Below, in pieces: positions 1-64,000 of a stretch of DNA of 64,000 nucleotides (the stretch's first letter is position 1; each line of letters begins with the position of its first letter). The stretch lies in the NCBI RefSeq assembly GCF_023238445.1, contig NZ_CP096658.1:3472001-3536000 (forward strand). The letters are read 5' to 3'. The notes under the pieces were generated by a model, which saw only the letters and a list, made by a program, of their open reading frames with translations, had not been told where the DNA came from and searched no databases. This DNA is from Halorussus gelatinilyticus. GTDB taxonomy: Archaea > Halobacteriota > Halobacteria > Halobacteriales > Haladaptataceae. Both the position numbers and the translations under genes were made by a program.

Positions 1-804
1 GAGGGCGCGCTCGTCCTCGACGACGACCGGTACGCCGACCTCGCCGCGGACGCGCTCGGATTCGTCCGCGACAAGCTGTGGAACGCGGCGGAAGGGAGAC
101 TCTCCCGACGCTTCAAGGACGGCGACGTGGCGATCGAGGGCTACCTCGAAGACTACGCCTTCCTCGCGCGCGGTGCCCTGAACTGCTACGAAGCGACCGG
201 CGACCCCGACCACCTCGACTTCGCGCTCGACCTCGCGGACGCCGTCGTCGCCGAGTTCTGGGACGCCGAGGCCGGTACCATCTACTTCACGCCCGAGCGC
301 GGCGAGGAGTTAGTCGCCCGCCCGCAGGAACCCCACGACCAATCGACGCCCTCCAGCCTCGGGGTCGCGGCAGACACCCTGCTCGCGCTCGCGGAGTTCA
401 CCCCCGACGACGAGTTCGCCGAGGTCGCCGAGCGCGTCCTCGAAACGCGCGGCCGGGAGATTCGGTCGAACCCGCTCCAGCACGCGTCGCTCGCCTTGGC
501 GGCCGACCGCTACGCTCGCGGGTCGCTGGAGATTACGGTCGTCGCCGACGACCTGCCCGAGTCGTGGCGCGCGGACCTCGCCGACCGCTACCTGCCGACG
601 CGCCTGCTGTCGCGCAGGCCGCCGACCGACGACGAGCTATCGACGTGGCTCGACGGGTTGGACCTCGCCGAGACGCCGCCCATCTGGGCCGAGCGCGGTC
701 GGACCGACGGCGAACCGACGGTGTACGTCTGCCGGGAGTTCGCCTGCTCGCCGCCGGAGACCGACCTCGCCGCGGCGCTCGACTGGGCCGACGAGCGCGC
801 CTGA
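1..804 (+). CDS. DUF255/YyaL-type thioredoxin-domain protein, C-terminal part (5' end outside window)
   Basis: The frame is open from base 1, so this is the last 267 residues of a longer gene. The visible part looks like the alpha-helical, six-hairpin-glycosidase-like half of the YyaL/spermatogenesis-associated-20 family, whose N-terminal thioredoxin (DUF255) half would lie upstream. Typical pieces are EGYLEDYAF near residue 45, the DAEAGTIYFT stretch near 90, and SNPLQHASLALAADRYARGS near 155-175. The C-terminus YVCREFACSPP is characteristic. Cellular role is unknown in archaea; the family is often annotated as thioredoxin domain-containing. Recognition is by residue pattern, not by a search. 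Confidence 0.8.
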   Translation, partial: EGALVLDDDRYADLAADALGFVRDKLWNAAEGRLSRRFKDGDVAIEGYLEDYAFLARGALNCYEATGDPDHLDFALDLADAVVAEFWDAEAGTIYFTPERGEELVARPQEPHDQSTPSSLGVAADTLLALAEFTPDDEFAEVAERVLETRGREIRSNPLQHASLALAADRYARGSLEITVVADDLPESWRADLADRYLPTRLLSRRPPTDDELSTWLDGLDLAETPPIWAERGRTDGEPTVYVCREFACSPPETDLAAALDWADERA

Positions 805-913
805 GTCCGCCGTCGCGGTCACTCGTGCGAACGGTCACCGAGGACGTTAGCTGTGAAAGTAGTCGAACTCGACGGGTCAGCGGCCCAGATTTCTGCCTTC
901 GACGGTGCGAAAG

Positions 914-920
914 TTTATTA
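914..920 (+). promoter_or_regulatory. TATA box for the DUF7504 gene
   Basis: TTTATTA lies 27-33 bases before the ATG at 947. That spacing puts the transcription start at or next to the ATG, the usual leaderless layout of haloarchaeal genes. Confidence 0.55.
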
Positions 921-946
921 ACTATACATCTTCAACCAGTTCCGCA

Positions 947-1711
947 ATGAGTGCAGGGAGTTCCGGGTATCGGGGTGGCGGCTCGGGCGGCGACGCGAAT
1001 GCCTCGGAGGATTCGCCTCGGTTTCTCGACGTACTCCGGGAGTTGAAGGCCGACGGGTGTAACCTGCTGGTGGTCGGTGACGCGCCGCGCCCCCTGTTCA
1101 CCGAGGCCAGCGCGGACCTACTCGGGGGGACCGACGAACGGCGCTACCGCCTGCTCGCGGTGACGGACGCGAGCGCCCAGAGCGTCGTCGAGCGCCTGCC
1201 CGACCCCGAGGAGACGCCGGGGGAGTTCGCCGAGACGACCGAAATAGTCAACCACGCGTCGCCCCCGCGGTCGGTCGTGGAGAGCGACGGACCGCTCGAA
1301 ACCCCGCGGTTGGGCGACCTCTCGGAGCGGCGCGTCGTGGACCCGCAACTCGCGGGCTTGCAGGCGGAGTTGGCCGAGTCGATGGCGGCGTTCAACCGCC
1401 ACGCCGGCGGGCTTCACCCGGCGCAATTGCGCGTCGGCGTCGATTCGCTCGGCGCGCTCTTCGAACACTACGACGCCGGCGTCGTGCACCGCTGTCTGCA
1501 GGTCGTCACTGGCTACGTCGCCGACTACGACGCGATGGGCCACTACGTCCTGACCGAACCGTACGACGCCGAGCGCGTCTCCCGACTCGCCGACGACTTC
1601 GACGCCGTGGTCGAGATTCGTGCGGTCGATTCCGCGAAAGACGACCACCACGCAGAGGAGCGGTGGCACGTCGATAATCACGACCTCGTGACCGACTGGT
1701 TCCCGATGTGA
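947..1711 (+). CDS. DUF7504 family haloarchaeal protein
   Basis: A 254-residue acidic soluble protein. After a Gly/Ser-rich N-terminus comes LRELKADGCNLLVVGDAP near residues 29-46, then RRYRLLAVTDASAQSVVERL. The pattern of a buried VVGD strand followed by an arginine-rich LLAVTD strand is how I recognise the haloarchaea-specific DUF7504 family, which resembles a reduced RecA/KaiC-like fold without a Walker A motif. No enzymatic role is known. The start at 947 is chosen over an in-frame ATG at 905 because the TATA box lies between them. It stops 37 bases before the CHAT gene on the same strand, so the two may be cotranscribed; that pairing is the only functional hint. Confidence 0.65.
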   Translation: MSAGSSGYRGGGSGGDANASEDSPRFLDVLRELKADGCNLLVVGDAPRPLFTEASADLLGGTDERRYRLLAVTDASAQSVVERLPDPEETPGEFAETTEIVNHASPPRSVVESDGPLETPRLGDLSERRVVDPQLAGLQAELAESMAAFNRHAGGLHPAQLRVGVDSLGALFEHYDAGVVHRCLQVVTGYVADYDAMGHYVLTEPYDAERVSRLADDFDAVVEIRAVDSAKDDHHAEERWHVDNHDLVTDWFPM

Positions 1712-1748
1712 CCGACCGCCCCTTCGGGCCCACAGACAAGTTTACCAT

Positions 1749-3875
1749 ATGCGTCCACGAATCGATTCACTCGGCGACCCGACCGGCGTAGAGATAGTCG
1801 ATCTCATCGAGAGTCACCGCTTCCTCCTGTACACGCCGAAGGCGGTGTCGCCGACTCCGACCGACACCGAGCGATTCGTCTACCCCGTGACGGTCGCCTG
1901 CCGATTTACGACGTCCGACCTCCGGCTCTCGTATCCCGTCCCGGTCGGCGTCCGACGACGCGAGGGGCGAGAATACATCTGTGATGTCACTTACGGAGCG
2001 GCACGCGAATTCGAGGCTGGGGCCTACGTGATCGAAATTCCGGGGCCGCCGAAACTCTACCTGCACGTGGAATCGGCGCTGACGGTCGACGCGACGAACG
2101 GAGAGACCCGAATCGCATTCGGCGGGGAGACGACCGTCGTCGTCGGCACACGGTCCTCGCACGAGTCGCCAGCGGCCACGATTACCGTCCCGGACGACCC
2201 GGCGTCGGTGATGCGTGGAGTCTCGAGATTCGGATCCGCCCTGAAGACCACATCGCCGGAGCGGTCGTGGCCGACGCTCCGTGGCCACCCGCCCCGCGTC
2301 GAGCGTGGCGATGAACTGCGGATTCCCGACGAGCTCGAGGCCATCGATACGGGCGTCACCATCCGAGTTCCCGCAGACTACGAACACGTCTTCCCGGTCG
2401 CGTCCTTGGCGTACTACCTCGGTGCCGCCGTCTCGCAGGGCGACCGACCACGGCTGACCACGAAGAACGGGTTCTCGTACCCCTTGGGTGGCGGTGCCGA
2501 CTTCGAAGAAGAGGTGGCTCGCGTGCTTCGGCAAGTCTTCGTTCTGGACTGCGCGACTCGCACTGAGGGGTTCCATCCGGCGGACCTCGCCGAACGCCGC
2601 CTCGTCGAGTCCGTCGTCGACCTCGACTTCGCGGCGCTGTACGACGCACCGCTCGCCGAGCGTCTGGAGACGTACTTGTCCGTCCCCGAGACGCTGGTGG
2701 ACGACGTCAAACCGACGTGGGGGCGCGAAACGTACGTGCGTCCGGTCGCAGACGGTATCGAATCCCTGCCTTACGTGGCTCGCGATCTCTCGGTCGTCCG
2801 AGTCAAATCGCCCGCATCCACGGATACGAGCCGAAGCCGGAGGTCCGGTCGCGAGGCACTGCACTCCTTCAAGCGCAGCGGGATGGAGTCCGACCATAGC
2901 CAATCGGTCGATGCCGACGAGGCAGCGACGGGCGTTCCGGCCCCGGACGAGTACGTCCCCCTGCCGACGCATGACGGCTTGGAACGGGCGTGGGTCGGCG
3001 ACGGGACGCCGGTCCACGGTGCGAAACTTCACCCCGAAGCGTTTCGCCACGAACGGACGGATTCGACGGACGGCGTCATCGACGTGACGGTCGTGTGCAA
3101 CGACGAAGAGATGCGCGAAGAGTTGAACGCTGTCTCGGAGGTCTACGGGAGCCGAGAGGTCGTTCCCTTCGACGTCGATTTCCGAGTCGGAGTCCCAACC
3201 GAGGAACTCCGAGCACTGTTGGCGGCCGACAACGACCTGTTCCACTTCATCGGCCACGTCGACGGTCGCGGTCTCGAGTGTCCTGACGGCGTTCTCGACG
3301 CCGAGACGCTCTCGGAAAACGGAGCGACGGCAGTACTTCTCAACGCCTGCCGGTCGCACGACCAAGGCGTCGCACTGGTGGAGGCCGGCGCTCACGCGGC
3401 CATCGTGAGTTGGGGCGACGTGGGGAACCTCGGCGCGATGGAGGTCGGCGAGACGTTCGCGAAACTACTAAACTACGGATTCAGCGTCGGTAGTGCCCTC
3501 GAATTGGTGGAGGAATACACGAGTATCGGTCGTCACTACGTCACGATTGGCAACCCCAACGTGACCGTGGCCCAGTGCGAGGACGGACTGCCGGTCGTCT
3601 ACGAGGTTCTGTCGGGGGAGGTACCGAAATCGGGTGAGATAGATATCGAACTCACGGCCTATCCGGCGCCAACGTTTTCGATCGGCGCCGCGGTATCGTA
3701 TCACTTCCGTGGTGCGGACGACCCCGAGTTTTTCACTGCACCGGCCATCGCTCGGTTCACGAACGAGGTCGAAGAGATTGTCGAGGAAGTCGCCACCTTG
3801 GCGACCCCTATGATTGTCGACGACGAACTCCGGTGGACCGACGAACTGTTCAGTGAGGACGGCACTACGAGGTGA
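1749..3875 (+). CDS. CHAT-domain (caspase-like peptidase) protein
   Basis: A 708-residue protein. The C-terminal third contains the two hallmark CHAT elements: LFHFIGHVDGRG with His503 and AVLLNACRSHDQG with Cys534, the expected catalytic dyad of clan CD peptidases. IVSWGDVGNLGAMEVGETFAKLL follows as the post-Cys helix region. The first ~400 residues are rich in beta strands, carry no TPR repeats and are unlike bacterial CHAT partners; I do not recognise their fold. A Ser/Arg-rich stretch near 355-380 looks like a linker. CHAT proteins elsewhere act as regulated proteases in cell suicide or defence. Here the nearest candidate partner is the DUF7504 gene upstream. No Shine-Dalgarno is seen and no TATA box is correctly placed for this gene alone. 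Confidence 0.75.
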   Translation: MRPRIDSLGDPTGVEIVDLIESHRFLLYTPKAVSPTPTDTERFVYPVTVACRFTTSDLRLSYPVPVGVRRREGREYICDVTYGAAREFEAGAYVIEIPGPPKLYLHVESALTVDATNGETRIAFGGETTVVVGTRSSHESPAATITVPDDPASVMRGVSRFGSALKTTSPERSWPTLRGHPPRVERGDELRIPDELEAIDTGVTIRVPADYEHVFPVASLAYYLGAAVSQGDRPRLTTKNGFSYPLGGGADFEEEVARVLRQVFVLDCATRTEGFHPADLAERRLVESVVDLDFAALYDAPLAERLETYLSVPETLVDDVKPTWGRETYVRPVADGIESLPYVARDLSVVRVKSPASTDTSRSRRSGREALHSFKRSGMESDHSQSVDADEAATGVPAPDEYVPLPTHDGLERAWVGDGTPVHGAKLHPEAFRHERTDSTDGVIDVTVVCNDEEMREELNAVSEVYGSREVVPFDVDFRVGVPTEELRALLAADNDLFHFIGHVDGRGLECPDGVLDAETLSENGATAVLLNACRSHDQGVALVEAGAHAAIVSWGDVGNLGAMEVGETFAKLLNYGFSVGSALELVEEYTSIGRHYVTIGNPNVTVAQCEDGLPVVYEVLSGEVPKSGEIDIELTAYPAPTFSIGAAVSYHFRGADDPEFFTAPAIARFTNEVEEIVEEVATLATPMIVDDELRWTDELFSEDGTTR

Positions 3876-3937
3876 AAGCATCGCGGAACCGCTCGTTCGG
3901 CCCTGTCTGCCGGGGGTGCCGCTTCGATAAACCGACC

Positions 3938-4309
3938 TTAGGCCATCACGTCGGCATCGAGCAGACGCTCGGCGACGTACTCCGCCGCGGGTCGGTCCTC
4001 GGACTCCTCGAAGCGCGCTATCTCCTCGTCGCCGTGTTCGACTACCACGGTCGGGATGAGCGACACGTCGTACTCATCGACCTTCGGTCCCTGCTTGTCG
4101 CGGTCCACCTCGTACACCTCGATCTGGTCGTCGGCCACGCCCGCGGCCTCCAGCGCCGCGAAGAAGTCGGGGAGCGCGGACCGGCAGTCGCCACACCAGT
4201 CGGCGCCCCAGACGCGGTAGGTGACTTCGCCGACGCCGGCCTCGAAGGCGTCGACGACTTCGCTGTGCGCAGCGGCGTCCCACGTCGGATTCGGTTCGGT
4301 CGTCTCCAT
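3938..4309 (-). CDS. Thioredoxin-family protein
   Basis: A 123-residue cytoplasmic thioredoxin fold with active site WCGDC (Cys39 and Cys42) after the strand VTYRVWGA, and the cis-proline segment SLIPTVVV near residue 80. This is a small thiol-disulfide oxidoreductase. The WCGDC variant, rather than WCGPC, is common among archaeal thioredoxin-like proteins. The start METTEPNP is preferred; the 45-residue upstream extension is arginine-rich and unlike halophilic protein. It faces the CHAT gene tail to tail and diverges from the cysteine synthase gene. Confidence 0.8.
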   Translation of the reverse strand: METTEPNPTWDAAAHSEVVDAFEAGVGEVTYRVWGADWCGDCRSALPDFFAALEAAGVADDQIEVYEVDRDKQGPKVDEYDVSLIPTVVVEHGDEEIARFEESEDRPAAEYVAERLLDADVMA

Positions 4310-4457
4310 GGCCGGTAGTTGGCGCTCGACGCGTTTAGTCGCACGGGTCGGGGCAGGGTTGGGGTGGTTCTCTCGACGCACGAACGCGACCCGCGCTTGC
4401 CGGCGGACGGGTCGGTCCGGACGATTACCGGCACGTCCTGCCACCAGTCGCCATTCG

Positions 4458-4463
4458 TTTATA
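4458..4463 (+). promoter_or_regulatory. TATA box for the cysteine synthase gene
   Basis: TTTATA lies 24-29 bases before the ATG at 4487, consistent with a leaderless transcript. Confidence 0.5.
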
Positions 4464-4486
4464 CGTCCCGTCCCTATCCGTGCGTA

Positions 4487-5572
4487 ATGAGAGACTCTAT
4501 CCTGGACGTGGTGGGGTCGCCGCTCGTCAAGGTCGCCTCACCCGAAGGCGCGACGGTCGCGGCCAAAGTCGAGGGGTTCAACCCTGGCGGGTCCGCGAAG
4601 GACCGACCCGCCCGCGAGATGATCGCGGCCGCCGAGCGCGCCGGCGAGATAACGCCGGGCGACCGCCTCGTGGAACCGACCAGCGGGAACACCGGCATCG
4701 GTCTCGCGGTCGCGGCCGCGGCGCGGGGCTACGACCTGACCATCGTGATGCCGGCCTCCAAGTCGCCCGAGCGCCGGAAACTGCTGAAGGCCTACGGCGC
4801 GGACCTCGAACTCGTGGACGGCGAGATGGAGAGCGCCCGCGAGCGCGCCGACCGCTTGGCGGAACAGGAGGGCGTCGTCCAGATGGGCCAGTTCGAGAAC
4901 CCCGCGAACGCCGAGGCCCACTACCGGACCACGGCCGAGGAGATTCTCGAACAGGTCGAGGGCCGCGAAATCGACGCCTTCGTCGCCGGCGTGGGAACCG
5001 GAGGAACCATCACCGGCACCGCCTCGCGCCTCTTGGAGGAGTTCCCCGAGATGGAGGTCGTCGCGGTCGAACCCGAGCGGAACGCCGTCCTCACGAAGGA
5101 ACTGGGTGAGGGCTCGTCGGACGAGTCAGACGGCGGCCTCTCGACCGGCGAGTCCGGCGACGACTATCAAGGGATGGGACCGGGGTTCGTCAGCGACTTG
5201 CTGGACACCGACCTGCTCGATTCCGTCGAAACGGTCGCGCTCGAAGACGCGGAGGAAGAAGCCCGCCGACTCGCCCGCGAGGAGGGCATCCTCGTCGGCC
5301 AGTCGTCGGGCGCGGCGTCGGTCGCGGCCCGTCGGGTCGCCGACCGCCTCGCCGAACCCGAACTCAACTGCCCGGAGGCCCCCGAGGAACTCACGGACCT
5401 GCTCGCTGAGGACGGCGAGGCCGACACCGCCGGCGGAACGGGAACCGGCGGCGCGGCGCCCGAAATACAGCCCGACGGCGGCGCGCTCGACGGTTACGAC
5501 GACTGCCCGCTGGTCGTGACGGTGTTCCCCGACAGCGGCGAGCGATACCTCTCGACCGGGATGTTCGACTGA
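4487..5572 (+). CDS. cysK: Cysteine synthase (O-acetylserine sulfhydrylase-type, PLP enzyme)
   Basis: A 361-residue fold-type II PLP enzyme that condenses an activated serine with sulfide. The PLP lysine is K38 in NPGGSAKDRPA; SGNTGIGLA binds the substrate carboxylate, GVGTGGTITGTA binds the PLP phosphate, and SSGAA follows near the end. It is about 45 residues longer than bacterial CysK because of two acidic Asp/Glu/Gly insertions, near 205-225 and 300-325, which look like halophilic surface loops. Cystathionine beta-synthase is the main alternative, but no CBS pair is present. The start follows the TATA box at 4458. Confidence 0.85.
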   Translation: MRDSILDVVGSPLVKVASPEGATVAAKVEGFNPGGSAKDRPAREMIAAAERAGEITPGDRLVEPTSGNTGIGLAVAAAARGYDLTIVMPASKSPERRKLLKAYGADLELVDGEMESARERADRLAEQEGVVQMGQFENPANAEAHYRTTAEEILEQVEGREIDAFVAGVGTGGTITGTASRLLEEFPEMEVVAVEPERNAVLTKELGEGSSDESDGGLSTGESGDDYQGMGPGFVSDLLDTDLLDSVETVALEDAEEEARRLAREEGILVGQSSGAASVAARRVADRLAEPELNCPEAPEELTDLLAEDGEADTAGGTGTGGAAPEIQPDGGALDGYDDCPLVVTVFPDSGERYLSTGMFD

Positions 5573-5762
5573 ACCCGCTCTCGATTCGACCGACGCGCCA
5601 GCGACGCCGGGGTTTTTCTTCGTCTGATTTCGAGACGGGGGTCGAGCCGAGACCGCAAGACGATGAGGACGTTCGCTCTCGTTTCGTCGGAGACTTCTCT
5701 TCGTCGCCGAAGCACCGAAAAGCATATGTCGCCCCTCGATTCGACGTAGCCGGAGCCTCCCC

Positions 5763-6062
5763 ATGATACTCTGGCAGACCGCGAAGCGGTGGACGTACAA
5801 GGGCCGAAAGTGCGAGATTCAGCGGACGAACGTGGACGACGCCACCCAGTACCGCGGTCTCGTGGAGGTCGAGACCGGTCTCTCCGACAGCGCGCTGGCG
5901 GCCGCACCGGTCGCTGGTCTACGGCGTAGAAACCGGCCGAAGCGCCACGAGGACGGCGAGTACCGCGAGTGGGTCTACTTCGAGCGGGCCGGCGACGCGA
6001 TAGCCGACCTCCGGGAGGAGGTCAACGGGCTCGCGGAACACGTCCGCGACGCGGAAGTGTGA
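5763..6062 (+). CDS. Hypothetical haloarchaeal protein (99 aa)
   Basis: A short soluble protein with mixed charge and no membrane segment or metal motif: MILWQTAKRW at the start, YREWVYFERAGDAIADLREEV near the C-terminus. The composition fits a real haloarchaeal gene. It converges with the DUF5804 gene 13 bases downstream. I do not recognise a family or function. Confidence 0.6.
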   Translation: MILWQTAKRWTYKGRKCEIQRTNVDDATQYRGLVEVETGLSDSALAAAPVAGLRRRNRPKRHEDGEYREWVYFERAGDAIADLREEVNGLAEHVRDAEV

Positions 6063-6075
6063 GAAACCGAGGGAC

Positions 6076-6531
6076 TCAGTCGCCGAACTCGGATTCCGTC
6101 ACGCGCACGACCACGGTGTCGTCCACGTCTCGGAGGTCGTAGTCGGGCAACTCGCCGTCTTGGCGGGTCAGGTACATCGGTTCCACGAGTTCGCCCTCGG
6201 CGGTCAGGCCGTACACCTTCAGATACTCGTCGGTCGCTTCGGGGTCGATTGCACCGTCGCGGACCGCCTCGGCGAGGTTCCGAGAGAGCCACTCGGTCTC
6301 GCTGACGCTCGGTTCGAGGACGAGCGCGTCGTCGGTGAATCGGACGAGATACCAGTTGAGGTCGTTCACCAGGGAGACCGCGGACCCGAGGCTGATGGTG
6401 TCCAGCACCAGCGAGTTGCGATACTCCTCGCGGAGGTCGTAGGTCGCCAGCGCCTCGCGTGCGGTCTCCCGCGTGAGGAGTTCGGTCCGGAGGTCCACGC
6501 CGTCGGCTCCGACGAGACAGACCCGAGTCAC
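6076..6531 (-). CDS. DUF5804 family protein
   Basis: A 151-residue protein beginning MTRVCLVGADGVDLRTELL and containing AREALATYDLREEYRNSLV, VSLVNDLNWYLVRF and WLSRNLAEAVRDG, the pattern I associate with the haloarchaeal family DUF5804. The GTG at 6531 is chosen as start because the conserved region begins there; the upstream extension to 6612 is basic and low-complexity. Function unknown. Confidence 0.75.
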   Translation of the reverse strand: MTRVCLVGADGVDLRTELLTRETAREALATYDLREEYRNSLVLDTISLGSAVSLVNDLNWYLVRFTDDALVLEPSVSETEWLSRNLAEAVRDGAIDPEATDEYLKVYGLTAEGELVEPMYLTRQDGELPDYDLRDVDDTVVVRVTESEFGD

Positions 6532-6574
6532 GTCTTCTCGATGGCACCTGCCGGGTAAAGCGATTTCGTTCCGG

Positions 6575-7132
6575 CTACTCGCGCCGTCCCGCCGACGCCG
6601 ACGCGCCGTCACCGAGCGAGAGCGGTCGTATCTGGCCCCGGATTTCGCCCGACGGGTGGGCGGTCGTGTGGACGTTGACGTAGACGTTCGCCGCGCGCAT
6701 CTGCTCGGCCATTCCGGCCACGTCGGTCAGCGGCCAAATCATGTCGTCGTCGGTCAGTCTGCCGGACGCGAGGAGACCCGTTTCGTCTACCGGGTCCTGC
6801 GCCGGGCCGAAGAGGTACGCCACGACGTTGCCGTTCAGGTCCGGCGGTCCCTTGTGGACGTGGGACTCCTCGACGTTCTCGATTCCGGCGACGACCAGTC
6901 GGTAGTCGATGTGCGACCGGTCGCGTGCGAGTCGGAAGCCCGCGAAGCCGAACGCGTCGGTCTCGACCGGCGGGACCTCGTTTGCGCCGGTCAGCCACGC
7001 GCCGAAGGCCTCCGCACCGAAGGCCTCGGCGTCGGGGCGTCGAGACGCTCGAACCGCAGGTCCGAGTGCAGCGGTTCCGAGCGCGCCGCTTCCGAGCGCC
7101 GCGAGGTAGCGTCGTCTGGTAACGTGTGTCAT
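6575..7132 (-). CDS. Tat-exported CHRD-domain protein
   Basis: A 185-residue protein with a twin-arginine signal (TRRRYLAALGSGALG) and a CHRD domain: LTGANEVPPVETDAFGFAGF near residues 46-66, the HVHKGPP segment, and VNVHTTAHPSGEIRGQI near 150-166. CHRD domains are found in extracellular proteins of bacteria, archaea and in animal chordin; function in archaea is unknown. The signal predicts folding in the cytoplasm and export through the Tat route. It lies between the DUF5804 and thiI genes, all on the minus strand. Confidence 0.85.
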   Translation of the reverse strand: MTHVTRRRYLAALGSGALGTAALGPAVRASRRPDAEAFGAEAFGAWLTGANEVPPVETDAFGFAGFRLARDRSHIDYRLVVAGIENVEESHVHKGPPDLNGNVVAYLFGPAQDPVDETGLLASGRLTDDDMIWPLTDVAGMAEQMRAANVYVNVHTTAHPSGEIRGQIRPLSLGDGASASAGRRE

Positions 7133-7200
7133 TGTCCCCCGACCGGACGCGCGACGGGCGCGGTGAAAACGATTTCGACGGGTCCGGACGGGATTCCGGT

Positions 7201-8382
7201 TCAGACGTCCACGACCGTCGCGTTCTCGGCCGCCTCCGCCGCCCGCTCGAAGAGGTCGTCGGGTTCCGCGTTCTCCACGATTTCGAGCGTCGCGTTCGTC
7301 TCGGGGTAGTCGGGAGCGATGCGGTTACAACCCGCCGGAATCGTCGAATCGCGGAACGTGCCGATGTCGCGGGCGCGCTCCGTGATGGCCGATTTGTCCA
7401 TCGTCAACAGCGGCCGGTGAATCGGCAGGTCGGCGGCCTGACTCGTCGCGCCGAGGTTCCGGGCGGTCTGGGAGGATTTCTGGCCGATGGCCTCGCCGGT
7501 GACGATGCCCGTGGCGTCCACCTCGCGGGCGACGTGTTCGGCGACGCGGTACATGAACCGCCGGTAGACCAGCATCCTCGCCGGGCCGACCTCCTCGGCC
7601 AGCAGGTCCATCACGTCGCCCGCGGGCACCTTCCGGACGCGCATGTCGAAGTTCGGCGCGTAGTCGGCGAGTCGTCGGACGGTCTCCATCGCGCGGGCCT
7701 CGTGGTCCGGGCCGCCGTAGTCGCCCAGTTCGAGGTAGACCGGCACGATTGGCGCGCCGCGCTTCATGACCTCCCACGCCGCGACGGGCGAGTCGATGCC
7801 GCCGCTGACCAGCGCGACCAGTTTCGCTTGGCTCCCGAGCGGAAGTCCGCCGGGACCGGGCCGCTTCTCGGTGAAGACGAACGCCTCCTCGGCGCGACAC
7901 TCCACGGAGAAGGTCGTGTCGGGGTCGGTCAGGTCAACCTCGGGGTCGTCCAGCGCGTCGAACACGGCCGCGCCGCCCTCCCGCTCCAAGTCCTCGCTCG
8001 TGAACGGGTGAGCGTCGGCGGTGCCCGCGCGCCGGGCGCGAACGGCGAAGGTGTCGCCCGTCGCGTCGGCGTTGGCCTCGGCGCTCCGGGCCAGCGCGTC
8101 CACGATGGGTCCCTTCTCGGGCGGGACGACGGCGGCGGGACTCGCCGAGCGCACGCCGAAGGTGTCCGCGGCGGCGTCGGTCGCGGCGTCGATTTCGTCG
8201 GCGTCGGCGTGGAGCAGGATGCGCGACCAGCGGCGCTCGACCTCGGCGTCGATTCCCCGGTCGCGGACGATGGCTTCGATGTTGTCCCGGAGCCGTCGCT
8301 CCATCTCGGCTTGGACCTTCCCGCTCTTGACGCCCACGTCGGCGTGGCGAACGAGGACGGTGTCGGCTCCCGGTTGTCGCAT
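7201..8382 (-). CDS. thiI: tRNA uracil 4-sulfurtransferase ThiI
   Basis: A 393-residue enzyme for 4-thiouridine in tRNA. The N-terminal half carries a ferredoxin-like/THUMP region (VLVRHADVGVKSGKVQAEME at the start). The PP-loop ATP pyrophosphatase motif LVSGGIDSPVAAW lies near residue 200. Cys in IPAGCNRIAPDYP near 355 is the conserved catalytic position. It lacks the C-terminal rhodanese domain of bacterial ThiI, as usual for archaea. The start MRQPGADT is used; the upstream in-frame extension is translation of the 51-bp tandem repeat and is not protein-like. Confidence 0.9.
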   Translation of the reverse strand: MRQPGADTVLVRHADVGVKSGKVQAEMERRLRDNIEAIVRDRGIDAEVERRWSRILLHADADEIDAATDAAADTFGVRSASPAAVVPPEKGPIVDALARSAEANADATGDTFAVRARRAGTADAHPFTSEDLEREGGAAVFDALDDPEVDLTDPDTTFSVECRAEEAFVFTEKRPGPGGLPLGSQAKLVALVSGGIDSPVAAWEVMKRGAPIVPVYLELGDYGGPDHEARAMETVRRLADYAPNFDMRVRKVPAGDVMDLLAEEVGPARMLVYRRFMYRVAEHVAREVDATGIVTGEAIGQKSSQTARNLGATSQAADLPIHRPLLTMDKSAITERARDIGTFRDSTIPAGCNRIAPDYPETNATLEIVENAEPDDLFERAAEAAENATVVDV

Positions 8383-8438
8383 GGACTGGGGTAGACGTGA
8401 GAGGGATAAACGGGCTTCGATTGTGGGATAGCGAGGTG

Positions 8439-8625
8439 GGAAAACTGCCGAGCGAAGCGAGGCAGGCAAACCACCTCGAAACGGTGGACGGGAAACTGCC
8501 GAACGAAGCGAGGCAGGCAAACCACCTCGAAACGGTGGACGGAAAACTGCCGAACGGAGCGAGGCAGGCAAACCGCCTCGAAACGGTGGACGGAAAACTG
8601 CCTCGAAACGGTGGACGGAAAACGC
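8439..8625. repeat. 51-bp direct tandem repeat, three full copies plus degenerate copies
   Basis: The phrase GGAAAACTGCC followed by an AGGCAGGCAAACC block and CTCGAAACGGTGGAC recurs with exactly 51-bp spacing: CTGCC anchors at 8445, 8496, 8547 and 8598. The fourth copy lacks the middle block and a fifth is only begun. Each unit contains short inverted repeats (CTGCC/GGCAG and CCACC/GGTGG), so it can fold. It lies between thiI and the AdoMet synthetase gene. Copies differ by only a few bases, which suggests recent expansion. Confidence 0.9.
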
Positions 8626-8745
8626 GTCTCCGCCGGAGGCGGGCAACCTACCCCAAAACGACGCACCGACGGAACGGTCGAGTCGGAGGTGTCGGTGCGG
8701 TTCTGCGTCCGAGAGTCGAAGGAGAGTCCGAGCGCGAGCGGGCGG

Positions 8746-9957
8746 TCAGAACGTCGAGAGTTCGCCGTCGATGACCCGCTGGGTGATAGAGGTCACGTCG
8801 GCGAGTTCGCGGTCGATGATTTCGGTCACCTCGTCCTCGATGTCCGCGATGGCGATGCCGTCCTCGGTGACCACCTCGGCGTCGGCGACGTGCGGTTGGT
8901 CGATGGGCCGACCGATTTGGCTGAGCAGGCGAATCCGGAGGTCGCGAATCCCCTCGACCTCGGCGACGACCGACTCGGCGATTTCGGTGCCCAGTAGGTT
9001 GTAAATCTTCCCGATGTGGTTGACGGGGTTCTTGCCCGAAGTGGCTTCCATCGACATCGAGCGGTTGGGCGTGATGAGACCGTTCGAGCGGTTCCCGCGG
9101 CCGACCGAGCCGTCGTCGCCCATCTCCGCGCTGGTGCCGGTCGTGGTCAGGTAGACGCTCTCTTCGTCGTCGCCGTCGCCGTCGGCGGTGTTGACGTAGA
9201 CGCTCACGTCGCGGTCGGTGTACTCGTGGGCCACGTCGCGGACGAACTCGCGGACCGCCTCTACCGTGTCGTCGTAGTCCGCGCGGTCCTCGACGTACGC
9301 GTCTATCATCGCGGCTGCGACGGTGATGTCTATCTGGTCGCCCTCGCGCTTGCCCATTATCTTGACGTCCTGCCCGAGCGCGGGGTTGTCCTCGGCGAAC
9401 TCGCCGTTGAGGCGGCGCTCGGCGTTCAGCACTATCTGCTCGGTCTCGGTCAGGGGCGCGTGGCCGACGCCGAAACTCGTGTCGTTGGCCATCGGAACCG
9501 TGACGCCCTCCTCACCGAAGACCTCCTTCAAATCGCCGCTCCCCTCGCCCAACTTCACGTCCACGATGATGTCGGTGCCGAACTCCAACTCGGGGAAGTG
9601 TTCCGAGAGGTAGTCGCGGGCCGCTTCGAGCGCGATGGTCTCGGTCGGGATGGTCTGGTCGCCGTACTCCTTGGTCGCGCGCCCGACGATGAGGAGGTAG
9701 ATGGGTTCTATCATCTCGCCGCCGCCGAACTGGGGGTTCGAGCGCCCGGCGACGAGTTGGGTCTCGTCGGTGTTGTAGTGGAGGACCTTGCCCACGCGGT
9801 CGAGGTAGGCGTTCGCCAAGGCCTGCGAGACGCGCTCGGCGATGCCGTCGCTGATGGAGTCGGGGTGGCCGAGCCCCTTTCGCTCAACGATTTCTATCTC
9901 TTGATCCTCGACTGCGGGGCGGTCGATGGGTTCGACCTGAATGTTGCGGTCAGTCAT
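8746..9957 (-). CDS. mat: Methionine adenosyltransferase (archaeal type)
   Basis: A 403-residue archaeal S-adenosylmethionine synthetase, making AdoMet from ATP and methionine. Recognised by the N-terminal [17 protein letters not shown], the [10 protein letters not shown] segment, [10 protein letters not shown], and the C-terminal [18 protein letters not shown]. Full length for the archaeal family, which is unrelated in sequence to bacterial MetK. A TATA-like TTATAGAA lies 25-32 bases before the ATG (9982-9989 on the complement). It runs away from the CYTH gene at 10122-10676. Confidence 0.95.
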
Positions 9958-9981
9958 TACCCCAACGTATCCGGTCGCGGA

Positions 9982-9989
9982 TTCTATAA
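9982..9989 (-). promoter_or_regulatory. TATA box for mat
   Basis: TTATAGAA on the minus strand, 25-32 bases before the ATG at 9957; leaderless layout. Confidence 0.5.
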
Positions 9990-10121
9990 CTTGCGAAAAG
10001 AAAATCGGTGCCGGGGATTACCTCGGGTTATGCCCCGGTTCGGCGGTCGTCCCCTTCGTCGCCGTCCTCGCGGTCCGAGGCGTCGGAACGCGACGATTAG
10101 CGGTTTCCGCAAACGTTGCGA

Positions 10122-10676
10122 CTACGGCTCCGACTCCGCTTCCAACAGCAGTCCCAGATACGAGGTCCGAATCTGGTCCTCGGGGTCCAACTCCAACTCC
10201 CGCAGAATCTCGAACGCCTCCTCGCGCGCCGCCTCGACCGCGTCCTCGTCGGCCACTTCGGTCTCGATTTCCACGAACTCGCCCAACCCGTTCACCGCGT
10301 CGAGCGTGACGGTGTAGCCGTCGAGCGCGAACCGCTCGCGCTCCTTCCGGACGGTCGCAGCGGGGTCGAACCCGAGCGCCGCGAGGATGTCGCCTGCGGC
10401 CTCGCCCTCCGCGACTTCGGTCTCGACTTCGCGGCGGGTCTTCGACTCGGCCTCCACGAGCGGTCCCTTGTAGGTGAGTTCCGCGAACGAGTCGGCGTCT
10501 TCGGGCGATTCCCGACGGACGCGAAGCGCCTCGTCGGTCTCGGCGAACTCGCGGTGGGGCGCGTCGTAGTAGGTGTCCTCCTGTTCGACCGCGTTCACCG
10601 GGTCGGCACCGAGCGCGTCGAGTCGCTCGCGGACCTCGGCGTGGTCGGCCGGGACCTTCACTTCGACTTCGTACAT
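10122..10676 (-). CDS. cyaB: CYTH-domain protein, class IV adenylate cyclase/triphosphatase-like
   Basis: A 184-residue CYTH triphosphate-tunnel protein. The signature ExExK is at the very start (E3, E5, K7 in MYEVEVKVP). DTYYDAP, ALRVRRE, AELTYKGP, and the closing ETEVADEDAVEAARE fit CyaB/thiamine-triphosphatase-like proteins. Either cyclic AMP synthesis or hydrolysis of an inorganic or organic triphosphate is possible; sequence alone does not decide. Confidence 0.85.
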   Translation of the reverse strand: MYEVEVKVPADHAEVRERLDALGADPVNAVEQEDTYYDAPHREFAETDEALRVRRESPEDADSFAELTYKGPLVEAESKTRREVETEVAEGEAAGDILAALGFDPAATVRKERERFALDGYTVTLDAVNGLGEFVEIETEVADEDAVEAAREEAFEILRELELDPEDQIRTSYLGLLLEAESEP

Positions 10677-10763
10677 GCTCCCCCGTTCGCCGCGGCGGGG
10701 TTTCGGCGTTGTGCTTTCGCCGGTCGCGTGCGACCCTCGAACGCGTCGGATTCTCCCCGACGA

Positions 10764-10770
10764 AGCTTTA
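10764..10770 (+). promoter_or_regulatory. TATA-like box before a 30-codon ORF
   Basis: TTTATTA on the plus strand, at leaderless distance from the ATG at 10797. There is no longer gene downstream on this strand. Confidence 0.4.
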
Positions 10771-10796
10771 TTACAGTTCGTTGACGAGCGTACGAC

Positions 10797-10889
10797 ATGG
10801 CTACCTCCTACTCGACGTCTCGCTTCGACCGGGCGGCCCGCCCGCTGGCGGCCGAGTTCGCGGTCGAGACCGGGGCGTTCGGGCTGTAG
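10797..10889 (+). CDS. Candidate small protein (30 aa)
   Basis: A 30-codon ORF, starting MATSYSTSRFDRAARPL and ending ETGAFGL. The main support is a TTTATTA box 27-33 bases upstream, so it would be a leaderless transcript. It stands alone between the divergent CYTH gene and the convergent Gfo/Idh gene. It is either a small protein or the 5' remnant of a lost gene. Function unknown. Confidence 0.35.
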   Translation: MATSYSTSRFDRAARPLAAEFAVETGAFGL

Positions 10890-10981
10890 CGACGTCCCGG
10901 AGAAATCAGTAGAGGTCTCTAAAGCGCGTCTATTCGGTTACACGATAGCCGTAGAATGCTACGAACGGGACAGCTTCGGCT

Positions 10982-12055
10982 CTACCCGAGCTGAATCGCG
11001 CGCTCTTCCTCGTGGGAGCGGTAGATAGCGTCGATGATGCGCTGGACCTCCAGCGCCTGCTCGACCGTGTTCATCGTCGGGGCCACGCCGTCGCGGACCG
11101 CCTCGAAGAAGATGCGCTGTTCGGCCTTGTGCGGGTCCTCGTGGCGGGTCTGAATCTCCGAGTCCGAGAAGTGGTCGGTCCCCTGTCGGCCCGTCTCGTG
11201 GATGGTCAGGGTGTCGTCGCCCTTGTCGAAAGTCGCGCCGGCTTCCGTCCCGCGGACGATGTACTCCTCGTTGGGCGAGCGGTTGGCGGCCCACGCGACC
11301 TCCAGTGCGATGGTCTTGCCCCCCTCGCATCGGATGAACGCGCTCACCGAGTCGTCCACCGAGAATTCGCCCGACTGGGTGTCCTCGCCCCACATTTCGA
11401 GGTAGGCGTAGTCGTCGCGCGAGCCGAATTGCGAGCGAATCGTGCCCGAGACCTCCTGCACCTTCGGGAAGTCGTGGAAGTACATCGAGAGGTCGATGGC
11501 GTGGACGCCGATGTCGATGAGCGCGCCGCCGCCGGCTATCTCGCTGTTGGTGAACCACGACCCGCGGCCCGGAATCCCGCGCCGGCGGATGAAGTTCGCC
11601 TCGACGTGGCGAGTGCGGCCGAACCGCCCCTCCTCCTGATAGCTCTTCACGACCTCGACCGGGTTCCGGAAGCGGTTGTGGAACCCGACCATGCAGAAGC
11701 CCTCGGCGTTGTGGGCCGCCTCGGCGATGCGCTCGGCGCTTTCGAGCGAGTGGGCGAGGGGCTTTTCGAGCAGTACGTCGAGTCCGCTCCGGAGGGCCGC
11801 GACGGCGTACTCCTCGTGGAACTTGTTCGGCGTGGTGACGACGACCGCGTCCACCGCCGCGCTGTAGAGGTCCTCGTAGCTCTCGTAGGACTCGACGCCG
11901 TACTTCTCGGCGAAGCGCGCTCGTGCGTCCGGGTTGATATCGACGCCGCCCACGATATCGAGGCCGTCCAGGTCGACGAGACGGTCGGCGTGGTAGTGAC
12001 CGATGTTCCCCAAGCCGACGAATCCGACCCGGACCGGCTCATTCGTAGTAGACAT
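10982..12055 (-). CDS. Gfo/Idh/MocA family oxidoreductase
   Basis: A 357-residue NAD(P)-dependent sugar dehydrogenase-type protein. The Rossmann motif VGFVGLGNIGHYHA is at residues 9-22, the EKPLA motif of the family near 96, and GGGALIDIGVHAIDLSM near 176 supplies the catalytic-region His. It follows the sugar ABC importer genes on the same strand after a gap of 135 bases, so it probably oxidises the imported sugar or a derivative such as an inositol or glucose relative. The exact substrate cannot be read from the sequence. Confidence 0.85.
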   Translation of the reverse strand: MSTTNEPVRVGFVGLGNIGHYHADRLVDLDGLDIVGGVDINPDARARFAEKYGVESYESYEDLYSAAVDAVVVTTPNKFHEEYAVAALRSGLDVLLEKPLAHSLESAERIAEAAHNAEGFCMVGFHNRFRNPVEVVKSYQEEGRFGRTRHVEANFIRRRGIPGRGSWFTNSEIAGGGALIDIGVHAIDLSMYFHDFPKVQEVSGTIRSQFGSRDDYAYLEMWGEDTQSGEFSVDDSVSAFIRCEGGKTIALEVAWAANRSPNEEYIVRGTEAGATFDKGDDTLTIHETGRQGTDHFSDSEIQTRHEDPHKAEQRIFFEAVRDGVAPTMNTVEQALEVQRIIDAIYRSHEEERAIQLG

Positions 12056-12190
12056 AGTTACTAGTGGTAGCCAACCGTGAATCGTTGTTAGGCTTTTCTG
12101 TTCGGCGGTCCGTCAACGCACGGAGAAGTGGCGTTTCCGGACACGTTCCGCGAGCGTCCCGCACAGTTCGTCCTCCGTCTGACCGCCACA

Positions 12191-12393
12191 TCAGTACAAC
12201 TGGCGCTCGGTCTCTTCGCGCTCGCTCTCGCGCTCGGATTCTTCCTTCCGTCTCCGGCGGTTCACCACGAACGCCCGAATCGCGGGGAGGAACTTGTTCT
12301 TGCAGTCGAGGACGAACGACACGATGCCGTACGCCCAGAAGAAGAACAGGAGCGTCCCGCCGACGAGGTAGAGCCATCCGAGCGTCGTGACCA

Positions 12394-12394
<1 letters not shown>
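12191..12394 (-). CDS. Small single-pass membrane protein of the sugar ABC operon (67 aa)
   Basis: One hydrophobic helix (residues ~7-30, LYLVGGTLLFFFWAYGIVSF) followed by a charged tail rich in Arg, Lys and Glu. Its ATG overlaps the stop of the ATPase gene by one base, so it should be translationally coupled to it. This position suggests an accessory subunit of the importer, for example anchoring or stabilising the membrane complex. No family is recognised. Confidence 0.65.
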
Positions 12395-13593
<1,199 letters not shown>

Positions 13594-13599
13594 TGTGTA

Positions 13600-14523
13600 T
13601 CACTCCTTGAGCGCTCCTGCGGTGAGTCCGCTGACGATTTTCTCTTGTGCGACGACGACGAGGATGGCGACGGGCAGGACCCCGACGATGCTCGCGGCCG
13701 CCATGAGGTTGTACAGTTGGGTGTACTGGCCCTGGTAGCTCAGGATGCCCCAGACGATGGGGGCCCAACTCCGGGCCTCCCCCGAGGTCATCAGGAACGA
13801 GAAGAAGAACTCGTTGTACACCGAGATGAACGTCAACACGCCCGCGGTGGCGACTCCCGGAGCCGACAGGGGCATGATGACCCGGAACAGCGCGCCGAGT
13901 CTCGTCGTCCCCTCGATTCGCGCGGCGTCCTCCAGCCCGTCCGGAATCTGGCCGTAGAACGTCGAGAGGATGAATATCGACAGCGGCATGAACAGCGCGC
14001 TGAACGGCAGTATCATGGCGAACGGCGTGTTGAACAGGTTCGGACTCGACACGCCCAACAGCGAGACGTTCCCCGTGAACAGCCGGAAGAGCGGGATGAT
14101 GAACGCTGCTGGCGGGAAGTACGACACCGCCAGTATCAGCAACATCAGCGCGCCCTTCCCCGGAAAGTCGAGCCTGCCGAACACGTAGCCCGCGAGACTC
14201 GCCAGTACCAGCACGATGGCGGTCGTGGCGATGCCGAGCACGAAGCTGTTGAACATGTAGAGGTGGAACGGCACCGTCGTGAACACCTCCACGAACGCCT
14301 CGGGGTTGAACCCGTGGGGCACCGGCGGGAAGCCGAAGCTGGTGATGGCCTCGTTCGGCGTGAGCGCCAGCACCAACAGCCAGTAGAACGGGAACAGCGT
14401 CGTGAACAGGAAGAATATCATGGCGACGTAGAACATCGCCCGATACACCTTCCCCGGATTCTGAATCGCCGAGTCTGCCCACCGCGAGAACGCACCTTTG
14501 CTGGAATCAGTTTCCGTAGCCAT
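13600..14523 (-). CDS. Carbohydrate ABC transporter permease (MalG type)
   Basis: A 307-residue inner-membrane subunit with about six helices; the first is near residues 30-54. The EAA loop, which contacts the ATPase, is EDAARIEGTTRLGALFRVIM near 202-221. The start MATETDSS is chosen because the upstream extension is basic and overlaps the other permease. Two bases separate it from the stop of that gene. Confidence 0.88.
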   Translation of the reverse strand: MATETDSSKGAFSRWADSAIQNPGKVYRAMFYVAMIFFLFTTLFPFYWLLVLALTPNEAITSFGFPPVPHGFNPEAFVEVFTTVPFHLYMFNSFVLGIATTAIVLVLASLAGYVFGRLDFPGKGALMLLILAVSYFPPAAFIIPLFRLFTGNVSLLGVSSPNLFNTPFAMILPFSALFMPLSIFILSTFYGQIPDGLEDAARIEGTTRLGALFRVIMPLSAPGVATAGVLTFISVYNEFFFSFLMTSGEARSWAPIVWGILSYQGQYTQLYNLMAAASIVGVLPVAILVVVAQEKIVSGLTAGALKE

Positions 14524-14525
14524 CG

Positions 14526-15509
14526 TTAGCCTCCCGTCTCCGTGTCCGCGTACTTGACGATGTACACCGAGACCACGATACCGATGAGACCCGCCGTGAT
14601 GAACGCGATGGCGGCCGAAGTCCCGTACATCCGCGACCCGCGGAAGGTCGTGACGACGAGACACGACAGCGACGGCACCGTGTTACAGCCGACGACCGTC
14701 TCGATGAGACCGTAGACTCGCATCGCGCCGATGGTGCGGAACAGCATCGCGACCAGCACCGACGGCAGGACGAGCGGTAGCGTGATCATCCTGAACTGCT
14801 GGTACTTCGACGCGCCGGCGACCCTCCCCACGTCGTAGAGGCTCCGATCGACGCTCTGGAGTCCCGCGAGGATGATGAGCGCCATGAACGCCGAGGTCTT
14901 CCACACGTCCGCGACCACGAGGATGATGAGCGAGTCCACGGGGTTCGACAGCGGCGTCGCCGTGAAGATGCCCAACTGCTGGAGCGGGTCCACGAGGAAC
15001 CCGATGTTGGGCTGGAACAGCAGGAAGAAGATCATTCCCTGAATCACGATGGGGACCGCCCACGGGATGATGATGGCGACCCGAATCCACCGTCGGCCCC
15101 GGAAGTCCTGGTCCAGCACCAGCGCCTGCCCGAACCCGACGACGGTCTCGAAGAAGACGCTGGTGACGGTGAAGATGAGCGTCACCGTCAGCGCGCTCCG
15201 GAACGGCGTCGCCGGGTCGAAGAACGGCCTCACCAACAGCGCGTCGCGCTCGCCGGTCAACAGCGCGACGTAGTTCTCCAGCCCCACGAACTCTCCGAGC
15301 GCGGCGCTCCCGACGAGGTTGTCGGCGTACAGCGACATCCGGAACGTGCTCAGCAGCGGCCAGAACGCGATGAGGCCGAGCAACAGCAGCACCGGCGTCA
15401 ACAGCAGGTACGCGAACTGGGTGTCGCTGAGGTTCTCCATCCAGCGGACTGCCGCGACGTACGGTCCCGACCGCTTAGATTCACGGACCCCTTCGTCAGT
15501 CGTTGACAT
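14526..15509 (-). CDS. Sugar ABC transporter permease (MalF type)
   Basis: A 327-residue membrane subunit with about six helices; the first, FAYLLLTPVLLLLGLIAFWP, follows a polar N-terminus. The EAA-type loop is YDVGRVAGASKYQQFRMITL near 236-255. It sits between the binding-protein gene and the second permease, the standard order for CUT1 importers. Confidence 0.88.
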   Translation of the reverse strand: MSTTDEGVRESKRSGPYVAAVRWMENLSDTQFAYLLLTPVLLLLGLIAFWPLLSTFRMSLYADNLVGSAALGEFVGLENYVALLTGERDALLVRPFFDPATPFRSALTVTLIFTVTSVFFETVVGFGQALVLDQDFRGRRWIRVAIIIPWAVPIVIQGMIFFLLFQPNIGFLVDPLQQLGIFTATPLSNPVDSLIILVVADVWKTSAFMALIILAGLQSVDRSLYDVGRVAGASKYQQFRMITLPLVLPSVLVAMLFRTIGAMRVYGLIETVVGCNTVPSLSCLVVTTFRGSRMYGTSAAIAFITAGLIGIVVSVYIVKYADTETGG

Positions 15510-15545
15510 AAAAAATCTGTGGGATTGGTGACTGTGTGTGTACGT

Positions 15546-17063
15546 CTACGCGCTCGATTCGATGGCTTCGAGTTGTGCCTGAAGCTGCGTCATCGCCTTC
15601 GAGGGGTTACCGCCCTTGCTGAACGCGCCGTTGACCTGCTGGGCGATTTTGGCGGACTCCGCGGGCCAGACCGGCGTGACCGGGCGGGGAATCGCGTTCT
15701 CGCCGGCGACGCGGAGCGGTTCGAGGTACCGGCCCATCACGGGCACCTCCTTGGCCCGCTGGGAGGTCAGCAGTTTCGGCTCCGGCGGGAGGAAGCCCAG
15801 CACCTCGAAGAGCTTGTACTTGAACTCGTCGCTCATCATCGCTTTGAGGACCTCGATGGCCGCCTCGGGGTTCTTCGAGTTGGGGTTGACCGCGTTGTGC
15901 CAGCCACCGAGCGCCGCGACCGGACCGCCCGTCATCGGATACTTGGCTTCCTGTTTGGTCTTGGCGTACGGAATCGGCATCACGCCGAGGTCCTTTCCGA
16001 GGTTGTCCTCCGAGCCACTGATGTTGATGGCGTAGGGCCAGTTGCGGTGCATCGCGGCGTCGCCGTTCGTGAACGGCTTGCGCGAGGGTTCCTCGGTCCA
16101 CTGCATTACCGCGGGCGGCGCGATGTTGCCCTGATACCGGCTCAGGGTGTTTTTGGCGTTCGAGCCGTGGATGAACGTCCGGACCATCTTGATGGCGTTG
16201 ACCACCTGCGGCTCGTTCACGGTGATGGGTCGGTCGCCGACCGGACCGAAGAGGTACTTCTCGGGGTTGCCGAAGTACGCCCCGCCCCAACTCGACATGA
16301 ACTCGTTGAAGTCACAGCACGACAGTCCCTCGTAGGCGTTCGCTTGGAACGTGTAGCCGTACTGAAGGTCGTTGTTCTGTAGGGCCTGATTCGTGACCTG
16401 CGAGAACTTCTGCCACGTCATCGAGTCGGTGGCCCACGTGTCGAAGTCCGACTGCCCGAAGCCCGCGTTCTGCAGGTACTTCTTGTTGTACTGCATCGTC
16501 GGGAAGTCGGGGAACATCGGCACCGCGAACAGGTCGCCGTTCGGCCCCTTCGCGGTGGAGACGCTCGCCTCGAAGTACTCGTTTTCGAGCTGCTGCATGT
16601 ACTCCTGGCCGAAGTTCCCGGCCTGACTCAGGTTGAGCAACTGGTTGCGAACGATGAACGGAATCGTCCACCCGCTGTCCATGTAGAGGAGGTCGGGTTT
16701 GTTCCGTCCCGCTGCGAGCCACTGCTGGTACTGGGCCCGGCGGTTGTCGGTCACCGACGGGCCGGCGAGGACGTTGACCTCGATGTCCTTCGACAGGCCG
16801 TTGTTGTACAGAATCGGTTGTAGCTCCTTGTTCCACGTCGCCCCTTGGAAGTCGGGGTCGGTGGCCCACTGGAGCGTCGTCTTCTGCCCCTGATTGTCCA
16901 CGTTCCCTATCGTCCCGCTCGTGTCGGTTTGCTCCGGGTCACCCCCACCGACGCAACCGGCGAGTCCTGCCGCCGCGCCCGATGCCCCCACTGCTCGCAC
17001 GAAGTTCCGGCGTGAGACGCTCCCGTCCCGACCGTCGGACTCGTGTGAACTACTGTCAACCAT
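15546..17063 (-). CDS. Sugar ABC transporter substrate-binding lipoprotein
   Basis: A 505-residue extracellular binding protein. A Tat signal SRRNFVRAVGASG is followed by the lipobox LAGC, so the mature protein should be a lipid-anchored Tat substrate. The remainder resembles family 1 solute-binding proteins (for example GGPVAALGGWHNAVNPNSKNPE, and FEVLGFLPPEP near the end). The ATG at 17063 is chosen over one six codons earlier because a TATA box lies 26-33 bases before it. It is the first gene of the operon. Confidence 0.88.
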   Translation of the reverse strand: MVDSSSHESDGRDGSVSRRNFVRAVGASGAAAGLAGCVGGGDPEQTDTSGTIGNVDNQGQKTTLQWATDPDFQGATWNKELQPILYNNGLSKDIEVNVLAGPSVTDNRRAQYQQWLAAGRNKPDLLYMDSGWTIPFIVRNQLLNLSQAGNFGQEYMQQLENEYFEASVSTAKGPNGDLFAVPMFPDFPTMQYNKKYLQNAGFGQSDFDTWATDSMTWQKFSQVTNQALQNNDLQYGYTFQANAYEGLSCCDFNEFMSSWGGAYFGNPEKYLFGPVGDRPITVNEPQVVNAIKMVRTFIHGSNAKNTLSRYQGNIAPPAVMQWTEEPSRKPFTNGDAAMHRNWPYAINISGSEDNLGKDLGVMPIPYAKTKQEAKYPMTGGPVAALGGWHNAVNPNSKNPEAAIEVLKAMMSDEFKYKLFEVLGFLPPEPKLLTSQRAKEVPVMGRYLEPLRVAGENAIPRPVTPVWPAESAKIAQQVNGAFSKGGNPSKAMTQLQAQLEAIESSA

Positions 17064-17088
17064 TCCAAGGCGAATGACCACGTTTCAC

Positions 17089-17096
17089 CATTTATA
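17089..17096 (-). promoter_or_regulatory. TATA box of the sugar ABC operon
   Basis: ATATAAAT on the minus strand, 26-33 bases before the ATG of the binding-protein gene. Confidence 0.6.
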
Positions 17097-17109
17097 TCCT
17101 TGTGATAGT

Positions 17110-17125
17110 AACTACGGTTGTAGTT
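17110..17125. promoter_or_regulatory. Palindromic operator candidate upstream of the sugar ABC operon
   Basis: AACTAC-GGTT-GTAGTT is a perfect 6-bp inverted repeat with a 4-base spacer, 14 bases upstream of the operon's TATA box, where an archaeal activator would bind. The nearby TrmB-type gene is the obvious candidate ligand; the sequence is related to but not the same as the TACT-spacer-AGTA form described for halophilic TrmB. Confidence 0.5.
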
Positions 17126-17273
17126 GTGGACTGTCAACAGTAAGGTCGGCTTTCCGTGAGGGCGTCGGCTTCGCATCCCGGTGTGTGGGCGGTCCGTCAA
17201 AACGAGTCCGAGGTGTCGCTGGGCCGACACCGAATCGCCCCCGAAAGAGCCGGTTCGCGGACGATTCGTCGGT

Positions 17274-18251
17274 CTACAGGTCCGCGATAACGCGAGACCA
17301 AGCAGGCTCTAACGGCGCTTCGAGTCGGTCCATCTCAGCGTCGTCGAGCGAGACGTCGAGTGCGCCGACGTTCTCTTCGAGGTGGTCGATGCTCCGCGGC
17401 CCGATTATCGGCGCGTCCACCACGTCCTTGTGGAGGAGCCACGCGAGGCTGACCTGCGCGGGCGTCGCGTCCTTCTCGTCGGCGACCTCCCGCACCGCGT
17501 CCAACACCTGCCAGTTCTCGTCGGTGAACCGCTCGTGGGTGTGTTCGTCGGTCGCGGCCCGGCCCTCGTCGGGGTCGCCGTCCCTGTCGTACTTGCCGGT
17601 CAGGAACCCGCCGCCGAGCGGACTCCACGGGATGACGCCGACTCCCTCCTCGGCGCAGACCGGCAAGACGTTCTCCTCCTCTTGGCGGTCCACGAGGTTG
17701 TACTGGGGCTGCATGCAGGAAAACCGGGCGTAGTCGTTCAGGTCGCTCTCGTAGAGCGCCTTCGTGAACTGCCACGCCGCCATGGTGGAGGCCCCGATGT
17801 ACCGGACCTTCCCGGTCTCGACGAGGTGGTCGAGCGCGTGAAGCGTCTCCTCGATGGGCGTCGAGTCGTCCCAGCGGTGAATCTGGTAGAGGTCGATGTA
17901 GTCGGTGTCGAGGCGGTCGAGGCTCCCTTCGACCTGGTCGAGAATGTGCTTGCGCGAGAGACCCTGCTTGTTCGGTCCCTCGCCCATCGGCCCGTACACC
18001 TTCGTCGCAATTACCAACTCCTCGCGGTCGTACTCCGCGATGGCGTCGCCCACGATGTCCTCGCTCTCGCCGCGCGAGTAGACGTTGGCGGTGTCGAGGA
18101 AGTTGATGCCGAGGTCGATGGCGCGGTCGATTATCTCGTGGCTCTTCTCCTCGTCGCTTATCATCCACTCGCGGTCGCTCCCGAAGTTCATACAGCCGAG
18201 GCAGAACCGCGAGACTTCGAGGCCGGTGTCACCGAGCGTCGTGTACTCCAT
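17274..18251 (-). CDS. Aldo/keto reductase
   Basis: A 325-residue NADPH-dependent reductase with a TIM-barrel fold. The catalytic Asp and Tyr are in FLDTANVYSRGESEDIVGD near residues 50-68, Lys in IATKVYG near 84, and His in YQIHRWD near 125. GPRSIDHLEENVGAL near the C-terminus is the NADP-binding segment. It resembles the YajO/auxin-induced branch. The start MEYTTLGDTGLEVS is the usual family N-terminus. Lying upstream of the ABC operon, it may act on sugar aldehydes; that is inference. Confidence 0.9.
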   Translation of the reverse strand: MEYTTLGDTGLEVSRFCLGCMNFGSDREWMISDEEKSHEIIDRAIDLGINFLDTANVYSRGESEDIVGDAIAEYDREELVIATKVYGPMGEGPNKQGLSRKHILDQVEGSLDRLDTDYIDLYQIHRWDDSTPIEETLHALDHLVETGKVRYIGASTMAAWQFTKALYESDLNDYARFSCMQPQYNLVDRQEEENVLPVCAEEGVGVIPWSPLGGGFLTGKYDRDGDPDEGRAATDEHTHERFTDENWQVLDAVREVADEKDATPAQVSLAWLLHKDVVDAPIIGPRSIDHLEENVGALDVSLDDAEMDRLEAPLEPAWSRVIADL

Positions 18252-18380
18252 GTCTGTGTCTGGCACGGCGTGGGCTACGGCGAGGCCCGACAAAACCGTG
18301 TGGGGAGGAGCAGAACGTTCCGGAACGAAAGCGACGCCGCGTCCGGAAAACCGAAGCCTCCCGGTCCCGAAACGTCGGCC

Positions 18381-19361
18381 ATGGACTCCCTCTACGACCG
18401 ACTCCGGGACCCCTCGCACACCGGCGACCGCCGGTGCTGGCCGTGTACCGCCGTCAACGCCGCGTTACTCGTCGCCGCTGCCGCGGTCGTCGCGCGCCGA
18501 CGCTCGCGGGCGCTCGCGGCGTTGCTCGGAGCCGTCGGCGCGGCCGCTATCGCCCTCCGCGGGTATCTGGTCCCCTACACACCGAGATTCGCGCCGAAGC
18601 TGGTCTCGTCTCTCCCCGGCGACCTCTTCGACCACGGCGACCCCGCTCCCGACCGCGCGTCGCGGACGCTCGGCGCGTCGGACGCGTCCGACGCGCCGGA
18701 CGCCGCCGACACCTCCGACGCACCGGACGACCCGGACGCCGGGGGCGAATCCGAGGCTCCGGACGAGTCGAAGCCGTCGGAGTCCGCCCCGGACGCCTCG
18801 GGGTCGCTCGGCGACGAAACCGACGCAGACGCGGGAGAAGCGGTCCTCTCGGCGCTGCTCGAACGCGGCGTGGTCGTCACCGACGACGAGTCGGTCGCGC
18901 TCGACGAAGCGTTCCGCGAGGCGTGGCGCGCGGAGATGGAGACCCTCCGAGCGCGCGACGACGACGGACTCGCGGCCGCGCTCCGGGAGGTCGGTCCCGA
19001 GGGCGCGGTCGTGGACGTGGTGGAGTCGGGCAACTGGACCGGCGACGACGACCGGTGGTTCGTCGTCTCCGACGGGAGCGGCGACCCCGCCGCGGAGAGT
19101 TGGCTGACCTGGCCCGTCGCCGTCGCGGAGACCGCCGCGGTCCGGGCGCTGGCCGCGGAGACCGACCTCGACGCGTCGCGCCGAGCGCAGGCCGCCGGGC
19201 CGCTCCGGACGCTCCTGCGCGCCTGCCCGGTCTGCGACGGCCCCGTCGAAGAGACGACCGAAGTGGACTGCTGTGGCGGGCCGGGCGGGACTCAACCCGA
19301 CGCGCCCGACGACGTACTGGCCTGCGCGAACTGCGACGCGCGACTCTACACGTTCGAGTAG
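18381..19361 (+). CDS. Hypothetical membrane-anchored protein with C-terminal zinc ribbon
   Basis: A 326-residue protein. Residues ~21-60 hold one or two hydrophobic helices (VNAALLVAAAAVVA; ALLGAVGAAAIAL). An Asp/Ala/Pro-rich low-complexity linker runs from about 95 to 150. A folded acidic domain follows, and the C-terminus carries paired cysteines, CPVCDG then CC, then CANCDARLYTFE, a likely zinc ribbon. No family or function is recognised. It diverges from the aldo/keto reductase gene. Confidence 0.6.
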   Translation: MDSLYDRLRDPSHTGDRRCWPCTAVNAALLVAAAAVVARRRSRALAALLGAVGAAAIALRGYLVPYTPRFAPKLVSSLPGDLFDHGDPAPDRASRTLGASDASDAPDAADTSDAPDDPDAGGESEAPDESKPSESAPDASGSLGDETDADAGEAVLSALLERGVVVTDDESVALDEAFREAWRAEMETLRARDDDGLAAALREVGPEGAVVDVVESGNWTGDDDRWFVVSDGSGDPAAESWLTWPVAVAETAAVRALAAETDLDASRRAQAAGPLRTLLRACPVCDGPVEETTEVDCCGGPGGTQPDAPDDVLACANCDARLYTFE

Positions 19362-19427
19362 TGGACGGTCGCGCGCTTCCGGTCACAGACGGCCGTTCGG
19401 CGACGAGCGGACGGGAGTATTCGGCCG

Positions 19428-20483
19428 TTACCGCGCCGGCGGACTGTCGCGTCCGATGCGGATTTCGTGTGCTTCGACGTCTTCGAGCGCCGCGACCTGC
19501 CCGCCGACCGTGACCACGCCGTCGTCGGTCTCTATCTTCATCCCGGCGACGCGCTCGCCAGCCTCGAACGAGAAGCCGACGACTTCGCCCTCCACGATTC
19601 GGGACGAACCGGTCTCGATGTCCCGGCCCTCGATGGTGGCGTAGAAGTCGCCGCCGAGTTCCTGCAACTCCTTCACGCAGCGCCGGATGGAGGCGTACCG
19701 GCGGGGGAACGGGCGGTCCTCGCCGTCGGCCGCGAGAGTGCGCTCGGCGGTGGTCCAGAGGACGGTGCCGAAGAACCCGGAGACGAGAAAGCCCAGCGCC
19801 GAGCGGTTGAAGATGACGCCGTAGCGGTCCTCGTCGTCGCGCAGGGCGTCTTGAGTGGCGTAGATGGAGTACTCGCCGTCCGCGACCGCGATGACGGGCG
19901 TGGTGATGCCGCGGCGAGCGCGGGCGGTCGTCGCCACGTCGAGGTAGTCGAACTCCGCGGGGTCGGGCGCTTCCGAGGCGGGCGTGACCAGCAGTTCGAC
20001 GCTGACGCCCGAATCGACCACCGCGCTCAACTCGTCGCTGAACCGCTTCAGCAGGTCCGGCGTGAGCGACAGCGCGAGTTCGAACTCGGCCTCGGTGATG
20101 ACCTCTTCGAGGTACCGGAGGATGGTCGAGCGCGACTTGACCAGCGAGACGGCCTCGGTCTCTCTGGCGGGCGCGGTGTATCGCGCTTCGAGTTCCGACA
20201 CCATGTCCATCAGCGACGACTGGATGCCCGAGAAGGCCTCGTCGGGGTCCACTGCGATGACCTTCATCGGTCGGGACTCGCGCAACTCGACCAGTCCGCG
20301 GTCGCTGAGGCTCCGCACGGTGTCGTAGACCCGCGGTTGCGGGATGTCGGTGCGGTCGGCTATCTGGCTCGCGGTCAGGTCGCCGTGTTCCAGCACGGTG
20401 AGATAGGCGTCGATTTCGTACTCCCCGAGGTCGAACCGGTCGCCGACCTGCTCCATCGTCGCGTAGAGGTCGTCTGAACTCAT
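19428..20483 (-). CDS. TrmB-family sugar-responsive transcriptional regulator
   Basis: A 351-residue regulator. The N-terminal winged helix ([25 protein letters not shown] near 23-47, and [16 protein letters not shown] near 54-69) matches TrmB proteins. A PLD-like region, [30 protein letters not shown], follows, and the C-terminal half is the sugar-binding domain. TrmB proteins control sugar transport and central carbon genes; its likely target is the sugar ABC operon 2.4 kb away. Start 20483 (MSSDDLYA) is preferred because TATA-like ATAAAT near 20513 fits it better than the ATG at 20495. Confidence 0.85.
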
Positions 20484-20677
20484 GTAGGAAGCCATACTCT
20501 CGAAGGGTAAATGATTTATCCGATTTCGAGTAGCACCGATTTCCGAAAACGAGTTTCATCCTTCGCGTAGCTCCAGCGGGAAAACGGTCTAACAGTCGCT
20601 GAGACATCCGAGCGAGGATACTGGCGAGTCCGAGGACGACGCGGCAGGTCGGCACGCCACGAGTTCGCCCCGGCCTC

Positions 20678-20686
20678 ATTTATAAA
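20678..20686 (+). promoter_or_regulatory. TATA box before a 40-codon ORF
   Basis: ATTTATAAA on the plus strand, 33-41 bases before the ATG at 20719; the transcript would have a leader of about ten bases. Confidence 0.4.
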
Positions 20687-20718
20687 CTCTCGGGACAGGC
20701 GACGCGAACCAGCAGACG

Positions 20719-20841
20719 ATGGAGTACACACCAGCAGACGGTGCGGTAGAACTACCAGACGACCGCGAGCGAGGAGCGAGAGCGCGACGCGACGAGCGAG
20801 CGGACCAAGGAACCCTCGAAGAAGCGCCGGAGGCGTTCTGA
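20719..20841 (+). CDS. Candidate small protein (40 aa)
   Basis: A 40-codon ORF beginning MEYTPADGAVELPDD and ending EEAPEAF. It is acidic at both ends, as expected of a haloarchaeal protein, with an Arg-rich middle. A strong TATA box lies upstream, and a run of five T follows the stop at 20857-20861, which could terminate an archaeal transcript. No family recognised. Confidence 0.4.
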   Translation: MEYTPADGAVELPDDRERGARARRDERADQGTLEEAPEAF

Positions 20842-20865
20842 GGGGGTGACGCAGTGTTTTTGATC

Positions 20866-20919
20866 AACCTTTTCCTGCGCTCCGGGCCGCCGCAGGCGGC
20901 CCTCCGCTGGCAAAAGGTT
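20866..20919. terminator. Large inverted repeat between convergent genes
   Basis: AACCTTTT at 20866-20873 pairs with AAAAGGTT at 20912-20919, and inside it GGGCCGCC (20884-20891) pairs with GGCGGCCC (20895-20902) across a three-base loop. It sits directly after the stop of the minus-strand PAC2 gene and 25 bases after the 40-codon ORF, so it may end transcription both ways. It could also be a dispersed palindromic repeat. Confidence 0.45.
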
Positions 20920-20922
20920 TTC

Positions 20923-21666
20923 TCACATGTACATCCGGCCTTCCGGACCTTCGGTCTCGGCGCTCTCGGTGAGTCGTTCGGCGAGCCCCTCGTAGTACCC
21001 CTGTATTTCCGCGGCGAACTCCTCCAGCGGGCCGGTGTCCACGTCGAGGTCGTAGATGCGCTGGGTCGCGTCGAGGAGCCGAATCGCGGCCTCGACGTCC
21101 GGGGCTTGGGCGTGGACCGGCGTGAGGAGCGTCGCGGTCCGGAGGTCCGACTCCATCCCACGGGCCACGAGTTCGGCGTTCATCCCGTCGAGGAATCCGC
21201 GTCCCATCGCCTGAATCTCGGTGTCGGCAAGGCGACGCTCGCGGTAGTCCTCGGTGGCGACGTAGAACACCTCGTGTTCCTCGGGCGCGTGGGGAATCGT
21301 GACGCCGTGGAGGACCGCGACCTCCTCGATGCCCTCGGCTTCGGTCCACTCCAATACGGCCTCACTGAACGTCTGTGCGGCCCACGCCGGAACGAACAAC
21401 TCGCCGACGAGGACCGATAGGCCCGCGCCTTCGTGAGAGAAGACGCGGGTGTGGTGGCGCGGCTGGCCGTTCTCGAAGGGCGTGATGGCCGGGAGTTGGT
21501 CGGCCGTGATGTGGCCGACTTGCTCGAATTCCAAGTGGTCCACGAGATAGTCCACCGCCGTCAGGCCCGCCAGCCCGGACTGCGAGAACCCGGCGACGAC
21601 CGTCTCCTGAAGGTCGTGAGCGTCGATTTCGAACGAAGCGCCTACCGACCGCGGTTCTCTACTCAT
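20923..21666 (-). CDS. PAC2-family (proteasome assembly chaperone-like) protein
   Basis: A 247-residue protein of the PAC2 family. Typical pieces are VVAGFSQSGLAGLTAVDYLVDHL near residue 23, LPAITPFENGQPRHHTRVF near 60, LSVLVGELFVP, and VAVLHGVTIPHAPE. Eukaryotic relatives assist 20S proteasome assembly; archaeal members are thought to do something similar, though direct evidence is limited. Acidic, soluble, C-terminus GPEGRMYM. Confidence 0.85.
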   Translation of the reverse strand: MSREPRSVGASFEIDAHDLQETVVAGFSQSGLAGLTAVDYLVDHLEFEQVGHITADQLPAITPFENGQPRHHTRVFSHEGAGLSVLVGELFVPAWAAQTFSEAVLEWTEAEGIEEVAVLHGVTIPHAPEEHEVFYVATEDYRERRLADTEIQAMGRGFLDGMNAELVARGMESDLRTATLLTPVHAQAPDVEAAIRLLDATQRIYDLDVDTGPLEEFAAEIQGYYEGLAERLTESAETEGPEGRMYM

Positions 21667-21834
21667 GGAGACACGTACGCGAAAGCGGCCCTTAGGTCTT
21701 TGCGGGGTCGCCCGAGGCTGTTCGTCGTCGGGCACCGTCCGGCGGCGAGAGTGTGGCGGCCGACCGAGGGGCCGCGAGCGACCCGCGCTCCCTCGGGCGA
21801 AAGCGTTTTGCCAACTCCGGGAAAGGTTGGTGTC

Positions 21835-22854
21835 ATGGTCACGGTCGCCGAGGCTATCGAGCGGTTCTTGGAGACCTACAGGAGTCTCCCCGGCGAGAAC
21901 TACCTGACGGCCGCGCTGATACTCGTGGTCGCGTGGTACGGGAGCCGACTCCTGATACGGTTCCTCGGCCGACCCGTCGCTCGGCGGTTCCAACGCCCGA
22001 GTCTGACGAAGACGGTTCTCAGCGGGATTCGAGCCATCCTGATGGTCTTCGCGGCGTCGGTCGCGGCGAACCAAGTCGGGTTCAGACCGGGCGACATCCT
22101 GCTGTCGGTCACGGTGTTCTCCGCCGTGTTGGGTCTCGTCCTCGCGCCCATCATCGGGAGCGTCATCAACGGCCTGTTCCTGTTGGCCGACCAGCCCTAC
22201 GAAGTCGGCGACATGATAAAGCTCGTGGACCGCGACCAGCGGGGCTACGTCGAGGACATCACGCTCCGGTACACCAAGATTTTCACGCTCGAAAACACCT
22301 TCCTCGTGATTCCGAACTCGAACATGCGCGACAGGGACGTCATCAACTACTCGGCGGAGGACACCCGGTCGCGCCTCTCGCTGGAACTGCTCGTGACCTA
22401 CGAGGGCAACGTCGAGCAGGCCCGCGCCATCATGGAGCGGGCGGCCCGCGAGACCACCGAGGTCGTGGAGGGCGGGCCGGACATCCGCATCGGGAGCGCG
22501 CGCTACCCCTCCGCGCCGGTGAGTTACGTCAAGGAGTTCGCCGACCACGGCGTCCTGCTGGACCTGCGCTACTGGGTGAAAGACCCCTACTACCTGCCCC
22601 GCGTCACGTCGAAGATAAACGAGCGCATCTGGTCGGGAATCGAAGACGCGGACGTGGAGATCGCGTATCCCCACCAGCACCTCGTGTTCGACGAGACCAG
22701 CGGCACGGCGAGCGTGGAGATTTCGGAAGGCGGGCGTCGAGGTTCGGAAGGCGAGCGTCGGGCGCGGCGCGACGCCGAGACCGAATCTCCGGCCCCGCCG
22801 GACGACGAGAACGAACGCTCGCCCCCGCCCGAGGAGTTCGACTCGCCGGACTGA
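21835..22854 (+). CDS. Small-conductance mechanosensitive channel (MscS family)
   Basis: A 339-residue membrane protein that releases solutes on hypo-osmotic shock. Three hydrophobic helices lie near 20-42, 60-80 and 85-120; the pore helix and beta domain are in VLGLVLAPIIGSVINGLFLLADQPYEVGD, and the cytoplasmic part includes NTFLVIPNSNMRDRDVINYS. The tail of 55 residues is highly acidic with Pro and Arg and probably unstructured. This fits a halophile facing rain or dilution. Confidence 0.9.
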   Translation: MVTVAEAIERFLETYRSLPGENYLTAALILVVAWYGSRLLIRFLGRPVARRFQRPSLTKTVLSGIRAILMVFAASVAANQVGFRPGDILLSVTVFSAVLGLVLAPIIGSVINGLFLLADQPYEVGDMIKLVDRDQRGYVEDITLRYTKIFTLENTFLVIPNSNMRDRDVINYSAEDTRSRLSLELLVTYEGNVEQARAIMERAARETTEVVEGGPDIRIGSARYPSAPVSYVKEFADHGVLLDLRYWVKDPYYLPRVTSKINERIWSGIEDADVEIAYPHQHLVFDETSGTASVEISEGGRRGSEGERRARRDAETESPAPPDDENERSPPPEEFDSPD

Positions 22855-22899
22855 TATCCCGTCAAAACGGAGGTCCTTCCGGCCGACCGAGGCGAACCG

Positions 22900-23304
22900 C
22901 TACTCCCCGCCGACCGTGAGGATTTCGGCGTCGAGTTTCTCCCGGAGGTATCCCGCGACGTCGGGGTCGGAGGTCAGTTTCCGGAGCATGCGTCGCCAGC
23001 GGCCGACCTGCTTGTGACCGATGACCACCACGTCGGCCTCCTCCGCCGCGACCTCTTCGAGGATGGTCTCCTCGACGAGGAACCCCTCGCGGACGACGTA
23101 CCGCGAGCGAGCCACTCGGCCGAACTCCGATTCGACCGCGCGCTTCAACTCGGAGCGCGACACCTCTCGCCCGCGTTGATAGAGGTTGACGTGCAGGACG
23201 GTGAGCGTCGCGTCGCGCTCCTCGGCGACGCGGACGGCCTCCGCGAGCGTCCGCTTGGAGTGTTCTGTGAGCGGATACCTGACGGGGACGACGACGCGAG
23301 TCAC
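22900..23304 (-). CDS. Universal stress protein (UspA domain)
   Basis: A 134-residue single-domain UspA-type protein: MTRVVVPVRYPLTEHSKRTL at the start and ADVVVIGHKQVGRWRRMLRKL near 90-110. The usual ATP-binding G-2x-G-9x-G-S/T loop is not clearly intact, so it may be a non-ATP-binding member. It ends in AEILTVGGE. Confidence 0.8.
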   Translation of the reverse strand: MTRVVVPVRYPLTEHSKRTLAEAVRVAEERDATLTVLHVNLYQRGREVSRSELKRAVESEFGRVARSRYVVREGFLVEETILEEVAAEEADVVVIGHKQVGRWRRMLRKLTSDPDVAGYLREKLDAEILTVGGE

Positions 23305-23331
23305 GTCCCCGGAGACGCCGCCCGTCCCCTT

Positions 23332-24717
23332 CTACCTCTCGGTTACTTCCGGTCGTTCCGCGTCGCTAACTTCCGCGATTCGACCCTCGATTTCGGGCGC
23401 GACGCCGGTCTCGCGGGCGTACTCGACCAGCACCTCGTATTGGATTCCCCAACGCTCGACGCGCTGAGACTCCCGGAGCGAGGGGAACTCGTCGTCGGTG
23501 TGGAGGACGTAATCCGAGAGCGCGACCGTGTAACTCCGGTCGTCGGCGACCGGTTCGCCGCCGACTTCGACGGACTCGACGCGGTGAGCGTCGGGGTCCC
23601 ACGCGACCGTCGCGCCGCTGATCTGCGCGTGCCACCAGCCCGATTCCGCGAAACCGAGGTCTGGACTGGCGGCCCACTCGAAAGCCTCTCGGAGGGCGTC
23701 TCCGGGCACCTCGGCGACGACCACGCGCTCCTCGAAGGGGGTGACGCTCACGAGGTCCGCCGCGGTAATCTCCCCTTCCAGGGGGTCGCCGGTCCGGACG
23801 CCGCCGCTGTTCTGGAGACCCACGTCGGCACCGGTCTCCTGGCGGTAGGCGTCGGCGACGAGGTTTCCGAGTCGGGACTCGCCGCCGAACAGCGTCGTCT
23901 CCGCGCGGTCGATGGGTTCCTCGACGGTGCCGACCACCTCGTTCAGGCCGGTCTCGGCGAGTCTCGTGCGCATCGCGTCGGCGACGCCCTCGTGGAGCGG
24001 CGCGTCCGCGACGCTGTGGCGCGTCACTTCGCCGGTAGCGAGGTCGATTTCGAGGACGACCGACCCGCCATCGCCGGGCCGGGTGAGCAGGGTACCGTCG
24101 ATGCGGTCGCGTCGCTCGGTCGGGACGTGGCCGCCGAGGATGGCGTCGGCATCGACCGCGCGGGCCAACTCCTCGTCGCGCCGGCCGAGGTGCGAGAGGA
24201 CGACCCGGTAGTCGGCGTCGAGGTCGGCCAGCGCGTCGCGGGCCGCCTCGATGGGGTCGGCGAACTCGACGGCAGTCGCCTCGGGGTTTATCGACCCGGT
24301 TCGCTCGGTGGTGACGCCGACGACGCCGACCGTCGCGCCGTCGGCTTCGAGGACCGTCGCGGGGACGACGCCCGCGTCCGCGGCGAACCGCTCGTCGGCG
24401 TCCCGGTCGGCCCAGACGTTCGCGCTGACCCACGTCTGGGGCGAGTCGGCGACGAGGTCGCGGAGCGCGGCGAGGCCGTGGTCGAACTCGTGGTTGCCGA
24501 ACGTCTCCACGTCGGGTTCGACCGCGTCGAAGAAGTCGAGCGCCTGCGCGCCGTCTTCGACCAGCGCGAGGACGCCCGGCGAGGTGTCGTCTCCGGATCC
24601 CGCGAGAAGGGCGTCCTCGCCGTCGAGGTCTTCGAGGAGGCCGGCGAGTCGCCCGGCGCGCTCGGGGGTGTCGTAGACGTTCTCCACGTCGGAGTAGTGG
24701 ACGAGACGGGGAGCCAT
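23332..24717 (-). CDS. 5'-nucleotidase/2',3'-cyclic phosphodiesterase-type metallophosphatase
   Basis: A 461-residue bimetallic phosphoesterase with the 5'-nucleotidase C-terminal domain. Metal-binding motifs include LVHYSDVENV at the start, GSGDDTSPG near 41, GNHEFDHG near 75, and SHLGRRDEE near 178. The C-terminal half carries NSGGVRTGDPLEGEIT and the substrate-binding aromatic region. Most relatives are secreted, but no signal peptide is seen here, so it may act in the cytoplasm. First motif DVENV replaces the more usual DxHG, a mild oddity. Confidence 0.85.
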   Translation of the reverse strand: MAPRLVHYSDVENVYDTPERAGRLAGLLEDLDGEDALLAGSGDDTSPGVLALVEDGAQALDFFDAVEPDVETFGNHEFDHGLAALRDLVADSPQTWVSANVWADRDADERFAADAGVVPATVLEADGATVGVVGVTTERTGSINPEATAVEFADPIEAARDALADLDADYRVVLSHLGRRDEELARAVDADAILGGHVPTERRDRIDGTLLTRPGDGGSVVLEIDLATGEVTRHSVADAPLHEGVADAMRTRLAETGLNEVVGTVEEPIDRAETTLFGGESRLGNLVADAYRQETGADVGLQNSGGVRTGDPLEGEITAADLVSVTPFEERVVVAEVPGDALREAFEWAASPDLGFAESGWWHAQISGATVAWDPDAHRVESVEVGGEPVADDRSYTVALSDYVLHTDDEFPSLRESQRVERWGIQYEVLVEYARETGVAPEIEGRIAEVSDAERPEVTER

Positions 24718-24816
24718 TTGTTCGGCGTTGCGAGCGCCACGGTATGACTCCTTCGGGACGATTCCGTCGAGGCGAGGTCAGTACGCCTAAACGCCCGGAC
24801 CGCCTACTCGGCGGTA

Positions 24817-25056
24817 ATGGACGCGACCACGACGACAGACGGCCGGACGGTGTACGTGGCCCGCGACGAGGGCGACCGCGGGTCGAAGGGTCCGTTCTTC
24901 GTCGTCTACGGCGACGAGGCCCGCGAGAACCGGTACGGCTACCTCTGTGGCAACTGCGAGCGAATCGACAACGCGATGGACCCGATGGGTCGCATCGAGT
25001 GCAACGTCTGCGGGAACGTCCGGAAGCCGACCGAGTGGGACGCGGCCCACGAGTGA
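24817..25056 (+). CDS. DUF5816 small zinc-ribbon protein
   Basis: A 79-residue protein with two CxxC knuckles, GYLCGNCERIDNAMD and IECNVCGNVRKPTEWDAAHE, which make a probable zinc ribbon. This spacing and the WDAAHE end are how I recognise haloarchaeal DUF5816. Small zinc-finger proteins are numerous in haloarchaea and several affect growth or biofilm, but this one has no known role. Confidence 0.75.
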   Translation: MDATTTTDGRTVYVARDEGDRGSKGPFFVVYGDEARENRYGYLCGNCERIDNAMDPMGRIECNVCGNVRKPTEWDAAHE

Positions 25057-25098
25057 GACGGCCACTCGACTTTTGGGAGCAATTCCCTAACGTCCCCC

Positions 25099-25632
25099 AT
25101 GACCGACGTACGAGAGGAGGTAGTCGAGGAACTCGACAGCCACAGCGAGACGCTCACGCTACACGAGTTCGTCCAGTTCGTCGAGGCCCACCACCGCGAC
25201 GAGGGACGGGGAGTCGGCCGCGACCTGCTCGCAGCGTACGCCGACGCCGTCTACTTCGACGTCGATCTCGACGTGATGGACGAGCGAGTGACCGACAGCG
25301 AGGAGTGGGAGGAGGGCGAGCGACTCTACGACCTCGGTGACGGCCGACTCAGCGCCTATCCGGCCGACTGGCACGAATCGATTTCCGACAGCGGCGACAT
25401 CCGCGACGTGATAGCGGTGATACAGCGGGAGGTCACCGAGGCGGAGGGCGACCAGCGCGAGGCGGTCACGGAGGAGCGGGGCGTCCCCCAACCGAAGGTG
25501 TTGCGGGTGGCCCAGACCGTCGCGGGTATCGACAACGAGACCGCCCGCCAGCGAATCAAGGAACTCCGCGAGAACGACGAAATCGAGGAGTTCGCGTCTC
25601 AGCATCGGGACCCGACGCTCCGGCTCCGGTAG
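25099..25632 (+). CDS. Hypothetical acidic protein with possible C-terminal winged helix
   Basis: A 177-residue very acidic soluble protein. Residues ~120-170 (GVPQPKVLRVAQTVAGIDNETARQRIKELRENDEIEEF) look like a helix-turn-helix with a dimer arm. The N-terminal part is helical with no motif. Transcriptional regulation is plausible but unproven. Confidence 0.6.
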   Translation: MTDVREEVVEELDSHSETLTLHEFVQFVEAHHRDEGRGVGRDLLAAYADAVYFDVDLDVMDERVTDSEEWEEGERLYDLGDGRLSAYPADWHESISDSGDIRDVIAVIQREVTEAEGDQREAVTEERGVPQPKVLRVAQTVAGIDNETARQRIKELRENDEIEEFASQHRDPTLRLR

Positions 25633-25644
25633 CGCGCAAGAAAG

Positions 25645-25651
25645 TTTATTA
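25645..25651 (+). promoter_or_regulatory. TATA box for the 105-aa gene
   Basis: TTTATTA, 26-32 bases before the ATG at 25677; leaderless layout. Confidence 0.5.
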
Positions 25652-25676
25652 CCTTCTCCGTGCTACGCCCACACGG

Positions 25677-25994
25677 ATGGCCACTGTTAGCACACCGCCC
25701 ATCGAACAGGCGAGGACCATCTTCTCCGACTTGGGCTACACCGTCACCGGTGACGGCGAGGAGTTCCGAGCCGAACGGAAGTGGCGGGTCGTTCGCGTCA
25801 CGGCCCTGACCGACTCAGAGACGACTCCGGACGACGGCGAGTTACGCTGTTTCGTAACGTGGAGCGACCGAGCGTCCGAACTTCGCCGACATCTCCGTCG
25901 GACCGACCCGGAGTACGAGTGGGCCATAATCGGCGTCCGAGAGGGCGGTGACTACGAGGTCCTTCGGGCACCGCCGAGTGCGACAGCAGCCTGA
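25677..25994 (+). CDS. DUF7116-like haloarchaeal protein (105 aa)
   Basis: A 105-residue single domain with alternating strands and helices: ARTIFSDLGYTVTGDGEEFRAERKWRVVRV and LRCFVTWSDRASELRRHL. I associate this pattern with haloarchaeal DUF7116, with moderate certainty. It has its own leaderless promoter. Role unknown. Confidence 0.6.
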   Translation: MATVSTPPIEQARTIFSDLGYTVTGDGEEFRAERKWRVVRVTALTDSETTPDDGELRCFVTWSDRASELRRHLRRTDPEYEWAIIGVREGGDYEVLRAPPSATAA

Positions 25995-26084
25995 GAATTC
26001 TCGCGCCGGACCGCCGGCGCACCGTTTCGACGCGGAGCGAGCGATTCGACCGACAGGTCCGGCCTACCGCTCGCCGGGTCCGAC

Positions 26085-27275
26085 CTATCGCTCGCCGAGT
26101 CGCTGGGCGGTCGCCGCGAGTCCGGCCTCCACGTCCACGTCCGCGCCCTGCGTGTCGAGCGCGTCGCCGAGCGCGGCCATCAGGTACGAGACCGTCTCGG
26201 CGCGCGAGGAGTAGCCCATGCAACCGATGCGGAAGATGTCGCCCTCCAAGTCGCCGAGTCCGGTGGCGATTTCGAGGTCGTACTGGTCCAGCAGGTAGCC
26301 GGTCACGTCGGTGTCCGTCACGCCGTCGGGCACGCGAACCGCGTTGAGGCTCGGGAGCCAGTAGTCGTCGGGCGCGTTCATCTCCAGCCCCATCGCCTCG
26401 ACGCCCGCCTTGAGCGCGTCGGCGTTCTCGCGGTGGCGCTCCCAGCGGTCCTCGATGCCCTCCTCGGCGACGAGGCGGAGCGCCTCGCGGAGCGCGTAGA
26501 CGTTCGTGATGGGCGCGGTGTGGTGGTAGGCCCGTTCGTCGCCCCAGTAGCCTTCGAGCAGCGAGAGGTCGAGGTACCACGACCGGGCGTCCTCCTCGCG
26601 CGACAGCACCTTGTCCATCGCGCGGTCGTTGAGCGTGAGCGGGGCCGCGCCGGGCGGACACGAGAGGCACTTCTGCGGGCCGGAGTAGGCCACGTCGATG
26701 TCCCAGTCGTCAACCTTCAACTCGACCCCGCCGAGCGAGGTGACGGTGTCGGCGATGACGAGCGCGTCGTGGTCATGGGCGACGCTCGTCAGTTCGGCCA
26801 CGTCGGGTTGGAGGACGCCCGTGCTGGTCTCGGCGTGGACGAAGCCGAACACGTCGGGTTGGTGTTCGTCCATCGCGTCGGCGACATCGGCGGCAGCGAG
26901 CGGTTCGCCCCACGGCGCGTCCACGCGGACGACCTCGCCGCCGGCGCGGGTCGCCATCTCCGCCATCCGACCGCCGAAGTAGCCGTTCGTCGGCACCAGC
27001 ATCGTATCGCCGGGTTCCACCACGTTGCCGATGGCGGCCTCCATCGCGGCCGACCCGGTGCCCGAGACCGGAATCGTCCACTGGTTGTCCGTCCGGAAGG
27101 TGTATCGCAGGAGGTCCTGCACCTCGTTCATGATGTCGATGAACGAGGGGTCGAGGTGACCGACCAGCGGCGTACTCATCGCGCGCAGCACCCGCGGGTG
27201 AACCTCGCTCGGTCCGGGACCCATCAGCGTCCTGTCCGGCGGTGTCAACTCGCCAACGTCGGGTTTCTCCACCAT
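26085..27275 (-). CDS. Alanine-glyoxylate/serine-pyruvate type aminotransferase
   Basis: A 396-residue class V PLP aminotransferase. Motifs are MGPGPSEVHPRVLRAM at the start, SGTGSAAMEAAIGN near 65-78, the ADTVTSLGG segment that packs on PLP, and the Schiff-base Lys in YSGPQKCLSCPPG near 200. Such enzymes move amino groups between glyoxylate or pyruvate and alanine or serine. Full length; the substrate pair cannot be decided from sequence. Confidence 0.9.
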   Translation of the reverse strand: MVEKPDVGELTPPDRTLMGPGPSEVHPRVLRAMSTPLVGHLDPSFIDIMNEVQDLLRYTFRTDNQWTIPVSGTGSAAMEAAIGNVVEPGDTMLVPTNGYFGGRMAEMATRAGGEVVRVDAPWGEPLAAADVADAMDEHQPDVFGFVHAETSTGVLQPDVAELTSVAHDHDALVIADTVTSLGGVELKVDDWDIDVAYSGPQKCLSCPPGAAPLTLNDRAMDKVLSREEDARSWYLDLSLLEGYWGDERAYHHTAPITNVYALREALRLVAEEGIEDRWERHRENADALKAGVEAMGLEMNAPDDYWLPSLNAVRVPDGVTDTDVTGYLLDQYDLEIATGLGDLEGDIFRIGCMGYSSRAETVSYLMAALGDALDTQGADVDVEAGLAATAQRLGER

Positions 27276-27446
27276 GTGGCGTGTTATTGCTCCGCGATGA
27301 CTTAAACGGTTTCACCCCGGAAGTCCGATTATCGCGCCGTTTCGGTCGGTCCCGCGGCGCGTAACGTCGCGTTGCGCGAATCCGAGCGACTGAGACCCGG
27401 TGAAACACGGCGTTTCGATTCTAAACGGATAGAACGGTCGTGCCGG

Positions 27447-27660
27447 TTTATTCCGCTGACTGGCATACGTGAGGACGCCCAGACGGACGCGACGGGGGCG
27501 CGTTCGACGGGCGAGATTTACGAAACGGCACGACCGGACCCGCGGGGGACCGCGGGAGCGACCGACGGACGGCCACGACCGAAGCCCGTACGAGGGTCAA
27601 CCAAACGGGGGAGGTTGGTCGGACCCCGTACGGGCACGACGCTACTGCCCGACTGAGGGC
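27447..27660 (+). other. Intergenic region with TATA-like box and hairpin (possible small RNA)
   Basis: No protein-like frame is present. TTTATT occurs at 27447-27452, and downstream a three-part hairpin can form: GCCCGTAC (27584-27591) with GTACGGGC (27628-27635), GGGTC (27594-27598) with GACCC (27622-27626), and AACC with GGTT inside. A short structured transcript is possible. The reading frames here are arginine-rich and not acidic, arguing against coding. Confidence 0.3.
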
Positions 27661-27790
27661 GGCCGAGCCGCGGTCGCAACCGCTTGCGCGGCGTCCCGAG
27701 CCGTCTTTCTGACGCGGCGGGCGGAGATTTCCGCCCGACCGATTACGTCACTTTCACGCACGAGAGCCGTACGTAGACGTCCTTTAGTGA

Positions 27791-27797
27791 TATTTAT
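27791..27797 (+). promoter_or_regulatory. TATA box of the structured RNA locus
   Basis: TATTTAT within an AT-rich patch; the expected start is near 27818-27822, just before the folded region. Confidence 0.45.
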
Positions 27798-27819
27798 CTT
27801 TTCTTTCCGTATCTACAGA

Positions 27820-28146
27820 TATGTCTCTCGACGGTGGCGGAGGCGCTCGGCGACACGAACCACGGGCGAACGCTTCAGAGAACAGACCACGGTTTGGGTG
27901 GACTGAAAGGGGCCGCGCGGTCGCGGTCACGCGAGCGGTGCGCGGCGCATCGCGCCGCGATTGGTGAGCGGTGCAACCGCGAACCAAGCGAGTGTGACCT
28001 CGGAAGACGCGGTTTGTCTTCCGGCGGGCCGCAGGCCCGTGGTCGTCTCAGTGGCCTCTATCGGCAAGGGCATCTTCGCTTCGCTCGATACCCTTGCCGA
28101 TATGTCACTGAGCGGCTGCGACCGCGCGGGGGCTTTCCACACCGTC
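27820..28146 (+). ncRNA. Candidate structured non-coding RNA with long-range closing helix
   Basis: A gene-free stretch with a nested fold. The closing helix pairs ACGGT (27889-27893) with ACCGT (28141-28145), GTGG (27898-27901) with CCAC (28137-28140), GAAAG (27905-27909) with CTTTC (28133-28137, sharing one base with the previous arm) and the 12-base CCGCGCGGTCGC (27913-27924) with 28118-28129. Inside lie five consecutive hairpins: 8 bp at 27941-27959, 5+5 bp at 27961-27987, 8 bp at 28001-28023, 6 bp at 28025-28039, and 7+12 bp at 28047-28112. A TATA box is 27 bases before its start. It is not RNase P or SRP RNA by their conserved motifs. A 48-codon basic ORF starts at 27821 but does not look like halophilic protein. 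Confidence 0.55.
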
Positions 28147-28224
28147 TCTACGGCGGTTCGGTAGTCACTCCCACAAAAACCCGGATGTCACGCTATCTGC
28201 GAACGTTTCGCAGGCAGGGAGACG

Positions 28225-28231
28225 CTTATAT
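28225..28231 (+). promoter_or_regulatory. TATA box for the YdjM-like gene
   Basis: CTTATAT, 26-32 bases before the ATG at 28257. Confidence 0.45.
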
Positions 28232-28256
28232 CGTCCGAGCGCCAACGGACGTACCC

Positions 28257-29252
28257 ATGATGGTCGGGCACGCGATGATCGCGTTCGCCGTAGCGACCGC
28301 CCTTACGATGCGGCGGTGGCCCAGCGAGCGCGCCCTCGCCTTCGGGGTGGTTGCGGGCGCGTTCGCGGCGATGCCGGACGTGGACATGCTCTACGCCGTC
28401 TTCGGTCTCGCGCAGGTGGGACTGGCGGGCGTCTGGACCATGACCGAGGCGTTCTGGCGGAGTTCCCACCTCGTCCACCGCGCCGTGACCCACTCGCTCG
28501 TCGTCGGCGTCGTCGCCGCGGCGGCGTTCGCGGCGGCCGTCGCGGGGCGCGACGCCGGCGACGGGTCGGCTTCGGACCGTCGTTTCGCCGCGGGCGCGTT
28601 CCACCGCCTCCTCGCGGTCGCGCTCGTCGCGGGGCTGGTCGCCGTCTCGGTCGCCGAGAGCGGACTGCTCGGCGGAGCCGTGATGGTCGCGTTCCTGCTC
28701 GCGGGCCTCGTCGTCGCCTCGCTCGCGGTCCGGTGGACCGACTTCGGCCCGCGGGAACTGCTCGCCGCGGCGTTGCTGGGCCTGCTCACCCATCCGTTCG
28801 GCGACCTGTTCACCGGAGCCCCGCCGCGGTTCCTCTACCCGCTGGACCTGCGACTGGTGACCGAGCGCGTCACCCTGCTCGCGGACCCGACGCTCAACCT
28901 GCTGGCCGTCTTCGGCGTCGAGTTGGCGACCATCTGGCTCGCGGGGTACGTCTACCTGCGCGCGACCGACCGGCGCGTCCTCGAACACGTGGACACCCGC
29001 GCGGCGTTCGGGGCCGCCTACGCCATCGCGGCGGTGGCGATGCCAGCGCCGACGCTCGACGTGTCGTATCACTTCGTGTTCTCGATTCTGGCCGTCGGCG
29101 CGGTCGGGGTCGCGCCGACCCTCCTGCCTTCCCGGTCGGTGCTGTCCGCGGAGTGGCACGAGGCCGTGACGTGGGTGCTGACGGGGCTGTCGGCGGTCTC
29201 CATCGCGGCGCTGACCTACACGCTGGTCTACGTCTCGGTGCCGCTCTTCTGA
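28257..29252 (+). CDS. YdjM-like membrane-bound metal-dependent hydrolase
   Basis: A 331-residue membrane protein with about eight helices. The metal-binding pattern of the family is visible: MMVGHAMIAFAVA at the N-terminus, AAMPDVDMLYAVFG near 40-53, SSHLVHRAVTHSLVVG near 67-82, and LLTHPFGDLFTG near 178. Family members are integral membrane proteins thought to hydrolyse phospholipid-like or other substrates; activity here is unproven. Either of two adjacent ATG codons could be the start. Confidence 0.8.
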   Translation: MMVGHAMIAFAVATALTMRRWPSERALAFGVVAGAFAAMPDVDMLYAVFGLAQVGLAGVWTMTEAFWRSSHLVHRAVTHSLVVGVVAAAAFAAAVAGRDAGDGSASDRRFAAGAFHRLLAVALVAGLVAVSVAESGLLGGAVMVAFLLAGLVVASLAVRWTDFGPRELLAAALLGLLTHPFGDLFTGAPPRFLYPLDLRLVTERVTLLADPTLNLLAVFGVELATIWLAGYVYLRATDRRVLEHVDTRAAFGAAYAIAAVAMPAPTLDVSYHFVFSILAVGAVGVAPTLLPSRSVLSAEWHEAVTWVLTGLSAVSIAALTYTLVYVSVPLF

Positions 29253-29630
29253 GATTTCGTTTTCTGAGAATTTGTTTCGATGGCTTTCGGGGTAGGTGAG
29301 TTGTGACGGCGTTTCTGAACGGGAGAGTCCGAACGGTGGAAATCCGAACGAGCGGCTAGTTTCAGGCTTGAGCACAGGAGCCACCGCGACCGCACTGCAC
29401 CACGACGACCACGTCCTCCCCAACCGATTGCGCTTCTCGCTTCGCTGCGATGCTCATCCCTCGCGCGGTTGGCGCGACCACTGGCGGGTCGCGCCAGCAC
29501 GCGCCGGGTCGAGAATCGAATCCAGTGCGCGCCGAATCGAGAATCGAATCCAGCGCGTTCGGCAACCGAACACTCGACGACCGACCCGACACCCCTTGCT
29601 TTCATATCGGGTCGCTCTCTACGACTCGCT
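29253..29630. other. Intergenic region with short direct repeats
   Basis: No gene-like frame. A phrase TCGAGAATCGAATCCAG occurs twice, about 29 bases apart, in 29511-29557, followed by a TATA-like TTCATAT before the next gene. Nothing else is seen. Confidence 0.4.
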
Positions 29631-30239
29631 ATGGCAGGCAGTACCGGCACGCTCGACCGAGTCGTGGAGGACGAGCGCGTGAACGCGATGCTCGGTTGGG
29701 CGCTCGTCGCCTTCCTCGCGCTGGTCGCGGCCGAGGAGGTCACGGACGGCGACCTGCTGTGGGCCGGGTTCGCCGCCTTCGTCGCGGCGGTGGCGCTGGT
29801 CCCCGCGGTCGCCGACCGCGACTGGACGGTCATGCTCCCGTGGGAGGTGCTGGCGCTCTCGGCGCTCCCCGTCCTCGGACGGGCGATGGCGACGCTCCCC
29901 GAGACCTCGCGGGTGGCGACGTACCTCTCGGTCGCGGCGCTGGCGCTCGTCGTCGCCGTCGAGTTGCACGTCTTCACGCCGGTCCGGATGACCTACTGGT
30001 TCGCGGTGCTGTTCGTCGTCGTCGCCACGATAGCCACCGCGGGCATCTGGGCGGTCGTCCAGTGGCTCTCGGACCTCTATCTGGGCACCGCGTTCCTCCA
30101 CAGCGAACACCGACTGATGTGGGACTTCGTGGCCGCGACCGTCATCGGCGGGATTGCCGGCGTCGTCTTCGAGTGGTACTTCCGGCGGGTCGCGCGCATC
30201 GGGGCACGACTGCCGGACGAACACGGTGAGAAGCTATGA
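29631..30239 (+). CDS. Hypothetical polytopic membrane protein (202 aa)
   Basis: About six hydrophobic helices with short acidic loops and a charged C-terminal tail (LPDEHGEKL). It overlaps the next membrane-protein gene by four bases (ATGA), so the two are probably made together. ATG 29631 is preferred because the upstream extension is basic and lies within the repeat-bearing gap. No family recognised with confidence. Confidence 0.7.
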   Translation: MAGSTGTLDRVVEDERVNAMLGWALVAFLALVAAEEVTDGDLLWAGFAAFVAAVALVPAVADRDWTVMLPWEVLALSALPVLGRAMATLPETSRVATYLSVAALALVVAVELHVFTPVRMTYWFAVLFVVVATIATAGIWAVVQWLSDLYLGTAFLHSEHRLMWDFVAATVIGGIAGVVFEWYFRRVARIGARLPDEHGEKL

Positions 30240-30886
30240 GAGTCCGCGACCGACTCCGCATCTCCGAACGCAGACAGCGACAGGCGACCCGCGCGATGGA
30301 GGTCGCCCTCGTCGTCGTTCTGCTGGCGGGTCTCTACCGGCGGAACGTCGGTGTCGTCGTCAATTCGGGTATCGCGTTCGCCATCACGTTCCTCCCCGCG
30401 ATACTCGAACGCGACTACGACATCCCGATGGACGCGGGGCTGACCCTCTGGATTACGGCCGCGGTCTTCCTCCACGCGCTCGGCACGCTCGGGCCGTACC
30501 GCGACCCGACGCTCTGGTGGTGGGACCACATGACCCACGCGCTCTCGTCGTCGCTCGTGGCGGCCATCGGTTACGCGACCACGCGCGCGCTCGACGAACA
30601 CACCGAAGACATCTACCTCCCGCCGCGGTTCATGTTCGTCTTCATCCTGCTGTTCGTCGTCGCGTTCGGCGTCGTCTGGGAGGTCATCGAGTTCGGCGTC
30701 GGCGGACTGGCCTCGATTCTGGGGAGCGCAAAGATTCTCACCCAGTTCGGTCTCGAAGACACGATGAAGGACCTGCTGTTCGACATTGTCGGCGGCATCC
30801 TCGTCGCGATCTGGGGCACCGCCTACCTCTCGGACGTGGTGGGCGCGCTCACCGACCGCCTCGACCGCCGCCGAATCGGAGAGTAG
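30236..30886 (+). CDS. Polytopic membrane protein, DUF2238/YjdF-like
   Basis: A 216-residue protein with about six helices. The histidine and tryptophan pattern WWWDHMTHALSSSLVAAIGY near 99-118 and VVWEVIEFGVGGL near 142 resembles the YjdF/DUF2238 family. Coupled to the upstream membrane gene by a four-base overlap. Role unknown; the pair may form one membrane complex. Confidence 0.7.
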   Translation: MRVRDRLRISERRQRQATRAMEVALVVVLLAGLYRRNVGVVVNSGIAFAITFLPAILERDYDIPMDAGLTLWITAAVFLHALGTLGPYRDPTLWWWDHMTHALSSSLVAAIGYATTRALDEHTEDIYLPPRFMFVFILLFVVAFGVVWEVIEFGVGGLASILGSAKILTQFGLEDTMKDLLFDIVGGILVAIWGTAYLSDVVGALTDRLDRRRIGE

Positions 30887-30943
30887 TTCGCGGGAGCGCC
30901 GGGCGGACGAATCGGGCGAACGCACGGGACACATCGGGCGAAC

Positions 30944-30967
30944 GCACCGGACGCTCGCGTCCGGTGC
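30944..30967. terminator. Perfect 10-bp hairpin downstream of the membrane-protein pair
   Basis: GCACCGGACG-CTCG-CGTCCGGTGC, followed by a T5 run at 30989-30993. It could end the upstream operon; the T run might instead be part of the dodecin promoter, as it is 29-33 bases before that ATG. A short direct repeat (ATCGGGCGAACGCAC) occurs twice just before it. Confidence 0.45.
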
Positions 30968-31021
30968 GCGGGCGAGCGGCCGCGTACCTTTTTGCGTCTC
31001 GCTGTCGTATCCGGAGAAGCT

Positions 31022-31222
31022 ATGGTCTTCAAGAAGATCACGCTCATCGGCACGAGCGAGGAGAGTTTCGACGCCGCAGCGGACGACGCCATCGACCGCG
31101 CCGAGGAAACGCTCCAGAACGTGAAGTGGATCGAGGTAGACGAGTTGGGCGTCGAGGTCGCCAACGCGCCGGACCGCCAGTATCAGGCCGAGGTCACGGT
31201 CGCCTTCGAGTTGGAGGAGTAG
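31022..31222 (+). CDS. Dodecin
   Basis: A 66-residue flavin-binding protein that forms dodecamers and stores riboflavin-type ligands. The sequence [38 protein letters not shown], and [13 protein letters not shown] fits the family; the Trp in VKWIEV is the residue that stacks on flavin. Full length. The start is at MVFKK, not ten codons upstream, as in known dodecins. Confidence 0.92.
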
Positions 31223-31315
31223 CGAGACGGCCGCAACGAGGCGGTTCGGCTTTTCTCCCGAACGCGTTCGGCCGGCGGCGTCAACATTAACACCCCGGAC
31301 GCGCAACTGTGAGGT

Positions 31316-31684
31316 ATGAGTACCGACACCGCACCCGACGCCGACGCCACGCCGAAAATCGAGGTGACGCCGGACGCCGCCGACGAAGCCCTCGGACTCC
31401 TCGAGAGCGAGGAGTTGGACACTGGCGTCGCTGGCCTGCGCCTGTTCGTTCAGCAGGGCGGCTGTGCGGGCCTCTCCTACGGGATGCGCTTCGACGAGGA
31501 ACCGGAAGAAGACGACACGGTGTACGAGCATCACGGTCTCCGCGTGTTCGTGGACCCCGCGAGCATGAACTACATCGAGGGGAGCGTCGTGGACTACGAA
31601 GACGGCTTGCAGGGCGCGGGCTTCCACGTCGAGAACCCGAACGTCGTCAGCGAGTGCGGGTGCGGCGAGAGCTTCCGGACGTAG
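31316..31684 (+). CDS. A-type iron-sulfur carrier (IscA/ErpA/HesB family)
   Basis: A 122-residue Fe-S cluster carrier. The three conserved cysteines are in QQGGCAGLSYG near residue 43 and SECGCGESF near 114-116. An acidic N-terminal extension of about 12 residues precedes the fold. It delivers Fe-S clusters to target enzymes; no other Fe-S assembly gene is adjacent, but the molybdenum hydroxylase with 2Fe-2S subunit lies 6 kb away. Confidence 0.92.
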   Translation: MSTDTAPDADATPKIEVTPDAADEALGLLESEELDTGVAGLRLFVQQGGCAGLSYGMRFDEEPEEDDTVYEHHGLRVFVDPASMNYIEGSVVDYEDGLQGAGFHVENPNVVSECGCGESFRT

Positions 31685-31829
31685 TTCACCGTCGAGTTCG
31701 GGGGCGTCGGGTCGCAGGGGTCATTCTTATCACATCGTGAACGCTACGTGAGAGTATGATGAGACGCGACGCCGCGAGGCCGGTTTCGGACGGAACCCCG
31801 CAGACGACTGGACCCCCGCGGAGGGCCAG

Positions 31830-33278
31830 ATGGTAGACCTAGTCTTCTCGGCCGCGCGAATCGTGCTCGCGCTCTTTCTAGTGGTACTGAACGGCTTCTT
31901 CGTGGCCACGGAGTTCGCGTTCGTCCGCATCCGGTCGACCACCGTCGAGTCGCTCGTCGAGGAGGGCGCGCCGGGCGCGTCCACGTTGCAGGCGGCCATC
32001 GACAACCTCGACGACTACCTCGCGGTGACCCAACTCGGAATCACCATCGCGTCGCTGGGCCTCGGCTGGATCGGCGAGCCGGCCGTTGCGGCGGTCCTCG
32101 AACCGGTTATAGGACCGTTCCTGCCGACGAATCTCGTCCACCTCGTCTCCTTCGCCGTGGGATTCGGCCTCATCACGTTCCTCCACGTCGTCTTCGGCGA
32201 ACTCGCGCCCAAGACTATCGCCATCGCGCGCGCCGAGCGAGTCTCGCTGTTGGCCGCGCCGCCGATGAAGTTCTTCTACTACCTGTTCGTCCCGGGCATC
32301 ATCGTGTTCAACGGCACGGCCAACGCCTTCACCCGACTGCTCGGCGTCCCGCCGGTGTCCGAGACCGAAGAGAGCCTCGAAGAGGAGGAACTGCTGATGG
32401 TGTTGGCGCGCTCGGGCAAGCAGGGCCACATCGACAAGGCGGAGGTCGAGATGATAGAGCGCGTGTTCGACCTCGACGACATCACCGTCCGAGAAGTCAT
32501 GGTTCCGCGCCCGGACGTCGTGAGCGCGCCCGCCGACCTCCCGCTGTCGGACCTCCGAACGCTGATAATCGAGGAGGGACACACGCGCTACCCCGTCGTG
32601 AAGGCCGACGACAGCAACCAGGTCGTGGGGTACGTAGACGCGAAGGACGTACTGGAGGCGATCGACCCCGCCGACGGAGCGAGCGCGTCCGTCACGGCTT
32701 CGGACCTCGCGCGCGACCTGCCCGTGGTTCCGGAGACCGGTCGCATCAACGACCTCCTCTCGGAGTTTCAGGACCAGCAGGGACAGATGGCCGCAGTCAT
32801 CGACGAGTGGGGGTCGTTCGAGGGCATCGTGACGGTCGAAGACCTCGTGGAGGTCGTCGTCGGCGACCTCCGGGACGAGTTCGACGTGGACCACCGCGAG
32901 CCCTCCATCGACCGCCGGAGCGACGGGAGCTTCTCCGTAGACGGCGGCGTCGCCGTCTCGGAGGTCAACGAGCGCCTGAACGCCGATTTCGAGGTCGCTG
33001 ACTTCGACACTCTCGGCGGACTGGTACTCGACAGACTCGGGCGCGCGCCGGAGGTCGGCGACCGCATCGAGACCGACGGCTACTACCTCGACGTGGACGA
33101 GGTGGACGGCGCTCGGGTCTCGACGGTCGCGGTTCGGGAGCGGGACGCGCCGGGCGACGGAGACGGCGAGCGCGGCGACGACACGGCGACCGGAAGTGAC
33201 GGTCCGGACCGCGACGTGGACGTGGACGAGAACGAGGGGCGGCAGGCGGAACCTCCGGAAGACGAGCGAGCGAACTGA
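31830..33278 (+). CDS. CNNM/CorC/HlyC family membrane protein with CBS pair
   Basis: A 482-residue protein: N-terminal DUF21 (CNNM) with four helices (residues ~1-190), a CBS pair (DDITVREVMVPRPDVV near 215 and LLSEFQDQQGQMAAVIDEWGSFEGIVTVEDLVE near 305), and a CorC_HlyC C-terminal domain with an acidic tail. Related proteins transport or regulate magnesium and sodium. Annotation as hemolysin is historical and should not be taken literally. Confidence 0.9.
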   Translation: MVDLVFSAARIVLALFLVVLNGFFVATEFAFVRIRSTTVESLVEEGAPGASTLQAAIDNLDDYLAVTQLGITIASLGLGWIGEPAVAAVLEPVIGPFLPTNLVHLVSFAVGFGLITFLHVVFGELAPKTIAIARAERVSLLAAPPMKFFYYLFVPGIIVFNGTANAFTRLLGVPPVSETEESLEEEELLMVLARSGKQGHIDKAEVEMIERVFDLDDITVREVMVPRPDVVSAPADLPLSDLRTLIIEEGHTRYPVVKADDSNQVVGYVDAKDVLEAIDPADGASASVTASDLARDLPVVPETGRINDLLSEFQDQQGQMAAVIDEWGSFEGIVTVEDLVEVVVGDLRDEFDVDHREPSIDRRSDGSFSVDGGVAVSEVNERLNADFEVADFDTLGGLVLDRLGRAPEVGDRIETDGYYLDVDEVDGARVSTVAVRERDAPGDGDGERGDDTATGSDGPDRDVDVDENEGRQAEPPEDERAN

Positions 33279-33289
33279 ACTGACCGGAT

Positions 33290-34564
33290 TCAGTCCTCGA
33301 ACCGTTTCCGGACGCTCTCGGCGTGCGCTTCCAGACCCTCGGCCTCTGCCAACGTCGTAATCGTCTCCGAGAGGTCGCTCAGTCCGTCCTCGTCGAGTCG
33401 CTGGACCGTGGTCTCCCGCAGGAAGGTGTCCACCGAGAGGCCGCCGGTAATCTTGGCAAGCCCGTTGGTGGGCAGGACGTGGTTCGTGCCGCTGGCGTAG
33501 TCGCCCGCCGCGACGGGGGTGAAGGGTCCGAGGAAGGCCGACCCGGCGCTGTCGATGCGGTCGAGAATCTCCTCGTCGTCCTCGGCCTGAATAGAGAGGT
33601 GTTCGGCGGCGTACTCCTCGGCGAAGAGGATGGCCTCGCTCGGCGAGCGCGCCAGAAAGACCCCGCTCGCGTCGCCGTCGAGGGCTTGGCCGGCGACCCC
33701 GCTCCGCTCGCGCTCGGGGAGTTGGGTCTCGACTTCCGCGACGATTTCCTCGGCGGTCTCCTCGTCGTCGGTCACGGCCACCACGGACGCCTCGGGGTCG
33801 TGTTCGGCCTGCGCGAGGAGGTCCGCCGCGACCAGTCGCGGGTCGGCGGTGTCGTCGGCGACGACCAGCACCTCGCTGGGTCCGGCGAGGAAGTCGATGG
33901 CCGCGTCGCCCTGCACCTCGGCCTTCGCCGCCGTCACCCACTTGTTGCCCGGCCCGACGATCTTCTGGACTCTATCTATCTGCTCGGTGCCGTAGGCCAG
34001 CGCGGCGACAGCCTGCGCGCCCCCGACGTTGAACACGGCATCTGCCCCCGCGGCGTGGACGGCCGCGAGCGTCACGGGGTTCGTCTCCTCGGCGGGCGGG
34101 GTCGCCACCGCGACCTGCTCGACGCCGGCGACCTTCGCGGGAATCACGCCCATCAGCGCGCTGGAGGGGTAGGCCGCGGCTCCGCCGGGGACGTAGACGC
34201 CGACGCGTTCGAGCGGGCGGAACCGCCGCCCCAACTCGCGGCCCGACGAGAACTCGCGTCGCCAGTCCTGGGGGAGTTGGGCCTCGTGGAACTCCCGGAC
34301 GTTCTCCGCGGCGGTCTCGATGGTCTCGCGCATCTCGTCGTCCAACTCGTCGTAGGCGCGCTCGGCCGCGTCGGTGATTTCGAGGTTGCCGACCGACACG
34401 CCGTCGAACTCCTCGCAGAACTCCCGGACCGCCACGTCGCCCTCTTCTCGGACGCGCGAGACGATGTCGCGCACGTCGTCGCGGACGCCCTCGATGCCCG
34501 CGTCGCGGTCGAACAGCGCCCGGCGGTCGTCGGGACCGAGGTCCGCCAACTCTCTGACGTTCAT
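33290..34564 (-). CDS. hisD: Histidinol dehydrogenase
   Basis: A 424-residue NAD-dependent zinc enzyme for the last two steps of histidine synthesis (histidinol to histidine). Motifs include YVPGGAAAYPSSALMGVIPA near 124-143, GGAQAVAALAYGT near 176, VGPGNKWVTAAK near 198, the zinc/catalytic AEHDPEAS near 254, and AEHLSIQ near 323. Complete. No other his genes are nearby, so the pathway is scattered as usual in haloarchaea. Confidence 0.95.
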   Translation of the reverse strand: MNVRELADLGPDDRRALFDRDAGIEGVRDDVRDIVSRVREEGDVAVREFCEEFDGVSVGNLEITDAAERAYDELDDEMRETIETAAENVREFHEAQLPQDWRREFSSGRELGRRFRPLERVGVYVPGGAAAYPSSALMGVIPAKVAGVEQVAVATPPAEETNPVTLAAVHAAGADAVFNVGGAQAVAALAYGTEQIDRVQKIVGPGNKWVTAAKAEVQGDAAIDFLAGPSEVLVVADDTADPRLVAADLLAQAEHDPEASVVAVTDDEETAEEIVAEVETQLPERERSGVAGQALDGDASGVFLARSPSEAILFAEEYAAEHLSIQAEDDEEILDRIDSAGSAFLGPFTPVAAGDYASGTNHVLPTNGLAKITGGLSVDTFLRETTVQRLDEDGLSDLSETITTLAEAEGLEAHAESVRKRFED

Positions 34565-34621
34565 GGGGAAGGGTTCGGAGCGCGGGCGAAAAACGGTTTC
34601 CTTCCGGGGAGGCGCTGGAAC

Positions 34622-36112
34622 CTAGCAGCTATCCACGATTTCGAAGTAGCCCGCGGAGGTCTCTTTCAGCGTCGTGGTCGCGTAGGTGTTGTAGAGACCC
34701 ATCTGCTCGTCGGACCCCTCGGCGTAGGCGTAGCTCCCGTCGGTGTACGCCCGGCCCGCCTGTACGTGGGCGTAGTTGTCGTCGGTGCCGCAGTAGCCCT
34801 CGAAGCTCCCACCGCCGACCGAAACCGTCACCGAGGCGGTGTCGGTCGCGCCCGCGTCGTCCGTGACCGTCAGCGTCGCGGTGTAGTCGCTCGACGAGTC
34901 GTAACTGTGGCTGGCGGTCCGGCCGGTCGCGGTCGCGCCGTCGCCGAAGTCCCACTCGTACGAGGCAATGGAACCGTCCGCGTCAGACGACCCCGACCCG
35001 TCGAACGAGACCGTCGTGCCCACCGCGGGGTCGGTGGGGCTGGCGTTCGCCGATGCGGTCGGCGCGGCGTTGTCGCTTCCGCCGTCGTCGCCGCCCGAAC
35101 CGCCGTCCGAGCCGTCGAGCATGAACCGCGAGAAGAAGTCCCAGATGCGCTGGCTCGCGTCGGGACCGCCCGGTGCGGTGTACGAGCCACCGGAGGCACC
35201 GCCGGACCACGCGTGGCCCATGCTATCGACTTCGTACTTCTCGACCCAGACCGTCCCGGCGTCGTCGGCGTACTCGTACTTGGTGTAGCTCAGGCTGGAC
35301 CCGGAGCCGTTGGTCGTGGAGTCGGCAGTATAATCGAGGTTGTCGTCGTCCGCGCCGTCGAGCGCGAGGTCGTTGGTCACGGTCGCGCGCTCGGCCACCT
35401 CGTCGCCGTTGCAGGGGTAGACCGTGTAGTCGCTGGTGCCGTGGAAGACGACGGTCGGCACGGGTCGAGTGACGCCGAACTGCTCCATCCGGTCGTAGGC
35501 GTGCTGGCCCTCCTCTTCGGGCGTCGGCGCGCCGCTACAACTGCTCATCGCGGTCGTCCCCTCGGACTGGCTCTCGGCGACGTCGTACATCAGCCCGGAG
35601 TGGACCCCGGCCGCCGCGAACACGTCGGCGTACTCGACGGTGAGGTTCGGGACGAACCCGCCGCCCGCGGAGAATCCGGCGGCGTAGACCCGCTTGTCGT
35701 CGATGGCGTGGTTCGATTTCACCCGGTCTACCATCCCCTTGACGAGCGCGGCCTCGCCGCTCCCGCGGGTGGTGTTGGCGTCGTTGAACCACTGCCAGCA
35801 CTCGTTGTAGTTCGCGCTCGTAGTCTGGTCGGGGTAGATGACGACGAACGTCTCCCGTTCGGCGACCTCGTTCATCCGAGTCTCGTCCTTGAACGAGTCG
35901 GGACTCTGGGTACAGCCGTGGAGCATCACGACCAGCGGTACGTCGGTCGAACCGTCGGCCCCGGTCGGGACGTACTTCTTGTAGGTCCGCCCGTCGTAGC
36001 TCTCGGACGTGTAGCTCCCGGCCGCACCCGCCGAGACGCCGGCGAAGGAGGCCGCGGCGACCGAACTGCCCAGCGACTTCAGTAGCGTGCGTCGTTGGAG
36101 ATTCACGGTCAT
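34622..36112 (-). CDS. Tat-exported PHB-depolymerase-like esterase with PKD and C-terminal domain
   Basis: A 496-residue secreted alpha/beta hydrolase. Tat signal QRRTLLKSLGSS; oxyanion motif MLHGCTQ at 63-69; nucleophile Ser148 in GFSAGGG; Asp region FHGTSDYTV; and His in DSMGHAWSGG. A Gly/Asp linker leads to a PKD domain (ASYEWDFGDGAT near 385) and a C-terminal module with CGTDDNYAHVQAGRAY and MGLYNTYATTTLK, of a type seen in bacterial extracellular polyhydroxyalkanoate depolymerases. This domain order suggests acquisition from bacteria. Substrate could be PHB or another polyester. Its ATG overlaps the stop of the upstream esterase (ATGA). Confidence 0.85.
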   Translation of the reverse strand: MTVNLQRRTLLKSLGSSVAAASFAGVSAGAAGSYTSESYDGRTYKKYVPTGADGSTDVPLVVMLHGCTQSPDSFKDETRMNEVAERETFVVIYPDQTTSANYNECWQWFNDANTTRGSGEAALVKGMVDRVKSNHAIDDKRVYAAGFSAGGGFVPNLTVEYADVFAAAGVHSGLMYDVAESQSEGTTAMSSCSGAPTPEEEGQHAYDRMEQFGVTRPVPTVVFHGTSDYTVYPCNGDEVAERATVTNDLALDGADDDNLDYTADSTTNGSGSSLSYTKYEYADDAGTVWVEKYEVDSMGHAWSGGASGGSYTAPGGPDASQRIWDFFSRFMLDGSDGGSGGDDGGSDNAAPTASANASPTDPAVGTTVSFDGSGSSDADGSIASYEWDFGDGATATGRTASHSYDSSSDYTATLTVTDDAGATDTASVTVSVGGGSFEGYCGTDDNYAHVQAGRAYTDGSYAYAEGSDEQMGLYNTYATTTLKETSAGYFEIVDSC

Positions 36113-37101
36113 TCACCTCGGGTTCTGCCTTCGAAGAAGTTCCACATGAGTTGGCTCGCGTCGGGGCCGCCCGGCGCGGTGTACTCGCCGCCCGAAGCGC
36201 CGCCGGACCACGCGTGGCCCATGCCATCGACCATCCACTTCTCGACCACGGAGTCACCGCTCGCGTCGTGGTACTCGTAGGCGGTGTAGCTGTAGGCGTC
36301 GGCGGTGCCGTCGCGCACCGCGTCGGCGTCGTAGTCGATGCCGCCGTCGTCCGCGTCGTCGGCCGCGAGGTCGTTGGTCTGGGTCGCCTGTTCGGCGGCC
36401 TGATGGCCGTTGACGGGGGCGACCGTCCCGTCGTCGGTGCCGTGGAAGACGATGGTCGGAATTTCGCTGGTGATGCCGTAGGATTCCATCGCCTCGTACG
36501 CCTGCGTGCCCTGACGCTTCGGGTCGGGACCGCCGTAGGACATCGCGGTCGTGCCGCCGTAAGAGGTCTCGGCCGCGTCGTACTCCAGTCCGGAGTGGAT
36601 GCCGCCCGCCGCGAACACGTCGGCGTACTCCGCGAGCAGGTTGGGGACCATCGCCGCGCCCGCCGAGAGACCGGCGACGTAGACGCGCTCGGGGTCGAGG
36701 CCCTCCGCCTCGACGGTCTCCTGAGTCATCCCGGCGATGACCGCGGCCTCGCCGTCGCCCCGCGTGGTGTTGGCGTCGTAGTACCAGTTCCAGCACAGCG
36801 CGCCGTTCCGGGCGTTGTACTGGTCGGGGTAGACGACCGCGAACCCCTCGCGGTCGGCGACCGCGTTCATCCGAGTCTCCTCGCGGAACTGATCGGCCGT
36901 CTGGGAACAGCCGTGGAGCATCACCACGAGGGGGTCGCCCGCCCCGACGCCGTCCGGGACGTACTTCCAGTAGTCGAAGCCGCTGTAGTACTCGTTGGTG
37001 TACGACCCCGAGGCCGCGGCGGTGCCGACGCCGCCGAGGACGGTCGCCGCACCGACCGCGCTACCGACCGATTTCATTAGCGTGCGTCTGTCGAAGTTCA
37101 T
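36109..37101 (-). CDS. Tat-exported PHB-depolymerase-like esterase
   Basis: A 330-residue paralogue of the downstream gene without PKD or C-terminal module. Tat signal FDRRTLMKSVGSAVG; MLHGCSQ at 61-67; nucleophile Ser146 in GLSAGAA; FHGTDDGTV; and His in DGMGHAWSGG. It is first in a two-gene operon, overlapping the longer paralogue by four bases. The pair suggests that the organism degrades an extracellular polyester. The start MNFDRRTL gives a proper Tat signal; the upstream extension does not. Confidence 0.88.
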   Translation of the reverse strand: MNFDRRTLMKSVGSAVGAATVLGGVGTAAASGSYTNEYYSGFDYWKYVPDGVGAGDPLVVMLHGCSQTADQFREETRMNAVADREGFAVVYPDQYNARNGALCWNWYYDANTTRGDGEAAVIAGMTQETVEAEGLDPERVYVAGLSAGAAMVPNLLAEYADVFAAGGIHSGLEYDAAETSYGGTTAMSYGGPDPKRQGTQAYEAMESYGITSEIPTIVFHGTDDGTVAPVNGHQAAEQATQTNDLAADDADDGGIDYDADAVRDGTADAYSYTAYEYHDASGDSVVEKWMVDGMGHAWSGGASGGEYTAPGGPDASQLMWNFFEGRTRGE

Positions 37102-37318
37102 GGCGTGACATACCGTACCACAGGATAGACGATAATCTAAACAGAGGTTAATATGTAAAATTTGCCAGCGAGCTGCCGTGATTATAGCGTGGATGACAGA
37201 CCGCTCGCTCCGGTTCCGGTAATTTCTCCTACAGGAACGGAGTTCAGCGAGGATATTAGTACGTCGGTGGCGCACCGGAACGTATCGACCGGCGGGACCG
37301 ACCCACGATTTCGAAGTC

Positions 37319-37849
37319 ATGACGACCCACGACATCACCCTGACCGTTGACGGCACAGACGAGGAACTGACCGTCGAGTCCCGGACCCTGTTGGTCCACG
37401 CTCTTCGGGACCGACTCGACTACACCGCGCCCAACGTCGGGTGCGATTCGGGGACCTGCGGGGCCTGCACCGTCCACCTCGACGGCGACGCCGTGAAGTC
37501 CTGCACCGTCCTCGCGGTCCAAGCCGACGGGAGCGACGTGACCACGGCCGCGGGACTCGCGGACGGGGACCTCCACCCGGTTCAGACCGCGCTCCACGAG
37601 GAACACGGACTCCAGTGTGGCTACTGCACCCCCGGCATCGCGATGACCGCGACCGACCTCCTCGAGACGAACCCGGACCCCGACCGCGACGAGATTCGGG
37701 CCGCGCTCAAGGGGAACGTCTGTCGGTGTACCGGGTACCAGAACGTCGTAGACGCCATCGAGCGCGTCGCGGACGAGACGCGCGACGCCGATTCCGCGGT
37801 CGGCGAACCCGGCGACTCCGCCCCTCCTGCCGGAGGTGACGGGTCGTGA
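37319..37849 (+). CDS. Molybdenum hydroxylase, 2Fe-2S small subunit (CoxS/XdhC-like)
   Basis: A 176-residue electron-transfer subunit. The N-terminal plant-type 2Fe-2S cluster is bound by Cys42, Cys47, Cys50 and Cys62 (GCDSGTCGAC...C), and the second cluster by GLQCGYCTPG and GNVCRCTG. A short Pro/Gly/Asp tail follows. First gene of an S-M-L operon for an aerobic xanthine-dehydrogenase-family enzyme. Confidence 0.92.
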   Translation: MTTHDITLTVDGTDEELTVESRTLLVHALRDRLDYTAPNVGCDSGTCGACTVHLDGDAVKSCTVLAVQADGSDVTTAAGLADGDLHPVQTALHEEHGLQCGYCTPGIAMTATDLLETNPDPDRDEIRAALKGNVCRCTGYQNVVDAIERVADETRDADSAVGEPGDSAPPAGGDGS

Positions 37850-38799
37850 TTCCGCCCGCGTTCGACTACCACCGGGCGTCGTCGGTCGGAGACGCGCTCG
37901 ACCGCCTCGAAACGCACGCCGACGACGACCCGGTCGTCCTCGCGGGCGGCCACGGCCTGCTCCCCGACGCGAAGACCGGCGCGGCGAGTTTCGGCGTCGC
38001 CATCGACATCGGCGAGATAGACCGTCTGCGCGGCGTCGAGGACGGGACGGGCGAGCGAGAACGAGCGGACGACGACGGTTCGACCGCAGTCGGCGCGCTC
38101 ACGACCCACGCGACGCTCGCCGAGTCGGCGGCGGTGCGACGCGCCGCCCCAGCGCTGACCGAGGCCGCGGCCGAGGTCGGCGACGTGCAGGTCCGCAACC
38201 GCGGGACCGTCGGCGGCAACCTCGTCGAGGCCGACCCGGCGGCCGACCTCCCGGCCGCGGCGGTCGCGGCCGACGCGACGCTCGTCCTCGAAGGTCGGGA
38301 CGGCGAGCGCGAGGTGTCGGCCGAGGCGTTCTTCCAAGAGGACGGCGGGACCGACCTCGGCGACCGGGAACTCCTGACCGAGATTCGGCTTCCCGACGCG
38401 GAGGCCGACGCGACGGAGGCAGGAGGAACCGCGGAGGCCACCGGCGGCGCGTACGCGAAGAAGACCCATCCGGCCACCGGGTACGCGCTGGTCGGGGTCG
38501 CGGCCTCGCTCTCGCTCGCGGACGGCACAGTGACCGACGCGCGCCTCGCGGCCACCGGCGTCGCCGACGCGCCCGTGGGACTGACCGCAGTCGAGGACGC
38601 GCTCGTCGGACGCGAACCGGACGCGGACGCACTCGCGGAGGCGGCCGAGCGCGCCGGCGCGGGACTCGACCCCGAGGACGCGCGCTCCGACGTGGCGGCA
38701 TCCGGCGAGTTCCGGCTTCACCTGCTGGAAGTCTACGCCGAGCGCGCGCTGGCGGACGCGGCGGCGAGCGCGGCCGAACGCGAGGGGGTGGACCGATGA
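37846..38799 (+). CDS. Molybdenum hydroxylase, FAD-binding medium subunit
   Basis: A 317-residue FAD-binding subunit of the XdhB/CoxM type. FAD-binding motifs are AGGHGLLPDAK near 42-52 (variant of the AGGxSLxP motif) and RNRGTVGGNLVEADPAADLP near 118-137. GTG start overlaps the small-subunit stop (GTGA). C-terminal CO_deh_flav_C region includes YAKKTHPATGYALVGVAA. Confidence 0.9.
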   Translation: MIPPAFDYHRASSVGDALDRLETHADDDPVVLAGGHGLLPDAKTGAASFGVAIDIGEIDRLRGVEDGTGERERADDDGSTAVGALTTHATLAESAAVRRAAPALTEAAAEVGDVQVRNRGTVGGNLVEADPAADLPAAAVAADATLVLEGRDGEREVSAEAFFQEDGGTDLGDRELLTEIRLPDAEADATEAGGTAEATGGAYAKKTHPATGYALVGVAASLSLADGTVTDARLAATGVADAPVGLTAVEDALVGREPDADALAEAAERAGAGLDPEDARSDVAASGEFRLHLLEVYAERALADAAASAAEREGVDR

Positions 38800-41174
38800 G
38801 CGAGACGACCGGCGAGGCGGCCGAGCGCGCCGACGCCGCGGCGTCGGCGCGCGACGAGGATGGGGAGTCCGGGGACGCCGACGAGTCGCTGGTCGGGCGG
38901 GGCATCTCGCGCCGCGAGGACGCCGCGCTCCTCCGGGGCGAGGCCGAGTTCACCGACGACCTGCGCGCGCCGGGGATGGCCCACCTCGCGCTGGTCCGGA
39001 GCGAGTGCGCCCACGGCGACGTGGTGGACGTGGACACAGCAGAGGCGGCCGCGCGCGAGGACGTGGTCGCGGTGTTCACGTGGGCGGACGTGGCCGCGTC
39101 GGACGCGCCCGGTACGCTCCCGCTAACGACGGAACCGCTCGACTGCGACCCGCCGGAGCATCCGCTTCTGGCCCGCGAGCGCGTCCGGTATCAGGGCCAA
39201 CCAGTCGCCGCGGTGGTGGCCGAGGACCGCTACGCCGCCGCCGACGCCGCCCGCACCGTGAACGTGACCTACGACGAGCGCGAGGCGGTCGTGGACCCCG
39301 TGGCGGCGACGGCGGAGTCGGCCCCCGACCTGTTCGAGGCGGCCCCGAACAACGTCGCGCTGACGAGCGAACTGGGCGACGCCGACGCGACCGACGAGGC
39401 GTTCGCCGACGCCGACCGGGTGGTGTCGCTCGACTTGGAGAACAACCGGCTCATGCCGACCGCGATGGAACCGCGGGCCGCGCTCGCGCGCTGGTCGGCG
39501 GGCGACGAGCGACTGACCGTCGAGATGACGGCGCAGGGACCCCACGGCGAGCGCCGGAAGTTCGCCCACTCGCTCGGGTTGGCCGAGGGCGACGTCCGGG
39601 TCGTCGCACCCCGCGTCGGCGGCGGGTTCGGCCACAAGAACACGCCCTACCCCGGCGACTCGCTGGCGGGGTGGGCCGCGATGGAACTCGGTCGCCCGGT
39701 CAAGTGGACCGCGACCCGGCGAGGCAACTACCTCGCGGGCAACCACGGCCGGGACCACCGGACGCACGGCGAGGTGGCGGTAGACGACGACGGGACGATT
39801 CGCGGGTTCCGCGTCGAGACCCACGCGAACGCGGGCGGGCACGGACTCGGGTTCGGTCCGGCGATGCCGGGGAGTTACGGCACCCTGCTGGCGGGTCAGT
39901 ACGACGTACCCGCGATTCACTGCGAGACCACCGTCGCGTTCACCAACACCGCGCCGGTCCACTCCTATCGGGGGGCCGGACGCCCCGAAGCCATCTACGT
40001 CACCGAGCGACTGGTGGACGCCGCGGCGCGCGAACTCGGCACGGACCCGGTGGAACTCCGGCGGCGGAATCAACTCGCGCCCGAGGACCTGCCCCACGAG
40101 ACCGCGGTCGGGGCTTCGTACGACAGCGGCGACTACGAGGCGACGATGGACGAGGCGCTCGACGCGGTGGACTACGCTGAGCGCACGGCCACGGAGCGCG
40201 ACGACGAGGGCCGCTACGTCGGCGTCGGCGTGGCCTGTCTCGTGGAGTCGAGCGGCTTCTCCTTCGAGAGCGGCGTCGTCCGCGTCGAACCCGACGGGAA
40301 CGTCCGCGTCTACGCGGGGACCCACTCCCACGGGCAGGGTCACGAGACGACCTACGCCCAAATCGTCGCTGACGAACTCGGCGTCCCTTACGAGGACGTC
40401 GCGGTCGGCGAGGGCGACACCGAACGGATTCCGCAGGGGACCGGTACGTTCGCCAGCAGGAGTACGATCACGGGCGGAAACGCCGTCGCCGAGAGCGCCC
40501 GCGATGTTCGCGGGAAGGCCCGGCGGGTCGCGGCCCACCTGCTCGACGCTGACCCGGACGCACTGGCGCTCGACGACGGGACCTTCCGGGTCGAGGGAGC
40601 GCCCGAACGGACGTGTGAGGTCGCCGAGGTCGCGGAGGCGGCCTACGGGCCGGGACTCCCCGACCACCTCTCCCCGGGGCTGGAGGCGACGACGTTCTAC
40701 GAACCCGAGGGGACGACCTACCCCCACGGGACCCACGTCGCGGTCGTCGCGGTGGACCCCGAGACCGGCGAAATCGAGATACTGCGCTACGTCGCGGCCG
40801 ACGACTGCGGCGAGCAGATCAACCCGACCATCGTGGAGGGCCAGATTCACGGCGGGGTCGCGCAGGGAATCGGACAGGCCCGCTACGAGCAGACCGCCTA
40901 CGACGAGGACGGGTCGCTGTTGACCGACTCGATGCGGAGCTACGCCGTCCCGCGGGCCGGACAGATTCCCGAGATGGAGACCCGCGCGACCGTCTCGCCC
41001 TCGCCGCGCAACGACCTCGGGGTGAAGGGCGTCGGCGAGGCCGGAACCATCGGGGCACCGCCCGCGCTCGTGAACGCGGTCGCCGACGCGCTCGAACCGC
41101 TCGGCGTCCGGCACGTGGACATGCCGCTGACCGACGAGCGCGTCTGGCGCGCGATTCGGGACGCCGAGCAGTAG
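38796..41174 (+). CDS. Molybdenum hydroxylase, molybdopterin-binding large subunit
   Basis: A 792-residue catalytic subunit. VGGGFGHKN and HSYRGAGRPEAIYVTERLVD are the Mo-cofactor contacts, GTGTFASRSTITGGNA binds the pterin, and GVKGVGEAGTIGAPPALVN holds the catalytic Glu near the C-terminus. The RGAGR loop lacks the Cys of the true form I CO dehydrogenase signature (AYxCSFR), so a purine, aldehyde or aromatic substrate is likelier than CO. ATGA overlap with the FAD subunit. An acidic extension of about 35 residues precedes the fold. Confidence 0.92.
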   Translation: MSETTGEAAERADAAASARDEDGESGDADESLVGRGISRREDAALLRGEAEFTDDLRAPGMAHLALVRSECAHGDVVDVDTAEAAAREDVVAVFTWADVAASDAPGTLPLTTEPLDCDPPEHPLLARERVRYQGQPVAAVVAEDRYAAADAARTVNVTYDEREAVVDPVAATAESAPDLFEAAPNNVALTSELGDADATDEAFADADRVVSLDLENNRLMPTAMEPRAALARWSAGDERLTVEMTAQGPHGERRKFAHSLGLAEGDVRVVAPRVGGGFGHKNTPYPGDSLAGWAAMELGRPVKWTATRRGNYLAGNHGRDHRTHGEVAVDDDGTIRGFRVETHANAGGHGLGFGPAMPGSYGTLLAGQYDVPAIHCETTVAFTNTAPVHSYRGAGRPEAIYVTERLVDAAARELGTDPVELRRRNQLAPEDLPHETAVGASYDSGDYEATMDEALDAVDYAERTATERDDEGRYVGVGVACLVESSGFSFESGVVRVEPDGNVRVYAGTHSHGQGHETTYAQIVADELGVPYEDVAVGEGDTERIPQGTGTFASRSTITGGNAVAESARDVRGKARRVAAHLLDADPDALALDDGTFRVEGAPERTCEVAEVAEAAYGPGLPDHLSPGLEATTFYEPEGTTYPHGTHVAVVAVDPETGEIEILRYVAADDCGEQINPTIVEGQIHGGVAQGIGQARYEQTAYDEDGSLLTDSMRSYAVPRAGQIPEMETRATVSPSPRNDLGVKGVGEAGTIGAPPALVNAVADALEPLGVRHVDMPLTDERVWRAIRDAEQ

Positions 41175-41213
41175 GACCGGCGGACTTATTCGGCGCTTGG
41201 CGCAAGTCCGACC

Positions 41214-42821
41214 GTGACCTCCGAATCGACCGAGGCGGGCGACTCGACCGCCGGGGGCGAGCGTTCGTCGGCGAGCGATTCCTCGCCGGCCGGTGAACCG
41301 GTCGGCGACCCCGTGGAGGCCCGTCTCGAAGACGCGCTGGAGCGGGTCGCCCACGGCGCGACCGTCTCGGTGCCAAGTATCCTCGTCCAGCGCGGCCTGA
41401 CGCTGGCGTTCACCGCGGTCCTGACGAACGGCTTCTCGGCGGGTGCGTACGGCGCGTTCGCGCTCGCCCGGCGACTCCAGCGGTACTTGCTACGAGTCGC
41501 GCTCGGCTTCCGGCGGGGACTGAGCAGATTCCTGCCGAACGCGGAGTCGGACGCCGAGCGTGACTCGCTCGCGACATTCGCGGGACTGTTGCTCGTCGGC
41601 GCGGCCACCGTCTTCGGCGCCGCACTGTTCGCGGCCGCGCCGCTGGTGACGCAGATCGCCGACGAAGGCGCGCAGTTCGAACGCTACCTGCGCATCTTCG
41701 CGGTCGGGGTACCCGCGGGCGTCTGGCTGTTCACCGTCACCGAGATTCTGCGCGGTCTCGAAGCCGTCGGGCCGCTCAACCTCACGCTCCGGGTCTGCTT
41801 CCCGACGGCCCAGCTCGGGGTCGGCGCGATCGCTACCTTCGTCTTCCACGACCTCGCGCTCGCCGCCGCCGGCGTGCTGGCCGTCATGGGACTGACCGGC
41901 GTCGGAGCGGCCGCGTGGCTGGTCCGCGAACGCGGATTTCGGCCACGGCTCCGAGGCGGAGACGCGCAGCGTCTCCGCCGGACGTACCTCTCGTTCACCC
42001 TCCCGCTGTTCGTCGGCGGCATCGCAACGACGACTCAACGCCTCGGGTTCTATCCGCTCATCGCGGTGTTCCTGTCGAGCGTCGCGGGCGGTGTGTTCGC
42101 GGTCGGCGTCCTCGTCGGCACGCTGGTCCGGTTGCCGCTAATAGGCATCAACCAGTTCATCCCGCCGGTCGCGGCGGCGCTCCACGAGGAGGGCCACCGG
42201 GACGCGCTCCGGCGACTCTACCACGTCACGAGTCGGTTGGTACTGATCGGCGTGACGGGGCTGGCGATTCCGGTCGTCGTCTACCGCGAGACCGTGATGG
42301 CGCTGTTCGGCCCGACGTTCGTCGAGTACGCGCCGCTGTTGCCGGGGTTCGTCGTCGCGCAGTACGCGGCGTGCGCCGCGGGCAGCGTCGGCATCCTGCT
42401 GACGATGACCGACCACCAGCGGGCACTACTGGTCGTCAACGTCGTCATCACCGCGTTTCTGGCCGTCACGGCGATTCCGCTGACGACGACGTTCGGACTG
42501 CCGGGGCTGGTCGGGAGTTATCTCTTGATGCTCACGGTCAACAACGGACTCGAGGTGGTGGTGCTGTACTACCTCGAAGGACTGCAACCGTTCACGCGCC
42601 TCCACGCGAAGCCGCTGGTCGCGGGCGTGCCGTTGGCGGTCGTCGCACTCGGGGTCCGGTCCGTACTCTCGGGCGTCGGAGCGCTCGTCGTCGGGACCGC
42701 GCTCGGGGTGACGGCCTACGCCACTGCGCTCGGTCTCCTCGGATTCACGGCGGTCGAGCGGCGACTGGCCGCGACGCTCGCGGCGCGGTATCGAGACGAG
42801 TTCTCGAAGTCGTTCCGGTAA
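41214..42821 (+). CDS. Polysaccharide/oligosaccharide flippase-type membrane protein
   Basis: A 535-residue MATE-like (MOP superfamily) transporter with about 14 helices after an acidic 45-residue N-terminal tail. It has the helix-rich pattern of Wzx/RfbX lipid-linked oligosaccharide flippases, for example RRGLSRFLPNAESDAERDSLATFAG and LFGPTFVEYAPLLPGF. GTG start. It could move glycosylation precursors for the S-layer; the AglM-like gene lies 6 kb away beyond the rRNA operon. Confidence 0.8.
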   Translation: MTSESTEAGDSTAGGERSSASDSSPAGEPVGDPVEARLEDALERVAHGATVSVPSILVQRGLTLAFTAVLTNGFSAGAYGAFALARRLQRYLLRVALGFRRGLSRFLPNAESDAERDSLATFAGLLLVGAATVFGAALFAAAPLVTQIADEGAQFERYLRIFAVGVPAGVWLFTVTEILRGLEAVGPLNLTLRVCFPTAQLGVGAIATFVFHDLALAAAGVLAVMGLTGVGAAAWLVRERGFRPRLRGGDAQRLRRTYLSFTLPLFVGGIATTTQRLGFYPLIAVFLSSVAGGVFAVGVLVGTLVRLPLIGINQFIPPVAAALHEEGHRDALRRLYHVTSRLVLIGVTGLAIPVVVYRETVMALFGPTFVEYAPLLPGFVVAQYAACAAGSVGILLTMTDHQRALLVVNVVITAFLAVTAIPLTTTFGLPGLVGSYLLMLTVNNGLEVVVLYYLEGLQPFTRLHAKPLVAGVPLAVVALGVRSVLSGVGALVVGTALGVTAYATALGLLGFTAVERRLAATLAARYRDEFSKSFR

Positions 42822-42930
42822 CGACTCGTTTCCGTCCGGACGAGTCCGCACCGATAGTGGCTGGGAGCCGGGTGTGTCGCCGGGGTGCTGTGGCTCGTCG
42901 GGAATCGTCGAGTGTGCGTTCGAAATAGAG

Positions 42931-42969
42931 AAACCCCCGGCTGCAGCATGATGCTGCAGCCGGGGGTTT
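42931..42969 (-). terminator. Perfect 39-base hairpin after 5S rRNA
   Basis: AAACCCCCGGCTGCAGCAT and its exact complement are separated by a single base, 11 bases after the 5S end in the direction of transcription, and followed on the minus strand by CTCTATTTCG. Nineteen base pairs with no mismatch is far stronger than a usual archaeal terminator, which needs only a U tract. It may end the rRNA transcript or protect its 3' end. Confidence 0.65.
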
Positions 42970-42980
42970 GTGTATGAGTG

Positions 42981-43102
42981 GGAGGCGGCGAAGTGGATTT
43001 CCCAGAGGCTCGCGCACTCCAGTACTCCCCACAACGCAGGCGGGCTTAACTTCCGTGTTCGGGATGGGTACGGGTGTCGCCCCGCCGCTATGGCCGCCTT
43101 AA
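42981..43102 (-). rRNA. rrf: 5S rRNA
   Basis: About 122 bases, starting TTAAGGCGGCCATAGC on the minus strand and ending GCCGCCTCC, whose ends pair. The inner CCCGAACACGGAAGTTAAGCC is the conserved 5S loop region (positions near 43040). The 5' end is set by the tRNA-like element just upstream. Confidence 0.93.
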
Positions 43103-43147
43103 CGCCGACTCGCGGAATCGAACCGCGATTCTTACGCCAGTGTCGGT
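43103..43147 (-). other. tRNA-like minihelix before 5S rRNA (tRNase Z processing element)
   Basis: A T-arm CGCGG-TTCGATT-CCGCG (43127 down to 43111) is followed by seven acceptor-like bases AGTCGGC and a single discriminator-like G, and the next base is the 5S start at 43102. CCGAC at 43146-43142 can pair with GTCGG at 43109-43105. No D arm or anticodon arm exists. Work on Haloferax volcanii showed that tRNase Z can release the 5S 5' end at such an element; the layout here fits exactly. Confidence 0.75.
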
Positions 43148-43159
43148 GGTTCGACGATT

Positions 43160-43185
43160 GACCGTATGTAGTGTGTGCAATCCAG
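43160..43185 (-). other. 23S rRNA processing stem, 3' arm
   Basis: GACCGTATGTA (43160-43170) and TGCAATCCAG (43176-43185) are exact complements of TACATACGGTC (46241-46251) and CTGGATTGCA (46229-46238) on the other side of 23S. The precursor helix would be cut by the archaeal splicing-type endonuclease. Confidence 0.75.
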
Positions 43186-43242
43186 TTTACGCCTGGACCC
43201 GAGTGTGATGCAATCACTTTCGGGTGCAGTGCGGCAATGTGA

Positions 43243-46159
<2,917 letters not shown>

Positions 46160-46228
46160 TGTTGGTAATCGTTGTTGGTCGCACTGTGACCCGGAGTTGA
46201 CTGCATCGCAATCGGATCCAGTGGACGC

Positions 46229-46251
46229 CTGGATTGCACGTACATACGGTC
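46229..46251 (-). other. 23S rRNA processing stem, 5' arm
   Basis: CTGGATTGCA and TACATACGGTC pair with the matching arm at 43160-43185. Confidence 0.75.
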
Positions 46252-46400
46252 GTCATCGTCACGTCCTATAGGTGGTATAGGAGCGTGCGTCGAACCCTTC
46301 CTACACGCGCTTTCACGGTGTAGTGCATCGGTTAGCTTCGGACCTGAACGTTGCCCCGTCTCCCACTTAAGGGACACGGTTCGCGTTCACGTCCGAGACA

Positions 46401-46468
46401 TGAACCCACTAGGAATCGAACCTAGGCTTTCTCCGAAAGGAGACGCTCTGCCACTGAGCTATGGGTTT
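46401..46468 (-). other. tRNA-shaped element in the 16S-23S spacer without a normal anticodon loop
   Basis: Where haloarchaea usually have tRNA-Ala, a 68-base element has an acceptor stem (AAACCCA with TGGGTTC, first pair A-C mismatched), D arm GCTC-AGTGGCA-GAGC, T arm CTAGG-TTCGATT-CCTAG and discriminator A. The anticodon arm is only TCTCC-TTTC-GGAGA, a four-base loop instead of seven, so no anticodon can be presented. It is either a decayed tRNA or a pure processing signal for RNase P and tRNase Z. Confidence 0.7.
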
Positions 46469-46491
46469 GTCCCCGAAACGGGGACGCGGTG

Positions 46492-46542
46492 TAGCCCTGG
46501 TAGTTCAAAGGTGCTCGGTCGGTCGTACGAACGGGTCGTCGA
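46492..46542 (-). other. 16S rRNA processing stem, 3' arm
   Basis: TAGCCCTGGTAGTTC (46492-46506), CTCGGTCGGT (46514-46523) and GTCGTCGA (46535-46542) are exact complements of segments at 48202-48216, 48185-48194 and 48167-48174. They form the long precursor helix that frames 16S. Confidence 0.8.
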
Positions 46543-46617
46543 GGAACCCTCGCGTATGTGTCTATCCGGGTGGATAGACGGGTGTGGGCCCACCGCGGCG
46601 GGTGGGTCCCGTGCGTT

Positions 46618-48088
<1,471 letters not shown>

Positions 48089-48166
48089 GGTTGCCGAGCG
48101 CACAATGGCTCGGTGGGTTTCTGGCGGAGACACAAGTATCGTGTCTATCTTCTATGGTCCGTTAGT

Positions 48167-48216
48167 TCGACGACGCCGGTCGTAACCGACCGAGTGTCAC
48201 CGAACTACCAGGGCTA
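48167..48216 (-). other. 16S rRNA processing stem, 5' arm
   Basis: TCGACGAC, ACCGACCGAG and GAACTACCAGGGCTA pair with the arm at 46492-46542. Confidence 0.8.
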
Positions 48217-48297
48217 ACATCAGATTCCATCGTGTACGGCGGACCGCAGGGGTGGAATCCTCATTTCCTTCGGACCCGAACGTTGGTTTCGATTGGT

Positions 48298-48575
48298 CTT
48301 AAACCCATCGAAGCTCGTCGGGTCCGAGACTGCGAAACGAGTTGAACGCTTCGCAAATCGCATCGAATCTTTCGTCGCGTTGGGTTTGAGGTGCCCGTAT
48401 CGGATAAGGGCATCGAACCGCGCGTGCGTCCTTCGGTGGGAAGACCCCCGAAGGCTCGTCACATCCAATCCGAGTACCCTGTTACACTTAAGGGCGTCGG
48501 ATTGGGTGCGTGGCGAACGTCCCGAACCGCGGGACGCCGCGTACATCACTACGAAACACCCGGATAAATTTAAGG
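48298..48575 (-). promoter_or_regulatory. Four tandem rRNA promoters
   Basis: On the minus strand a motif close to TTCGAYGSCCTTAA recurs four times, with TATA-like cores at about 48572 (CCTTAAAT), 48490 (CCTTAAGT), 48406 (CCCTTATC) and 48301 (GTTTAAGA), spaced 82, 84 and 105 bases. Multiple upstream promoters of this form are known for haloarchaeal rRNA operons. The stretch 48577-48801 beyond them shows nothing. Confidence 0.7.
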
Positions 48576-48801
48576 CCGTCGAATCGAAGCCTCATTGCGT
48601 AGCGTTTCCACGGGAACAGGGAACGTCCCACCTCGACGGGGTAATCGTGGCTTACGGAGGAACGGCGAGGACGCGCCGAACGGCGTTCGACGAGCGAACT
48701 CTATTATTTTGATTCGCGCTCACGTGCGAGTGACTGAAGAACCGAGACTCTGTCGAGTAGCTTGAGGCGTCGAGAAAAGGGGAGAAGGAGTTATCGCCGT
48801 C

Positions 48802-50100
48802 TTACCACGTCAGGCCCTCGTAGGTCAGGCCGTCACGTCGCTCCACGACGTGGCGGCCGTCCACGACGACCGGACGGGCCATCGCGTCGAACTCCGAGTC
48901 GAGCGCTTCGAACTCGTCCCAGTCGGTGACGACGAGCGCACCGTGCGCGTCTCGGAGCGCGTCCGCGGCGTCCTCCGCGTACGTCACTTCGGGGAACCGC
49001 TCGCGCATGTTGTCGATTGCGACCGGATCGTACGCCACCACTTCGGCCCCGAGCGCGTCGAGCCGCTCGATGACCGGGATGGCGCGCGAGTTCCGAATAT
49101 CGCCGGTACCGGGTTTGAACGACAGCCCGAGAACGGCAATCGGTCGCCCCTCGACGTTCACGTGGTCGGTCAGCAACTCCACCATCCGGTCGGGTTGTCC
49201 GTCGTTGACCGAGACGACCGCCTCCAACAGTTCCGGGTCGTACCCCGACTCGCGTGCAGTGTCGATGAGCGCCGCGGTGTCCTTCGGGAAGCACGACCCG
49301 CCCCAGCCGACGCCCGACCGGAGGAAGCGTTCGCCGATGCGGTCGTCCATTCCGATGGCGTCCGCGACCTCGTAGGCGTCGATGCCGAACTCCTTGCAGA
49401 CGTTCCCGAGTTCGTTTATCAGGCTGATCTTCGACGCGAGGAAGACGTTGTTCGCGTACTTCACCATCATCGCGGTTTCGGGGTCGGTCTCGACCACGTT
49501 GGCACCGGTGTCGGCCACGAGCGGCGCGTACACCGCCCGGAGCCGTTCGGTCGCCCAGTCGGAGTCGGTGCCGAAGACGATCTTCTGCGGGTCGAGGAAG
49601 TCCTCGACCGCCGACCCCTCGCGCTGGAACTCCGGATTCGCGGCCACCTCGACGTAGTCGCGCGCGCTGCCGGCACCGTCGAGGACCGCCGCCCGTAACT
49701 CCTCGACGTTCGGCGGCGTGACCGTACTCTTGACGACGACGAGGTGGCGCTCCGTGGCGTCCCGAAGCGCCTCACCGGTCATCTCGGCCGCGCTCAGGAG
49801 CGGCCCCGTGTCGATGCTCCCGTCCGACCGGGAGGGCGTCTGGACCGCGAGAAACGTCACGTCGGCGTCCGCGAGGTTCTCGTAAGAAGTCGTCGCGGAG
49901 AGCGATTCCCCGACGTGTTCCGCGAGCAGGTCGTCCAGTCCGGGTTCGTGAATCGGCGACTCGCCCGCGTTGATGGCGGCGACGACCTCCTCGTCGATGT
50001 CGATGGTCGTCACCTCGTGGCCGAGGTCGGCGAGACAGGCCCCCACCGTCGTCCCGACGTAGCCGCTACCGATGATGTTGATTTGCACGTTTGACAGCAC
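48802..50100 (-). CDS. aglM: UDP-glucose 6-dehydrogenase (AglM-like)
   Basis: A 432-residue NAD-dependent enzyme that oxidises UDP-glucose twice to UDP-glucuronate. Rossmann motif [20 protein letters not shown] at the start; [14 protein letters not shown]; and catalytic Cys in [16 protein letters not shown] near 262. In Haloferax, AglM makes the UDP-glucuronate used for S-layer N-glycosylation; here it could also serve polysaccharide synthesis. UDP-N-acetylmannosamine dehydrogenase is the closest alternative. Confidence 0.85.
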
Positions 50101-50161
50101 CTCGGCACGTCACATCAGGGTTACGGGTGGAGGGAGAAGAGCGCAACCGAGAGACGCCGAC

Positions 50162-51022
50162 TCAGTAGTCGCCGAGGACGCCGAGTCGTCGCGCGCGCCG
50201 GGTCGCGTACTCGAAGACGGCGTACCCCAGCGCCACGTAGCCGACCGCCGTGCCGAGCAGAATCACGAGGTCGGCGAGGGGGAACTCCCAGAGGCGAACG
50301 CCATCGACCATCGCGCGCTGGAGCATCGAACTCCCGAGCGCGAGCGGGAGGAACTTCGTCCACCCCAACTCGAACGCCGGGGCCGAGATGAGGACGATGA
50401 ATCCGAACTGCAGTAGATTGAGCCAACTCCCGATTCGCTTGTAGAGGACGGTGACGCCGCCGGCCGCGAAGCCCAGTCCCAGCACCGAGGCGACGCTCAG
50501 GACCGCGACCGGGACGACGGTCACCACGTCGAGGGTGAGCGTCGTGCCGGTCACGAGCAGCATCGCGGCGAGGATGACCGTCGAGGTGACGAACGTCCGG
50601 ACGAGCTTGGCGACGCCCTTGAGGAAGGCGACGGGCGCGAACCCGAACGGCGTCATGACGTGGCGCTCGAGCGTTCCCCACTGGACTTCGCTCCCGATGT
50701 CGTTCGAGATGGACGAGTAGGCCCCGACCGAGAGCGTCCAGAGGAAGTAGCCGACGACGATGCCCTCGATGGAGTCGGTTATCGCCCGCCCCGCGAGCAT
50801 CCGGCCGCCGTAGAACAGCAGGCCGAAGAAGAACAGCGAGACTACGATGCCACCGACGGCGTTGGCCGGGTAGCGAACGAAGAGGAGGTACTCCCGGTAG
50901 AGGACCGCCTTCGCGAGTTGCAGGTAGCCCGCGGGTCGCGGTGCATCCCGTGTCGCTCCGTCCATCCCCGGTGCGTCCTGTTCGGGACGAGACCCGGACG
51001 CGTCGAGGTGCGAGTCCGTCAT
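50162..51022 (-). CDS. ABC-2 type transporter permease
   Basis: A 286-residue membrane subunit with about six helices after an acidic N-terminal tail; the SNDIGSEVQWGTLERHVMTPFG segment is the typical coupling region of ABC-2 exporters. It starts four bases inside the ATPase gene end (ATGA), so the two form one exporter. Substrate unknown; drug, lipid or polysaccharide export are all possible. Confidence 0.85.
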   Translation of the reverse strand: MTDSHLDASGSRPEQDAPGMDGATRDAPRPAGYLQLAKAVLYREYLLFVRYPANAVGGIVVSLFFFGLLFYGGRMLAGRAITDSIEGIVVGYFLWTLSVGAYSSISNDIGSEVQWGTLERHVMTPFGFAPVAFLKGVAKLVRTFVTSTVILAAMLLVTGTTLTLDVVTVVPVAVLSVASVLGLGFAAGGVTVLYKRIGSWLNLLQFGFIVLISAPAFELGWTKFLPLALGSSMLQRAMVDGVRLWEFPLADLVILLGTAVGYVALGYAVFEYATRRARRLGVLGDY

Positions 51023-52053
51023 CGTTCCTCCCGTCTGGTCAGCTCCACGAACACGTCTTCGAGGTCCCAATCGACCGTCTCGACCGCGTCGAGGGTCACG
51101 TCGCGGCTCCGGAGGAACGCCGTCAGCGCGTAGAAGCCGTCGCTGTCGGTCGCCACTTCGACGCGGGTCCGGTCGCCCGACCGCTCGATTTCGGTCACCT
51201 CGAACCGGTCACGCAGGTCGGCCACCACCGTCTCGTCGAGGTCGGCGCTCGTGACGCGGTAGCCCCGCGCGTCGAAGCCGTGGAGTAGGTTCTCCACGCT
51301 GTCGTCGGCGATGACCCGGCCCTCGTTCATGATGACCACGCGGTCGCAGATGTCCTCGATGACGTCCATGTCGTGACTGCTCACGACGACGGTCAGGTTG
51401 CGCTCGGCGACGATGCGTCGGAGTTCCCGCCGGAGCGTCAGCGAACTCTCCACGTCGAGTCCGAGCGTCGGCTCGTCCAGGAACACCACGTCCGCCTCGC
51501 TTGCGAGGACGCTGGCCAGCGACACCTTCTGTTTCATCCCGCGCGAGAGGCTCCGGACCGGTTGGTCGGCCGCGTCCGCGAGGTCCAACTTGTCGAGCAG
51601 TCGCTCGTGGCGGTCGGCTATCGAGTCGGGGTCTACTCCGCCGATGGTCGAGAAGTACCGCAGGTTCTCGCGGACGGTCAACCGCCAGTAGTCGTTGCGC
51701 GCCCCCTCCAACATCGCATCGACGTGGGCGTAGGCCCGCCGAGGCTCGTCGTACACGTCGATGCCGTGAATCCGGACCGACCCCTCGTCGGACAGGACCA
51801 TTCCGAGAATCGACTTGATGGTCGTCGTCTTCCCCGCGCCGTTGGGACCGAGCAGGCCTACGACCGACCCCCGTTCGACCGAGAACGACACGTCCTCGAC
51901 CGCGGTGACCGCCTCCGGACCGCTCCCGAACTGCTTGCGAAGCCCCTCGACGGCGATGGCGGGCGACCCTCCGGCGTCGGGCGGAGACGGTTCCGCCGCG
52001 GACTGCTCTCCCCCCGATCTCTCGGGACGCTCCCGATTCTCCTGAATCGTCAT
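51019..52053 (-). CDS. ABC-2 type transporter ATP-binding protein
   Basis: A 344-residue ATPase: Walker A GPNGAGKTT near 69-77, signature LSRGMKQKVSLA (Ser-Arg in place of Ser-Gly-Gly) near 164, Walker B VVFLDEPTLGLDVE near 184, H-loop SSHDMDV. The N-terminal 32 residues are acidic and rich in Ser/Pro; the C-terminal domain is the DUF4162-like cap of exporters. ATG 52053 is preferred. Confidence 0.88.
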   Translation of the reverse strand: MTIQENRERPERSGGEQSAAEPSPPDAGGSPAIAVEGLRKQFGSGPEAVTAVEDVSFSVERGSVVGLLGPNGAGKTTTIKSILGMVLSDEGSVRIHGIDVYDEPRRAYAHVDAMLEGARNDYWRLTVRENLRYFSTIGGVDPDSIADRHERLLDKLDLADAADQPVRSLSRGMKQKVSLASVLASEADVVFLDEPTLGLDVESSLTLRRELRRIVAERNLTVVVSSHDMDVIEDICDRVVIMNEGRVIADDSVENLLHGFDARGYRVTSADLDETVVADLRDRFEVTEIERSGDRTRVEVATDSDGFYALTAFLRSRDVTLDAVETVDWDLEDVFVELTRREER

Positions 52054-52285
52054 TACCGACCGTAGGAGTCTGACGAGTAAAAGCGCAGTCACCGCTCGGC
52101 GACGCTCGGTTTCGAGAAACGACCGCGGTCAGCACGGACTCGCTTTCGGGAAGTCGGTCGTAGAAGCAGGAATTCGTCCGTCGTCGAATCGTCCGCCATC
52201 GGATCGTCCGTCGTCGGAACTCCCGTCGCGTGTAAAGTCCGAGCTTCGAGGGGAGACGTGTCCGGGGAGGAGGCGGTCGAGACCG

Positions 52286-52978
52286 TCATCGGGCGGCTTG
52301 CGAACTCACGTCCTCCTCTCCGACGAACACCTCGATGATCTTCGGCTCGAACCCTCGCGTCGAGAACACGGTTACCAAGTCGCCGAGTTGGATTTCCGTC
52401 TCGCCTTGGGGGAGGATGACGGAGTGGTCCCGCTCGATGGCGACGACCCGGACGTCGTCCGGGATGAGACCATCTTTGTCGGCCGCGGCGAGCGTCCGAC
52501 CGGCGAGCGGACTGCTCTCACCGACCGTGATTTCGAATATCTCCGCGTCGCCGGACAGGTGCATGAAGTCCTTGATGGAGGGGCGTTGGACCGCGCGATA
52601 GAGATACTCCGCGATGAGGTGTTCGGGATTTTCGAGGACGTTGACGCCCAACTGTCGAAACAGACTCATGTGTTCCGGGTTGTGGACGACGGAGACCTGC
52701 GACGGGATTTCGAGTTCCTGAGCGAGCAGCATCACCATGATGTTCGTGGCGTCCGACTCGGTCGTACTGATGATGGCGTCCGCTTGGTCGGCACCCGCCT
52801 CTTCGAGCGCGTCCATGACCGTCGCGTCTCGGTTCAGGACGAGGCAGTCGTAGTCCTGGGCAACGCGCGTCGCTACGGTCTCGTCTTGCTCGATTACGAC
52901 GACGTTGTTGTTCTCGCGGGTGGCGATTTCGAGGAGTTGAGACCCGATGTCTCCCGCACCGACAATGATAATGTACAT
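52286..52978 (-). CDS. trkA: TrkA-type K+ uptake regulatory protein
   Basis: A 230-residue single RCK unit: Rossmann-fold TrkA-N (MYIIIVGAGDIGSQLLEIATREN) binding NAD or ATP, then a TrkA-C domain near 145-215 (EIFEITVGESSPLAGRTL; LGDLVTVFSTRG). It gates the TrkH channel encoded 0.7 kb away. A TATA box (CTTTAAAC, 53003-53010) lies 25-32 bases before the ATG, so it is leaderless. Confidence 0.92.
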   Translation of the reverse strand: MYIIIVGAGDIGSQLLEIATRENNNVVVIEQDETVATRVAQDYDCLVLNRDATVMDALEEAGADQADAIISTTESDATNIMVMLLAQELEIPSQVSVVHNPEHMSLFRQLGVNVLENPEHLIAEYLYRAVQRPSIKDFMHLSGDAEIFEITVGESSPLAGRTLAAADKDGLIPDDVRVVAIERDHSVILPQGETEIQLGDLVTVFSTRGFEPKIIEVFVGEEDVSSQAAR

Positions 52979-53002
52979 ATCTGGTTTTACGGATACACAA
53001 TC

Positions 53003-53010
53003 GTTTAAAG
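53003..53010 (-). promoter_or_regulatory. TATA box for trkA
   Basis: CTTTAAAC on the minus strand, 25-32 bases before the ATG. Confidence 0.5.
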
Positions 53011-53063
53011 GTGAGGTATTCCGATTCCACAATTCTAAGTGGGTGAAATCCGAAGTACCGGCC

Positions 53064-53429
53064 ATGGCACAGGACCCGAACGGTCGCTCGAACGCCCCGC
53101 CGTCGTCGTCCGGCGATCTACCGGCGGACCTCGTGGACCGACTCGCGGAACTGGACGAGTCCGAACTCCGTGCTGTCCTATCGTACGGTCGGTCGCTGTT
53201 ACCGGAACCGCCGACGGTGGAGGACTTGCTCGAAGAATGCGGGGAAGAACTCCTCGACGTGGAAGCGAAGGAAGGCTACACGGCGGTCGTCAAAGAGCAA
53301 CCGTGCGCGACGGGATGTGACGACTGTCCTCACGGACCGTACCTGTATCACGTCAGGGTCGAGAAGCACCCCGAGCAGGGGGAAAGGCCGTCGTTACATT
53401 GGAAGTTCATCGGCCCCGTGCACGAGTAG
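53064..53429 (+). CDS. DUF6788-like protein with Cys cluster (121 aa)
   Basis: A 121-residue acidic protein. The helix-rich N-terminus is followed by EQPCATGCDDCPHGPYLYHV, with three cysteines that could bind zinc, and LHWKFIGPVHE at the end. The CPHGPYLYH segment is how I recognise DUF6788, a small family found also near mobile elements. It lies between trkA and the trkH pair on the opposite strand. Function unknown. Confidence 0.65.
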   Translation: MAQDPNGRSNAPPSSSGDLPADLVDRLAELDESELRAVLSYGRSLLPEPPTVEDLLEECGEELLDVEAKEGYTAVVKEQPCATGCDDCPHGPYLYHVRVEKHPEQGERPSLHWKFIGPVHE

Positions 53430-53439
53430 GGGAGCGACG

Positions 53440-53643
53440 TCACGACGAGAGGCTTTTCGTGAGCGTGTAGCCCACGAACGCGACTAGGTACCCGACTACC
53501 GAGAGGGACGTGAACATCGACCGACCGAGGAGCGCGATAGCGACGACGAGGAGCGGCCCCGCGAGTAGCAGCGAGTCGAACACTCGGTCGTTCGGTCCCG
53601 CGGCGAGAATCTCTCCGACGATGGGAACGGTATCGACGTTCAT
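53440..53643 (-). CDS. Small two-helix membrane protein coupled to TrkH (67 aa)
   Basis: A 67-residue protein with two hydrophobic helices (LLLAGPLLVVAIALLG and SVVGYLVAFVGYTL). ATG overlaps the TrkH stop by four bases (ATGA), so it is translated with TrkH. A small accessory subunit of the potassium channel is the natural guess. No family recognised. Confidence 0.6.
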   Translation of the reverse strand: MNVDTVPIVGEILAAGPNDRVFDSLLLAGPLLVVAIALLGRSMFTSLSVVGYLVAFVGYTLTKSLSS

Positions 53644-55244
53644 TGGTATCCTCCGAATCGGGTGAAGACTCCCCGGAGTAGAACCAGCACCGGGATGATT
53701 TCGAGTCGTCCGATCCACATGTTGAACAGGAACATCACTTTCGCGGGCGTCGGCATACTCGGCCCGGTAATGCCCGACGACAGGCCCACGTTCCCCTGTG
53801 CGCTCGCGACCTCGAACAGGACGTTTTCGAGCGTGAACCCGTCCGGCCCGCCCATCGGAAGGACGAGGAGTAAAACGAACGCGCCCAGCGCGAGGAACGC
53901 GAACCAGAGGAACGTAATGATCGCCGCCTCCTCGAACTCCTTCGACCGCTCGGTTTCGGACAGGTTTCGACCGTTGAGACTGAACGTCCGAATCGCGGAC
54001 GGCGGATAGAACACGTCCCGTATCCGGAACATCGTTCCCTTCGTCAACGTTAGCGCTCGTATCAGCTTGATTCCGCCGACGGTCGAGCCGGCCGCCGCAC
54101 CGACGACCATCCCGAACGCGACGACGAGCTGCGCCTGCGCCGACCACGCCGTTCCGAGCGAACCGGCCGTCTGGAAGCCGGTACACGACGCCGCCGAGAC
54201 GAACTGGAACGCACCGTATCGGAACGCTTGGAGGAGTGCGGCGCTGTTCCCGGTCAGCGTGATGCCCGCGACGGTCATCGAGGCGGGCGTGTACACCTGG
54301 TTCGAGTAGAGTATCGCGGTGAGACCGAGCGCACCGGCGGTGAAGTAGATGAACACCCACCGCGTCTGGAGGTCCTCGTAGAAGTTCCGGAGGTCGCCCT
54401 GCAAGATGAGGTAGTGGATGGGAAAGGCGATGCTTCCGAGGACCATGACCGGAAGCAGCGCGAAGTCGATGGCGACGCTGTCGTAGGTCGCGATGCTGTT
54501 GTCCGTGATGGAGAACCCGCCGGTGGCGAGACCGGTCATCGCGTGGTTGATGGCGTCCCACATCGGCATCCCCGCCAGCCAGAGCAACAGAATCGAGACG
54601 AAGGTGAACAGGAGGAAAATCCACCAGATAGTCCGAACCGTCGAAACGATACCCGGATGAATCTTCTCGGAGCGCGCCTCGCTCTCGTAGAGGGTGAGCG
54701 ACCCGCTACCGGGCCGGGCCAGAATCGCGGTCGTGAGCACGATGACGCCCACGCCGCCGACCCACTCGATGAACGACCGCCACCACTGGAGAACGTGAGG
54801 GAGCGAACTCTCGTCGTCGGTCATCGTGAGTCCCGTCCCCGTGAACCCCGACATCGACTCGAAGAACGCGTTCAGCGGGTTGCGGAACGCCGCGAGCGTC
54901 GATGCCGCGCGCCCGGTGAGGTCCGGCGCGTTCAGGAGTCCAGGGTCGAGGTGGACCGTCCACGCGACGAGGACGAACGGGAGCGCACCGAACAGCGCGA
55001 CGAGGAACCACCCCGACGCGGCGATCGTCATCCCGTGGAGTTTTCCGGGGTCGGCGGCGTCGGCGTACCGAGTCGAGAGCCACCAGCCGAGGGTCAGCGG
55101 AATCAGACCCGAAACGACCATCGGCGGTATCACGTAGTACTCGCTCCAAACCACCGGAACGACGAGCGAGACGAACATCAGCCCCGCTAGCGCTTCCAGC
55201 ATCCGTCCGAGGTCACGACCGATAGTCCCGAGATGACCGTTCAT
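53640..55244 (-). CDS. trkH: TrkH-family potassium uptake protein
   Basis: A 534-residue membrane protein with four M1-P-M2 repeats. Selectivity-filter-like P loops are SMSGFTGTGLTM near 133, MTGLATGGFSI near 240, SCTGFQTAG near 356, and ATAQGNVGLSSG-like SAQGNVGLSSG near 484. Haloarchaea need high internal potassium, so this is central to salt balance. It works with TrkA. The 312-base AT-rich gap to 55556 holds several TATA-like boxes for it and the divergent operon. Confidence 0.92.
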   Translation of the reverse strand: MNGHLGTIGRDLGRMLEALAGLMFVSLVVPVVWSEYYVIPPMVVSGLIPLTLGWWLSTRYADAADPGKLHGMTIAASGWFLVALFGALPFVLVAWTVHLDPGLLNAPDLTGRAASTLAAFRNPLNAFFESMSGFTGTGLTMTDDESSLPHVLQWWRSFIEWVGGVGVIVLTTAILARPGSGSLTLYESEARSEKIHPGIVSTVRTIWWIFLLFTFVSILLLWLAGMPMWDAINHAMTGLATGGFSITDNSIATYDSVAIDFALLPVMVLGSIAFPIHYLILQGDLRNFYEDLQTRWVFIYFTAGALGLTAILYSNQVYTPASMTVAGITLTGNSAALLQAFRYGAFQFVSAASCTGFQTAGSLGTAWSAQAQLVVAFGMVVGAAAGSTVGGIKLIRALTLTKGTMFRIRDVFYPPSAIRTFSLNGRNLSETERSKEFEEAAIITFLWFAFLALGAFVLLLVLPMGGPDGFTLENVLFEVASAQGNVGLSSGITGPSMPTPAKVMFLFNMWIGRLEIIPVLVLLRGVFTRFGGYQ

Positions 55245-55533
55245 CGTTTACGCTGAGTTCATTGTTCTGCAGAGGCTTTCGTACCGCATTCTGTACGCGT
55301 CAGTCTGAGAAACCTGTTGGGAGTAGTTTAAAACTTCTGATTGCCGAATTTCTTTTATAAGCATGATACTCGAACCGAGATATGATTGGATAGAATTCCG
55401 GAATGAGACCCGAACCGGGTCTTTCCCTCCGATGGCTCCGACACGTCGCCAACGGTTATAATTTATATATCCTACAATTATATCTTCGGAGCGAATAATC
55501 TCTCTCCCGCTCTAACACGGCTACTAAACCACC

Positions 55534-55543
55534 TTTATGTATA
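55534..55543 (+). promoter_or_regulatory. TATA box of the UspA-fragment/amino-acid permease operon
   Basis: TTTATGTATA, 36-45 bases before the ATG at 55579; the transcript should start about ten bases before it. Confidence 0.5.
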
Positions 55544-55578
55544 GCTGGTGTGAACCGTGACTCACTACAGCTATACGT

Positions 55579-55686
55579 ATGACAGAGGATCTACTCAAAC
55601 GAATCGTCGTCCCGGTAGCTTCCGAGGAGGACGCGGAGGCAACGTGCGAGCAGGTTCTCCCCGACGGCGAGGGAGGTGGCGGATGA
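55579..55686 (+). pseudogene. UspA N-terminal fragment (35 aa), coupled to the permease
   Basis: The frame reads MTEDLLKRIVVPVASEEDAE..., the exact start of a universal stress protein, but stops after 35 codons in EGGGG. Its TGA overlaps the permease ATG (ATGA). It looks like a UspA gene whose middle and end were lost by an in-frame deletion while the promoter and coupling start survived. It may now serve as a leader ORF for translation of the permease. Confidence 0.6.
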
Positions 55687-57977
55687 CCGACCAAGAACTC
55701 GCCCGCGACCTCGGGTTCCTCGAAGCGTACACCATCGGTCTCGGAACGATGATCGGCGCGGGCATCTTCGTCTTACCGAGCATCGCCGCGAGGGCGGCGG
55801 GTCCGGCGAGCATGATTTCGTTCGCCATCGGCGGACTCGTTTCACTGCTCGCGGCGCTCTCTCTTTCGGAACTCGCCACGGGGATGCCCAAGGCCGGCGG
55901 AAGCTACTACTACGTAAATCGGTCGCTCGGAAGCTTCTTCGGGAGTATCGTCGGATGGGGCATGTGGGCCGGGCTGATGTTCGCGTCCGCGTTCTACATG
56001 CTCGGGTTCGGCCAGTATCTGACGTACTTCGTCCCGATGGGGGCGACCGGTGTCGCTATCGCGGCACTCGTCATGGCCGCCGTCCTGACCGGTGTGAACT
56101 ACTACGGCGTCAAGGAGACCGGTACGCTCCAGAACGTCATCGTCCTCGCGCTCGTCGGACTCATCATCGTCTTCATCGTGTTCGGCGTTTTGAGCGTGGA
56201 CACCGAGATGCTCACCCCGTTCTTGCCGCCCGAAGGCTGGCCCGCGGTCGCGGCCACCGCGGGGACGATTTACGTCTCGTTCATCGGATTCGAGGTCATC
56301 GCCACCAGCGCCGAGGAGATCAAGAACCCGAGCCGGAATCTGCCGCTGTCGATGATCGCGGCGGTCGTCACGCCGACGCTGATGTACGTGCTCGTGATGT
56401 TCGTCAGCACCGGCACTCTCCCCATCGACACGCTCGCCGACTTGAACATTCCAGTCGCCGTCGTGGCGGAGACCGTAATGCGCCCGTTCGGACGTATCGA
56501 AATCGGACCGATTTCGTTTTCGATGGCCGAAGCGGGTGCGTTCACGATGGTCGTCGGCGCGATGCTGGCGACGGTGTCGAGCGCCAACGCGTCCATCCTC
56601 TCTGCGGCCCGCGTCAACTTCGCCATGGGCCGGGACAAGATTCTGACTAACTGGCTCAACCAAGTTCACGACCGGTTCCGCACGCCCTACCGCGCCATCG
56701 TCGCCACCGGTGCGGTCATTCTCGTGCTCATCGCAAGTGGCGTCCCCATCGGAACGCTAGCCGAGGTCGCGTCGTTCTCGTATCTCATCACCTACTCGTT
56801 GGTCCACGTCGCCGTCGTCGTGATGCGACGAGCCGACCCGGACGACTACGACCCCGCGTTCGAGATTCCGAGCATCCTCTATCCGATCGTCCCTATCGTT
56901 GGATTCCTCGCTTGTATCGCGATTCTCCTTCAGATGAGTTGGATCGTGCAGGCCGTCGGTGTCGCAATCGTGTTGGTCGGCGTCGTCTGGTACTTCGCGT
57001 ACGCCCGCCACCGAGCCATCACCGATGGACTGGTCGGAGAAGCCATCGCGGCGGAACCGACGGCCGCAGCGGACGGGAAGGGGAACTACCGGGTGGTCGT
57101 CCCCGTCGCCAACCCCGATACCGAGCGCGACCTGCTCCGGTTGGCCGCCGCGAACGCTCACGCTCACGAGGACGAACAGGCCGAAATTATCGCCGTCAAC
57201 GTCATCCAAGTGCCCCAACAGACGTCGCTCTCCCAAGACGTCGAGTTCGAGGAAGAGCGCGTCCAGCGCCAACAGGAACTCCTCGACGCGGCACAGGACA
57301 TCGCGGCGGACCTCGACATCGGTATCCGGACGCGAGCAATCGTCGGCCGCGACGTCGGCGACGTCGTCCTCGACGTGGTCGAGGACGAGCGTGCGGACCA
57401 CGTGTTGATGGGCTGGAAGGGGACGCGGAGTGCCCGCGAACACATCCTCGGCTCGAATATCGACCAGATCGTCAAGTACGCGCCCTGTAAAGTGACACTG
57501 GCGAAGCTTGCGACGACGGAGCGCGTCGATACCGTCGAGGACGTCGTCGCACTTGCCGGAGAGGGCCCCCACGCTCCCGTGGCGGCGAGTCACGGGGCAG
57601 AACTGGTCGATACGGCTCAGGGAGCCGGTTCGCTGACGCTACTCAACGCGCAGCGACCGGACGACGACGCGGACCCGCAGGAACTGGGAGAGGCGGTAAT
57701 CGAAGACGTCGCCCGACGGGCCGGTATCGAGTACGTGGACTACGAGAGCAGGGTCGTCGTCGGCGAAGACATAGAGGAGGTACTCCTCGACGCCGTCGCC
57801 GCGTACGATACGGTCTGCGTCGGTGCGACTCGATCCGGGTCGGTCTCGCAAGCGCTGTTCGGGTCGATTCCCGAGAAAATCGGCGAAGAGGTGGACGCTA
57901 CCGTCGTGATGGTTCGCGGTCAGAAGGAGACGGCGCGGAGCGTCCGTCAGGGAATCATAGACCGCCTGAGCGGTTGA
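55683..57977 (+). CDS. Amino acid permease (APC family) fused to two UspA domains
   Basis: A 764-residue protein. Residues ~10-445 are an APC amino-acid transporter with 12 helices, beginning GFLEAYTIGLGTMIGAGIFVLPS (the substrate-binding GAGIF motif) and containing FIGFEVIATSAEEIKNPSRNLP. The C-terminus carries two UspA-type domains: one near 465-610 (YRVVVPVANPDTERDLL; HVLMGWKGTRSA) and one to the end (VCVGATRSGS; VVMVRG). They may sense nucleotides and control transport. Start MTDQELARDLG is preferred. Confidence 0.88.
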   Translation: MTDQELARDLGFLEAYTIGLGTMIGAGIFVLPSIAARAAGPASMISFAIGGLVSLLAALSLSELATGMPKAGGSYYYVNRSLGSFFGSIVGWGMWAGLMFASAFYMLGFGQYLTYFVPMGATGVAIAALVMAAVLTGVNYYGVKETGTLQNVIVLALVGLIIVFIVFGVLSVDTEMLTPFLPPEGWPAVAATAGTIYVSFIGFEVIATSAEEIKNPSRNLPLSMIAAVVTPTLMYVLVMFVSTGTLPIDTLADLNIPVAVVAETVMRPFGRIEIGPISFSMAEAGAFTMVVGAMLATVSSANASILSAARVNFAMGRDKILTNWLNQVHDRFRTPYRAIVATGAVILVLIASGVPIGTLAEVASFSYLITYSLVHVAVVVMRRADPDDYDPAFEIPSILYPIVPIVGFLACIAILLQMSWIVQAVGVAIVLVGVVWYFAYARHRAITDGLVGEAIAAEPTAAADGKGNYRVVVPVANPDTERDLLRLAAANAHAHEDEQAEIIAVNVIQVPQQTSLSQDVEFEEERVQRQQELLDAAQDIAADLDIGIRTRAIVGRDVGDVVLDVVEDERADHVLMGWKGTRSAREHILGSNIDQIVKYAPCKVTLAKLATTERVDTVEDVVALAGEGPHAPVAASHGAELVDTAQGAGSLTLLNAQRPDDDADPQELGEAVIEDVARRAGIEYVDYESRVVVGEDIEEVLLDAVAAYDTVCVGATRSGSVSQALFGSIPEKIGEEVDATVVMVRGQKETARSVRQGIIDRLSG

Positions 57978-58153
57978 AACCGCCGCTCTAGCTCTTTTCG
58001 ACGGACGGGGTGCGACGACGCGGAGAACCTGCCCGACATGGAGAAGTCCACCGAACGGGGACCGAAAACTACCCAGACGCACGACAGCACTCTTCTCCGC
58101 CGTTCGTGTCAGCGCCACTAGATACCCACCGATGCAGTCGCTGGCGTTCGCTT

Positions 58154-58858
58154 CTAGGTGTCTCGGACGACGATGATGGGTAGCTCCGTCCGGTCGGCGA
58201 TCGACTCGTACGTCGGTCCGAAGACCCGTTCCACTCCCGGTTCCTGCGTTTCGCCCATGACGATCAGGTCGTTGTCCCCCGCCGCTTGGCTTATCGCAAA
58301 CGACGGGTCGCTATCGACGACCACCTCTTTGTCGATTCCCCGCTGTGAGTAGCCTTCCGCCACGAGTCGCTGTTTGACGTCCGAGAGCAGTCGTTCTCCG
58401 GCTTCGACGTCGTCTTCCGACTCGGCGACGTGGAGGAGGTTCGTGTGCAGAAGGACTTCCTGATTCAACGCGCACAGGAAATCAGTAATCGGTTCCGTGA
58501 ACTTCTCGTCGCGGATCGCGACGAGAACGTGACCGAAGGTCGTCATCGGATTCGGGACGAGGAGGGCGTCCACGTCGCGCTCCTCGGCGACGGTCGTCGG
58601 TGCGCCTTCGACGTTCTCCCCCATGACCAGTTCAACCTCGGCGGTCTCACCCTTGCGAACGAAGTCGGCCGCGAGCGTGTAGAGGACCTGATTCGCCTCG
58701 ATTTCGCGCCGCTGCCTCTCGTCCGGCGTCAACTCGTCCTGCGTTTCGTAGACGCCGAGGAGGACGACCTTACAACCGGTCAATCCCTCGACGAACGTCG
58801 AGGGGAGCGGGTCCGGGTCCGGGAACTCGACTGGAATCAACACGGTCTGTGACGACAT
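58154..58858 (-). CDS. UspA-type stress protein (possible two-domain)
   Basis: A 234-residue soluble protein: MSSQTVLIPVEFPDPDPLP at the start, an HVAESEDD segment and DNDLIVMGETQEPGVERVFGPTYESIADRTELPIIVVRD at the end, the last matching the UspA closing strands. It diverges from the amino-acid permease. A TATA-like ACTTATAA lies 68-75 bases before the ATG, giving a leader of about 45 bases. An alternative in-frame start at 58960 would lie upstream of that box. Confidence 0.75.
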   Translation of the reverse strand: MSSQTVLIPVEFPDPDPLPSTFVEGLTGCKVVLLGVYETQDELTPDERQRREIEANQVLYTLAADFVRKGETAEVELVMGENVEGAPTTVAEERDVDALLVPNPMTTFGHVLVAIRDEKFTEPITDFLCALNQEVLLHTNLLHVAESEDDVEAGERLLSDVKQRLVAEGYSQRGIDKEVVVDSDPSFAISQAAGDNDLIVMGETQEPGVERVFGPTYESIADRTELPIIVVRDT

Positions 58859-58860
58859 GT

Positions 58861-59397
58861 CGTTCACCGATACGGTCCGGCGACCAAAATTCTCTACGGC
58901 TATTTCTTCTCCTTCCGAACGACAGCTTATAAGTGAATTCTCGATGCCGAGCCGATGCACGTCCTCGACGGAGCGGAGGTAGGAAATCGACCGGTATGGC
59001 GCAGTGTCCGTCGGGAGAGAACAGAAGCTATCCGACGCGTAGCTCGACGGGGCGAACCGTTCGGAAGAAGTAACGGCCGGAAACGGCCGCTACCAGCGTG
59101 TCGCCCGGAACACTAACCTCCAGCGTCATCCCGTGGCGGCGTGCCGAGTCCGCTGGCAAACCCTCGTGCCGGGCGGTCACTGAACCGTGACGAGGTTTCT
59201 GTCGCGTACGTGGGTTCTCCGCGCTGTCATCGCTCCCGAGTGGGAACGCTCGGGCGGGGACTTGACGTACGCACTCGCCGTAGACGCTCGGGGGATTAAG
59301 GGGTTCCGACGGCCGGTGCCAAGTCGGTCCGCCAGCAGCCACCACCTAATCCTTTAGGTACCCTGCTTTTTGCCCCGGAGTTTGCAGTAGCAATTGC
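58861..59397. other. Intergenic region, no convincing gene
   Basis: 537 bases with no acidic reading frame of useful length. TATA-like ACTTATAA at 58926-58933 serves the UspA gene. A 33-codon frame reading MTLEVSVPGD on the minus strand near 59028-59129 has no promoter. The stretch CCTAA...TTAGG near 59346 is a weak inverted repeat in front of the DUF7344 gene. Nothing else seen. Confidence 0.4.
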
Positions 59398-59769
59398 ATG
59401 ATGGATACGGATGCTCCGGACGTGTCCGACGGTCACGCCGGGGGGAGTCGTGGCATCTCTCCCGCACTCGACGCCACGCTCGACCTCCTCTCGGACAAGC
59501 GTCGTCGGTACGTCCTCTACTCCCTTCGAGAACAGGGCGGCGCGATGTCGGTCGAGGAACTGGCCGAACAGATCGCGTCGTGGGAGAACGACGACGTGGA
59601 CGCCCAGCGCGTTCTCGCCGACCTCTACCACAGCCAACTCCCGCGCTTGGACGAAGCGGGCGCGGTCGCCTTCGACACAGACGAGGACTACGTGGCGCTC
59701 ACGGAGACGGACGAGATGCCGCTCGCGGCGTATCTCGATCTCGCCGCCGCGGAAGAGAACGTGGTCTGA
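59398..59769 (+). CDS. DUF7344 winged-helix protein
   Basis: A 123-residue haloarchaeal winged-helix protein: LDLLSDKRRRYVLYSLREQGGAMSVEELAEQI near 27-58, then LYHSQLPRLDEAGAVAFD, the pattern I know as DUF7344. It should bind DNA and regulate transcription, target unknown. Either of two adjacent ATG codons may be the start. Confidence 0.8.
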   Translation: MMDTDAPDVSDGHAGGSRGISPALDATLDLLSDKRRRYVLYSLREQGGAMSVEELAEQIASWENDDVDAQRVLADLYHSQLPRLDEAGAVAFDTDEDYVALTETDEMPLAAYLDLAAAEENVV

Positions 59770-60045
59770 CAGCCGAAAGCCGTCCGAATTCCGCGCGACC
59801 ACCCAGCCGAGGAGTCGCATCCCGCCGACTACCACCGCCCACCGACCACGCGCCTCGCCGACCGCTCTCTCCGTCGGCCGCCCTACTCCGGGGATTGCCG
59901 CCCTGCCGACTGGCCTCGTTGCCGACTGCCCGTCCCGCCGACCGCCCCGCCGACCGACCGCCCGAGTCGGTCCCCGAAGACGTACTCGGCCCTCCGAATC
60001 GACGCCTGCCGTACTCCGTTTTTGCTCCCTCGACCGCGCGCCGAC
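59770..60045. other. Intergenic region with CCGACCGC-rich low complexity
   Basis: 276 bases rich in CCGCCGACC-like phrases; no gene or RNA fold is clear. Confidence 0.3.
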
Positions 60046-60657
60046 TCAGCGCTGGGACACTTCGCCGACGCTCTCGGTGATGTCCTCGTCGGCCCGCCAG
60101 AGGTAGAGGCTGGCGTAACTCCGATACGGTGCCCACCGCTCGGCAGTCTCGACCATCTCCGCGCGAGTCATCTCGGCGTCGAACAGGCGCTCCATCCCCT
60201 TCCGGATGCCGAGGTCGCCGACCGGGAACACGTCTGGTCGCCCGAGCGAGAACATGAGTTGCATGTTCGCGGTCCACGCCCCGACGCCCTTGATTGACGT
60301 GAGTTCCGCCAGCACCTCCTCGTCGGGGACGCCGGCGAAGTACGCCTGCGAGTACCCCTCTTCGAGGAACGCCTCGGCGACGTTCCGGACGTACTCGGTC
60401 TTCTGGCGAGAGAGTCCGGCGTCCCGCAGGACCTCGGGGTCGGCCGCGAGCATCGCCTCGGGGGTCGGTTCGACACGGTCGAACAGTCGCTCGCGCGTCG
60501 CCGCGGCCGAGGCCATCGACACCTGCTGGCGGAGGATGGAGACGACGAACCGCTCGTAGAAGTTCTCGGCGGGTTCGATGGTCATCGGTCCGTACTCGGC
60601 GACCAGCGGTCCGAGGTAGTCGTCGCCCCGGAGCGCGGCGATAGCTTCGTCGGTCAT
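60046..60657 (-). CDS. DNA-3-methyladenine glycosylase (AlkA-type HhH-GPD)
   Basis: A 203-residue base-excision repair glycosylase. The helix-hairpin-helix is LTSIKGVGAWTANMQLMFSLG, with the catalytic Asp in VFPVGDLGIRKG. SILRQQVSMASAAATRERL is the typical N-terminal region. It removes alkylated purines. MTDEAIAALRGDD is the start; the upstream extension is another gene's tail region in a wrong frame. Confidence 0.88.
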   Translation of the reverse strand: MTDEAIAALRGDDYLGPLVAEYGPMTIEPAENFYERFVVSILRQQVSMASAAATRERLFDRVEPTPEAMLAADPEVLRDAGLSRQKTEYVRNVAEAFLEEGYSQAYFAGVPDEEVLAELTSIKGVGAWTANMQLMFSLGRPDVFPVGDLGIRKGMERLFDAEMTRAEMVETAERWAPYRSYASLYLWRADEDITESVGEVSQR

Positions 60658-60731
60658 TCGGCGACTCGTAGGTGCCGGAGGTAGATGAGCGTGTGGCCTT
60701 CCGGTCGCGTCGAGTTCGGAGTCGGTAGCGG

Positions 60732-61262
60732 TCACTCCGCCACGATACCGTAGAACGACTCGGCGACGCGAGGGAACAGCGCGGCCGCGAGCGCGCCGAC
60801 GACGAACGCGGCCCCGACGGTCGCCAGCGAGGGCCACTGCGGTCCCACCACCGACGACGCCTCGCCGAGTGCCCGGCCGCCGTAGGCCGCCAGCGCGAGC
60901 GCCGCGTTGTAGTAGGCCACTCGTAGGGCGACCAGCCACGGCGTCACCGCCACCCATCCCGGCGCGTCCGTGGCGAGCGGCGTGACCCACCCGCCGCGAA
61001 TCAGCGCGCCGGCCGCGACCGTCGTCAGCCACGCGACCAGCGCACCGGTCTTGAGACCGGCCCACTCGTTCGTTCCGGTGACGAGGACGAGCCAGAGGAC
61101 GGGGAGACCGAACACCGACACGTCTGCGAAGACGTACGTCACGTCGTCCAAGAACACCCCGACGCCGTCCTTCTCGTCTACGCTCCCCTCGGCCCACCCG
61201 GACCACGACTGGCGGCGGCGACTCGTCGCGGCGCGAATCTGTCTGGCGGGACGGTCAGACAT
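60732..61262 (-). CDS. Hypothetical polytopic membrane protein (176 aa)
   Basis: About four hydrophobic helices (VSVFGLPVLWLVLVTG; GALVAWLTTVAAGALI; WLVALRVAYYNAALALAAYG; LATVGAAFVVGALAAALFP) after a basic N-terminus. No family recognised. Starts 74 bases before the glycosylase gene on the same strand and may be cotranscribed. Confidence 0.65.
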   Translation of the reverse strand: MSDRPARQIRAATSRRRQSWSGWAEGSVDEKDGVGVFLDDVTYVFADVSVFGLPVLWLVLVTGTNEWAGLKTGALVAWLTTVAAGALIRGGWVTPLATDAPGWVAVTPWLVALRVAYYNAALALAAYGGRALGEASSVVGPQWPSLATVGAAFVVGALAAALFPRVAESFYGIVAE

Positions 61263-61393
61263 ACTCGTGGAGTGACGACGGCTACCGGCAAAAATCTGGG
61301 GTCGAGCGAAGTCGTGTTCGAGAGAAGAACAGTAGAAAACGAAGCCCGTCGGGACTTAGAGAAAGACCGCCGGACAAGTCCCGCGCCAACGGG

Positions 61394-62755
61394 TTACTCC
61401 TCGACGTCGGTCTCTTCTTCCTCTTCCTCGGTCTCCTCTTCGGCGTCCACGCGCTTCTGGACGTTGACCTGATAGTGCTTCAGGATGTCGCGGCCGAGCA
61501 GGACCGGGTAGTCCATGTGCCCGCGGTCCTCGATGCTCGCGGTCACGGTGTGGCGGTTTCCGCCGACGCCGACCACCACGTCCACGACCGGCCGCGAGCG
61601 ACTCGACTTGCTGGACCCCGACTTGACCTTGGCGATGGACTTGATGGGTCCCGCACCGATTTCGGCTGCGAGTTTGGTGTCGATGCTCGTCCGGGTCGCG
61701 CCCGTGTCGGATTTGGCGACGACCGTCTCCGAGCCGCTGGTCCCGCTGAGGATGACCTCTTCGGTGTAGCCGATGACGATGGGTTCGCTCGATTTCGTCT
61801 CCTTGGGCATCGGCTTGCACGCGGGCACCGAGTCGTCCAGCGTGGCCGACAGGTCCCGCACCTTGCCCTCGTCCACCGTGCCGCCCGCGCGTTCGATAGC
61901 CAGTTGCGCGATGTACGGCGCGGCGCTCTTGCCGGTGGCCTTGTACAGGCCCTTGAAGCCCGCGGTCGGGTTGACTTCGAGGACGTACCAGCCGTCGTGG
62001 CCCTCGATGAGGTCCACGCCGGCGTAGTCGAGTCCGACGACTTCCGAAGCCTCGCGGGCGATGGAAGCCACCTCTCGCGGGAGGTCGTCGGACGCGTCCT
62101 CCACGTCGCCGCCCAGCGCCACGTTCGTCCGCCAGTCGTTCTCGGGCGCGTAGCGGTTCATCGCGCCGACGATGCGGTCGCCGACAACGTACACCCGGAG
62201 GTCGCGGTGGCGGGTGTCGTCGCGCTCGATGAGTTCCTGGAGGAACGCTTGGCGGTCGCCGACCCGCGGGTTGACGAGTTCGTCCGGGCCGACCTTCCAC
62301 GTCCCGCCGCCGTGGGTCCCGATAGCGGTCTTGTAGACGGCCTCCTCGCCGAACGCGTCCCGACCGTCGTTGAGCCGGTCGTTCGACAGCGCCAGCAGCG
62401 CGTCCGGGACCGGAATCCCCGCGTCGGCCAGCGCCGTCGCCGTCGAGAACTTGTGGATGGCGGTCATGACCGAACTGGGGTCGTTCAGAACCGGCAACAC
62501 CGCGTCGTAGATTTTGGCGAGACCGAGCGCCTCGGAAGGCTGTTCGGTGTTCGAGAGTAGAAGTCGATTCGCCACCGCGTCCACGTCGGGTTCGAGTTCG
62601 ACGGACCCGTCTTCGAGCTGAATCGCGGTGTTCTCTTCCCGAAGCCAGGACGGTTCGTGACCGAGATCTTCGATAGCGTTCAGAATCGCCTTCGTTTCCT
62701 TACTGTTGTGAAGACTGAGCACACCGACCCGCACACCTGAACCGTCAGCAGTCAT
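61394..62755 (-). CDS. RimK-like ATP-grasp ligase fused to a retropepsin-like (RimB/DUF785) domain
   Basis: A 453-residue protein. Residues ~1-295 are a RimK/LysX-type ATP-grasp ligase, which joins an amino acid to a carboxylate using ATP: VGVLSLHNSKETKAI at the start, AVYKTAIGTHGGGTWKVG near 140-155, and the metal-binding VLEVNPTAGFKGLY near 268. Residues ~315-435 are a retropepsin-like domain of the RimB/ATP-dependent zinc protease-like type: SDTGATRTSI with Asp350-Thr-Gly, and MDYPVLLGRDILKHY. An acidic tail closes the protein. It diverges from an aspartoacylase-like gene 100 bases away. TATA lies 28-35 bases before the ATG. Confidence 0.85.
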   Translation of the reverse strand: MTADGSGVRVGVLSLHNSKETKAILNAIEDLGHEPSWLREENTAIQLEDGSVELEPDVDAVANRLLLSNTEQPSEALGLAKIYDAVLPVLNDPSSVMTAIHKFSTATALADAGIPVPDALLALSNDRLNDGRDAFGEEAVYKTAIGTHGGGTWKVGPDELVNPRVGDRQAFLQELIERDDTRHRDLRVYVVGDRIVGAMNRYAPENDWRTNVALGGDVEDASDDLPREVASIAREASEVVGLDYAGVDLIEGHDGWYVLEVNPTAGFKGLYKATGKSAAPYIAQLAIERAGGTVDEGKVRDLSATLDDSVPACKPMPKETKSSEPIVIGYTEEVILSGTSGSETVVAKSDTGATRTSIDTKLAAEIGAGPIKSIAKVKSGSSKSSRSRPVVDVVVGVGGNRHTVTASIEDRGHMDYPVLLGRDILKHYQVNVQKRVDAEEETEEEEEETDVEE

Positions 62756-62778
62756 TGGTAGTTACGTATTGGACGCCG

Positions 62779-62793
62779 CGGCTTAAAAAGCCG
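62779..62793. promoter_or_regulatory. Inverted repeat overlapping the TATA region of the RimK-like gene
   Basis: CGGCTT-AAA-AAGCCG, a perfect 6-bp inverted repeat, sits exactly over the CTTTTTAAG promoter core of the minus-strand gene. A protein bound here would block TBP. Confidence 0.45.
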
Positions 62794-62825
62794 AACATCG
62801 GTTTCGGCGGAGCGACTGCCGCGCC

Positions 62826-62833
62826 TTTATATA
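62826..62833 (+). promoter_or_regulatory. TATA box for the aspartoacylase-like gene
   Basis: TTTATATA, 23-30 bases before the ATG at 62856, so the GTG at 62847 is less likely. Confidence 0.55.
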
Positions 62834-62855
62834 TGCCGGGGCCTCAGTGGGGGAC

Positions 62856-63923
62856 ATGACCGGTTCGGAGGCTGACCCGGACGCGTTTACGTACAACGGC
62901 GGAATCGTCGAGCCGGGTGAGACCCAGAACGTTCGGTACGGCATCAGCGAGACGTATCTGGGCGACCCGGTTCGCATCCCCGTCACCATCGTTAACGGAG
63001 CCGAACCGGGGCCGACGGTGTTCCTCACGGCCGCGGCGCACGGCGACGAACTCAACGGCATCGAGGTCGTGCGGGAGGTCGCCCACGGCTGGAACCACGA
63101 CGACCTCTGTGGCACGCTGGTCTGTATGCCCGTCCTGAACGTCCCCGGATTCCTCTCACAGGAGCGCTACCTCCCGATTTACGACCGGGACCTGAACCGC
63201 TCGTTCCCCGGTCGGCAGGGTTCGACCAGTGCCAAGCGCATGGCCTTCCAGATATTCCGGAACTTCATCGCGCCCTGCGACATCGGACTCGACTTCCACA
63301 CGTCCACGCGCGGGCGCACGAACATGTTGCATGTGCGGGCGGACATGGCCGACCCCGAGGTTTCGAGGCTGGCCAAGTCGTTCGGTTCGAACGTCATCAT
63401 CTCCTCGGAGGGGCCGACCGGCACGCTCCGCCGGGAGGCGACCGACTACGGCATCCCGACCATCACCATCGAGATGGGCGAGGCCCACCGGTTCCAGCGC
63501 GAGTTCATCGACCGCGGACTGGAGGGCGTCGGGAGCGTCCTCTCGGAGTACGGCGCCCACCGCACCCCGTCGGTGAAGTGGCCGGGCTGGCGGACCGTCA
63601 TCGACGACGCCAAAGAGAAGACGTGGATTCGCGCCGACGCGGGCGGACTGGTGGACATGCACCACGACCGCGGGTCGCTGGTCTACGAGGGCGACACCAT
63701 CTGCACCATCACCAACCCGTTCAAAACCGACCGGGAACCCGTCGAAGCGCCGTTTACGGGGCTGTTGGTAGGCGTCCTCGAAAATCCGGTGGTCTATCCG
63801 GGGAACCCGCTGTGTCACATGGTCGAACTCTCGGCGAAGACCCGTAAAGCCCTCAAACGCGAGCGCGCCCGGAGCGAATCGGTCGAGAACACGCCGACGC
63901 CCGCGAGTCCGAGCCGGCGGTGA
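62856..63923 (+). CDS. Succinylglutamate desuccinylase/aspartoacylase-family zinc hydrolase
   Basis: A 355-residue M14-like zinc carboxypeptidase-fold hydrolase that cleaves amide bonds of N-acyl amino acids or peptides. Zinc ligands are His62 and Glu65 in AAHGDELNG and His in GLDFHTSTRG near 147; Arg in DRDLNRSFPG binds the substrate; Glu in TIEMGE near 209 is catalytic. A C-terminal beta-domain (AGGLVDMHHDRGSLVYEGD) looks like a barrel-sandwich region. Its partner is the divergent RimK-like ligase. Leaderless. Confidence 0.88.
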   Translation: MTGSEADPDAFTYNGGIVEPGETQNVRYGISETYLGDPVRIPVTIVNGAEPGPTVFLTAAAHGDELNGIEVVREVAHGWNHDDLCGTLVCMPVLNVPGFLSQERYLPIYDRDLNRSFPGRQGSTSAKRMAFQIFRNFIAPCDIGLDFHTSTRGRTNMLHVRADMADPEVSRLAKSFGSNVIISSEGPTGTLRREATDYGIPTITIEMGEAHRFQREFIDRGLEGVGSVLSEYGAHRTPSVKWPGWRTVIDDAKEKTWIRADAGGLVDMHHDRGSLVYEGDTICTITNPFKTDREPVEAPFTGLLVGVLENPVVYPGNPLCHMVELSAKTRKALKRERARSESVENTPTPASPSRR

Positions 63924-64000
63924 ACCTCGGATTTCGTGGCGTCGTCGCCGAGTTAGGATAAACTCCACACTGGAAAAAGACAGAACGGACCGAGCTGATC

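Follow-up and report, generated by a model that had tools for sequence, protein, structure and literature searches.

The window analysed here is a stretch of 64,000 nucleotides from the genome of Halorussus gelatinilyticus, and between 27843 and 28152 it carries one copy of an unannotated family of repeats, 100-250 bases in size. This window copy has a core of class I, into which a second repeat of ~100 nt, module M, is inserted between the P1 arm and hairpin A. Its parts, with the evidence for each in brackets, are as follows.

27843 to 27892, plus strand: two upstream direct-repeat units, GCGCTCGGCGACACGAACCAC and then the degenerate GCGAACGCTTCAGAGAACAGACCACGG (upstream flanks of 21 copies aligned)
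27900 to 27913, plus strand: 5' box GGACTGAAAGGGGC (found 21 times in the genome, 19 times exactly and twice with one mismatch)
27905 to 27925, plus strand: 5' arm of P1, made up of GAAAG, a GGG loop and CCGCGCGGTCGCG (fold, covariation over 180 distinct arm pairs, consensus fold)
27926 to 28025, plus strand: module M, the nested second repeat, with a stem GGTCACGC../..GTGTGACC, two extra hairpins, then CGGAAGAC GCGGTTT GTCTTCCG (copies of the M hairpin in the genome)
28026 to 28038, plus strand: hairpin A, GGGCCGCAGGCCC, variable within the family (copies compared)
28042 to 28116, plus strand: P2, the long class I hairpin, with a bulged T, an internal loop and the CTATC..GATAT box (lower-stem pairing, consensus fold)
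28117 to 28137, plus strand: 3' arm of P1 with the 3' box GGGGGCTTTC (fold, covariation and consensus fold, as for the 5' arm)
28138 to 28152, plus strand: start of a degenerate 3' tail (position profile over 310 copies, the periodicity being clear only from the family alignment)

An earlier note, made from the letters of this DNA, had described the locus as an RNA candidate with a four-part closing helix and five internal hairpins. The fold itself is real: the stretch 27880-28150 folds as RNA at -164.2 kcal/mol, compared with -121.2 +/- 5.5 for shuffled sequences (z -7.9), or with z -9.1 when folded as DNA, and the hairpins sit where they had been placed. In the closing helix, GAAAG (27905-27909) pairs with CTTTC (28133-28137), and after a GGG/GGG internal loop 13 contiguous pairs join 27913-27925 to 28117-28129. 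These parts of the proposed helix stand, but its outermost GTGG/CCAC pairing is peculiar to the window copy, since the 3' flank in the family is usually TRAACG or GAGGCG. Two of the five hairpins (about 27926-28025) belong to the nested second repeat. The hairpin of module M (CGGAAGACGCGGTTTGTCTTCCGG) is found 15 times in the genome; four of these occurrences fall within a copy of the main element or immediately next to one, and the hairpin also stands alone elsewhere. A second folded non-coding stretch lies upstream in the window (27420-27740; z -4.3); it is present in a single copy, 17 of the 18 Halorussus genomes give one main match each to it at ~70-94% identity, Rfam gives none, and it may be a conserved RNA gene.

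Constant ends, GGGTGGGACTGAAAGGGGCC and CGGGGGCTTTC, flank every copy of the family and pair as a long helix. The ends are near-invariant (GGG-T-GGGACTGAAAGGGGCCG and CGGGGGCTTTC), although they also served to select the copies, so that only bases beyond them are independent evidence of conservation. What lies between the ends is a class I core, a class II core (the two folds being unrelated) or a short hairpin only, and cores without nested repeats are mostly 104-131 nt long with their ends paired. Class I comprises a small hairpin and the long bulged hairpin P2 with its CTATC and GATAT boxes; class II comprises GAYGYAAGCACYGCAG, a hairpin and then GAGGAGCGCAGCGAG. In Halorussus, the 5' box is preceded by one to four direct repeats of ~27 bp, and strong matches to this unit in the genome lie mostly at copies of the element. 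A further apparent repeat, GCGCGAGGGATGAG...GGTTGGGGAGG, was seen in the upstream flanks of loci L038 to L040, L044, L046 and L051, from Haladaptatus and others. On the downstream side, the first ~30 nt past the 3' box (+4 to +31) carry a pyrimidine at every third base with a frequency of 0.66-0.92 (310 copies), for which coding is not the explanation; some copies have a second occurrence of the 3' arm 55-75 bp further downstream, and an AT-rich stretch of ~120 nt follows the element.

The pairing of these arms has been maintained while their sequences changed. Across 180 distinct arm pairs, pairing in the variable part of P1 reaches 92% between partner arms and only 59% (62% at most) once arms are exchanged between copies; the lower P2 stem is 95% paired against 72% with swapped arms, and the class II stem P3 pairs in 68 of 89 cases against 33. 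RNAalifold performed poorly on unfiltered alignments, and the anchored comparison of arms and cleaner sets were used. Compensatory double changes, which the earlier note had proposed as a check on the fold, occur in 18 of 40 pairs of the class I consensus fold and in 21 of 33 pairs of class II, counts that do not represent independent events because the copies are related. The positions of the class II stem P3 change together, giving CACC/GGAG, CACU/AGCG, GACC/GGAC and UAAC/GUAA. Summed over P1 and P2 (three helices), G-U outnumbers A-C by 112 to 39; mutation alone should give both equally, and it is therefore the plus strand whose ability to fold is preserved, whether as RNA or single-stranded DNA (ssDNA). 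Judged by comparison of the copies, the structure is under selection, with one strand kept foldable by compensatory change.

The number of copies differs widely between genomes. The box GGACTGAAAGGGGC occurs 21 times at no more than one mismatch in the source genome, where a control with the reversed pattern gave 0-1, and other Halorussus genomes hold from none (G009) through 52, 67 and 89 to 103 (G006). The earlier note had guessed that its closing motif recurs in haloarchaeal intergenic regions, and this was borne out: of 242 haloarchaeal genomes, 89 contain the exact 15-base box, with bursts of more than 60 copies in separate, distant genera, and in the gene-called set 182 copies have two flanking genes and 11 fall inside gene calls. 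Among the named matches listed for the double-box pattern, all are haloarchaeal. Rfam returned no match for the element, no family reaching its gathering score, nor for the element copies of 18 related loci, in agreement with the view of the earlier note that this is neither RNase P nor SRP RNA; a search of the open literature for the family and the box sequence found nothing relevant. Carriage by viruses was rejected, the double-box pattern having no viral match and the phage collection none either; viral contigs gave 23 single-box matches. A coding role was likewise rejected, because the reading frame through the box is not kept between the ends and core lengths vary in all three phases, and so was a coding tail, the 3' tail being no more open than its periodic pyrimidines force.

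Sites of insertion are mostly not shared between species. Only 7 of 45 sampled sites are common to G006 and G012, and the site of the window copy holds a full element in one genome (G000), the closing helix only in a second (G007), a short and degenerate form in a third (G015) and no element in five others (G008, G013, G005, G016 and G014). The empty site in G008 has flanks too diverged to fix the boundary, and a clean target duplication could not be demonstrated. Where species share a site, a class I core in one may stand in for a class II core in another, with position and orientation unchanged, a pattern suggestive of recombination between copies that swaps their cores. In 15 of 17 species the element occupies the site between btuC and btuD, in one orientation and with stems that differ in most; such occupancy is not predicted for a purely parasitic element and counts against simple turnover. 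Because copy number ranges from zero to more than 100 within one genus and most sites are unshared, the element is read as probably mobile. Our preferred interpretation, to which we assign a probability of about 60%, is that the window stretch is a copy of a haloarchaea-wide, small, non-coding and probably mobile structured repeat that acts through its folded single strand, whether RNA or ssDNA.

The orientation of the copies relative to genes bears on a different role, that of a cis-acting RNA domain which would be co-transcribed with its neighbours and whose fold would act on the stability, processing or termination of the mRNA or be bound by a shared protein. We regard this as possible but unlikely. 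In tandem gene pairs, as called by a simple gene caller, the element lies on the sense strand in 94 cases and on the antisense strand in 47, hinting at a role at the transcript level; the single orientation at the btuC-btuD site and the internal loops of class II, conserved and tolerant of wobble pairs, point the same way. Against it, copies are also found between convergent and divergent genes, and neighbouring copies are arranged head-to-head in 12 of 13 pairs, nine or ten of these only 25-36 nt apart. The flanking genes, among them those at 17 shared sites, are unrelated in function, and the element is found in both orientations, with no link to one pathway as for a riboswitch or leader RNA. 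Furthermore, the gene downstream of the window copy keeps a TATA-like start region in species without the element, and the range in copy number within one genus also counts against this role.

Plasmids offer a further setting for the family. The window copy, used as a blastn query against plasmids, gave no match; a class II query matched 73 haloarchaeal plasmid records. In six of the eight plasmid regions opened, a divergent gene with a product of ~290-300 aa lies 420-630 bp from the class II module; the annotation calls five of these products DNA-binding and the sixth hypothetical, and each of the six matches the Pfam OB-fold weakly. The same arrangement of module and OB-fold gene was judged from coordinates in further plasmids, and pNRC100 has a diverged form. 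The block between the OB-fold gene and the module is conserved and folded, measures ~250-400 nt, has no Rfam match (L404 2446-3000, L408 2535-3000, L413-L419) and is possibly a large plasmid RNA. A gene resembling an endonuclease, with a zinc finger and HNH repeat, adjoins the plasmid OB-fold gene (L404 399-1361, L408 456-1418). The OB-fold gene is a lead and not an explanation, because it does not track copy number, being present in the zero-copy genome and absent from one with 30 copies; as the sole driver of the family it was rejected for this mismatch. It is conceivable, though improbable, that the family is a mobile element at the RNA level, comparable to SINEs or to orphan transposon-linked RNAs: a structured RNA end-module would exist in full form on plasmids, beside the OB-fold protein and the larger conserved RNA, and its short derivatives would be copied around chromosomes, some of them being kept for regulatory use.

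Also improbable is a reading in which the element is an ssDNA site, namely a folded origin, transfer or recombination site of haloarchaeal plasmids, of which the chromosomal copies are relics or targets. The fixed place of class II modules beside the OB-fold gene on many plasmids, the direct repeats that adjoin the hairpin upstream and the symmetry of the head-to-head pairs are in its favour. Some members of IS200/IS605 are oriented according to the replication strand. For the present family, clustering of orientation along the chromosome was rejected in three high-copy genomes, where a runs test on strand gave P values of 0.85, 0.20 and 0.81 (0.014 in G000), the origins being mapped imprecisely; this counts against an ssDNA site, as do the diverged ends of the Halorussus plasmid modules (GGACTCAGAAAGGGCGAGG) and the failure of the OB-fold gene to follow copy number. 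The promoter, head-to-head and orientation results do not discriminate RNA from ssDNA. As for the proposal of the earlier note, a dedicated small RNA gene with its own TATA box, a family of such stand-alone genes would fit the strong plus-strand fold and the covariation, but is very unlikely: no AT-rich peak lies upstream in 351 copies, the AT-rich promoter-like stretch at 27784-27800 is not common to other copies, head-to-head copies 25-36 nt apart leave too little space for a pair of archaeal promoters, and five sister species lack the window copy at its site.

Among known repeats, the nearest are two groups described in haloarchaea. The small mobile repeats (SMR) of Haloquadratum walsbyi are ~80-110 bp long, have inverted terminal repeats, are non-coding, occur in tens of copies and have an unknown mobiliser; they show nested insertions, different repeats at one site in different strains and no target duplication, copies of one type are reported to be commonly >95% identical, and SMR-A targets PATEs and IS605-type elements (PMC3119063). 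The present family, compared with SMR by description and not by sequence, is similar in size, paired ends, non-coding build, copy number and nesting, in lacking a known mobiliser and in having different repeats at one site, but its copies are strongly diverged, differing at most stem positions with compensatory stems, and they lie mostly between ordinary genes, not in PATEs or IS605-type elements as SMR-A does. PATEs, the palindrome-associated elements of haloarchaea, are palindromic, non-coding, heterogeneous, related to IS605-type elements and targets of other small repeats (PMC3119063). The family shares these features, module M being the small repeat that targets it, except that no IS605 link was found and the source genome is without a Y1 transposase. 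Many folded intergenic copies and inverted neighbouring pairs also recall REP/REPIN elements with their RAYT transposases, and BIMEs, from which the family differs in its much larger fold, its two interchangeable cores and the lack of a Y1 transposase in several high-copy genomes. The BOX elements of Streptococcus pneumoniae are modular, with a variable number of repeat units, and resemble the family in this build; no sequence relation is claimed. The family is thus a dispersed small repeat, nearest SMR and PATEs but set apart from both by their descriptions, because it lacks the high identity and the targeting that characterise SMR and shows no link to IS605.

Under the preferred reading of a probably mobile structured repeat, the element would spread by means of trans-acting proteins able to recognise its plus strand in folded form, either RNA or ssDNA, and its core would be exchanged or lost through recombination between copies. 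A Y1 transposase or RAYT was rejected as the mobiliser, being absent from several high-copy genomes (none in G000, G010, G003, G016 and G001), and no mobilising enzyme was found for the family; nor was a gene noticed inside any of the copies, as in an autonomous transposon. The plasmid copies beside the OB-fold gene, whose product would bind single strands, may point to the system by which the family is maintained or moved, and they provide a first handle on the machinery. What emerges is a high-copy, strongly covarying, structured repeat that spans the haloarchaea and is absent from Rfam. One site in sister species may hold class I, class II, a remnant or nothing, and this amounts to a natural experiment in which mobility, core exchange and effects on neighbouring genes are directly testable.
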